Source: Siniperca chuatsi
Taxonomy: Eukaryota > Chordata > Actinopteri > Centrarchiformes > Sinipercidae
Length of the DNA: 64,000 nucleotides
Assembly: GCF_020085105.1 (NCBI RefSeq)
Contig: NC_058052.1
Span: 13,740,233 to 13,804,232, forward strand
Direction of reading: 5' to 3'
Shown here piece after piece: positions 1-64,000 of the stretch (the stretch's first letter is position 1; every line of letters begins with the position of its first letter). The position numbers and the translations under genes are program-made. A model generated the notes under the pieces. It was not told the DNA's origin, searched no databases, and saw nothing but the letters and a program-made list of their open reading frames with translations.

Positions 1-950
1 AGAAAACTACTTACAAGTATATACCAAATTTTCAGGAGCTTGATGATGATGCATGCTCTTTGCTCAAGAGCTACCTCAAGATTTCCGATTGTCTAGATTG
101 TGTCTGTCACTGCTTTAAACCTCCCCACCCTGCTGCGATGGTCACTGTGGAGAGTCATTACTAAAACAGTACGTAAAACAGTAAGTTTTTGTTTTTATAT
201 ATGGAGGATAGTGAACTTGACACATACTAACAAACAGGATAAATCAGTCTAATGGAAACCAGAAAAACCAAAGACAATGAACTTTATGTCAGTGTTGGGA
301 GTTAAACTACATCCTTATTTGGGGCAGATGTCAGTACAGTTCCATGACATATAGATCTGTTTTATCTACCCATGCATGCACAGTACACACACACACACAC
401 ACACACACTCAAAACAATCGTTCATTACAATCACTTTTAAGCCTCTATGATGTTGCATTTAAGTGCTCCTGACAAGCTGGTACTTCCCACATATAAATCG
501 TAAGCATGACTCATTAATTTTAATGCTGCGCTTTGGAAATGATAAGACACGGGCCACAGTAAGTAAATAGCTTTGTGGTGGTAGCTGTAGAAAAAAATAG
601 CACATGGCTGTTTTGTGCTGTCTCATTCTTGTGAGCAACATTTTTCATTTTCTCTTTAAGAAAAGGCCTAGCCAGTTACAAGAAATCACACACCAAAAGG
701 AAACAAAAAACAATGAGAAAGAGACAAAAAAACAAGTTTAAACAAACTGAACTATGGACAGCTTACATACTGTGTCCTAAATTAATTAAATTGTCTTATG
801 TCATTTTTTTTCACACACTAATTTGAACTTTAGAATTTAGTGCCCTGGGTCTACAAGCAGAATGAATTCCTTGTAATGGTGGATTTGTTCAAACAAAGTG
901 TATAGTTTGTCTTTTATTAAATCTCCGACAGCACTTGAACTTGGCATCCC
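1..950. other. Upstream non-coding region, no gene recognised
   Basis: I see no exon or protein similarity here. The stretch is AT-rich, with short stop-broken reading frames and one CA microsatellite (385-409). In mammals KLHL31 lies on this side of GCLC, but no kelch-like coding sequence is visible. Confidence 0.5.
385..409. repeat. (CA)n microsatellite
   Basis: An uninterrupted run of about 12 CA dinucleotides is read directly from the sequence. Confidence 0.9.
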
Positions 951-959
951 TACCTGCTC

Positions 960-1060
960 TGATTGACAGATCGGTGGGAGGAGCCGAGCAACGAAGAATG
1001 CTGAGTCACGGTGACGTCGCTGCGCTCTCCGCTCCGCCTGACGACATCACGTGTGTAAAG
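960..1060 (+). promoter_or_regulatory. GCLC: GCLC proximal promoter with two ARE cores and an E-box
   Basis: This is a locally GC-rich block about 500-590 bp upstream of the GCLC start codon. GCTGAGTCA at 1000-1008 is the reverse complement of the antioxidant-response-element core TGACnnnGC. It also has the AP-1/MARE form TGAGTCA. TGACGTCGC at 1012-1020 matches the same core on the plus strand and is CRE-like. CACGTG at 1048-1053 is a perfect E-box (USF, MITF/TFE class). GCLC is a classic NRF2 target in mammals and fish, so NRF2-small MAF control is the natural inference. The transcription start is not determined. Confidence 0.65.
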
Positions 1061-1289
1061 CCAGGAGGGCGTTCATATGGACAACACAGCTCAGAAGCAG
1101 ACTGACTTGGCAACAACGACCCAACTACCGGTTCACCACGCTGTCACTCTGTCACAGTGCCGCACATTAATAGGCTCAGTCCGTGGTCTTTAACCGAGCC
1201 GAGGCTAGCGGGGACTGATTAACTCGTCGGGTTTTTCGGGGGAGCAGTCTCGGGTGTGCTTTTCCGAGCTAACCAGACATTAGCAAGTG

Positions 1290-1472
1290 ATGAGCAGGGG
1301 CCTGCTTCTTCTTGGTGCCCAGCTAAGGTTACCGACAGGGCACGCCGCTTAACAGCACCAAGAGACTCTGCATTCCGCCTGTGAACAGCACCTTAAGGAC
1401 CCAGCCTCCGTCTTTTGTTTGGACCGAGACTTCATGCTAGCTCCGTGCGAGTTGGACAAACTAGCTAGGTAG
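1290..1472 (+). other. Two short upstream ORFs in the GCLC leader
   Basis: ATG at 1290 opens 20 codons ending at TAA 1350-1352. ATG at 1434 opens 12 codons ending at TAG 1470-1472. Both end before the main start at 1552. They matter only if transcription begins upstream of them, which the sequence does not establish. Confidence 0.35.
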
Positions 1473-1551
1473 CTAACGCTCGGCGTGCAAGTTCATATAA
1501 GCAGCCAGCAAGACACCAGCCGCCAGTTTACACTTCCAGCCTGTCTGTGCG

Positions 1552-4500
1552 ATGGGTTTACTGTCACAGGGCTCTCCACTGAACTGGGAAGAAACCAAGA
1601 AGTATGCCGACCATATTCGCAAGCACGGCATCATTCAGTTTCTCAACATCTACAACAAGGTGAAGGAGCGTCAGAGAGATGTGCTGAAGTGGGGCGATGA
1701 GGTAAGAACCGAGCGAACCAACATGCGGGAAATGCTGTACTGCTGCTGTCTATAGTGGTAATGCCTTTGATCCTTCAGTCATGATAGTTGTGCATGATGC
1801 AATAGTGACCTAATATTGATTTAGAAAAACAACATTTAACAGCTTTCAGTATTGTGTAATATCTTAAGAATATCTGCGTGTACACAAGTTGCTGTCGTTG
1901 ACATTTTTCCAGTATACAACAGTTAATAAGGTTCATATGTAAGTTGATGGACAAGGTGATAGTCAAACCTGTTGTTACTGGTTGCAAGGGAAACAGCTCT
2001 GTTTAATAAAGCCTTTGGAGCTACTTGGATAACACTATGATTACAGTCCTAGTGTCAGATTGAATTCTTAGTGCCAGAATATGACTGAGTCTAAAGAACC
2101 AGATGTTTGTGTGTTTGAAAATTATCAAACAATTACTGATGGTTATTCACTAGCTAAACGTATATGTTAAATGGCTGCTTACAAATGTTAATTTTGACTA
2201 TTACCATTAACTGTCTAATAATGCTAATAATCCAGGCAGCACTACTAATACAGGAAGACGCTCCCTGTTGAGTAAACATATAGCCCTCTATACAACATGT
2301 TTTAAGATGTGTGGGCTCAGCTGTTGCCTGTTGTGTTTTTTATTTTTTCTTTCATTCAGAACCTCACACCAGTTGGCTTTTCTAGTTTTTGCCCGCCACC
2401 AGTCCACAAAACTTCAGTGTGCTGCGCTTGAACTCAGTGTTTTCATTTCGAACAACGTGGAATGCTGTTGTTATAGATTAATCCCTCTTTCAGACAGGGG
2501 ATTACAGGGTAGCAGAGTCAAAGTCAAGGAAACATAACTGATGAATTGGAATTGATGTGATGGTGTCCCAGTCTGATCTTGAAAACGTCTGCTTTGTGCT
2601 GTAGTCTAGCATGGATTTTATTAGTAAGAAGAGTACATTGAATGAATAAATCAGTGGCTGTAATGTAGTGTGTGACTGCTGATTCATAATGCTTCCTGTT
2701 TGTTTTTAATCATTTACTTTAAGGTTGAGTACATGTTGGTGGAATTGGACGACAAGGATGAAAAGGTTCGACTTGTCCTGAATGGTGGAGATGTTTTGGA
2801 AACTCTTCAAGACCAGGGTGAAAAGATAAACCCCAAGTAAGTAAGCTCTCCACAGAATATGTCTGAACATTCAGCTGAAAATATTACAGATATTGAAAGA
2901 TCTAAATGTCTTTATTCTGTGTAGTTTTAAAGAAGGAAGGCCATAATTTTAATAACTTCCTCCCTCCAAATACACATATATATTTTGTGAAGACATACAT
3001 GGTTCAAGTCAGTTTTCTTTCTGCAAGAAATCCTATTCACAAATATATTGTTGCACTGGACCACAGAAATAGCAACACTTATATTCATAATCTGAATGAC
3101 ATTTAAGTAAATGCCTCACCTTAAATGCCAACAGTCGTGTTGACAGTGCTATTGTTAGTTTAATGGTTTGGATCATAATGAGCTATTAAGTGGCTGATAG
3201 TGATTAGCGATTTAATTCTGGTTAAATTAAACCTTGGACTAATATGTAATGCATCATAGACTAGACTCTGTATAAAAGTCTGTTGTTCTAATAATGTCGT
3301 TTTTGAGTTTGGAAAAAAATTCACTGGATTCATTTTGGTGAAGACAAACTAAAAAAAGTGAATCCATTTGTCTCTTCTTCTTTTTTTAGCATAGTTGATG
3401 ATAGTAAAAAAATGTGGAGCTGATGTGAAGATATTTGGCCTCTGGACATCTGTCAGTGATAACAATCTGGGAATGCCGTTTGCATGCCTAAATTGTAACA
3501 GTTCTTTAAAAAGAGGTATTTTCTGCAGGCGTGTAAATGTGTTTGTACAAGCTCATCAGTATTATGCTTGCTCGCTGCCCATGACGTCGGTCTAAATCTG
3601 CGGGGCCAACTTCACCCAGGGGAAATACCAGTGGCAGTGGGAATAGTAGAGCCAATGCATTCCTCATTACTGCCCCTCTGTCGCCCACAACAAAGAGCAC
3701 GCTCTGGAGCACAAATACGTTGCGTTGGTTTGCCCTGCCAAGATTGTGGCTGACATACAATAAAGGGAGCGTTTATTCAAACAGAAAGATCATCGTGGTG
3801 CAGAGGCCAGGGCATTTTCTTGATGGCCTTCTTCTTTGCTGACCTATAAAAGCAGAACGTTTTCACAACATTTTTTATATTTTTGCAGTCACCCCACGCT
3901 TTGGAGACCAGAGTATGGCAGCTACATGATTGAAGGAACTCCAGGGCAGCCGTACGGCGGAACAATGTCAGAGTTCAACACTGTGGAGGGCAACATGGGA
4001 AAGAGACGGCGAGAGGCCTCATCTGTCCTGAACCAGAACGAAACCCTATGCACCATCACCTCATTTCCAAGGTGCTTTGGTTTACATTGCACATCAAACT
4101 ATGAACATCAGTCTTGCAGTTGTATGCTTTATGTTTCATTCATCATTTTAATTGTTATCAAATTATTTTAAAGCTGCAACGGTTAGTCGATTAATTGATT
4201 AGTCAATCGAAGTTTAATTAATTCAGTATTAATTGACAACAGATTTGATCATGGATTAATCCTCTGTCATTTTCAAGCAAAAATGCTGATTTTTAGCTTC
4301 TCTAATGTAAGGATTTGATGCTTTTCTTTGTCATACTTGATTACAAACTGAATATCTTTGGGTTTTGGGCTGCTGCTCAGACAAAACAAGACATCTGAAT
4401 ATGTCACCTTAGATTTTGGAAAGTTTATTATTTGCATTTTTCTCTATTTTCAGACATATTTGAGACAAAACAATCAATTTATTGACAAAATAATTGGCAG

Positions 4501-7500
4501 ATTTTTCATCTACCAGTCCCATTGGCCGGTGAGTCAGTGGAACTCAGTGTGTTTCCAGGGTCTAAATTAAGTTTCGGGGGCATTATTTTACCTCCCAAAA
4601 GGTCCCTGCTCGGGGGGGTAGTACTTTCCAAAAGTATAGGAACTTTTGGGGTGGGGTTTGCTGTGCTGAACATTTCTGATTGACCAAGCTCTGACCGGCA
4701 GGGCAACAAGTGGTTTGACCGTCTGGATCAAGGTGTTGCCGGGTCACAGGCCAGCCTTCTCTGGCGCAGCAGCTCAGCTACTTCGTTGTTAGAAGCCACA
4801 GAAACGGATGACCAGTCGGTTGAAGGTAAATCACATACACATGCTGATTGTTAAATGGTGTAACACTAACTGTTGTCATGCTATTGCTGCCTGAGCCAAA
4901 AGCTAACGTTAGCTAACACTAACCACTAATGGTTTTCGTTAAGACAAGGATTGGCTAAATCGAATGTACAAAATTATATCTTGTTAATGTCATCGCAGTG
5001 AGACACGATGTTTATTTATTTTTTCAACATGTTTTTCAGATGAAACGTAAGGGCACACTGAACTGCAGGCTGCAGAGACTAGTGTGGTTACTCCTGCAAC
5101 CAACAGCAGCCCTCGTACCATCCCTCCTGCAGAAGCAAACAAACGCTGTATTGTCAAACATTTATATTTCTGCCGATAAATAAATAGTTGTGGAACCAAA
5201 TGTGTGTATAGTGGCTTTTCTTGTATGTGAAAACAAGTATATACTACTACATATGTTAAAAGACATGTAATGCTTATGCTTGTGTTACCGTATATTCTAA
5301 TAGTTACAACACTCTGAGGAAGTAGTGGCTCTCAATTTCACCATTATACACCGGTAAGCTCAGTATTTAAAACAGGTGAGAGTGCATAGGTTAAGATAAG
5401 CAAAGGTCCTCATGCTGAATTGAGGTGATGTGTTTAAAGGTAAAACAACAGTTAAGCAGCTATGTGATGGGTATAACCTAATGGGTATAACCTAATGGGT
5501 GTAATTTACCTAATCTTCATGGGTCTTTAGACTGCTGTGGAAACGCACACAACAATGGGCTGAAGGAACTTTGTAGTTCCTTGAAAAGTTCCTGGGGATA
5601 AAAGTTCTGGGTACTATGGGTGGAAACGTGGCTTATGTGATGAGCAGTGTTCTTCCTCAGATGTTGGTATTCAGGCCAAAGATTCAATTTTTTTTTATCT
5701 TAATAGACCATAGAGTCTTTTTCCTCATTCTCACAGTCAATCATTAAGTGCTGTTTTACAGACTTTGTGGTGCTTTTATTTTTCTTCCAGTCACGATGGC
5801 TGCAGACGTGATTCTCTTCCATCTCTACAGAGTATCTCTCAGGTTCTATTACAATGGTCTTTGGTCTCTTCTCAGACCAAGGTCCTCAGTGTACTGAGTT
5901 CAGTTCCACAATAGGGCTGTCATGATATCAGATTTTCACTACACGATTATAATGGGCAAAAGAATTCGCGATAATGATATTATCGCGGTATCTATACAAA
6001 ATTTGCGAAATGTTAGCTAGCTAAAAGCTAGCTAGTTACTGTGTTTTCTACTTTTTTACATTTTATGGTGGGTGCCAACCAGCATTAAGGTGCATTACCG
6101 CCACCTACTATGACAAAGCGATGAACAGAGAAAAACGTAAATTATTTAAGAGGCACTGGATTATATACACGATGTGTGATATTAACATGATACTTAATTT
6201 TTAATCAATACCGGTATATCGCAACACTACTATAAAATAACTAAAGAGTTGGTTCCAAACTTCCTTTTCATAGTGTTAGTGCCCACTGTGTCCCAGAGGA
6301 GGTTCAGTGTTTCATCACTTTGTTATACCCTCCCCTTGATTTATACCTCAAATAATTCAGATGGGTACATCCTGTATCAGGCTGTAGTATGCAGTTGTGA
6401 ACTGCAGACATTTTATATAGGCGGATGTGTGCATTTTGAAATCCTCTCTGTTCAAGAAACATCTCACGGATAAAAGGATCTGAGTCCAGTTTGAAGAGTG
6501 TAAAGACATTTAAAAAAAAATTCATTGGATTAATTTTAGTGTAGACAAACTGAAAAAAGTGATTCCATTTGTCTCTTTTTTTAGTATAGCTGATGATGGC
6601 TAAAAAAATTCGGTAATAAGTTGAACCTTTTACAAAAGTGCTCTAGATAAATCCCTAAAATCTCCAAAATGTGTAGGTGATGTGAAGATATTTGGCTTCT
6701 GGACATCTGTCAGTGATAACAATCTGGGAATGCCGTTTGCATGCCTAAATTGTAGTAACAGTTCTTTAAAAAGAGGTATTTTCTGCGATGGCCTTCTTCT
6801 TTGCTGACCTATAAATGCAGAATGTTTTCACAACATTTTTATATTTTGCCAGTCACATTTTGGATACCATATGGCATGCATGATTGAAGGAACCTTTCAT
6901 TCAATGTCAGAAACACTGTGTTTCTATAATGAGGGCCCGAGCACAGAGTGGTTGCAAGTTCCACCCACTACTCAAGCATATAAAATGATACTCATCGACC
7001 TCAAGGTGGCGCTATAACAATCAAGTCGAGTTTACATTTTCGCAATTATCTCAAAAGGCTTGGCTTTAAGTCAAAATTCTTTCATCATTCTAATCTCTCA
7101 ATACATCTGCATCTTTGCTCCAACGGTATTCTGCTCTTAAATATCAAATTTTGCACCATTTTTTCAAAATGCTATTTTTGACATCTCGCCATAAACTGCC
7201 TGGTCAAGTGTCTCAAAACTTAGGCAGGATCAACTACAGACTTTACTGATCTTAACTTCTTAATGAAATTTCAAAATGTCAATTCATTTTGATTATACAA
7301 GCCAATCAATACATTTTTATCAACATAGGTAATTTTCAAAAATTTGCAATAACTCTAAATTTGAGACACATGTTCAGGAGTTTTCACTAAGCTCACGTAA
7401 TAAAGCGCATTGTGCTTCACCTCTAGGGGAGCCACAAATGGTAAACATTTATATCTTGTAATCGGCTGCATGGATTCATACGAAATTCGGTTTGCGCGAT

Positions 7501-10500
7501 GTAGGTACATACAGTACTTTTTGGTACTGTATGCACAACATTTTCTATTTTTCCAAATGACTGATCAAACTTCACCAAGTATTTGACAATACACCTGAAA
7601 CCATGCCACTAAGTCCTACACACCGGACCTTAAAGTTGAAGGCTGCCTATTGTAAACCCAGTGAAAATTTCTTTTTATTATTTTTTTATGCCATAAAATG
7701 TTTGTGCAGCAAAAAACATAAGACCTAGAAACACCAAAATTCACAGGTGAATTCCACCCACTACTCAGACACATATAATGACAGTGACCTCAAGGTGAAG
7801 CTGTAATAATCAAGTTTACATTTTTGTAATTATTTCAAAAATGGCTTGGCCTAGAGTCAAATTTCTTTCATCACTTCTCTCAAGTCATCAATGTTTTTTT
7901 CTTAAAGTCCTATTTTCAGCATCTCTTCAGAAAAGGCAATCATCCCAATACTTAATCAGGATCATCTATAGACTTCACTGATCTTAAGTTGTTCAGTTAT
8001 ACAAGCCAGTTAGTTTTTATCAAAAGAGCTACAAATGTAGTCATGTGAAAAACGACTGAAGGTCATAAGCTAAACCTCAACAGAACATCATCATATAGTG
8101 ATGACCATGATGAGTTATTTTAAAGAAAATCAGGAGTTTTACTTGTCATTTAAATAAGAAACAAGCATCCAAATGCTCGCTATCTGTTTGGAGCCCGATC
8201 ATTGCCGTCTATATTTAGTATTATTATTATTTGGTCAATGAATCGCATTTTCGAGGGCCGAACAGTGCTCGGAGCTACGCTGCAGCACCTGCCCCTGGCC
8301 CCCACCCACCAACAGAAGCAGAGCTATGCTACAGCCCCTGCCCCTGTCCTCCCCACCGACAGCAGCGGAGCTACAGTGCAGCACCTACCCCTGGAAATAA
8401 CAGGAATTGAGTTGTGGTGTGAGGAGACCCAGCGGAGTCGTATCTCGCACTGCATATTTCTAACTCCACACTATATTTTACAGAGAGACAGATCCCCACC
8501 CACCGCAGCAGAGCTACGCTGCAGCACCTGCCCCTGGCTCCCCTTCCCACCCACAGCAGCGAAGCTCCGCTGCAGCACCTGCCCCTGGCTCCCCTTCCCA
8601 CCCACAGCAGCGTAGCTACGCTGCAGCACCTGCCCCTGTGTTCTTTGAATTCATCATTATAAAATATATTATAATATTATCATGCTTCTCCTGGCATCTC
8701 CCTCCTAGATAGAGAGAAGAAGTCTGTTTTACACTGATGACCTTGTTCATTATGATTGGAGTAAGAGACTCCGGGTGTGCTCAGGTGTACTCAGGTGAAG
8801 AATGATCATTCTGCCAGTTCAGCAAGTTCAGAGCTGATTGACCTGGCATACCTTTTAGAATAAGCCGTTTTTATGTATTTATTCGCCATGTTGCATCTCC
8901 ATGTTTCTATAGTAGCCCAGAATGGACAAACCAAACACTGACTCTAGATAGGGCCATTCGTGTTCGCGGCCACCATAGTTTCGACTATATACTTGGAAGG
9001 GGAGGGTGATGCGAACGCTATTCAAATGGATGCATACTGCAATTTCACCACTAGATGCCACTAAGTCCTACACACTGGACCTTTAAGTTGAAGGTTGCCT
9101 ATTGTGTTTCCAGGAAAATTTCTTTTTATTATTATTTTTTTCTGCCAAAAAGTGTTTGTGCAGCAAAAAAACATAAGACCTAGAAACACCAAAATTGGCA
9201 GGTGGATTGCAAATTCCACCCCCTACTCATGTACATATAATGACATTCATCAACCTCAACGTGACGCTGTAATAATCAAGTTTACATTTTTGCAATTATT
9301 TAAAAAACGGCTTGGCCTAAAGTCAAATTTCTTTAATCTCTCATGTCATCAGTATCTGGTCTTCTGCTCTAAAAAATGTTTTTCTCAATTTTCTCAAAGT
9401 CCTTTTTTGAACATCTCTTCAGAAACCGCTAGGCCAATCATCCCAATACTTAATCAGGATCATCTACAGACTTCACTGATCTTAAGTTGTTAAAGAAATT
9501 TCAATACAAGTTCAGTTATACAAGCCAGTCAGTTTAACAATAAGACATTAATGGATCTCAGTGATAGTTTTGACACTGAAGAGGTTGTAAATGTTTATTC
9601 ATCATACATGATGTACCATAAACTACAATTATGAGCCTGTGACTGTCCAAGAGACCAGGAACTGAAAAAGATTAGAAAATATAATGACTTAATAACAGGA
9701 ATTGAGTTGTGGTGTGAGGAGACCCAGTGGAGTCGTATCTCGCACTGCATATTTATAATATCCCCACCCACAGCAGTGGAGCTATGCTGCAGCACCTGCC
9801 CCTGGCCCCCTCTCCACCCACAGCAGCAGAGCTACGCTGCAGCACCTGCCCCAGGCCCCCTCCCCACCCACAGCTTCGGAGCTGCGTTGCAGCACCTGCC
9901 CCTGTGTTCTTTGAATGATAATATTATCATTGTACTGGTGTGGTATAAAGGAGATATTTGCTGTTAGATCACTTAAACCTTACCACTTAAACCGGGTAAA
10001 TCACACATTTGGTTAAAATTAGATCAAAGCCTGGGCATAACTGATAGAGACCTATATTTCTGTGCTATTTATATACCCCCAGTAGATTCTCCTTATTTTG
10101 AAGAAGATATTTTTTAAACTCTCCACTCAGAAATCACCTATTTCCAGGCCCAGGGAAACATGCTTCTGAGTGGTGATATGAATGGATGAACAGGAATCAA
10201 ACATGATGTCATCGACTGACAGGGCAACAACCATGTGTTTGGTCAGTCTCCCCTGTTTACCACACCAACCATCACCCATCGGAACAACCTTGACTCTGAA
10301 ATAAACCAAAGTGGCAGGGAGGTAGTGCATCTCTCTCTTAAAATTGGAGACCAACCAACTGAATTCTTCACCTAGAGAAGAGGTATTCGTCAGGGCTTCA
10401 ATTTAAGTCCTACTTTATTTAATGTGTATATACATGAACTTGCTGTACAGTTGGATCAATGTGCTGCTCCTGGCCTCTCACTCCTATAGAGAGAAGTCTG

Positions 10501-13500
10501 TTTTACGCTGATGACCTTGTTCATTAATGGTTAGGCCTGCATGCTGCAGCAACGCTAGTAATAAACACGTTCTATATAAAAATAAACCAATAGTATATTC
10601 TTAAATTTATGAATTGTAAGTAAAACAATAAGGTACATTCAATACAAACGTAAACTAAGAGTAAGCTGTAATATTTTATTAATAGAAAAAGTTTTAATTA
10701 GCATCTGGTTCAATAAGTATTTGCAGTAAGTAACACTGAAAATGTTCAAAATGCTCTCTTGCAATGTTGAGAAAACTTAAAAACAAAGTGTTGTGAATTC
10801 CCTCTGTGCTACTGAGGAACATTGCTCCTAGAGGGCTTAGAGACAATTTACCTCTTACATAACCCACCTGATTGGAGTAAGAGACTCCGGGTGTGCTCAG
10901 GTGTACTCCAGTGAATCAGAATCAGAAATACTTTATTGATCCCCGAGGGGAAACTCTTTTGTTACAGCTGCTTAATCACGTCAGTGCACACAGGAAAATA
11001 AGTTCTAATCACTCTTCCAGTTCAGCTAGTTCAGAGCAGACAGACCTGGCATTCAGGTGTCTCCAGTCCTGTCTCCCTCATGTGTTACTGACAATGTCAG
11101 TTTCCTTCTTGACAGTTTGTTTGAATTATGTCTGTGTTCTACCTCATTTATGGATAGCTTGATTTACTGTATTGATTGTTTTATGCATTTGTTTCATTGA
11201 GTATACTGCAGAAAACCACGAGTTGAATAGAAGCAATAAATGAACAACTGTATTGCATTTCCCTGTCAAGAGCTCTGGCTCTTAAGTGGCCAACTATTCC
11301 TATACCAGCACATGCATTAGAGAAAATCTATAATATAGACGTATACATGCTAAAGGGAAGACGTGCAACACCAGCTGCTGTCAGTGAGGAGCCTGCAACT
11401 TCAGCACTCTACTGGCCTTGTGATGGCACCTGTGTGAGCTAATATGAATTAATTGCAGTTGCAAATGTCTTCTGAAAATGTATTTTGTACTTGTCTTCAA
11501 TGTTGAAATAAACATGGTTCAGTAAGGTGGAAAAAGAGAGAGAGAAAATCTACTTCACTAAGCAACAAAAAACCTAGTTACTCAATCCTTGGCCCGTGGC
11601 CTAATTGTTTACCAGATTTCATCAAAATCTCTCTTTCGAGGTTTTTAGATATCTCACAAGTAAACAAATGTGACGGAGTATGTCTTTGGCTGAGGATAGT
11701 ATGAATATGAATTGTGGGACAGATCTGACTTAGCCTTGATTTATAATAATCTCATCCTGAAAACTGGGAACCAAAACATCTGTGCTGGTTTCACGTTGAT
11801 GTCCTGTGTTAAACCCTGAATTCCATGCGAGATACAGGCCTACTGCCTCATCCTTGGTGATCTTCTGACAGGATCAGGAAAGGGGGCCAGGTGCAGTGGA
11901 GGACAAGACAGCACATCTCTCTCGTAGAGCCTGTGGTGACCTGGAGTATCCCTCTGTCAATGACTCCATGAGGGCCATTGCATATGCTGGGGAAAGGACA
12001 TTTTTATGTATATAACACACTTCACCATCACAGCAACCTCTCAGCTGCCATTATGGTTGAAATGCAGGGCTGCCAAGAGAAGCCTGTAGAAAAAGCAGAT
12101 TATGCAGTTCACAAGATGTATATACCGTAAAGCTTAAATCAATAGCCCAGGCTTTTATTTGCTTCAGTCACTGAACTCAACCGGCCTATATTTGGGACAG
12201 GCATCTATATGAAATAGGCCTTTAATTCCTTTTGCACAAAACTCTTGCTCAGCAAAGATAGGAAATACGGCAAATAATTGAGGAATGGAAACATATTCAG
12301 ACTTTATGACTGCTTCTTTTTTTTACCATGCCAGTAAATCTGAATGAATTATACTTTGGTGCTCATGGTTTCTGTAAAATGAACTGAACTATTGAATTGT
12401 GGAGAATCTAACTGATCTAACGATCATGTCATATTGACAAAAGTTTTTTTGTCAAAACAAAACATTTATATTTGTATGTGCGGTCTAAGCAGCTTAGAAC
12501 TAGCTCAAGCCGACGAACCATTGGGCTTTAAGAGGTTTTATATATCCAAAGAACTTAAAAACCAGACCCGGCATCTAACTGAGACCTGTGTTTATTTATG
12601 AAAACGTGTAGCCACACTCGGCCAGTAAAAGGGACTCTGCATTTAATTAAAAGGTTTTAAGGTATGGGAATAAACCCAGAAGTAGAGGCAACAAATATTG
12701 AAATTTTGTAAAGCCTAATTTTTCTTGTATTGGGTAGAGCATTGAGGCAACACTTCCACCCTGTGAGTTAAAAGTGCCATTAGCATTACAATAATACAAA
12801 TACAAAAAAATACAATACATACTTAGTTCCAGTTTATTAGGTATGCCAAGCTAAAACTAATGCAGTCCAATACAACAGCCCTGCAATAAATTCTATCTTC
12901 ATGAGAGTTGTTTTGTTTTTGTTTTTCATTTTTATGTCTATAACGCCTTGTTAATGTGTTTTTACTCTTTATCTTTATAATGGCTGAAACAGCAGACTTA
13001 AAACAAATTCATACATTATAGAGCTGAAGAATTGAACACATTTTAAAAAACATAATTTTTACTCAGACTTACCTGTGATTTACTTCAGCACAATTTGTTG
13101 GTGTGTTGCATCTCCTTTATAAAATAACAATGCAAGAAATTCTTGGCACAATCTCAGACATTTACCACCACAATATTTTATGGCTGGAGTGCACTGGAAC
13201 CAAAATGAAGTAAGCACCAACCAGCACCACCGAAGATTGGACCACTATTCATTTTCAGCCACATACTGTAGAAGGTATGTTGTACCTGGTTCCAGCGTGC
13301 AGTATTTATGGATGTTCTGAGCATGGTTTACAATCACATCTGGCTCTGCATTAGAGTGGAAGCTGCAGTCCAGTACAGGTGGTTAATAATAGCTGGCCTC
13401 CACAGCTTTAGGTCCTCCCTCTCCTTTGCAGCAGTATCCAAATTTTCCAAGTTTCAGAACAGAAACAAAATCTTAAAAAAAAAAAATAATAATAAACATG

Positions 13501-16500
13501 TTTTAAAAAAGTAATTATAACAGTCAACCTAAACAAAACTACCAACAACACTGCCATAAAATTTACCTGTACAAAGCTTACAATGCTTTTGCTGATTTTC
13601 AGTCTGAGATGTGTTCATAGTCATAGTGTTGGGTTGTACTGAACTGTGTAGCACAGATGGTGGTTGAGGACCCAGTGGACCAGAGTATTGCAACTATTGT
13701 ATTGGGTGTAGGTGCATCTGATCTGTCCCTTCGTTACTTGTAGTATCTACCAAAACTTGAAAAAACACCAATATTACACCACATGAAAATAAGTTATAAA
13801 TGTATTAGCTGTGCAAACAAAGTCACCGAGCTGTAACTAGACTTCAGGGTTTTAGTGTTAGCAAACTGAGGTTACCTATTATGCCTTCTCATGTGGAAGT
13901 TAATGTGTTAGAAAACAAGCTCACGTTTTCCACTGGTGGGAGTCACGTTACCAGCCACCTGCTGACCGTGGACCTGATGAGGCAGCTGTGTGTAACGGAG
14001 TAACCACAGCAGCTGTCAGTCTCACGCAGTCCTGGCTTCAGTATCCCATCCTGAACTCCATATCACCAGGAACATATGCTTCACCATGCTAAATTGCGAA
14101 GCTTTTGAATTTTCATGGAAAGCCATAATGGATTATTCGCCATGACGCTTGAAAACTTTTTTGTTGTCTGATATGGGTCTTGGGCTTAGGGTGTGGCAAG
14201 GGGGCTCGATAGCACCCCTACAAAATTTCAACAAAGTAGCCCTCACGGTACTTTTCACCAAGATGTATGAAATTTGGTAGGCACACGTACCATCCCAAGA
14301 CTTAAAAAAGCATCTCTCGGTGCCATGACCTAAACCCAAAAGGAAGTCGGCCATATTGAATTTAGTGTGAAATTTGAATGAAATTCAAACATGCCAAACT
14401 TAAACTGAACTCCTCTTAGGAGGTTAACGTGAGCCACCTCAAATCTGGTCAGAGTATATAAAACACCTTCACGGTGTTAAATTGCGAAGATTTTGAGTTT
14501 GACAGGAAGTTCTTGTAACTTGAGCGTACAGTTTCCAATCTGTACCAGATGTCACATGCTTCAGAAGAGTCCAGGCCTGAGGACATCTGCATGCCAATAC
14601 TTACTCATAGTCAAAGCGCCACCTGCAGACAACTGGAAGTCAGCCTTATGTGACAAACATCATCCCATTTACATGAAACTTGATATACAGGAACATGATG
14701 TACAATTAGTGCGTGCTGTCGAGCGCCACATAGTGGACACAGGAAGTGACATTTAAGTCCTTCGTGCAATGTTGAATATTCATGAAAATTCAGAGGCATG
14801 TCAACCGACCTCAAGTAACGGCATCGCGGCTACAGCTCACCCCGACATGCATGAAGGTGCGAGGGCCCGCTCATCGCTGCTCGCATCTTTAATGAAGTGT
14901 GTGTTTGTGGTTGTGTGTACGTGACTGCATGTGTTTGTGGATTTGCTTTTCCAGCACCCTTACCAGAAACATACGTCACAGAAGAGGAGAGAAAGTCACA
15001 ATTAATGTGCCAAGTAAGTGTGAATGAAATGAAAGGTATGAACAGTATTATAAACTAGTTATTGTAATTTTTTTCAAAAAATATCAGTTTTTTCAATTAA
15101 AATGTGATTTGTTATTCTTTTAAATACATTTGGCCAATCAATATTCTTTATCAGTTGTTGTATATGTGGGCAGACTCTAGTATATAATGTGCAGACTACT
15201 GCCTTGGTAAATGCAGTTAAAGTCCAACTGATTAAATTGCATGTTATTGGTCTGCTATAGCATACATATCTGCCATGTAAAACACTTCTAACGTCTGTTT
15301 GCAGGCTAGATAGCTAATTAGCTGCTCAGGTGCAGCACATTAAACAGCATGTAAACTAGCTGCAAATGTCACTTGGGTCTGGTTAGATGTTGGTGTGGTC
15401 CTTACTCTTCATTATCTAACAACACGCTGTCTGACCATGACATGTAGGCTACAGCGCAAGTTTGTTCACTTTGTCTCTCGTTCACTACGGTGTAACACCG
15501 GCACTCAAGCAGCCTGCCAGCTTCTGTCAAACACAGCCACCAACATGCCCCTCCAGCCAGCTGAGAGGAAAAGGAACATTTCTGATATTTCCCCAAAGAC
15601 CCTTTTTCTTCCTTTTCAATAATAAAAAACAATAAACATTACATTTATAAAACACATTGAGATTATTTTTGACCACAAAAAGGGAAGACTAAATGTGAAT
15701 TGATTTGGACTTTAAAGGTTTTGATACATTTGATTTTCCTCAGACTGCATGGAAAAAATAAATAATTATGACTATATTCTTTGTCGTGTTTCAGTCTTCA
15801 GAGACAAGTGCACTCCATCGCCATTTGTGGAGGAGTTTCCTGAGGATGACGGTGAAGCAGCGAGGGCGGCTCTGCCTGATCATATCTATATGGACGCCAT
15901 GGGCTTTGGCATGGGCAACTGCTGTCTGCAGGTACTGAATGAGCTGACTGAGCCGTGTGACATCTCAGAGACTTTGCTGCCTTGAACAATCCATTTGTTT
16001 TCAAACACTGATGTAATAATGATGGCGTAACCCTGACTATTTTGAGTTTTGTGTGACTGCAACTTTACAATCCCAGTAAGTGATTTATAAATGTACTTCA
16101 GCCTCTTTTTTTATGATGCTTTTGCAGGTGACATTCCAAGCTTGTAGCATTGATGAGGCAAGGTACCTTTATGACCAGCTAGCAACATTCTGCCCGATAG
16201 TGGTGAGTAGATAAATAAAGCATGACCTTCCTGTCATATATTATGATTATTTACCTGACCTCTTCTAAAGCTGGACTATTATATAACTAATTATCTATTA
16301 ACGGAATCAAATATTTTGAATGGAGCGATGCAGAGTTTAGTCCAGTAATGTGCAAAACAAACTGTCACAATATTTTTCTATAATCTAAATAAATAGTGCA
16401 TTAGAGATACAAGAGATTATATGGCTTTGTTTTTTTGTTCCCACTACACGCTACTAAATGCTGTTTTGGCTCTTTACAGATGGCGTTGAGTGCGGCCTCA

Positions 16501-19500
16501 CCCTTCTACAGAGGCTTTGTGTCAGATAATGATTGTCGCTGGGGAGTTATTTCTGCCTCGGTGGATGACAGGACACAGGAGGAACGCGGTCTCAAGGTGA
16601 GCAGGTGGACAACCTGAACAATCAGACCCTCAGGGTGTAAAAAATCGGTTTTAGTCAAAAGGGCTTTTTGGGAGGGTTCATTAATTAGTTTTACCTCTTA
16701 TATTATTTCTAACACTTAAAGTCATTGAGTGATTGAGTCTGAATTTCAGCACTCATTTCTCCCACCACCAAGTGTCAGTGTCGCCACCAATGGACCAAAA
16801 TTGTATCACCAACAAAACTAAACTTCTGTAGTGACATCTGAATCTCTTTTTAACAACCATGCAATCTAATTTTACTTGGTTCCTCTTAAAACTTTTCTCA
16901 AGCAAAAGGCAAAAGCACTACCTAGATCTCACAGTAAAATGTTTATGCTTTAGGTTTGTATTTTGAGTATAATGTATGAATATTACTACTTCCTTTGCAG
17001 CCACTGAAAAACAACAAATACAGAATCTTCAAGTCAAGATATGATTCAATTGACAGCTACCTGTCTAGCTGTGGTGAGAAGTACAACGACATTGATTTGA
17101 CGATAGACGAGGAGATCTACAAGCAGCTGCTCGATGCAGGTACCGTCATTTTGAAAACGCAGAAACTGATATGTCTAAAATACAAATACAATATATTAGC
17201 CATGAAATAGAATATGGAAAATAAATGAAAAATATTCAACTAATCCACTAATAGATGATTGTACAGTAAAGAATAATCAGCTTTCTGTGTTAGGAATTGA
17301 CAAGCTGCTGGCCCAACACATAGCACATCTCTTCATCCGAGATCCACTCTCCGTCTTTGAGGAGAAAATTCACTTAGATGATGAAAATGAGTCTGATCAC
17401 TTTGAGGTGAGGTTTTCTGTATTCCTTAAGCACTTTCCTAGAAGAAAGCCAACCATGTGTAAAAGCACAATACAGGCTCGTATTTATTCAAACTTGTCTT
17501 TGTGCAGAACCTGCAGTCGACCAACTGGCAGACGATGAGGTTTAAACCTCCACCTCCAAACTCCGATATTGGCTGGAGAGTTGAGTTTCGCCCCATGGAG
17601 GTAATAACCAACTGCACCATCACTTAACTTTTAGTTGTAATCTGAGTGTATATTTGATGACATGGCCTATCAAATACAGAAAAGACGGAGAGTGAGTTAA
17701 GTTTTATTTTTGTTTTTATTTTTCAGGTACAGCTAACTGACTTTGAAAACGCTGCATACGTGGTCTTTGTCGTCCTGCTCACCAGAGTGATCTTGTCCTA
17801 TAAACTGGACTTTCTGATCCCTTTGTCAAAGGTAAAAACAGCTACACAGCTCTAGGCTTTTATAAAATGTTACGAGACATTTAATTAATGAAGTAGGACA
17901 TTTGGGTCCTAATGATCTACTTTGTACACAGTGCTCTGATACAGTAAACTCTGGTCTTTCATTAGGTTGATGAAAACATGAAGGTCGCACAGAAGAGAAA
18001 CGCTGTCCAGGAGGGTATGTTTTACTTCCGAAAGGACATCTTCAAAGGTGGGTAAAACAAAAAGTGCAACTTTAGTTTGACGCTTACGGTGAATGCCTCA
18101 GATTAGAAGAGTAGCTGATACATTTGTATTGTCCACCAATAGGCTGCAACCCAGGCCTTGATGGCACTGCTTCTGCTCAGAACGGCCTGGAGACTGATGG
18201 TGCTAATGAGGACTACGCGCTGATGAGCATTGACACAATCATCAATGGAAAGGTGATTATTGTCTTACACTTTTTAGCCATGCTAGCACTGTGGCTCAAT
18301 GGATGGCAATGTCGATCAGTCGGTCGGTCCACCACTTTGGTCCAGACTGCAATATCTCAACAACTATTGGATAGATTGCTGTGAAATTTTGTACATATGT
18401 TCATGGTGCCTGGAGGATGAATCTTACTAACTTTGGTGATCCCCTAACTTTTCTTCTAGTGCCACCAGCAGGTTGACATTTGTGGTTTTGAGTGAACTGT
18501 CTTGACAACTATTGGATGGATTGCCATGAAATTTGGTTCAGACATTCACATTCCCCTCAGTATTAATTGTAATATCTTTGGTGATCCCTTAACTTTTTAT
18601 GTAGCTGTATTTTGTGTTCAGGGCTAATTAGTAAATGTTAGCATTCGAACACACTAAACTAAGATGATAAACATTATACCTGCTAAACATTGTTAGCATT
18701 TTCATTGTGAGCATGTTGCCATGTTGGGTTTGCCGCATTCACATTATATCGTTGAGACCATATTTACGAGTAACCGACTAAAAAAAACTGTTCACATCAG
18801 AGTTGTAATTCTGAGTCAGAGATATCGTAACGATATGTCCACTTGGTGAAAAGAACTACAGAAGTGTAAAAAAAACTGTTGGCAAATGGCTGCAAAGCAA
18901 CCACTGCTGGCAATTACTCTAAATAAAATCCAATATTAACACTGATACAGTTGATTCAGTTAAAAGGAGCCTATACACTGTTTTATTTATCTGTTTTCAC
19001 TTGTTAACGCACCGATACAGATATGTAAAATAACAAAAGTACCTAATTTAGGCTATTTAAATGATGTGACTACAAGGCTAGCAGTGTTTGTAACCTTCTT
19101 GGAATAAGGTTGAACACTCAGACTTGGAATAATGGGAGGTTTTCCTGTAATTCCCATTCTGCTGACGTTGCCTGAATGCCTTTTAAGTATTGAGCTGAAA
19201 TCTCATCTGTGTCTTTAGTTCGGCCATCTAATAATTACTGCTGTTTTCTTCTTTTTTTATTACCAGGAGGGAGTATTTCAAGGGCTGATCCCGATCCTTA
19301 ACTGCTATTTGGAAAACATGGAAGTTGATGTGGACACCAGGTGCACCATTTTGAATTATCTGAAGCTCATCAAGAAACGTGCCTCAGGTAAATTTGCATT
19401 GAGGGACAAAACTTAATGTTCTCATAAGTCAAAAGCAGATTTTCTCTTTATGCAACCTCAACTCTAAGCGTAACTCTTTATTTTGCTGATCTGAAACAGG

Positions 19501-19681
19501 CGAGCTGATGACCATGGCCAAGTGGATGAGGGAATTTGTTGCAAAGCACCCGCAGTATAAGCAGGACAGTGTCGTAACTGACAAGATCAACTACGACCTG
19601 TTCAAGAAGTGCGACAGGATTGCAAAAGGCGAAGAGCAGTGCTCAGAGCTCATTGGAAACCCAGTCAACAGGTTCAAATGA
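1552..19681 (+). CDS. GCLC: Glutamate-cysteine ligase catalytic subunit (15 exons read, one expected exon not found)
   Basis: The enzyme joins glutamate to cysteine with ATP in the cytosol, the rate-limiting step of glutathione synthesis, and works as a dimer with the modifier subunit GCLM. Exons: 1552-1701, 2724-2836, 3889-4071, 14955-15013, 15795-15931, 16128-16202, 16480-16596, 17001-17139, 17294-17406, 17508-17600, 17727-17831, 17966-18047, 18143-18252, 19267-19387, 19500-19681. All borders are GT/AG and the phases join without a frameshift. Recognisable blocks are [17 protein letters not shown] (start), [36 protein letters not shown] (the paired cysteines), [37 protein letters not shown] and [14 protein letters not shown]. 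The exons read give 592 residues; human is 637. A block of about 37 residues, which should lie between SFPR and [14 protein letters not shown], is absent, and joining the flanking exons stays in frame. The C-terminus (NRFK, stop) is a few residues shorter than in human. Gene identity is near certain; completeness is not. Confidence 0.96.
4172..4505. repeat. MITE-like repeat with ATTAATTGATTAG ends (copy 1)
   Basis: It begins with AGCTGCAACGGTTAGTCG and continues with alternating ATTAAT and GATTAA steps. It shares its internal text, such as AACTGAATATCTTTGGGTT and GACATCTGAATATGTCA, with the fuller copy at 45850-46213. This copy appears 3'-truncated. It is a common teleost non-autonomous DNA repeat; superfamily not assigned. 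Confidence 0.6.
4540..5632. mobile_element. Putative non-autonomous DNA transposon
   Basis: The left end (GTGTTTCCAGGGTCTAAATT, 4547 onward) and the reverse complement of the right end (CACGTTTCCACCCATAGTAC, to about 5629) form degenerate terminal inverted repeats around GTTTCCA. Both ends are followed inward by AGGAAC-rich text. The interior has no credible transposase. The layout resembles PIF/Harbinger-derived elements of fish, but that class is an inference. Confidence 0.45.
5926..6232. repeat. hAT-like MITE
   Basis: The left end AGGGCTGTCATGATATCAG and the reverse complement of the right end (AGTGTTGCGATATACCGG) are imperfect inverted repeats. The interior is AT-rich with ATAATGATATTATCGCGGTA. 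No coding capacity is seen. Confidence 0.45.
6510..6930 (+). pseudogene. Decayed duplicate of GCLC exon 3 with its upstream intron
   Basis: Intron text at 3310-3528 reappears at about 6510-6786 with few differences, for example GACATCTGTCAGTGATAACA and TGCCGTTTGCATGCCTAAAT in both. The copy lacks 3529-3815, then resumes with GATGGCCTTCTTCTTTGCTG, the polypyrimidine tract and an AG. After the AG it carries a shrunken version of exon 3. TGATTGAAGGAAC, CAATGTCAG and ACACTGTG are kept, while several GC-rich pieces are deleted, so the frame is destroyed. The duplication ends inside the exon, next to another repeat. Confidence 0.75.
6935..7345. repeat. Interspersed repeat beginning GAGGGCCCGAGCAC
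   Basis: The stretch starts with GAGGGCCCGAGCAC and shares blocks with the repeats at 7625-8030 and 9080-9535. Shared blocks include CCACCCACTACTCA, GGCTTGGC, AGTCAAA and CAGACTTTACTGATCTTAA. It is the most diverged of three local copies. Family not assigned. Confidence 0.6.
7346..7624. other. Intronic spacer, no gene
   Basis: AT-rich text continuing the same repeat style (ACACACCGGACCTTAAAGTT near its end recurs near 9070). Nothing coding is seen. Confidence 0.4.
7625..8050. repeat. Composite repeat unit, part A, first copy
   Basis: Blocks from CTTAAAGTTGAAGGCTGCC to ATACAAGCCAGTTAG match 9080-9535 in the same order. Examples are ACATAAGACCTAGAAACACC, GTAATAATCAAGTTTACATT and AATACTTAATCAGGATCATC. 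Orientation is the same in both copies. Confidence 0.75.
8262..8640. repeat. GC-rich minisatellite, first array
   Basis: About five units of roughly 50-55 bp contain the core GCTGCAGCACCTGCCCCTGG followed by CCCACCCACAGCAGC and AGCTACG. The array is interrupted at about 8395-8490 by a segment starting AACAGGAATTGAGTTGTGG, which is also found at 9695. It opens proline-rich reading frames on both strands that I regard as by-products. Confidence 0.85.
8685..8865. repeat. Composite repeat unit, part C, first copy, with LINE RT remnant
   Basis: GAAGTCTGTTTTACACTGAT followed by GACCTTGTTCAT matches the reverse-transcriptase remnant at 10492-10535. It runs directly into TGATTGGAGTAAGAGACTCC and GTGTGCTCAGGTGTACTC, which recur at 10870. 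Confidence 0.7.
9080..9535. repeat. Composite repeat unit, part A, second copy
   Basis: Direct-orientation copy of 7625-8050 with small indels. It reads from AAGTTGAAGGTTGCCTATTG to TTATACAAGCCAGTCAG. Confidence 0.75.
9690..9915. repeat. GC-rich minisatellite, second array
   Basis: It begins with the segment AACAGGAATTGAGTTGTGG, then has three to four units with GCTGCAGCACCTGCCCC and CCACCCACAGCAGC. It ends with CCTGTGTTCTTTGAAT, exactly as the first array does at about 8633. Confidence 0.85.
10040..10535 (+). mobile_element. Non-LTR retrotransposon fragment (endonuclease piece joined to reverse transcriptase piece)
   Basis: From 10049 the plus strand reads [11 protein letters not shown] and later LLSGDMNG, which is typical of an APE-type endonuclease. 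Near 10377 a reading with [19 protein letters not shown] follows, the reverse-transcriptase block before the active site. It then breaks at a stop before a decayed YADDL region. The endonuclease and reverse-transcriptase pieces are too close together, so most of the interior is deleted. Clade not assigned. Confidence 0.7.
10870..11065. repeat. Composite repeat unit, part C, second copy, split by a LINE 3' tail
   Basis: TGATTGGAGTAAGAGACTCC and the text to GACCTGGCAT match 8756-8850. Between them lies AGAAATACTTTATTGATCCC then CGAGGGGAAA. This is the antisense of a common fish LINE 3' end, and a plus-sense copy lies near 53570. Confidence 0.65.
11066..14099. other. GCLC intron interior, repeat-derived, no exon found
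   Basis: I searched both strands by eye for the missing GCLC exon and found no match to GCPGF or FFPDEAINKHPRF. Parts look repeat-like, for example around 12130-12240 and 12490-12650. A GC-richer patch at 11870-11990 is not recognised. Confidence 0.4.
14100..14890. repeat. Interspersed repeat ending in GCGAGGGCCCGCTCATCGC
   Basis: It contains repeated phrases such as TAAATTGCGAAG (14090 and 14478). It ends with GCGAGGGCCCGCTCATCGCT then GCTCGCATCTTTAAT, a motif common in fish genomes. It probably belongs to the same broad family as the GAGGGCCCGAGCAC repeat at 6947. Class not assigned. Confidence 0.5.
18275..18730 (+). repeat. Teleost interspersed repeat in GCLC (plus copy)
   Basis: Text such as CAACTATTGGATAGATTGC, ATGAAATTTGGTTCAGACAT and TGTGAGCATGTTGCCATGTT is a widespread fish repeat. 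It is not coding. An inverted copy lies at about 20720-21095 and a fragment at 42120-42215. Confidence 0.65.
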
Positions 19682-20198
19682 GAAGGAATGACCGAAGGTG
19701 TGGCTCAGAACGAAAGCGGTCCAATTTTAAGAGAATGCAAAACAGCATGTGTGTGTTGTAAGAAACACACCTGCATCAAATGTATGTGTGTATATATACT
19801 GGATCAGATTTTTATGATTACAAAATTATTTTAATAGGGTTAAGACATACAATGGTTGTGTAATAAAAATCAGATGTGTATTTATTTTTCTCTGGAAAGT
19901 AAGCCTATCTGTTTGAGAATGTAAATGTAGAAGAGAGTTGTACAGTAGTCTGCTTTTAATCTTGTGTTGTGTAAATACTGTACTTCCGCTCTTTAAAACA
20001 TTAATATCATGGGGGTTTTTTTGTTTGTTTGTTTTGTTTTGCTGGATGTGAGCTTTCTTTGTGTATGGAACCATGGAGATCTTTATTTTTTTGCATTTTA
20101 AGAAAAATGTTTTCTTTGCTCTGCTGACATTGTAGTGGGAACTTAAAGATAGTGTCGCATTCAGTTAGATCACTGTTTGCTATGTGATGCAGCTTCAG

Positions 20199-20204
20199 AA
20201 TAAA
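20199..20204 (+). terminator. Polyadenylation signal candidate for GCLC
   Basis: AATAAA lies about 520 bp after the GCLC stop codon. An alternative signal lies near 19862. Confidence 0.55.
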
Positions 20205-20719
20205 TCTGTACAACCATAAGTTGTTTTCTTAAAACTATTTCAGATGTTTTATGGAATACTTTTTATTTAAAGGCCATAGGGAATGGATTAAATTTGATGG
20301 TTAGGCTACATAAACAAGTCTTGGATCCCTTCCAGCTAGCCACATTAGCAGCATTTTGATGGACTGCAGTCAGCACATTTGCATAATTTGAATGTTGGAT
20401 AGCAACAGGAGCTGGCAGAAAGTCATGCCTTATTCATGTTCTTTTACAAAAAATTACTTGTTATACATTTTTTTATTTTCTGGGATAAACTGTATGATAT
20501 TTAGGTGTCTTTGGCAAACTTTGGCTCTCCTTACCTCCCCCCAGAGGTCAGGGTCTGTTTGACTCCTCCACAGTCTTACCACCATGTCACCCTTCCGTTA
20601 TCTAAAATACGGCCCTTATATATGACCAAACACATCAATTATCTGGTAAAATCCCTCACAGCATCTTTTAAATCGGTTCAGTAATAAAGAACAAGACTAA
20701 CAGACTGCAGCCACACTAG

Positions 20720-21095
20720 CGGCTCTGTGAGGCTGTATTTGCTTTGAGCTAAACTCTTAATGTCAACATGCTCACAATGACAATGCTAACATGCTGCTGT
20801 TAAGTATAATGTTCACCATGTTCATCTTAGTTAATATTTACTAATTATCACTAAACACAAACTAGCTGATGGGAATTGCATTAGTTCTGCAGGGATTTGG
20901 TCATAAACTAAAGTAGTGGACAAATAATTCTGACCTGATGATAGTGCTAGATGAAAGTCAGGGGATCAAAGTTATCACAATTCATCCTCTGGGGAGCATG
21001 AATGTCTGTACAAAATTTCATGGCAATTCATCTGATAGTTGTTGAGATATTTCTGTCTTGGCCTAGTGGACCGACAAAACAATGGTACAATGAAC
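20720..21095 (-). repeat. Teleost interspersed repeat (minus copy of 18275-18730)
   Basis: GTCAACATGCTCACAATGAC and AAAATTTCATGGCAATTCAT are the inverse of text in the GCLC intron copy. With that copy it forms a widely spaced inverted pair around the last GCLC exons. Confidence 0.6.
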
Positions 21096-22960
21096 ACCCG
21101 CTGGTGCTCTTGAAGGGGGGAAAAAGCAAATTTCAAAGAAGGAGGAAAAAATATGCCTTTGTCCATCGGAAGGGTGTGGTGTAGAAAATTCAATTCCAGG
21201 TGCTGAAGTTAAGAATAAAAAGCCTTTTTTAATAAATATGTGCTAATATGTTACAGAAATATACCAATTTATTTCAACACACTTATTTTGTCTGTAATAC
21301 TTTAAATGTTCAACAGCCAGTACCTGAACATTTTTATCCACAAGATGGTGGTATTGAACCACAGCTTTACGTAATACTGAGCTGCAGTGACAAATAAGAG
21401 CATTGCCTCACTTTGACCTCTTGGGCCAGATAATGATTACTGCTGGTACAGGCCCATCCTGTGGAGAGACAGGAGACATAGCTTTATCCTGCAACAGAAA
21501 TTAAAATACAAATGAAGCCCTGGGGCTCCGTGTTTACTGATGCAATGGACATTAGAATAAAAGAAAATGCATTACTGTGTTTCAATAGTTGGTCTTCAAC
21601 ACAAACATGCTTTAATGGTAAATGATTTAAAGATTCTGCACAAATATTCCAATAAGTCCCAATTGGAATATTTGGATTATAGAGTAATATGAGAACACCA
21701 AACGTGACCTTGACACAAAATTAAAAAAAACTAGTTATTAGAGAATTGATTAGACGCTTGATGCGAAAACATTTTTTCAAGCAGTAAATATGTAGCAGGT
21801 CAGTGAATTCTAGTACAGCCATCTGTCCTCACTAATCCCAATGAGAAAAAGGCAATAGGCCTTTTCCACAACAGACATTTTGACTTGTAACAGAAAACAC
21901 AGGTGTTACTAATGACATTAATGGCTCTGTTCTATTCAAGTGTCGCAGTAACCCATGGCAGTGTGACAGTGAGCCAGCATGCACAATACCAGGACCCTGA
22001 CACTGAAGCAGCTAAATGGAATTCAGCCATCATTAATTATATTATTTACACCTGTGCTTTTCCTACTGCCATACATCAAAATGTTTAATTTGAAAAAGGC
22101 CTATATAATGGGCTGTCAGTGATCAGAGCTCATGCAGTATGTACACTGCCAGTAATTAGGAGAGAATAGGTTCAGGCGTAACACTGTAAACACATACGAT
22201 ACGTCCTCCAATCAAAAATGGGATTTTAATTTTTGTTGTGACAGTAATTTGAACTAATATACTGTGAATCTGATCACTATTTGCTTGGCAACAAGTTGAA
22301 GTGATGACCTGCAAACAATATGTCTGATGAAAATGTATGGTCTTTTTCTTGAAACAGAGCTAGTCAGTCACGGCAGTCCAGTGGCTAGGTCTAGGCTCGG
22401 GGTTACATTAGCCGTTACTCGAATAACAAACCAGAATCTCCAGCAGAATTGTTGGTGGTCGCTTTGCACTGTGGGTAATGTAGGCTCCAGGTTTTGACAA
22501 GGAAGAATGCGTGGATTAAAAAAGACGATATTTCTAGTTGTGCTTCATCAATTTTGATCCTTTTTTTTTTTTTTACTGTCCACCATGAGTCTGACACTTA
22601 CAGGAGTTCAGTGCTAAATTGGCAAAGTAGTCTTTTAATATCTTATGAATGGCGCTGCCACTTTATAAATCACCACTAGCGCTCTCATTGGTAGAGATGA
22701 AATCAACATCTGGGATCATATGACTTGAGGAAAAACTATATTACCTGTATTTCAAGAGAGAAGTTGATACTTTTTGAATGTTGTTTTGGCAACTAGTGGC
22801 CATCAGTGGTACTGCAACGTTCTTATGTATTGTTGGCAGACATGACGCTCCGCCCACAGTCTTACCTAAACCATGCCCCAGAGCTGTAGACTTGAGACTT
22901 GGACTCCGAATTTACAGTGGCTTTAATCAATACTAATATTTACCTATACTTTGAGTTACA
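21096..22960. other. GCLC-ELOVL5 intergenic region, no gene
   Basis: No exon was recognised. There is a run of about 15 T at 22560. A segment around 22440-22700 (CACTGTGGGTAATGTAGGCT) looks like a dispersed fish repeat. Confidence 0.45.
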
Positions 22961-22969
22961 TGCTGTTAC

Positions 22970-23090
22970 CAAAACACTACTCAGAGTTGATCATAATTTC
23001 CTGGGCCTGTGATCACTAATCAAGCTCTCTTCCAGGCAGCTTAATGACGCTTATACTTAAGTTGTACTAATCAATATTTTTATATTAACT
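22970..23090. repeat. Repeat shared with 29560-29690
   Basis: CATAATTT, TGATCACTAA, CAAGCTCTCTTCCAGGCAG and TTATACTTAA recur in the same order at 29578-29670. This shows a second dispersed family flanking the ELOVL5 first intron. Confidence 0.55.
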
Positions 23091-23249
23091 TCTTTTGTTC
23101 TTTTTCTGAAATGGCCTTGTCTTCCAAAAAGTTCAAAGTCCTGACTTGAATCATCAAGATATTTTCTGGCAAAAATTAGATGAGCCTTAATGTTCTTTTT
23201 GCTCAGCAGTGGTTTTCGTTGAGATGCTGTGGTGGAGTCATGACACTGA

Positions 23250-23671
23250 CCTTAACTGAAAAAGGCAGTTCCTGCTGAAGAAGAAACCCTCCAATTTGGA
23301 GGGCTAGTGGAATAGGTTGAGCAACAATTTTATGCAACATCTGTTGCATAATAGCCATGAGTGGGCTGACAGGCCCAAAATTCCTCCACAGCGCTGTAAA
23401 AGACTCATTGCAAGTTGTTGCTGCTAAGGGTGGCCCAACCAGTTATTAGGTTTAGGGGGCAATCACTTTTTCTCACAGGGCCATGTAGGTTTGGATTTTG
23501 TTTTCCCTTAATAATAACAACCTTCATTTAAAAACTGCATTTTGTGTTTACTTGTGTTATCTTTGACTAATATTTAAATTAGTTTGATGATCTGAGACAT
23601 TTAAGTGTGACAAACATGCAAAAATATAAGAAATCAGGAAGGGAGCAAACACTTTTGCACACCACTGTATT
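23250..23671 (+). mobile_element. Tc1/mariner-like transposon, 3' remnant
   Basis: The right part, TTAGGGGGCAATCACTTTTT through GCAAACACTTTTGCACACCA to CTGTA, matches the terminal region of a frequent fish Tc1-like element. Upstream a degenerate reading KFLHSAVKDSLQVVAAKGG resembles a transposase C-terminus. The left half is missing. Confidence 0.55.
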
Positions 23672-24084
23672 TCAGTCTGAACCAAAAGTGGTGGACCGAC
23701 CAAGAGACTTGCCCCAGCTCTGTCTTTACCTAGCCCCAACTATCTCTATTCTTAACCTAAATCTCATCACTTTCTCAAGTGACTTATTTCAGACCATCTT
23801 AATCTTATGTCTAAACGTTCAGGTTTAGCAGGCTGATCACAGAGCTTCTAGATGTCTGATTGCACTCTGATTACACCCAAAATTTTATTTAGCCTCACAT
23901 TTATGCCACAGTTAAAGAACATTTACAAATATCAGACCCAGGGTGGCCCGAGTGTATGTGTTGATCTTATAGTTTTAATATAGCACTTGACCTGTAGCAC
24001 TGAACAGGCTCTTAGTTTTTTGTCTGGAAGGGATGTACTCAGTTTTTAAAGACATCAGGCTCTTTGAGATTGAGATAGAGATTG

Positions 24085-24140
24085 CATACACTTATAGTAA
24101 ATCCCTTTGGATGTCTGCTAAATGAATGTAATGTACTGAT
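24085..24140 (+). repeat. Short fragment of a common fish repeat
   Basis: CCCTTTGGATGTCTGCTAAA followed by TGAATGTAATGTA is a truncated form of a very frequent teleost repeat end. No element borders are visible. Confidence 0.4.
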
Positions 24141-25033
24141 GCCAACATTTTTGTAACTCTCCAAAACATAAAATCCCACAATCATACCCACAGTATGCAG
24201 TGATTGGCCAGGTATGCTGAGGTGTAAAAGTATAGGCTGGGTTTGAACTTCTCTCTCAAACTTTTGTTCATTCTTCATACAACTGCTTCTGTCGCTTTTC
24301 ATGTGTACAGCTGACAACATGAATGCCTTCAAGGAGCGACTGTGAATGGTGTATTATTATCCCAATTTGTACTAACCATTGTTTATTGGTTTGTTTATTT
24401 TGCTGCACAATAAGATAAACACATACACTTGACATTATAGGTAGGTTGAAAGAAAAGAGGGGCCCCTGAGGTACATTTTACCCCATGGCCCTCAGTAGGT
24501 CAGGGTGGTGGCCCTGGGTACAGCACCTTATTAAAGCTTGGTTGTAATATTGCACAATTTGATCCAGTTATGATGAATCCCTCAGATGTTTTGTCTAGAA
24601 AAATGCAGAGAAATTGTGAAAAATTCCGATTACAATTTACCAGAGCCCAAAGTGATGTCTTCAAATATTTTGTAGCAACCAACAGTCCAGAACCCAAATA
24701 CATTTCCAATCATATAAAACAGAAAAAATAGCAAATCCTCACATTTGAGAAGCTGGTGCCTGCAACTGTTTGGATAAATGAAGATTTATCAATACAGTAG
24801 TTGCCGACTGATTATCTGTAAATGACCAATTGAGTAAATGACCAATCAAGGCAGTAGCTTGGAGTTCATGCTAACAACCCGGTGATGACATAAGATCACT
24901 AGTCTTCTATGAATAGTCAAATCTGTCAAATAGTCAAATAGTCATGTACCATGTGTAAGTGTTAAAGTGGTTTAACTGGCTGACCAAGTAACTGACAAAA
25001 TAAAGGAAAAGGCAAAAATCTTTATTTCACAAA

Positions 25034-25260
25034 ATACCTGAGGTGGAACTTAACTACAGTTACTCAAATACAAACTTGGTACTTGTTCTTTTCTTGAGTA
25101 TTTCTACTTAATGAAACTTTATACTTCTACTCCACTACATGTAATTGACAGCTATAGTTACTAGTTACGTTGCAGATTCAGATTTTATATCCAAAACATA
25201 TGATGATCTTATGAGATATGATGCACTGTATTATTCAATACAATTACAATGCATTACAGA
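25034..25260. repeat. Fragment related to the element at 36580-37377
   Basis: CAGTTACTCAAATAC, TTGAGTATTTCTACTTAATG and CTTCTACTCCACTACATGTA are characteristic pieces. The same family appears at 36580-37377 and 53735-53960. Confidence 0.55.
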
Positions 25261-25899
25261 TTCAAGTACTGAGGCATCAGCAGTAATAATCTAATATTAT
25301 ATATAAGATAAAATAGAAGGGAAATTGTTGCAGTTGCAGTACAGAGTGGGAAAGAGTGCAAATATAAAGAGTGCAGATATAAAATGTCAGTAAAGGTGTA
25401 AATATGAAAATATCAATAACAGATCAAAAATCCAAAATATGCACAAGGTTAACAAAAGGATCATAAGTTAATGACAAGTGGCATATAGCTATGTATGTAC
25501 ACTATCAAATCTCAAGTACAGTTAAGTGTATATGGTTCATTCACAACCTTCAATGATTATGTCCATGATATTGCAGGCATTGTCCCATTATTACACATTA
25601 TATAACAATGACGGGACATTTTTCTGCATTGAGTGTTTTGCTTTTTTAAGTTACACTTATTTACTTTTACTTGCACACAGGAGACACGTGTAGCTTTAGT
25701 TTCTGTAAATGTTATTAATAGAAAAAAAAATCTAAGAAACTGGGGGAAATTACAGCTGATCCTATATGCTCCCCGCCCTCATACAGTCTGCTTCGGGTTA
25801 ACAATTTACAGGAGCCATAGCTTATTTAACTGCAAATTACACGATGGCAGAGATAGCCTGTCCTTGATATCATTATTTTGACTGTGTGTGTGTGGGTGG

Positions 25900-26136
25900 G
25901 TGCATCACATCAGGTCACCCCCTGGTTAACCCTCTTGCAGGGCAATGGGCAAGTCTGTGTGTTCCTCCCACAAGGCTGCACATTGTCCTCAGACCGGCCA
26001 GCCAGCCAAGGTTACACAGCCGTTTTATCTCCCCGCCTTTAAAGGTAGGCATCCACGGCGCACAGCCGCATCTCTCCGTCCACACTCTACACATCGCTCT
26101 CTGCCTACCGCGACCGGACGGCTGGGTGACTTTATG
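25900..26136 (+). promoter_or_regulatory. ELOVL5: Probable ELOVL5 promoter and non-coding first exon
   Basis: This is the only GC-richer, CpG-bearing patch between GCLC and the first ELOVL5 coding exon. A good donor (ATG then GTAAGG) at 26137 would join the non-coding exon to the acceptor at 30318. A nuclear-receptor half site AGGTCA (25912-25917) and an imperfect sterol-element-like TCACCCCC (25916-25923) are present. Both are weak evidence on their own. The exon start is unknown. Confidence 0.45.
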
Positions 26137-29100
26137 GTAAGGCTTTCTATTAGCCTATATTATTTTTAAAAAGGTTGCAGCGCGCATGGCGTCTGTAGGC
26201 TATATGTAAGCGATATGTTTGGATGATGCTGGAGCGGTGACCTCTGCTGTTACCGTGTAGCCTGGATGCGATCGGCAGGATGCGATAAGTTTGTTTTTGT
26301 TCGTAATCTTTTTTTTTATTCCTCTCTGGAAGTTTCACCTATGAAATTAGAGGATGATGTAATGAGATAACCGCAGTCATCAGCTCGCACATCTTTTAGT
26401 TTAACCGGGCTGCTGCTTTTATACCGTACAGTGTCCTCCGCTCCGTAAAGCCCAGTTTAGATTACACGTGGGACCCCGATGGAAAATTACTTTTAACCGA
26501 TATTGTGGTGCAAAAAAGCGGCAGGACGCAGATTTAGCACAGTATCCCCCCATGCATTTGTCATGCATTCACGATACTGCATTATCAATAAAATACTTTA
26601 ATTTATATGTAGCTAGTTGTTAAACTATGTATGATTGATAGTTGTCAGTATTGTGACAAACTTCTTCCTGGTGAAAACTTTTGAATGTTGCTTTTGCTGC
26701 TGTCTCAGAACATTTTGCATGTCAAATAATAATAAATCTATATAGGCCTACTATACTATAGCCTACATTATACTAGTATTATGTATTCCTTCATTCTCAA
26801 TACTCATCTACAAGACATGACACTGTGCAGTATAAACTACACTTGCACTAATCATGTTCCATGTAGAATATTTCCAGGCACGGTATGGTCCTAGTTTTCA
26901 GTTCAGTTAGTTCAGTTTTTCATTAAAAGTTGAGATATTTACATTTTATTACTTTATTTCTTATCTACTTTATTTCTTCTACTATCTATGTATCTATACT
27001 ACACTATACTCTTACCAGGGATGGGCAATAGCATGAAATCCTCTATCATGGTATATGTAATTTTATATCGATATATATCTTAATTTGCAATTGATGAACT
27101 GATGAATGGGATGTCGTTTTTTATTAAAATAACCTTAACAAATTCAAGCACATCATCACATTGATACAAAAATCATTTAAAAATCCAATATGACAATAAA
27201 GAAGTCCTGCTTATTGATTTGCAACATTGCCCACAGTGGCCTAATACTAGATTTTAAAGGGAGAGCTTGCTGTATATACTGTCACAACCCTAACTTTTAC
27301 AGTATATTAGTGCAGTACATTAGTGTTTTGGGAAGATCCAGCCCCTTCTTTGATAGTTTAGACGTATTTTGCAGCATTTAGCTAGCAAAGACTCACTAAC
27401 TGGCTGCTAACATGCTCTCCTGTTGTGTGCTCTGATTGAGGCCTTGCAGATTATCATGTTTTGGTGCAGCCTAATGCATCTCGGATAATTAGAGCATGGA
27501 CAGTACTGTACTGGGGCTGATCAGAATAAGCCATATTTTGCTCCTGTAGACAAGTGATTATGGACGAATGCAACTATCAGTAAAATGCTATTTGTTGTCT
27601 GGGCAACAGTTCGCCATAACATGCAGAGTTTGGTAAACTGGGATACATATTGCACAGTGTTTACAAGGACGTTTTTCAGAAGTTCTTCTTATTACATAGT
27701 ACATGTTTGTTTGTTTGTTGTTGATGATTAAAATATTACTATTCACAGGATTTAAGTGAATACGTCTTTATATATATATATTAAAAGACATGTACTGAAT
27801 GCATGCTGGTGTGCCCCATCAGTCATATTTCAAATGACTGTATATAAGAGCTGCATGCAGATTGAATTGAGATGCTTTAGCTAAATTTCATAGATGTACT
27901 CACATTTCTGTATGTAAGGTCCAATGTTATTCTGTTAACCCGTGAAGCTATGTTTTACACAATTCTGAATTGAGCCAAAAGATTGAAACCCATCTGCAAG
28001 TCAAAATCAGCTTTATTTATTTTGTTCAGGAATGTGTGTCTTTGTTGGAGAAACAGGCCCAACGTACAGACGTTCACATGGCTCTCCATCATATACAGTA
28101 TAAGAGCCACAATATCTCACATCTGAAGGAGGCGTTATGGAATGAAGACATACACAGAGCAGACTAGGGTCCATATTTTGTCTTGTGTTATGTTTCCAGC
28201 TTTAGACGCAGGTGTAGAGACTGTCCAGTGGTGCAGCCGTCTGATGCAATTGAACTAAATTTAATGTATATCTCGGAAACATGTCAGTGGAAATAAAGAA
28301 CACAGACATACTGCGATTTCTGTGGCTGCCAGGAGGCATTTTTTGTGCAGTGATACAGCAGGGTCTTGCAAGCAATATAAAGGCCTGCAGGACTGTGCAA
28401 ATACCACTGGGGTGATAATGAATAAAGAGAGTGTGCCTGAGAGTTATCAGGTTTACATTAAGAAAATCAGCTGCACGGATTTGTACAGCTTTTGCTCTGC
28501 AGTGTGAATAATCTTGTCAACTTTATATGAGATTTAAAAACCAGAATGTTCCATAGTTGCTATTACAAAGTTTGATTTAAAGGAGGCAAGTATTTGAAAC
28601 ATATGTTCATGTAATATGTTTGTCCAGGCGTAGATGTCAGTCAAAATACTTCCTGTAGTTTAATAATGAGTTAATAGAGAATGGACAAACAGGCTTGAGA
28701 ACAGACCTGGTAGTAATGATAATGATCCTGCTGTAAACATCCAGACGTTCAGACACTCGTGTAAATGGCCGTCTGCTTTATATCACAGGGTTGATGTGAC
28801 TGTCACAAGCACAGCGGTGGAATCTAATATTATATTGTAAATTACATATACTGTTTATGGGAAACGTACTTAACCTCTGGGGAAAATACAGAGAAAAACT
28901 GTACTTTTCGACTTTTCTCTGACAGACAGTTGTTTAAATCAATACTGGATATACCAACCATGTGTTTGAAACGCTCACAAAGAACAAAGTGATCAACACA
29001 TGCAAACGATAACGCACCACCACAATTTGTCAGCTTTGCTGAGAGAACGTGCACAAAGGTTTAGAGAGGTTTTTGTCAAAGTAAATGTAGCAGCACTGCC

Positions 29101-30318
29101 TGGGCCAGACAAGATTCTGCAGTTATTAAAACCTGGAGCACATCGCCGCTAATAAATGTACACATTTCGACATCCTCAGTACCTTCAACAATCTAACAGC
29201 CAGAGGAATGCCTGTATAACAGTCTTAACCGGATAGAGATGTGGTTATCGTCTGTACACACCTGCCTGCTGGCTTCTTGTTTCATGTCTCACAGTGAGAA
29301 GTGGCCACATTTGATCTGTTGTCTGAAACCTCAGGGATGTGAGGGATCAGTTATTGGGACATGGGACGTAACATGGACAGGCTGGAGCACAAACAGACAT
29401 AAAAACAAATGTATAAAGACAGTAACACTGGACAAATACCAGACTAATGACCAACTAGCATCAGTGGTAAGAAATAGAGTTATGATTTCAGCTGTTGTCT
29501 TATGTGGTTATGATAGGAATATATCAAAACTGACAACTTGGAGTTACATTTTCTTATTTAATCACTACTTAGAGTAAATCATAATTTGCAGAAGACTATG
29601 TTGTTATGATCACTAAGCCGTCAAGCCCTCTTTCAGGCAGATTAATTAAGCTTATCATACTTAAAGCTGGACTAATCATTATTTTCATACAAAAAATGGG
29701 TCAAATGACCATGTGTAACACAGACAAATATCACCAGACTTTGCAGTTCTTCTCAGATCTGCAGAGCGTTTAAGCATCTTTCAGCTCCTTGTTTTGGTTT
29801 TACAGCTTTAGTCACTCTCATCAGCGTTGTTACCAGCCGCTCTTTTCCTCAAAAAAAAAAAGCTCTGATAAACTCGCTGTACACTACCTGCTCCAAGTGA
29901 CAGACAGACAAAGTTAGCAACAAGCTGGTGAACATAGTGGATCATGTAGCAGCTAAAGAGCCAGATATTTCCCTCAGGAGTTGGTGGAGACCAAAACAGA
30001 ACTAAAAAGAGAATGACAGTTGGACTTACATTCATCAGGTCACCAGAAACATGACTCCAAATGAATGCTAATTTGCTCCGTATCTACTGGATCTGTACTC
30101 AAATGTTTGCCTACACGTTCGCCATATCAACTTTAAAAGGTGTATTATCTGTCAATCATGTAGGGCTATGTGATGTTCAGCTTGTTGTGATGCCCTGTTC
30201 TTAAGTGGCCAAACAAAACAGACTTGTGCTGCTTTAAATTGTTTTTAATTAAACATTACAATGGATGTAAAACATGTAATGAATGTGAGTTAGCTTTCTT
30301 TATGCGCTCTGTTTTTAG
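26137..30318 (+). other. Putative ELOVL5 intron 1
   Basis: No coding exon is seen. A repeat-like stretch starts near 27018 (GGGATGGGCAATAGCATGAAA). A dispersed family fills about 29560-30060 (GGTGGAGACCAAAACAGAAC), and its beginning is shared with 22970-23090. Confidence 0.45.
29560..30060. repeat. Dispersed teleost repeat
   Basis: The first part matches 22970-23090. The later part (CTCTCATCAGCGTTGTTACC, GGACTTACATTCATCAGGTC) is repeat-like and has no intact reading frame. Confidence 0.5.
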
Positions 30319-30325
30319 GTGACAA

Positions 30326-33300
30326 ATGGAGAGCATCAATCATAAAGTGAACACTTACCTAGAGTCATGGCTAGGTCCCAGAGGTAAGCCAAGTTTATAT
30401 TGTCATCATAGTAGCTGATGCAAAATGTGTTGCACCTTTCAAGTTCCACTGCTGTTACCTGTGAAGCCACTGGCCTCTTTATCTCCATATTTCAGATCAG
30501 CGGGTGCGGGGATGGCTGCTGCTCGACAACTACCTACCAACCCTTGCACTCACGCTCATGTACCTTCTGATCGTGTGGATGGGGCCCAAGTACATGAAAC
30601 ACAGGCAGCCGTACTCCTGCAGAGGCCCCCTGGTGCTCTACAATCTGGGCATCACACTCTTGTCCTTCTACATGTTCTATGAGGTAAACAGACTGCTCGG
30701 CACTGAGAGATGTGTTTAAGTAGGCCAAAGCAATCACTGCAACGTCACACTACAGACAGATTATAAAGGAGAAAGAGGAAACTGACCTGAACCAGAGCTG
30801 CATACTGACTTAAAACTCTAGTGTGTGAATATGACCAGATATATTGTATATATATTGATGTATGTTTAATTAAAGGAATATTTTGGACATTTTGGAAAGC
30901 ATGCTTCTTCGCTTTCTTGCCAGAGTTAGATGAGAAGATCAATACCACTCTTATATCTGTCTGTTAGATATGAAGCTAAAGCCACGTTAGCTTACCTTAG
31001 CATAAAGAAGACAACATCAAAAAATAAAACCACAACTTGTCGTTTTCACACTTTCATTTTTTCACTGTTTCCAGTCTTTGTGCTAAGCTAATCTAACAGG
31101 CTGCTGGCTCCAGCTACATAATTAACCTACAAACACAAGAGTGGTATCAATTCTTGGCAAGAAAAAAACAGTTAGAGTAGTTCCCAAAATGTCAAACTGT
31201 TCCTTTAAATATGAAGCTAAAGTCAGGAGATAGTTAGCTTAGCTTAGCATAAAGACTGGAAACAGATAGCCTGGCTCTGTCCAAAGGAAAAAAAAATCTT
31301 TTTACCAGCACCCCTAAAGTTTACTAATTAACACTATTTCTTGTTTGTTTGTTTGTGTAACAACAAGTTGTGGTTTTACTTTTTTAGGTGTTTTGTCTTG
31401 CTGAGCTCTCTATGCTAAGCTAAGCTAACATAGCTGCTTTATATTTAGAGACGGGTATGAGAGTGGTATCAATCTTCTCATCTGACTCTCAGCAAGAGCG
31501 CAAATAAGCGTATTTCCATAAAAATGTTGAACTATTTCTTAAACACTTGGTTCTGATTAGGGCCTGTGGCTACTGACGTCTCTCGCTGAAAGCTACCATG
31601 AGTGACAATGCTATCAGGGAGTGAGGGACACAGCTGCACTAAACAAACATGGAATTGCATTCTTATTTGGCAAGGTGGCAGAGTCTGAGCTGAATTTGCT
31701 GTTTAAGTTGTTGCAAGTGCCCAGACTTATAGTGATCACACTTATAGTGATCATATCTGTTGTTTTGTGTAGCTGTAAACACCAGGAACTAAACACATGT
31801 TAAGTCCAAAGTATCTCCTGTACTCTCCCCATCCAGCTGGCAGAACAAGCTATTTGTCTTTCTGTCTGCATTGCGTAAGGCCCCAGTCGACTGCTGGCTA
31901 TTTCTTTCATTAAACTCTGTACTCTGACAATGCCCCAAACATGGGGTGAACTTCAGTCCAAAATCAATGCCACCTGATGTGAATCAAAGTACAGGGCAGT
32001 TTGGTTCTTGTCAACTTTCCAGGGCACAGCGGTTCATCACATAATGATTGTGATTAAAGCTGATTGTGATTAATTTTGTTTATTTATAGGCTGACTAATG
32101 CCACTGTAGGTTTGAAGAAAGAATCAACTCAACTTTATTTATATAGCACTTTACACACAACACAGTTGATCCAAAGTGCTTTACAGCACACAGAGAAAAA
32201 AACAATAAAGAATGAAATAAACACAAGAGAAGAAAAGTCAGATTTATGATAATAAAAATAATAATAACAACAATAGTAACAGTAAAGGCACATGGTTACA
32301 CAGAGCCCTTAGTGACAACACAGACCTGTTGAGACTTCAGAGGAAATACCTGGGCTGGTTAAGTTAGGCATAGTTAAAGCCTGGTGAATAAAAGTGTGTT
32401 TTAAGGTGATCCTTGAAAATCACAATAGTGGAGGAGGATCGGATGGTGGGAGAAAGAGATTTCCATAGTTTGGGGGCAGCGATATAGAAGGCCCTGTCCC
32501 CATAACACTTAGTCCTGGACCGTGGGACAGACAGAAGTTTTTGGTCAGATGATGTCAGTTCTCTCACAGTGTGATATGGGGACAGGAGTTCTGTAATGTA
32601 AGAGGGAGCACGACCATTTAACACTTTGTAGACAAACATCAGGATTTTAAAATCAGTCCTGCAGCTAACAGGCAGCCAGTGCAGGGAGGCAAGAATGGGA
32701 GTAATGTGCTCCCTCTTTTTTGACCTAGTTAAAACTCTTGCTGCTGCATTTTGAACTAGTTGGAGATGGGATAGACAAGACTGGGTGATACCAAAATACA
32801 ACAAGTTGCAGTAATCAAAGCGAGAGGATATGAAGGCATGGATGACTTTCTCCAGGTCAGACGTACAGAGAATAGATCTGAGTTTGGAGATGATGCAGAG
32901 CTGCTTGAGGCTTAATTGTACTACCTGATTGATTTGTTTGACAAACTTCAATCCTGAATTGAATATGACTCCAAGGTTTTTTGCATGTGAGGGGGCCAAT
33001 GGGCCAAGATGAGGAGCAATAATGTTGGTCAAATGCTGCGGACCAATTGAAATAACTTCACTTTTATTCTCATTGAGCTGAAGAAAGTTTTCAGCCATCC
33101 AGGATTTGATGTCCAGTTATTGAGGTCAGTTAGTTTGTTGTAGTTATTAGGCTCAAGGGGGAGGTAGATCTGAATGTCATCTGCATAACAGTGGAAAGGT
33201 ATGTTAGAAGAGAAGAGGATTGGACCAAGTACGGAACCTTGGGGGACACCATAGGAGATGGGGGCTGAGGAAGAAATAGAGTTGCTAAGAGAGACATTGA

Positions 33301-36300
33301 GAGATCTGTTGGATAAATATGAAGAAAACCATTTCAAGGCAGAACCAGAGACCCCTGCCCATTGGTTTAATCAGTGAATGAGAATCGAATGATCTACTGT
33401 GTCAAAGGCTGCAGTTAGATCTAGGAGCAAGAGGTTGGAACCGTTACCTGAGTCAGCTGCTAGCAGGAGGTTGATTCAGTACTGCGAAGAGCTCTGAAAC
33501 CAGATTGGAATTTTTCAAAAATGCAGTTTTTAGCCAGGTGGGACAACAGTCGGTTAAAAACTACTTTTTCAAGGATTTTAGAAAGAAAGGGAAGTTTGGA
33601 GATAGGTCTGTAATTATTGAGGACTGAATGATCTAGATTCTGTTTGTTTTTAAAGTGGCTGGACAACTGCATGTTTGAAAGATTGGGGAAAATGGCTGGT
33701 TTCCAGGGAGTTATTGATAATTAAAAGAATGCTGGGGCAATAACTTCTTCGAAGAGTTTAGTTGGAATAATGTCAAGTGAACAGGTTGAGGTCTTCATAG
33801 AAGAGATAATATGATGACGTTCTAGGAGATGGATCGACTATTTGCAGATGGAATAATACTAGCTCTGATGTCAAAAAAAGTTTAAGAAATCCTCACATTT
33901 AGAGACTGATGCTTCTAAGCAGGAGGTGGGAGTGGAGGAGGTGACAGAATTTAACACACTAAAAAGTAACCTGGGACTATGACAGTTTTTGTCAATAATA
34001 TCAGAAAAGTATTGAGCCCTAGCATTTTTGACAGTGCAATACTTGATGTTTAAAAACCAAGCTTCAATTCACTTTGTTGCTGGTTCTTAACTGGTGACAG
34101 TTTCTTGGCTCTGAGGTTAGTTAGTGAAGCCTTTTACAGCAGCAAAGACAGTACTGAAACAGCATTAAGCCACACCATCTACGTGCATTTGAATATTTAT
34201 TCTTTAAAGGGGCACAGATTTTACACATACAGAGTAGTTTACTTGTCACAGGGAGTACGACTCAGCCTATGAACACAGCTGTATAATGTCTTTTGTGGCT
34301 GTTGTCAAGTCTGAAAAAATAACACTGATGATTTCAACTTGGACTTGGAGATTTCAAATTCCAAATAGAAAGTCTGTGTTACAAACTGGGTTTTTGGAGT
34401 GTGGAAGACATGGGCCTAAAGATGCTAATATCCTTGTTTCTGTCCAACATAAAATTCTTGCTGACATGGTGTGTGTGATGTACTGTTGTGTCTAATTTTG
34501 TAATATGTGTTGTGTCCTGTTTGTTTCGTGTGTTAAATGTTGTTCTGTCATTGCATGCATGTTTTAATTGTGATGGGACTGCAGATCAAAGTTTGCTTTG
34601 AGCTAACTCTGGTAAAATACATCAAATGGTAACATTTATGTTTAATATTGTACATGGTCCCTTACAAATAAATGGAATGAATAATTGAGTTTCCTTATGG
34701 GAAGTGTGGGACACATCATTTTTGGAGCTTGACCCATACGAGGGACTAAAAGTCAGGATATTTAGCCATTATTTCTCTACTATTATCTGTCTCTCGCAAG
34801 TTCCCCAACGTTATGGAAGGGCAATAAAAAAATCACTGGAGTACCACTTTAATATGCAAAAGTATAGGGAATATATGTAGTCACTGCACAGGTATGCAGA
34901 GTTAGATTGAGAGTATTTCAAACAGAAATTCCTGTATTTGCACTTTTCTTGGTCTACGTGTGTGTGTGTGTGTAAATGCTTTAAAAACATTAGATAAATT
35001 AGCTTCTGAATATCCATTCATCATTTATCTTAATGGCTTTTTCTTCAGCTTGCTACCACTGTGTGGCATGGTGGCTACAACTTCTACTGCCAGGATGCTC
35101 ACAGTGCACCGGAAGTGGATAATAAGGTGAGTTACTCAGATTTACACTCTTTTCTTTTCATTTGATCACACCGTTTACGTAATTTCATTATAAGCACATC
35201 ATTTCCCATTCTGTTTCTTGATATGATAACAGTACAGTAAATGTTTAAATACCAGTTACTGCAGCACAGCTAGAATATATATAATATTAAGCAAATTGTG
35301 TGTTTTTTCTTTCAAATCTTCTGCTCTGATTTCTATGGGCTGCAGAGACAGGGAGTCAATTTATTCCAACTCATGTCACCATGATGACTATCTTCAGTGT
35401 CTGTCTGAAGAGGTGAAAACAAGGCTCACTGCTTTTGCAGTTCTGCAGTGATTAAATAAAAAGTTTTATCAATGTGTCACTGCTACAAATTGCTTTATGA
35501 TTCATCCTGAACTTTCAAGGGCCTTCGGGACAAATGTCTGGTCTTCTTGTATGATGAATTATTTTAGTAGTTTTCAGATTTGCCATCTAACATTTTGTCT
35601 TTATATTGTATATTTGTTTTCTTCAGGAATATACAGGAGGTTTTTCTTTTCTTTATACTTTTAACAATTTTTGTTTTTGCCGTTTCTCCTCTCAGGTCAT
35701 GTATGTCCTGTGGTGGTACTACTTCTCCAAGATCATTGAGTTCATGGACACCTTTTTCTTCATACTACGAAAGAATAATCACCAGATCACCTTTCTCCAC
35801 ATCTACCACCACGCTAGCATGCTGAATATCTGGTGGCTTGTTTTGAACTGGGTCCCCTGCGGCCATCGTGAGTGTTTTAACACAACTTTGCCCTCCTGTG
35901 ACTCAAATCATTCCAGTAACCACATTTACTGTTTGGCCCCAAAACGAACTAAGTAATTCAAGTGCTCTAATGTGAAACCCATTAGCCCTGAAAACAGCCT
36001 GTTTTCCCCACAAAGCCTTAAAGGACACAAAATGAGACTTATTGCCCTGAACTCTGCTGCACTGTGTAACATACAGCACAGCAGTCTGCGAGTTATGAAG
36101 TTGTCAATTTTCTTACATTGAAAATCCTCTCAAAATCATAGATGTGCCTTTTATTATCGAATTAAATATAATGTGACATTTCTGATCCATAAACATGTTT
36201 TATTATTTATCAGATGTTAACTATATTATTTCTGTATTATTTTACTGTTAATGGCTTCTATTAATTTTGAACTTTGTAGCGATTGTTCCAAACAGAGCAG

Positions 36301-38122
36301 ACTAATGAAACCTTGGTTATTCCCTGTATGATCATTGCACTCCTGAATGCCAGTCACTTGCTATTCTCTGACTGTTATTGATCACTGTAGATGAATAACT
36401 TATTGTGTCTCTCTTCTGTGTCTCGTCAGCATACTTCGGTCCCACCCTAAACAGCTTTGTCCACATCGTGATGTATTCTTACTACGGCCTCTCAGCCATC
36501 CCAGCCATACGGCCGTACCTTTGGTGGAAGAAGTACATCACACAGTTACAGATGGTGGGTTCATCCTGTAGTTTCTTCCCAATGGTGGAAAAAGTATTCA
36601 GAACCTTTACTTAAGAAAAATGTTGCAATACCACAGTATAAAAGATACTCCATTACAAGTAAAAGTCCTGCATTCAAAAGCTTAAGTTAAAAAAAAGCAT
36701 TGTCAGCAAAATGTACTTAAAGTATCAAAAGTAAAAGTACTCATTATGCAGAAAAAAGGCTCATTTGATGGTGATGTATTATACATACATATACTGTATA
36801 CTGTACTGTATTATATTATAGGATTATTATTATTGATGCAATAATAATCTTTTACTGTTGTAGGTGGTTGAGGTGGAGCAAATTTTACATCCTAGAAATA
36901 TGTCAGTGCAATAATAATACTGTATTCAACCAGTTTTTACGTTTAAATTAATTTGTTAAAAAAAAAAAAAGCTCTTAAAAAGAGAGTCTATACATTGAAA
37001 CAAGAAAGAATGAGGCAGGTTGCTGCGGAAGAATTATGAAAAATGAAACTGTTTTAGAAAATACTTGAAACTGCATTTAAAATAGGTTGGAATATTCAAA
37101 TTGTTTCACTTTTATTAAAGAAAATATTTTAGAAATATTTTAGAAGCAGATCATATGTTTTGTGTGAAAAATCTTACTACTCTACTGTTAAGTAACTAGT
37201 AACTATTGCTGCCAAATAAATGTAGTGGAGTAAAAAGTACAATATTTGCCTTTGAAATGTAGTGAAGTAGAAATATAAAGTAGCATAAAATAGAAATACT
37301 CAAGTAAAGTAAAATACCTCAAAATTGTACTTATGAACAGTACTTGAGTAAATGTACTTAGTTACTTTCCACCACTGCTTCTTCCCTTCTTCACCTGTTA
37401 TCCTTTTCCAAATTCATGGGGGTGCAGAAAGTTGAAATAAAATGTATTGTCAGTCTTTGTCCTTTGGTTTGTATGAGATGATTGTTATGTTCACTTTACA
37501 TTGTGGAGCTGATGTTGCTTAGATGTTGGGAGCGTTCTTGGACTATTTTCTGCAACAACCTCTTTAGCTTTAATACAGTGCACACGCTTTTTCTGTCCAT
37601 GAGATATTTTAGGCTCTGGATCAATATTTCTATATGCTCTCTGGGTCACCTTCTCACTCTAGTATGTGTCTGCATGTGTGTGTCATGTTTCCTCCACAGA
37701 TCCAATTCTTTTTAACCCTGTCCCAGACAATGTGTGCAGTCATATGGCCATGTGGCCTCTCCATGGGATGGTTGTACTTCCAAATAAGTTACATGGTCTC
37801 ACTCATTATCCTTTTCTCAAACTTCTACATTCAGGTCAGTTGTTTTTCCATTTTTAACTGTTAATTATTGAGTTTAAAGTATATGTCTGGTGATATTTTC
37901 TTATTGTCAGAAAACCCCATGAAAAGACCAAAACAACTGTCTGAACACTTTATTTGAAGGGGTGTGCATAAGAATGACATGGACAGATAACTTTACTTGT
38001 TGCTAAAGTAACGTTAGCTAACCTAACCACATTGGTGGTGGTTGAGGTGAGTATACCCCCTTTACTGTGAAGTGCTTTGGGTATCAAGATAAAGCACTAA
38101 CATTATATAAATGTAACTAATC

Positions 38123-38165
<43 letters not shown>

Positions 38166-39360
38166 ACCACTAATTGCTGCTAACTGTAACTGTTAGCTGC
38201 CATTATCTAGTTAGCTCAGTTAGCCGTGCAGCCAACCACCCTATTAGCTGACTCAGCCCCGGGGTGCCAGGAGCCAAACCTGGCAAGAAAACCACCACCT
38301 TGGTACTGTATGTCGGTCTCGGAGGTTGTTCGGTTCAGTATTGTGGAAGCTAGATGCTGAGTGACGCTAGCTGCATGGCGGGGGGATGCACATTCAGCGC
38401 TATTGGCTACTGTAAACACCGCAACAAGTCTCTCCCTAGCTTCCTGATTTTACAGGAAAATACGTAAATATGTGGAATCAAATAGCACTCCGCTAGTCGT
38501 TTTGGTCCCCCAGCCTGGACCAGTTAATGTCAGGTTGTCATAACAAAGACATCTCAAACAATGTCAACTATAGTGCCCAGCTGTTTTTTAATTGTTTTTT
38601 TAATTAAACTTTTTATATTTGTGACCTGTTTTTAAAGATATACATCTTCAGTAAGAAACAAATAAGCTTGGAGCTGAAAGGAGGTGGGAAAGTACTGAAT
38701 AACTAACTAATGCATTGTTGGTTGTTTGTATGCTCAGGAGATGCTGTAATGTTGACTGTTAGAAAAATAGAGAATAAAGCCAGCCTTATCCTTCATATTA
38801 TAAATAAAACTGTATATCTGTGTTTTTATATAGATAAAAACAAGAAGTATAATCTGGTGAACTAGTTATGTTGCTGCTAGCAGGCTTATTGGGTTATTGG
38901 TATATGTTATATTCTGCCTATAGCCTGTCCGATACTGGAGTTTAGAAGCAGATACTGATATTAGAGTAATGTTTTCATTGACACATAATATCGTCAAATC
39001 TTTTGATAAGGAGCCCTTAAATTTCTGTTTTAAAGAACTGTGACCAAGCTATGTACTGATCGGGACATTTTACAGGTGAAAAATAAACTTTTCACCGCTC
39101 ACTGGTTTCTAAATTACTTCAAACATACTATCTTACATTAAAAAATAAACATTTGTGTTTCAGTAATTACATTTAATTATAACATTATGTGTAATAACAT
39201 GTTCTCTCTGCCTCTTTTTCTCTCATACAAGACTTACAAGAAGCCCAGTGCTTCTCTGAAGAAGGAGCACCAGAATGGCTCTCCTGTATCAACAAATGGA
39301 CATGCAAATGGGACGCCATCTATGGAGCGCTCTGCACACAAGAAACTGAGGGTGGACTGA
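30326..39360 (+). CDS. ELOVL5: Elongation of very long chain fatty acids protein 5
   Basis: The protein is an ER-membrane 3-ketoacyl-CoA synthase that starts each two-carbon elongation, mainly on C18 and C20 polyunsaturated acyl-CoAs. Exons: 30326-30383, 30496-30683, 35049-35126, 35696-35867, 36430-36554, 37700-37834, 39232-39360. They total 885 nt, or 294 residues, the usual fish length. The start [19 protein letters not shown] follows a short leader in the same exon. Family signatures are KIIEFMDT (residues 120-127) and the histidine box HIYHH (143-147, where many members have HVYHH). Several hydrophobic segments follow, and the C-terminus KKLRVD suits ER retention. Tryptophan 231 sits at the position that separates ELOVL5 from ELOVL2 (cysteine) in rat mutagenesis. 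This argues for ELOVL5 and for poor use of C22 substrates. Residue 166 is proline (GHP), where human has serine. Confidence 0.97.
30870..31208. mobile_element. Foldback MITE flanked by TTAA, copy 1
   Basis: TTAA at 30870-30873 and 31205-31208 bracket long imperfect inverted repeats. They run from AAAGGAATATTTTGGACATT inward on the left and AAAATGTCAAACTGTTCCTT on the right. Internal phrases include TTAGATGAGAAGATCAATAC. TTAA targets are typical of piggyBac and Kolobok groups; assignment is inferred. Confidence 0.7.
31205..31542. mobile_element. Foldback MITE, copy 2, left end truncated
   Basis: It starts at the same TTAA that closes copy 1, at an internal point (ATATGAAGCTAAAG), so the outer left arm is missing. 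The right arm (GAGAGTGGTATCAATCTTCT to ACTATTTCTTAA) is intact. Confidence 0.65.
31543..32127. other. ELOVL5 intron segment, nothing recognised
   Basis: No exon or clear repeat was seen in this piece of the intron between coding exons 2 and 3. Confidence 0.4.
32128..34110 (-). mobile_element. Broken non-LTR retrotransposon (L2/CR1-like LINE), 5' truncated
   Basis: On the minus strand three overlapping frames encode reverse transcriptase. They include [18 protein letters not shown] (33672-33460), [14 protein letters not shown] with [13 protein letters not shown] (33337-33029), and a 244-residue C-terminal part with [11 protein letters not shown] and LHWLPV (33098-32364). Frameshifts separate them, so it is inactive. 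The 3' tail at 32128-32190 (antisense of AAGTGCTATATAAATAAAGT) is typical of fish L2-type LINEs. The 5' limit near 34110 is approximate, and no endonuclease domain was recognised. Confidence 0.8.
34111..35048. other. ELOVL5 intron segment, no gene
   Basis: AT-rich, with a short (GT)n run at 34957-34974. No exon until the acceptor at 35048. Confidence 0.45.
36580..37377. mobile_element. hAT-like non-autonomous element with target duplication
   Basis: The ends CAATGGTGGAAAAAGTA and TACTTTCCACCACTG (reverse CAGTGGTGGAAAG) form terminal inverted repeats. The flanks TTTCTTCC (36572-36579) and CTTCTTCC (37378-37385) are 8-bp target duplicates with one mismatch. No transposase is seen. It sits in the ELOVL5 intron 25 bp after the donor at 36555. 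Confidence 0.75.
38123..38163. repeat. (ATT)n microsatellite
   Basis: About 13 ATT units in the last ELOVL5 intron, read directly. Confidence 0.9.
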
Positions 39361-40328
39361 CATTTGAGAAACCGTCACCCAATTCTTACTGTAGCATGTT
39401 AGCTAATGCTGATAGGAGGTACATGTATCTTCTTCTCTAGAATATTTAGAATTTTACACACATTCCTACCAATGGTATTGAATTATTAAATTAATATAGT
39501 TAAAGGAAAAGGGTATTATAGCTGACAGTGCACAATATTGCCTCCCCCACCCTCTAGAGGAAATTTAGTCCAAATCTCTTTCCTGCTACCAGCAAACAAA
39601 CACATGTTTTGACTCATTCAGTGATGCTTTACACACAGAAGGTCCAAAGATGAAAGCAGCAGTGAGTGTGTTGTCAGCTGAAGGTTTCATCACGCTCGAT
39701 GAAGTCTTTGTTTCAACAACCTAAGGAACAATTAAAAACACACAGTGCTTACTATGATCCTTAATGTGTAACTAGAGCATGCATCTTGTGTTTTGCTTTC
39801 ACTTCTGCCTGGGCTGTTGCATAATCCTCAATTTTACCCTGTGAAATACTGTAAAGCATTTTTATTGACAGCTTGTAAGAGCAGAAGTTGCATTTTGCAG
39901 TATATTTGCAGAGCAGTATCTCCTTTTTGGAATATTTAGCCATCTAACCAAAGCATAGTGTACTGCATATGCTAGGATTCATATTTAAACCAGTTAAGAC
40001 ATCATGTTAGGTGGTTGTTGTTTTTTATGAGCACGATATCAACTCCATTTTCCTTAACATCCTCCATGTTTCAAAAATCAGTTTTTCTTCTTTCACACTG
40101 TGTTATATGTACTATAGCTTTATCTAGTAAATGCCATTAATCAATTAGAACTTGAATTCACTGAAATTAGGTCTGCAGTGCAACTGCTTATTGGTAATAT
40201 TTAGGTAGTGAATGTAATAATTCATTGCTAAATATTCAAATATGTTATATTCAGATAAACTTTACTATATAGTTGAGAATTAAAGCTCATTATTGAGCTT
40301 GGACACAGCAGTTGAAAAAACAATTTCA

Positions 40329-40511
40329 AGGTCCATTTAGTAGATGCTCTGGAGCTTTTGATTTTCTCATGATCTTCCTCAACACATGGATTTTGCCCAG
40401 TTGTCGTGAGAAGTCCTTTAAATGCTACAATCTACAATTCCATGACCCCATCTGCTGAGGAAGATCATGTGATACGATCAACAGCTCCGGAACAGCTACT
40501 AAATGGACCTT
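40329..40511. repeat. Hairpin-forming inverted repeat
   Basis: The left arm 40329-40380 (AGGTCCATTTAGTAG ... CATGATCTTCCTC) pairs with the right arm 40457-40511 (GAGGAAGATCATG ... CTACTAAATGGACCT) across a loop of about 75 bp. There are a few mismatches. Confidence 0.8.
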
Positions 40512-40791
40512 GTGGTGGAAATGTTTTGTCAAATTCTATGCAGTTAAAAAGATTTTTGAGTCTTTACACAAATAGGGTGCCTTCTGAACCATTTGGTTTG
40601 GTTTCTAATGTAACATTTTTCATCTTTTCAATATGCTATCACCAGATTCATGTTGGTACATTTCAGAATAATATGTGTCTAACTTCCTGTTCAAATCCTG
40701 TGCCTGACTCTTTGTTTCTTTTTTTTTAAATACCAAAGGTCCTAAACCATCATTCCTAACTTGACACATACTAAACGCAATAGTGATTATA

Positions 40792-41186
40792 TTAAAGGAA
40801 TAGTTGGGAAATATGCTTTTTCGCTTTCTTTTGGAGAGTTAGATGAGAAGATCAATACCCCTCTCACGTCTATACGATATGAAGCCACAGCCAGCAGCAG
40901 GCTAGCTTAGCTTAGCATAAAGGCTGGAAACAGGGGGAAACGGCTAGCCAAGCTCTGTCCAAATTTAACAACATCCACCTACCAGCACCTCTAAAGCTCC
41001 CTTTAGATCTTGTTACCGTTGGACAGAGCCAGGCTAACTGTTTCTCCCTGTTTCCAGTCTTTATGCTAAGCTAAGCTAACCGGCTGCTGGCTGTAGCCTT
41101 ATATTTAGTGTACACTTATGAGAGTGGTATCAGTCTTCTCATCTAGCTTTTGGCAAGAAAGCAAAAGAGCATATTTCCCAAAACGT
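40792..41186. mobile_element. Foldback MITE, copy 3
   Basis: It starts at TTAA (40792-40795) with AAAGGAATAGTTGGGAAATA. The two arms share the pair CTTAGCTTAGCATAAAG and CTTTATGCTAAGCTAAG, and AGATGAGAAGATCAATAC with its inverse. It is the same family as 30870-31542. The right border is approximate. Confidence 0.65.
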
Positions 41187-42119
41187 CTTTTTCTTCATTT
41201 TACCATATTAACACGATTTTTTTAAGTAAAAACAACATTACATTACATTACAGTCATTACATGAAAATGAATTGTTTTTTGGTGGAGAAAGAAGGTTGTA
41301 GTGATTATTATTCCTGTGTTCTATCTTATGTTAAAGTTATTTTCTTTAAACCATTGCCAGGGGCCTACACAGTAAATTCTAATATAGAAAACAAAGGTAC
41401 AAGGATGTTTCAATTATGAACTCTGTAAATCTGACACTCGCTGTGGAGCACTGCTGCGCTGCTCTACAAGGTTGATTCAGTTTAATGATGTACTGTATGG
41501 CCTTAACCACTGAATGAGCATAACATGTGGCTCAAATGTATAGGTGACCTAGATTCATGTTCACTGCATCAGAAATTATTGTTACAATCTGAATAATACA
41601 TACAAAGGTCACATTTTCTCTGCATGATTAATTTGGTCCACAGATAATTGCAGATAACACAAAACCTGTTAACATGCATGAACCATATATACTCATAAAT
41701 TGAATTATAGTTCATTTGTTTTACATTTTCAGCTGCATGCCAGTCCTGTTACTGGGCAGAATTAGCATTAAATTACTACCCAACTGATAAAGGCCAAGGA
41801 AGCGTACAGGTATGTAATGAGATTTACATTTTATAAACTGTTAAAATAAATATATATATTTTCAGAAATCTGGGGTAAATCTGGGTTAACATGTTGTGAC
41901 TCATGCTTTACTCACTAACACATTAAAAACAAATTGAGATTGTAAACGTTCTTGTTTTCAAGCTGTTGTTTTCCTTCCTTGAAAATGATGTAAATGCTAC
42001 AAATAATGTTGCTTAAAGACAAAAAAAATATCTGTAGAGCAACAGTTGAGAGCTCATTGAGCCTTATAATTATTTTGAATTTTAATTCTACCTATTTAAT
42101 GGTTTGTGAAAACATTCAT

Positions 42120-42375
42120 TAGCCATGCTAGCGGCTCTATTGATGGCAATGTTAATTTGTCAGTTTAGTGCTAATAGGCAAATGAGAGCATGCTAAAACG
42201 CTAAACTAAGATGGTCTTTGGTTTTTAAACAGATTAAACAAACAATATATAACGTGTAAATTAACAAGCTTTCGAGGTGCTGGCAGGCAGATTTTGTTAG
42301 CTTCGGACAGATCCAGGCTAGGTGTTTCCCTCTGTTTCCAGTCTTTATGCTAAGCTACGCTAACCGGCTGCTGGT
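42120..42375. repeat. Fragments of two dispersed repeats
   Basis: AGCCATGCTAGCGGCTCTAT (42122 on) belongs to the 18275/20720 family. CAGTCTTTATGCTAAGCTAC with GCTAACCGGCTGCTGG (42340-42375) is one arm of the foldback MITE family. Confidence 0.5.
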
Positions 42376-43341
42376 TGTAGTGTCATAGCGCACAGTCACA
42401 ACAAAATGTCACACTCTTTAATTAATCTAAGATAAACATCACTATTGTGTTCAGTATCTGTCAATAACAAAGTTAGAATATCTTAGGAACTAACTAACCA
42501 ATGCTGCCCCGAATGGCCAAGCAAACAACACACTGCTCATGAGTGTTAATAAGAAATTCACTTTTTCAGGAGGCTTTAAGTATATAATTGCTCTCTCACT
42601 GCCTCATTATTATTCTCCCACTGATTGCACTAAATGTCAGTGCAAGCTAACAAAAAAGAAACTATGGCTTCATCACAGTTAGTTTAGGGTGGGACAATTA
42701 ACCTTGAGCGCTGAAGGAAACTTTACTGCTTTGGCTTCGTGACAAATGAAACTGAAACAGCATGTTTCACAAGTGAAACTATGATAACAGTATGACAGAT
42801 TCAAAGCAAAGGATCATGTGAAAACCAACTCAAGCTTTATCTCAAATTAGAGGCTGTAAACAAAGTTTTTTTATTGTTCTTTTTCCTCCTCTGTAAAAAC
42901 CAACAATAGTAAAGTCAACAAGCCACAAATCATTTTAGCCTCAATACAACTTTCACTTTTTTTTTCCCTCTGCAAATCCTGTTTATCTGTCTGCTTGGTT
43001 CCCAGAAAATGTAATACGTGGATTATACCCGTGTGTCCTCAGCAAGACAAATGATGTATAAGTGTAAAATCACATCTGCAATGTCTTTTCACTGAGGTTG
43101 TTTAATAGGATCTCTACTTTTACTGTGGTGTATAATTTTTCCTATAGCCACGAGTGAACATTGATTCTGAAGAAATCTAGTAAAAATAACCTGCCTACAC
43201 ATCACTACCCTGAGGCTGATATTTTAGTTTTAACAACACATTTACACAATGCCTTTCATCAATACATGTCATTCAGTTAAAACAAATCAAAACAGACAAG
43301 TAAATAAATCAAACTATAAGAGCATATTCTCTTCACCACTG

Positions 43342-43347
43342 TTTATT
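43342..43347 (-). terminator. Polyadenylation signal candidate for FBXO9
   Basis: TTTATT on the plus strand is AATAAA on the minus strand, about 300 bp beyond the FBXO9 stop codon. Confidence 0.5.
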
Positions 43348-43649
43348 TGAGGGAGAAAGTGCACCATGAAACAAAAATAGTATGAACATTCATTGCTTGG
43401 AACAGGCGGGAAAGGGTGCTAATTATTTTAGCTCTCATCACAATACCATCATTTCTGAAATCAGAAAATAAGTAGTATTCTATTATGTAAACCAGAAACG
43501 TAACATGCTCGCATTTAAGAAACATGAGGGTTCTTATATTAACACTATAATCCAGCTGCAGCACAAATTAAACAGGCTGAGGAGTATGCATTTTGTTAAA
43601 ATGGTGAATGGACTTTTGCTGTGGGATCCTGTGCAGGTCTCCAGGCTGC

Positions 43650-46600
43650 TTAAAGAGGCTGCTCGGAGAAAGCAGTGTAACTCTTCACACGTGCAAAGAA
43701 GAAGGGTGTGTACATCCTGTCCAGGTCAAACGCCGTGACAACCGTTTCCCCAGTCAGCCTAAAAACATAATTAATTTCAATTTTGAAACAAATAGGTAGA
43801 TCATTTTTCTTTTCCACTTCTATTGGTATTCATGTCTCTTACTTGTAAGTGATGTGGCAGGAGTGGTGGATCCACACCAGCTTACTGAAACTCTGACGCC
43901 CCCCAGAGGACAGATGCAGTCCCACGTGGAAGCTGTGTTCAGCCTCCGGAGGTGGGTTCCGCCTGCAGAACCGATTCCTTTGAAACTCGGCCGCTTTCTG
44001 TTAACGAATAACAGTTTACAAGCTGAGCCATAAACTGACTGGTTAACTGTTTCAAAAGTGCAGTGTGTTCATGTGTCACTCAGTAACATTTCACTATGAC
44101 ATTACTAGTTATTTCAGTACATTATTGTTATGAGTAAGAGTTGTTTCTTCTGTTATCACCCCCAGATCCACGTTAGGTTAAATAATAAAATGTAAGTAAA
44201 TCAATAAATCCACACCCATTCCTGATTTGATTCTTTAAAAGTTAGTTGACTCACATAACCTTGTCCATACACCTGAAAAACACTGCATATATGTTTTGCC
44301 ACCACATTTACAGTGCAAAAGTATGATGAGAATACTGCACATTAAGTTCAGTTTCTTGATCATTTACATAGAAGCTCAGGGGAACTTGAGTTATTCTAAA
44401 TTTCTAAAAGTAAAAGGATGCAACTGTCTGGTGTAACAGAACATAATATTATTAGTATGAGCAATTAACTGCTCCCGGGTTTTATGATAAATTTAACATT
44501 ACTTTGAATTGCAATGAGTATGGAGGCCCAATTCCGCCATGAAAAGAAAAACAAAATACTAAAAACACTGTAATGGTCAGTCAAAATTATGAGTCATAGT
44601 AAGTATTTTTTATCATTTGTTTTAAAAAAAGTTATTTTCCTGAGGGAAATTAGTTTCTATAATTAAGTAATGCATTTATATTTGATTTAAATACAGTATG
44701 TTCTCATTTCAGAACTAGCTGCAGTTGAAAAAAATGTCTGGTGGCAAATTTAAAATGTCACTTTACACTTCTTTAGTGTAAAGAAATAAGGCCATCTGTA
44801 TGCAGTAGTAAAGAATCTACAATGGCCATTTTAACCTCTGCAGCAATGCTGGCAGCACTCACGTCTATTTCCCAAACACAACCTCTGGATATGACGCTGA
44901 GCACATGTACTCAACTTCTTTGCTCGACCATGGTGAGGCCTGTTCTGAGTGGAACCTGCCCTGTTTAATCGCTGTATGGTGTTGGCCACTGTGCTGCAGT
45001 TTAGTTTCAGGGTCTTGGCAGACTTCTTATAGCCTACTCCATCTTTATGTAGAGCAACAATTCTTTTTTTTTTTCAGATCCTCACAGAGTTCTTTGCCAT
45101 GAGGTGCCATGTTGAACTTCCAGTGACCAGTATGAGAGAGTGAGAGCGATAACACCAAATTTAACACATCTGCCCCCCATTCACACCTGAGACCTTGTAA
45201 CACTAACGAGTCACATGACCGGGGAGAGAAAATGGCTAATTGGCCCCAATTTGGACATTTTCACTTAGTGACTCACTTTTGTGGCCAGCGGTTTAGACAT
45301 TAATGGCTGTGTGAGTTATTTTGAGGGGACTGCAAATTTACACTGTTATACAAGCTGCACACTCACTACTTTACATTGTAGCAAAGTGTCATTTCTTCAG
45401 TGTTGTCACATGAAAAGATATAATAAAATATTTACAAAAATGTGAGGGGTGTACTCACTTCTGTGAGATACTGTATATCTTTATCTCATCCCACAAACTT
45501 GTTCTCACCTCCTCCTTTTTCTTGCAGACAACAGCAAAAACTTTGGTTTGATTGTCTGTCTCCTGTGACAGACGGAAATGACCGAGCAGAACAGAATCCA
45601 TTCTGTAAAATGAAACGAAATTCAGCCATCATGAAAAGTGCTGGCACATTAATGTGTGAAATATGTTTATATGTTGCAACGTCCATTCTAGCTGAGAAAA
45701 CAAGGAAGGTGTACCTGGTGTTCCTAGTACGCAAGCGAGGAACAACAGACAGAGGGTCCTCAGGGGTGGTCAGCATGATGACGTGGCCGTCAGCAAAGAA
45801 CCGGAGGTACCTGCGATAACAACGTCAAACCTTAGCTGTGATATCTATTAGAGCTGCAATGTTTAATCGATTAGTTGTCAACTATTAAATTAATTGCCAA
45901 CTATTTTGATAATCGATTAATCAGTTTGAGTAATAAAAATCTTTTTTTTTTAAAAGTCAAAATTCTCTGATTCCAGCTTAAATGTGAATATTTTCTGGTT
46001 TCTTTAGTCCTCTATGACAGTAAACTGAATATCTTTGAGTTGTGGACAAAAAAAAGACATTTGAGGACATCATCTTGGGCTTTGGGAAACACTGATCAAC
46101 ATTTTCTGACATTTTATAGACCAAGCAACTAATCGATTAATCGAGAAAACGATCGTCAGATTAATCGACAATGAAAATAACGATGAACAATGATAATCGT
46201 TAGTTGCAGCCCTAATATCTACACAACTCACAATCAAAAAACAATGATTCAAATCAAACATCTACCTGTAGTACTCAACGTGGTGCCAAGCCCGGTAAAA
46301 TCCATCCAGCGATTCCTCTCCTTGACGAATGTATGATGTCTTGCTGATATAGACACCTGTAAAAAATAATGAATGGAAAGACCAACATCCAGCATCATCT
46401 TCATTGGATGTGCGGTGTAGTAATAATACAAGACTGATTCATCAGTATATTCGCAGCAGCATCAGTCCAATATTATTTTTACTGGCAATATTTAGCCAAT
46501 TGTTGAACTGGCAATTTGAGACATTTGGCTTTAGAACCAGTGTTTTGTGTTTTTGTGTATTGAAACCAAGCATGAGCTCAGTGGCATCACATTTTACAAG

Positions 46601-47957
46601 CTGGCACATTTTCAGCTTTCTGCTGTGACTGATAGAAACACTTGAGCGCCTCCAAAACGATGATGTAGACCTCCTCCCACTGCAGGGGCAACAGTGTGCT
46701 GCATGTTAAGAGCATGTATGTCTCAAAGTGCTCAAAATGTTTTGCACCTGGATTGTTTTTAATTTAATTTGTGATTGTTACAGAACTGTTACATTTTGAT
46801 GGGCTGATATGGGTGGGGAAATATAAGATATCTGTACTAGTCTCATAAACTACAGTAGAGAATCCCAAATTTGTAATTGATAAAATACTTAATTACCATC
46901 AAAACGGACGCGAGGCCTTTGCAGAAACATCTCCCTCCAGGATTTGAAGGGCACAACTTTGGTGCAGTTACGTCCCCACACTCTTACACAGGCTGAATGC
47001 CAAATCTCAGGGTCCCTGGAGAGAAAATAAAAGTGAAAAAAAAATTAAGTGAATTAATTATTTTAACTATTGTGAGATTGCCTGATCCCAAGTCAGCAAT
47101 TTTAAGAGGCAAACCCTGAGAAAAGCAAGTGGTTGTCAAACAAGCTGTCACACATCTGATCTGTTATGACAGAGGGGCTGACCTTGCACAAATGTAAAAC
47201 CCACGGCAAACCAAAGAGAGCTGCTCCAGGGCTCGCATGTCCAGGTCACTAGACACAACCCAACGAAATATGTACATCAGGATTTCCCGCGGCAAGGCTG
47301 CAGTTAAATAAAGCAGGAAACAAACAAGTTATAATAAATAACACAAGTTGATAATGACTTTAGACATTTACATTCTAATAAAATCACAGATTTTTTACCT
47401 GAAATGTGCATCTGAGTTATGTCCAACTCAGGAGTGCAGATCTTTGGAAAGGAGCTTTCCATAGTGAGCTCCTGCTCAAAGTAGGCAAGTAGATCCTCAA
47501 TCTCACCATCAACATCATTATCTTCCATGCTGCAATAAAAACAAGATATGTTCCCTTCAAGAACTGAGAATATCGCTTTCTCATATACACGCCTGCAGTA
47601 GCCTGTCACGATAACTACATTATGGACTTATTGTACGATATATGGACATGACCTCGATTGATTTTTGCTGACCTTGATATTGCCCCTTGTGTTTACATGC
47701 GTGTTTGTTTACATAAGAATATCACCAACATTTTAGCCAACATGATGCCAGAATAAACAGCAGGGTTTTCCCTACCATTATAGGACTTGGGGCGCAGTGC
47801 TTAAGCCTTTTTTTCACATCGCCTAAGCCGAATGAACAGAAAAAACTATGCTGAGACACATTTTGCTGTCATTTCGGGTTGCGCTGCTTCTGTCCTCTCG
47901 TCGTCTGCTCTGTGTGGAGTTTCACCGTGGGCAGGGCTCAGGCAACTCCTCAACAAA

Positions 47958-47991
<34 letters not shown>

Positions 47992-50900
47992 GTTACCAGC
48001 TTGGCTCGCTAGATTTAGCAACTTTGCAGAGCCTAAATTTGAAATTTGAGAGCCTCTCAAATTTAGCGACCTTTTCAGACCATCAAGGAAGAGGCAAGAA
48101 ATATATTCCTATATTATATTGTAATTCATTCCCATGCATGCTGCTAAGACTAATCGCAGTCCTCAGCTCGTCTGCCATCAGCGCTGGGTCTCGTCTCTCC
48201 TCTTGTGCAGACAGTCAGTAGCTGCGGCATTTGGGAGAGGCAGGTTTGAGCTTCTCTCTCTCACTCGTTCTCTCCGGATGTCTGGATTAGTGTTCCTATA
48301 GCTTGTAAATATGTAAATAGTTTGTTTGATCTTCTCCCTCCTTTTGTAGATTTTTAAACAACTTTTTTACTTCAAATATACAATGTCCCTGTAATGAGTC
48401 TGTGATTATCTGGCTTATCTCTCCCCTGTAGCAACCGACACAATCCCTATGCTTTATGCAAATGAATGTGATGGAATGCGATGCAAATGCTCTTAATCGC
48501 AATTATTGCTGGGACAATATATCGTCCAACAAAAGTAGTTATTGTGACAGGCCTAGCCTGCACACCATATTATTCACCTTTCAGATGTACGCAAGGACCT
48601 TGAAAAAACCTGTGTTTTGCTGTGAATGGGTCAGCACACAGTATCAATCCCAGGTGTGACTGTTCAGGTTTGATATCAAAGAGTGAACATCTGATTCTCT
48701 ACCAACTTTGACTAAAAGATAACTAATTTTAATACAGTAACCCTTTAGTTAATATAACAGATAATTATAGTGCTCTCAGACATCAATCTAGCTGGAAGAG
48801 ATAACCTTGATTATTACAGAGATGATGCTGCATTAACTTTTTCATGAGGTGACAAAGATATAATTCTTGTAAAGCACTGTCTGACTCCTTCATTTTAAAA
48901 CAACACTGCAACAAGCAGTGTCTGCAAAACACACCAACTCTATGATAATCATATCAATGAGGTAAATTCATATATATATATATATATAGTTTAAAAGTAT
49001 AAGCTATAGATAAAAAACATTGAAATTTGTGTTTTAAGAGATCATAAATTCAAATGCAGACATTTCACAGCATGTTTAAACATTGCAGACTAAGACTTAG
49101 TTAATCATTCTAAGTCTGCCAATATCCAAAAATAAAAAGCAGCTTACTAGTTTCCTCCAACTCGGTCTGCATCAGGAGGACGGCTGTAGTTGATTTTAAA
49201 CTCAATGTCAGGTACAAGCTGCATAGCCATGCGATAGAACTTGATAGCTGCAAATAAAGAGGTCAACTTATACATTAACAAGAAAATGACACTGAAGTGC
49301 TCACGCAATGCAATCACCTGTTTTTTGTTTCTCATACAGAAGTTACGAAATTATATGGGTGGCAATTAAACATTCTCAATTACTGTCAATGGCGATGTTA
49401 ATGACATCTGAACTGTTGAAAAACATTCATGTTTCATTTAAGATAATGACTGACGTTTAGAAATGCCTATTATTAAAAAAAAGTCTGATATAATGTAGCA
49501 TTTTCCACAAGCTTACTCTGAATTAATTATGGCATTTCTGATAGTTCATAAAGAATGAGCTTTTTGTGGTTAACCTCACTTTTCATCCTTTCACTGGTGA
49601 TTTTGATCACCATATATCCTACATACATACCCTCATAGACAGCTCCATTTTGCTCTTCCTGAACAGCTCTCAAGAACAGTTCTGTGGCCTTAGGAAAGAT
49701 GGCTCACGTCAGTCATTCAACAGCGCTGTAAATTTCAGTGACAGCACTCTATAATACATCACAAGTACATGACCTGGAGAAATCATTTCACAACTTACTT
49801 TTTCCTCCCGAGCACTGTCCTGTGTCCTCTTCAGACCTTTAGCTCGCAGCAGTCGGTCACTCGTTCCACTTGCTCCAGAGCTCGGTTTGAGTTCAGACAT
49901 CCACTGAGCTCTGAACGCATTGAGCTGCAGCTGCAATTCAATTAAAGAGTTACGAAGTGCCAAAACAAAGTCCTGAGCCTGTTTGTTCTCAGCCTGCACA
50001 TAATGACAGATCATGCTTATGTGAAACTTTGACCTGATGAGATTATTGAACTTTCAGTTGAAATTGAGTGAGTGGAGCTAGCTTGCTTTTATATTTGGTG
50101 CAGGCTCTGCACTTGCTGGAAGTGAATCCCAAAACCAGTGTTTAGAGGATAAGACTTTTTTTTTTGGACTACACCTACATTTGAGAACAGTTTTCACACG
50201 TGTACCAAACTACTGAAACTGTCTAGAAACACCTCTCAAATCATGCCAAGTGACTACTTCAAATAACTGATCAATTTTAAAGCGCAATGTGTGTTGAGCT
50301 GCTAAAGCTTTTTCCTTAGTTGCTCCTGTGTGGACTACAGAGGTAACCAATGGATACATTTCTGGTTTAGTTGTATGATCACTGAGTCTACATGAGCACA
50401 ATATTTATTTAGCTTTGATTTATTTATACATGGTAGGTTGGGTGAGCATACATGCTCTCTTAAGGCAGCACCCTGTTGACAGTTTAGTACAGCAACAGAA
50501 ACATAACAAAAACAGAGTCAAATAATAAATAAAACAGCAAAATAGAGCAAAGAAATATTGTTCTCATATCCAGATGGGCTTAGAGGTAGGTGCAGTTGCC
50601 ATCAATACTGCCAATAAATATTAATCAGGATTTGTCCTGATTGGATTTCGCACCTGAAGGTTTGGGTCATCTGAACCTTCATCTTCATCCTCTATCGTAC
50701 CTCCGACGTCTGTGTTTTCTTCAGCCTGTACAAGGAAGAAGTGAAGTATTTCTTAAATTTATCACAGGAGCGGTTTGTCCTCAAAACCTGTTACTACTGT
50801 GGCTTTGTTTAGTTTTAGTTTTTTAATGTGCTATGTTTTCTTGCAGATGACTGGTTTCCCAGATGACTTGCTGATGTACAGAGCAGAACATTCAGCTCCT

Positions 50901-52809
50901 CTCAGAGTCCCAACCAGCCACACTGACATCCTTGGTGGTTTATTATTTTTCTGCACTTATTAAAAATTCACTTTTTTATTATTTTGGCTTTGCCCACCCT
51001 GAAGTTGGACCCCCCCCCCCAAAAGTGAAAAAGTAAATAAATAAACAAGCATTGAGTATAAGTATCTTGTAGTCTGGTTTCAGGAATTGAACAATCTGGA
51101 GCTGAAATAGATTAGTAAATCATCATCAAATTAGAGAATCGCTTACTCGTTTTTGTCATTCATCAAGGTGAAATGCAAAATATTTGCTTACTGCAGATAT
51201 ATCGTTATCGGTGTAAATGTCAGTCGATAATTAACAAGAAATTGCAGTACAGAAATGCCAAACTACGATTGAGGCAATTTACAAACAGTGTCCCGATTAC
51301 ATAGTAATCAGCAACCACTGATACTGGACTGTTGGTTGGACAAAACAAGCAATTTAAAGCTCAATTTTGCTCAGCTTAATTTTGGCTCTGTGGAATTGCG
51401 ATAGGCATTTCTCACTATTTTCTAACATTAAATTATCCATTTATCAACTCTAAAAACAACAGAAACATTAAGAAAACTCATCATTAGTTGCAGCCCTAGA
51501 AGAGACCCTTCGCTGTTGTGCTTTAGCTTTCCCTACATTGGGCATAACAGCACTCATATTGTGGCTTTGTCTTTTTCTGGTCAGGCTGTAGTGACACCAC
51601 TCCTTCTACTGCAGGGATCATTTTACAATAAAATGTCCTTGTTGCCACCATGAATCTACTCAGCCTGAAATCTGACTTCAAAAACTGCAGTGGATGCACA
51701 AGGACTGTTTGCAGTAGCTTACTAATAACAAATCTATAAATTAAAATGCATGTTTGGGTTTGCAATTGGGCTATCTGTATGCCAAAGTGAAAACCAGATT
51801 GCCTGTTTGGTTTTGCACTTTTCTTTTCATAGTGTTTATTTTTGACTCCTCCTATTGCACATTGTATGATGCTAATTGTCAGGTCAGTAAAATCAGGTTA
51901 ACAGTTTTTTTTAAACTTTAAATGTTTATACCCACTCTTGTGGAGAAATGTACTGCGTATTTAACACTGCATATTTTTTGTTGTGTTGATATTGCACAAT
52001 TTGTTTTTGTTTGTAATCTTTATAACGCATATTTTGTTTGTATTATCTGTATTACACATTGTTTTGTCCTTTTTTGCACAGTCTTGTGATGTTTGTGACT
52101 CTACATTTGACTGTACATCCTGTAATGTGCAAGTGAAGAATATAAATCATTGAACCCTACCGCCCCTCCCCCATCCTTTTTTTCTTGTTTACCTCTGCTG
52201 TGACGACTGGAGGGAGGGGATGTATGTGCACGATTGTTTGTTTTATGTTGAAAATTGCAAAACATAATAAACAGATAAAAAAAATCTTTACCCATTATAA
52301 CTTTACTGACCTACTGTTACAAACAGCGCAATCACTTCTGTCAAAAACACATATGGTGTTAGTTGTGGGAAATACGGACAAGAGTGCTTGGATTATAACG
52401 TTAATCATCTTATCAAAATGTGCTCAGACTCGGAAAATTGTTCAATAAACTTGCCTGCTATTTAAAGTAAAAACCCAATCAAACTAATCTAATTCAGAAA
52501 CTCGCTACTGGTAACATCACAGGAATGCTAATGCTAACGTTAGCTCAGTGGTCAATAAAGATAATTAATTTAACTGTTACAATATCACGCCAGTATGTCG
52601 TTAATTTAAGGGCTAAATGCAGGTCAACATTTTAGGGTTTGGTAACAACCTTAATTAACCCCTGAAGAGACACGTCGAGCAGATCAGCACCAACTGATCT
52701 AACTTACAGGTGAAGGAACGCAGGTGACGTTAGCTAAGTTAGCTAGCTATCTAGCTGCCTGAAACACGCTTCTCGCTAACTAACTTGTAAAAACACGGTA
52801 ACCCACCAT
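43650..52809 (-). CDS. FBXO9: F-box only protein 9
   Basis: FBXO9 is the substrate-recognition subunit of an SCF (SKP1-CUL1-F-box) ubiquitin ligase. Coding exons in transcript order: 52809-52807, 50725-50654, 49993-49799, 49688-49631, 49247-49148, 47529-47399, 47297-47183, 47015-46897, 46356-46266, 45810-45715, 45602-45509, 43997-43843, 43758-43650. They total 1338 nt, or 445 residues (human 447), with all phases consistent. An acidic N-terminus ([14 protein letters not shown]) is followed by a helical region, then a TPR-like segment ([20 protein letters not shown], continuing [18 protein letters not shown]). The F-box comes at about residues 187-235 ([17 protein letters not shown] ... [16 protein letters not shown]). 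The conserved C-terminal part contains [20 protein letters not shown] and [20 protein letters not shown]. The first coding exon contributes only the ATG. Confidence 0.96.
44835..45476 (-). mobile_element. Tc1-like transposon, 5' remnant
   Basis: Read on the minus strand, the right edge is a Tc1-type terminal repeat (ACAGTATCTCACAGAAGTG, at TA). It is followed by untranslated text and a transposase start at 45110 (MAPHGKEL), then a helix-turn-helix region (TLKLSCSTV). An expanded A tract and other changes break the frame, and the catalytic half is missing. Confidence 0.75.
45850..46213. repeat. MITE-like repeat with ATTAATCGATTA ends (full copy)
   Basis: The left end GAGCTGCAATGTTTAATCG and the reverse complement of the right end (AGGGCTGCAACTAACG) are imperfect inverted repeats. 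A related end (CATTAGTTGCAGCCCTAG) lies at 51482-51499. Confidence 0.7.
47599..48555. mobile_element. hAT-like non-autonomous element with 8-bp target duplication
   Basis: The termini TAGCCTGTCACGATAACTAC and TAGGCCTGTCACAATAACTA (reverse complement of the right end) are near-identical inverted repeats. They are flanked by GCCTGCAG (47591-47598) and GCCTGCAC (48556-48563). It is about 957 bp with no transposase and contains a (CA)n tract. It lies in the FBXO9 intron between 47530 and 49147. Confidence 0.8.
47959..47988. repeat. (CA)n microsatellite
   Basis: About 15 CA units inside the hAT-like element. Confidence 0.9.
50726..52806 (-). other. FBXO9 intron 1
   Basis: No further exon is seen. 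It contains a C run at 51012-51020, a MITE end near 51482-51499, and AT-rich text at 51890-52150 that resembles a LINE 3' untranslated region (weak). Repeated GTTAGCTA motifs occur near its start. Confidence 0.45.
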
Positions 52810-53000
52810 AACAGCTTGGCCAGTTGGTCTCCTTTTTTATCCTCACAAGCGGTCAACACTAGCGTTTACAGTTCACGGTCGGAGAAACGGACAACACAAC
52901 AGACATATTTGCGAGCTCGCAGGAACGCGGCCATTTCGCCGAGTAGCCCGGAGCTTCAGTGACACAGGAAGTAGGGAAGTGTGGCGAAGTTGGAAAGAGA
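52807..53000 (-). promoter_or_regulatory. FBXO9: FBXO9 5' UTR and promoter
   Basis: A GC-richer stretch lies immediately upstream (minus sense) of the FBXO9 ATG. It contains GCCATTT in CGCGGCCATTTCGCC (YY1-like) and AGGAAGT at 52966-52972 (ETS-like). No TATA box is apparent. The transcription start is not determined. Confidence 0.5.
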
Positions 53001-53043
53001 CGGAGAGCTGCAGAGAAGCGCCCTGCTCTACTCAGGCGTGCTA

Positions 53044-53048
<5 letters not shown>

Positions 53049-53087
<39 letters not shown>
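53049..53087. repeat. (GT)n microsatellite
   Basis: About 19 GT units between FBXO9 and CILK1, read directly. Confidence 0.92.
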
Positions 53088-53289
53088 GTCTGTCAGTGCT
53101 GCAGGGTCCTGGTTGATTGGAGCTGGAGGCAACTGTCTCACCCCACCCACTCCGGTGGTCTGGAGGCGCCACCGCCGTGTGTTACAGAGGAGTTTTTGTT
53201 TCTTTAGGTCTACTATCATCTTAGTTAGCCTGGGAGTATGTGTCCCTGCCAGTCTCATTAGTTAGAATAAAACACATTTTTACAACATT

Positions 53290-53605
53290 TGTTAAATAAA
53301 AAATCTCTATTAAATAAGATAAGATTTTTTTAGTTAATCCCTCGAGTACATGCACTATTACTTATTACTTACATTGTATTATTATATTATTATACCGTAC
53401 ATACTTATCACCAACCGGTAAATCCACTTATTTAAATGTTATACTTATATCCACTTTGTACTTAATTTATCTTGCCTGTATTATAGTGTATTATATTCTG
53501 ATTTGCTTAGTAGCCTACTTGTATTCCTGTGTGCACTGACGTGACAGTGAGCAGCTGTAACAAAAGAGTTTCCCCTCGGAGATCAATAAAGTATTAGCCC
53601 TAATA
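53290..53605 (+). mobile_element. LINE 3' end remnant
   Basis: The stretch ends with TTTCCCCTCGGAGATCAATA then AAGTATT, the plus-sense form of the LINE tail seen inverted near 10920. The preceding AT-rich text fits a 3' untranslated region. No reverse transcriptase is present. Confidence 0.5.
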
Positions 53606-53734
53606 AAATTATCTAAATAATGTTCTAAATATTCAGTGAAACACGTTAAATAACTTCCCACATAATGACAGTAGCCAAAACAGCACACAAAACACATTTC
53701 TCTGTGTGTGCTGTTTCCGTGCATTTACTGAAGC

Positions 53735-53960
53735 CTAGTTTTTTGCTATACTTTACACTTCAACTGTACTACATTTCAGAGGGGAATATGGTGCTTTTTA
53801 CTTCATTACATTTATTTGAAAGTAATTTGACAGTATTTGACACTTTGCTGTATTTATTTTGTGAGGTTTCAAAGTTTTACACCACTAAACTTCAGAGGGA
53901 ATTTTCTTTTTTTTTTTTTTTTTACTTTTTTCTCTACTTTTATCTAACAGTTGTTTAGCC
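53735..53960. repeat. Fragment of the 36580-37377 element family
   Basis: ACTGTACTACATTTCAGAGG and ACTTCATTACATTTATTTGA match the family's subterminal text. It is diverged and lacks clear ends. Confidence 0.5.
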
Positions 53961-54369
53961 AGTGTATATGTTGCAGACTAAGAGTTTACAAGCAAAATTG
54001 CAGTTAATGTGAAAATAAATATCTCTTAAAGGTCAATTTTGGGAAGTCAGAAAAAACAGCCTTGTTTTACTCAAAAAAACAGGCTTTGTGACATTCTCAA
54101 AGGGTTTTGATGGTTAATAAACGTCTGGGGGTGAAAATGGTATAAGAAGAATGTCATCACAAAACGTTATTTGAAAGCATGAAAATAGCCTACTGCTTGT
54201 GCAATAATCAATAATTTCATCTACATTTAAGACTGAAAACTATTATTCCCCATTAGTGCTTTAACTTTAGATTTCTAAGAAGTACATTTTACTGCTATTT
54301 GTTTAGTTTTACTTTATGTACTGTGCGTAATGAAATAAAATGTAGCTTCAGGGTCCTTAAAAACACTTT

Positions 54370-55001
54370 TGGACCGTCTGCTTCACTGTAGATTTGACCA
54401 GAGAAGAAGAATGCGAAGCAAAGAGCAGTACTACTCGCTCACTTCCGCCTTTGCTTTGTGCCGAGAAGTCTGTCTCGTTTTTGTAGTATTTTTTTAATAT
54501 CGTTCTTTTTTTTAATCATTTCTGTGTTATGAACGAAACTTGTATTAATATTGTTTATGAGGTTGTGAATCACTGTGTTGCATTAATTTTAAAATCACCT
54601 TGGCGCAGCATGGTAGGTTTCTGTCTGCATACAGACAATACGAAGACTAAAAGAAGGGAAAGCCAAAAGCCACATTTAACAGCTTTAAATAGTTATTGCT
54701 GCAGACATAAAAATATGCAGACGTTCGAGGTAGGCATGCAGTGATTTAATCCATCTCGTTTGTATCTTTGCCGACGGAGGAGAGCTGTGATTTGTTGCAA
54801 TGAGCTGTTTTTACAGCAACGCGAGATTACGATGAGCTCTCTGACGAAAGGGCCTATAATGAAATTTTATTTATGCTGTGTGTTGGACACACTGGATGCG
54901 GTTATCTGTCTTCTAACGACGATTATTCCGTTAAAAACCATTTGTTGAACATCGACTACAAATGCTCGGCTATGTGTTTTTGTCGATTTGACGTGAGGAG
55001 G
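54370..55001 (+). promoter_or_regulatory. CILK1: Probable CILK1 promoter and non-coding first exon
   Basis: A region with ACTTCCGC (54440, ETS-like) precedes a plausible non-coding exon ending at 55001, before the donor GTGAGT at 55002. A matching acceptor would be CTGCCTCCAG ending at 56460. Both assignments rest on splice motifs only. Confidence 0.35.
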
Positions 55002-56460
55002 GTGAGTGCTGATTCTCGTTTTATTTTAAGGTAGGACACCATTCAGTCCAAACAGGCCAGTTTTTTTCTCCGTAGCGCTATAACGTTAATGTTTTGTCAG
55101 CAGCTGGGCCACCACCAGCACCACAACAACACAATTAAGCTAGCGTAAATTGTACCACGTTTGCTACCATTAACTGCACAAGGCACTCGTTAAAATTTAA
55201 CCAACACGCAAAAGCCAAGTTATAGTATTAAGCCCAATCAACTGGAACTAACTTCAGCGTTAATTATATCCGAATAATGAGTATTTTAGTGGTAAATTGC
55301 CGGTTACGTTAGCTTTCACTCTGCACAATTAACCAACGGTAACTAAACTAGGCAACAGCTAACGTTAGCTGCGTTTTGAACCCGACAGGACGAAAAGAAA
55401 GAAACATGGAAATAATCCGGTGACCTGCTGGTGAACGATGTAGCTGCAGGCTCTTTTCCCCCAACTTAGTCTCGCTAGTAGCTGCGTTAGCTATCTAATG
55501 CGAGTCAATAAACATCACTTAACGTTACTGTCTGTAACCGCTACCGTTAACATCGGTAAACTTTAATAAACCACATTTCAGCCGAGAGATGTTTACTAAC
55601 GGCCATAGATCCACTTAGGCAATTTTCATACATTTGTACAACACTATTTCACCTGTCAGTTAACAGTTCAAGTTACTCCATACGTGTATAATGTGTGTCT
55701 GATTTGTTTTCTTTTCCTCAGCAAGTTTGATTACCTCGTTAAAATCTACTCCTTCTCCCTCATTGAAAAATCCAGAATCTATGAACATGCAAATATTGTT
55801 CACTTTAAAAGTTTAACTGCTAGACAAGTACATTTTCAGTGGATGAGTGCTGGAGGTTTCAAGTTTCCACATCACACTTGTGTAAGTTGCATATAGGACC
55901 ATGATTGGCTACCAAACTAGTTGCAATGTCACAAAATCATCTTGTATATACACGTCTGAAACTCAGATTTAACTTTTCTTCTTCAGCAGATGAATTTGAA
56001 AACAGCCTTCAAGTGTCAAACTCTGCCAAAATCCTTGATTTTATGTCGCAGGCAGATTAAACTGGTACTGAAATCCAGGAAAACTGTGGTTTTCAGTTTA
56101 GGTACATCATCAGCTGTAGATAGGATTGGGAGGATGAATGGAGCCTGCCTGCTCGATACAAACGTGTCTAACTATTAAATGTCCCACTTAGTAGTTAGTT
56201 TGTAGTCAGTTGGCCAACAAGTCATGTCATATTTGGTTTATAATGGGCCTGTACATTGTAATTCATACAGCTACGTAATTAACATCAGTTCTTGTCGTCC
56301 ATCCCTAACCTTCTCAGCTAGAAGGAGGCAAGTCCATGACACCATGAGTCCTCCAGCCCTGCCCGTGGTCTTCTGCTGTTGTCACAGGAAAATCTGGTTG
56401 CATTCAGCAGCCGGAGGCAAACACATCTCTATTTTCCACCCAATTATTATCTGCCTCCAG
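55002..56460 (+). other. Putative CILK1 intron 1
   Basis: No coding exon was recognised. The first part has many GTTAGCT and AACGTTA motifs, common in fish promoter-proximal DNA. Confidence 0.35.
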
Positions 56461-56463
56461 TTG

Positions 56464-56485
56464 ATGCTATGGAAGGACAAGCATA

Positions 56486-56493
<8 letters not shown>
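56464..56493 (+). other. Upstream ORF overlapping the CILK1 start codon
   Basis: ATG at 56464 opens nine codons (MLWKDKHNE) and stops at TAG 56491-56493. It reads through the main ATG (56486) in another frame. A second ATG at 56469 stops after five codons. Confidence 0.5.
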
Positions 56494-63591
<7,098 letters not shown>

Positions 63592-63695
63592 TGCCCTCCC
63601 TGGAGCTGTGATCTGCGCTCCTGAGAACTCTTTCACCTCCAAAGAGTAGGCCTAGTTGTTTTATAATCAAAATCTGTACATACATCTTACACAGC

Positions 63696-63701
63696 AATAA
63701 A
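63696..63701 (+). terminator. Polyadenylation signal of CILK1
   Basis: AATAAA lies 105 bp after the stop codon and is followed by T-rich and GT-rich text (TTGTTTTGTC, GATGTTGTG). Confidence 0.7.
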
Positions 63702-63719
63702 TTGTTTTGTCATTAAGTG

Positions 63720-64000
63720 TACTATGGATGTTGTGAGTTGTAAAATATCTAAGTGTATATGTATAGCTAAATGCAAGTGGCCAAAATGTGAGCCCAGATT
63801 TGCTCCTCAGTGTTTTATTTTGTATTTCTGTAACATAACTACTGTCTTACAGAGGTTACACCTGTACCCTCATTTTGTATCAGATTTATCATTGAATGTT
63901 GTTCACCAACCTGCATAAATAATATGAATATTATACGTTTATGAAAATGTCACTGTGACTTGTTTTTGGCTAATTAATTACTTTGCCTCTATACAGTCAT
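63720..64000. other. Downstream of CILK1, nothing recognised
   Basis: AT-rich sequence with no exon or repeat that I can support. Confidence 0.4.

Follow-up and report, generated by a model that had tools for sequence, protein, structure and literature searches.

A fish glutamate–cysteine ligase gene assembled without the exon for human residues 149–186

GCLC is rate-determining for glutathione synthesis and is essential in the mouse. We take RefSeq NM_001197115 to be human GCLC isoform b, which lacks one in-frame exon of 38 codons (599 aa, that is 637 − 38). The yeast glutamate–cysteine ligase (PDB 3ig5) is related to human GCLC over its whole length and contains a block, FPRMGCPDF...SLFLPDEVINRHVRF, that is absent from the fish gclc gene described here. 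Human and yeast sequences are identical at 18/37 positions in this block and at 281/589 over the whole protein; the two values are about equal, which makes the block a region of average conservation and not a hot spot. The human substitution Pro158Leu falls inside it, and according to a review this variant keeps GCLM binding and loses much of the catalytic activity (PMC6532282). A further report describes an Arg127Cys case, with no mention of residue 158 in the passages concerned (PMC12026703). NM_001197115 has been used as GCLC in print: it is the named GCLC insert in a study in which GCLC overexpression rescued GCL activity, and whose main text never uses the term isoform (PMC10696674). This rescue is a lead only, as endogenous GCLC is presumably present in the cells used. 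Our literature search yielded no fish GCLC paper on exon 4, as judged by title or the start of the abstract, and the records listed for GCLC splice variants, exon skipping and crystal structure contain nothing on this exon.

The window, that is the whole stretch of DNA analysed, spans 64 kb (G000:C11:13740233-13804232, + strand) of an assembly of 719 Mb in 65 contigs. As the query we used the 637-residue human GCLC, which aligns with yeast GCL (PDB 3ig5) over residues 1–610. All parts of human GCLC but one could be placed in the window by tblastn, and the refined gene model comprises the following features.

1552..1701, + strand: gclc coding exon 1, human residues 1–50 (tblastn with human GCLC, refined gene model)
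2724..2836, + strand: gclc coding exon 2 (tblastn, gene model, assembly match)
3889..4071, + strand: gclc coding exon 3, ending in SFP plus AG (tblastn, gene model, assembly match)
4072..14954, + strand: intron without an exon for human residues 149–186 (tblastn, splice-stretch scan, planted-exon control)
14955..15013, + strand: next gclc coding exon, equivalent to human exon 5 (tblastn, gene model, assembly match)
15795..19681, + strand: remaining 11 gclc coding exons up to the stop codon (gene model, PF03074 search, human GCLC search)
15795-15931, 16128-16202, 16480-16596, 17001-17139, 17294-17406, + strand: the first five of these 11
17508-17600, 17727-17831, 17966-18047, 18143-18252, 19267-19387, 19500-19681, + strand: the last six of these 11

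The spliced gene runs from 1552 to 19681 with 15 coding exons and 1779 bases, which define 592 codons and a stop. All 14 introns have GT-AG borders. The PF03074 (GCS) domain is present at full length (608 bits, profile positions 1–372 of 372), the other exons follow in the same order as in human GCLC, and the product shares 480 of 589 aligned positions with it. The N-terminal region is collinear with both the human and the yeast protein in everything except block 150–186, so that the complete N-terminal series, block included, is not found here. A decayed pseudogene is ruled out by the 592-codon open frame and the 14/14 GT-AG introns. At 262 sites common to human and yeast, the fish protein keeps 249 residues and differs at 13; these differences show no sign of decay, though they do not date the loss. 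Human GCLC has a C-terminal tail 10 residues longer than the one encoded by the last fish exon (19500-19681).

The sole large gap relative to human GCLC extends from Arg149 to Phe186 and amounts to 38 codons. An earlier note on this DNA had placed the missing part, about 37 residues, at human 150–186, to which the gene model adds Arg149. Exon 3 ends with CCAAG|gtgctt at 4071 and the next exon begins with ttccag|CACC at 14955. Their join is in phase 2, where AG (4070-4071) and C (14955) re-form the codon of Ser187; the frame is kept, as the note had stated, and the whole gene reads through as a single open frame 592 codons long. The donor site of exon 3 agrees with the consensus at 5/7 positions, within the range of 4 to 6 over the 14 donors of gclc, and is ordinary for this gene. 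Human isoform b would match the fish gap with its in-frame loss of 38 codons. In contrast to the fish, where the exon is gone from the assembled DNA, the human gene retains the full exon.

Within the window, a tblastn search with the exon peptide gave a best match of E = 0.78, located outside the intron, and a best match of E = 2.9 inside it. We also scanned both strands of 4072-14954 for stop-free stretches of 72–162 nt in the right phase, bounded by AG and GT or GC. With two queries per open stretch, this gave 696 scored pairings on the + strand, and the top scores reached only 30 (+ strand) and 32 (− strand). For reference, ten single-base shuffles of the + strand peaked at 25–39, and the human and yeast blocks score 88 against each other. 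Of the exons planted as a control at nominal identities of 85, 75, 65 and 55%, 20/20 were recovered per level (80/80 overall). Taken together with the tblastn result, the empty scan and this control indicate that neither strand of 4072-14954 contains the exon. The adjoining exon (14955..15013) is identical to human at 19/20 residues.

The whole assembly was searched as well. The complete human GCLC gave 15 matches, all within the gclc gene of the window and covering residues 1–150 and 187–631, with no match to residues 151–186 anywhere in the 719 Mb. The sensitivity of this query was sufficient to list the 59-nt exon through a 23-residue match at E = 0.028. A 39-aa query for the missing exon produced zero candidates in the assembly, while a control query with exon 2 (37 aa, 65% identical) returned one match, at gclc, with E = 1.1e-7. 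A first motif search gave 5 matches (5 for the control pattern), all five of which were translated and none of which is the exon; a second gave 16 (7 for the control pattern), all with two mismatches, and none of the 8/16 that were translated is the exon. The yeast block used as a genome query had zero matches and missed the flanking exons too, a sensitivity too low for this search to count. At the tested sensitivity, the exon is thus absent from the window and from the assembly as a whole, in agreement with the note's claim that a coding exon is missing between 4071 and 14955, and a location elsewhere in the assembly is ruled out at that sensitivity by the exon query, the whole-GCLC query and the motifs, read with the exon 2 control. 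All 10 PF03074 matches in the assembly lie inside this gclc; at the tested sensitivity there is one GCS-domain gene, which rules out a second gclc copy.

The 10.9 kb intron had been described in the earlier note as duplicated and repeat-rich, and our comparison bears this out. Its main components are as follows.

4555..5648, + strand: dispersed repeat, whose long other copies are about 75–86% identical
6509..6920, + strand: decayed copy of 3308 to about 3990, covering the end of intron 2 and the start of exon 3 (repeat comparison, limits partly by eye)
6943..9540, + strand: dispersed repeat family with an internal duplication (8239-9082 unmatched in the 19 copies compared)
9760..14080, + strand: further dispersed repeats arranged as a mosaic, separated by stretches that have no match
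14159..14893, + strand: dispersed repeat ending 61 bp upstream of the next exon

Summed over intervals, dispersed repeats account for about 6.6 kb of the intron. The matched segments of the repeat family, in the 19 copies compared, are 6943-8238 and 9083-9540, and the position equivalent to 14893 is the exact end of 12 of the 66 listed matches to the last repeat. Other genomic copies of four parts of the intron are mostly 70–90% identical, and all matches above 90% are shorter than 70 bp; 40 candidates were scored for each part, out of 198, 546, 3156 and 3590, with queries that omitted window positions 6481-6899 and 7751-9549. We read the intron repeats as old insertions. Over 121 bp the copy at 6509-6920 shares 95% identity with its source, and two further stretches share 83%; its intron stretches reach up to 95–97%. 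Its exon part carries several small deletions, on account of which false haplotype duplication was rejected as the origin of the exon 3 copy. Comparison of repeat pairs across the gene region revealed none that is both long and near-identical; those present are either short or diverged, among them 68–89 bp at 97%, 121 bp at 95% and 438 bp at 81%. Related arrays of a 47–51 bp unit occur at 8270-8638 and 9761-9904, within a duplicated repeat element. The repeat-filled part of the intron has the sequence GAGGGCCCG at each of its outer edges (6931 and 14861); this sequence is also present in 5/40 other fetched repeat loci, mostly just upstream of the copy's 3' end. The transposon copies and the partly duplicated intron 2/exon 3 region point to past rearrangement at this intron. 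It is a restless intron, and these features do not reveal how the exon was lost.

Our preferred reading, to which we give a probability of about one half, is that exon 4 of gclc is truly deleted on the sequenced chromosome, whether fixed or not, and that the assembly is not at fault. The 15 intact exons, the 249 kept sites, the ordinary exon 3 donor, the single GCS-domain gene, the traces of rearrangement, the absence of any N in the window and the failure to find the exon in window or assembly, with positive controls in place, count towards it. Against it, yeast and human share the block, Pro158Leu within it is reported to cost much activity in human, and its loss in a single-copy enzyme is unlikely beforehand; moreover, the intact remainder of gclc would look identical if the real gene keeps the exon.

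The strongest competitor, with a somewhat less than even chance of being correct, is that the animal has exon 4 and the assembler dropped or collapsed part of the intron. The earlier note had named collapse in a duplicated, repeat-rich intron as the first explanation to consider. Such an intron does exist, and assembly faults are in general commoner than the loss of a conserved exon. Positive support for a collapse is not seen, since the 64 kb contain zero N letters and the gene region is without a long near-identical repeat; a collapse, however, would remove one of the two repeat copies and need leave no visible trace. The N-free window and the small number of contigs for 719 Mb suggest long reads, and loss of exon 4 only would probably require a repeat in both flanking introns that defeats such reads.

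Explanations other than a real deletion or an assembly fault are, taken together, very unlikely. The deletion may be confined to one haplotype or one individual in a species whose gclc is normal, a sub-case counted within real deletion that we consider unlikely: only a single assembly is read here, and a recessive loss would be viable in a heterozygote, but the assembly holds no alternative gclc exon copy elsewhere, as would in any case be true of a collapsed haploid assembly. That the exon diverged beyond recognition or was replaced by another within the intron is extremely unlikely, for although some open AG..GT/GC stretches exist, the top scan scores lie within the shuffle range, planted exons were all recovered even at 55% nominal identity, and the adjoining exon is nearly identical to its human counterpart.

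Under the favoured reading of a real deletion, exon 4, whose 38 codons are a multiple of three in bases, would have been deleted from the DNA of the sequenced animal. The old transposon copies or the decayed intron 2/exon 3 copy may have taken part in its loss. Transcripts would then splice exon 3 straight to exon 5 in frame, and the predicted product is a 592-residue GCLC, presumably a working protein, without the block spanning human Arg149 to Phe186. It is doubtful, if conceivable, that the fish lineage has permanently lost an exon of its sole GCL gene and relies on a 592-residue enzyme in which the block is constitutively absent and the kinetics, or the feedback control over glutathione synthesis, are altered.

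A true vertebrate form without the block, which includes the human disease site Pro158, would mean that in some setting the enzyme can do without it, and would bear on the regulation of GCLC and on any human isoform that lacks exon 4. Should the assembly be at fault, the locus would show how a frame-neutral exon loss slips past annotation checks unnoticed.

Searches for relatives of GCLC gave 5 pattern matches in viral contigs and 211 in bacterial and archaeal genomes, none of them confirmed. Elsewhere in the window, a retroelement remnant at 33032-33370 (− strand) matches reverse transcriptase weakly, at a score that falls short of the Pfam cut-off, and the neighbouring frame at 32364-33113 has no Pfam match. 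Downstream of gclc, on the + strand, lie exons of an ELO-domain gene (35591-35956), probably elovl5, and exons of a protein kinase (58459-58785), presumably cilk1.
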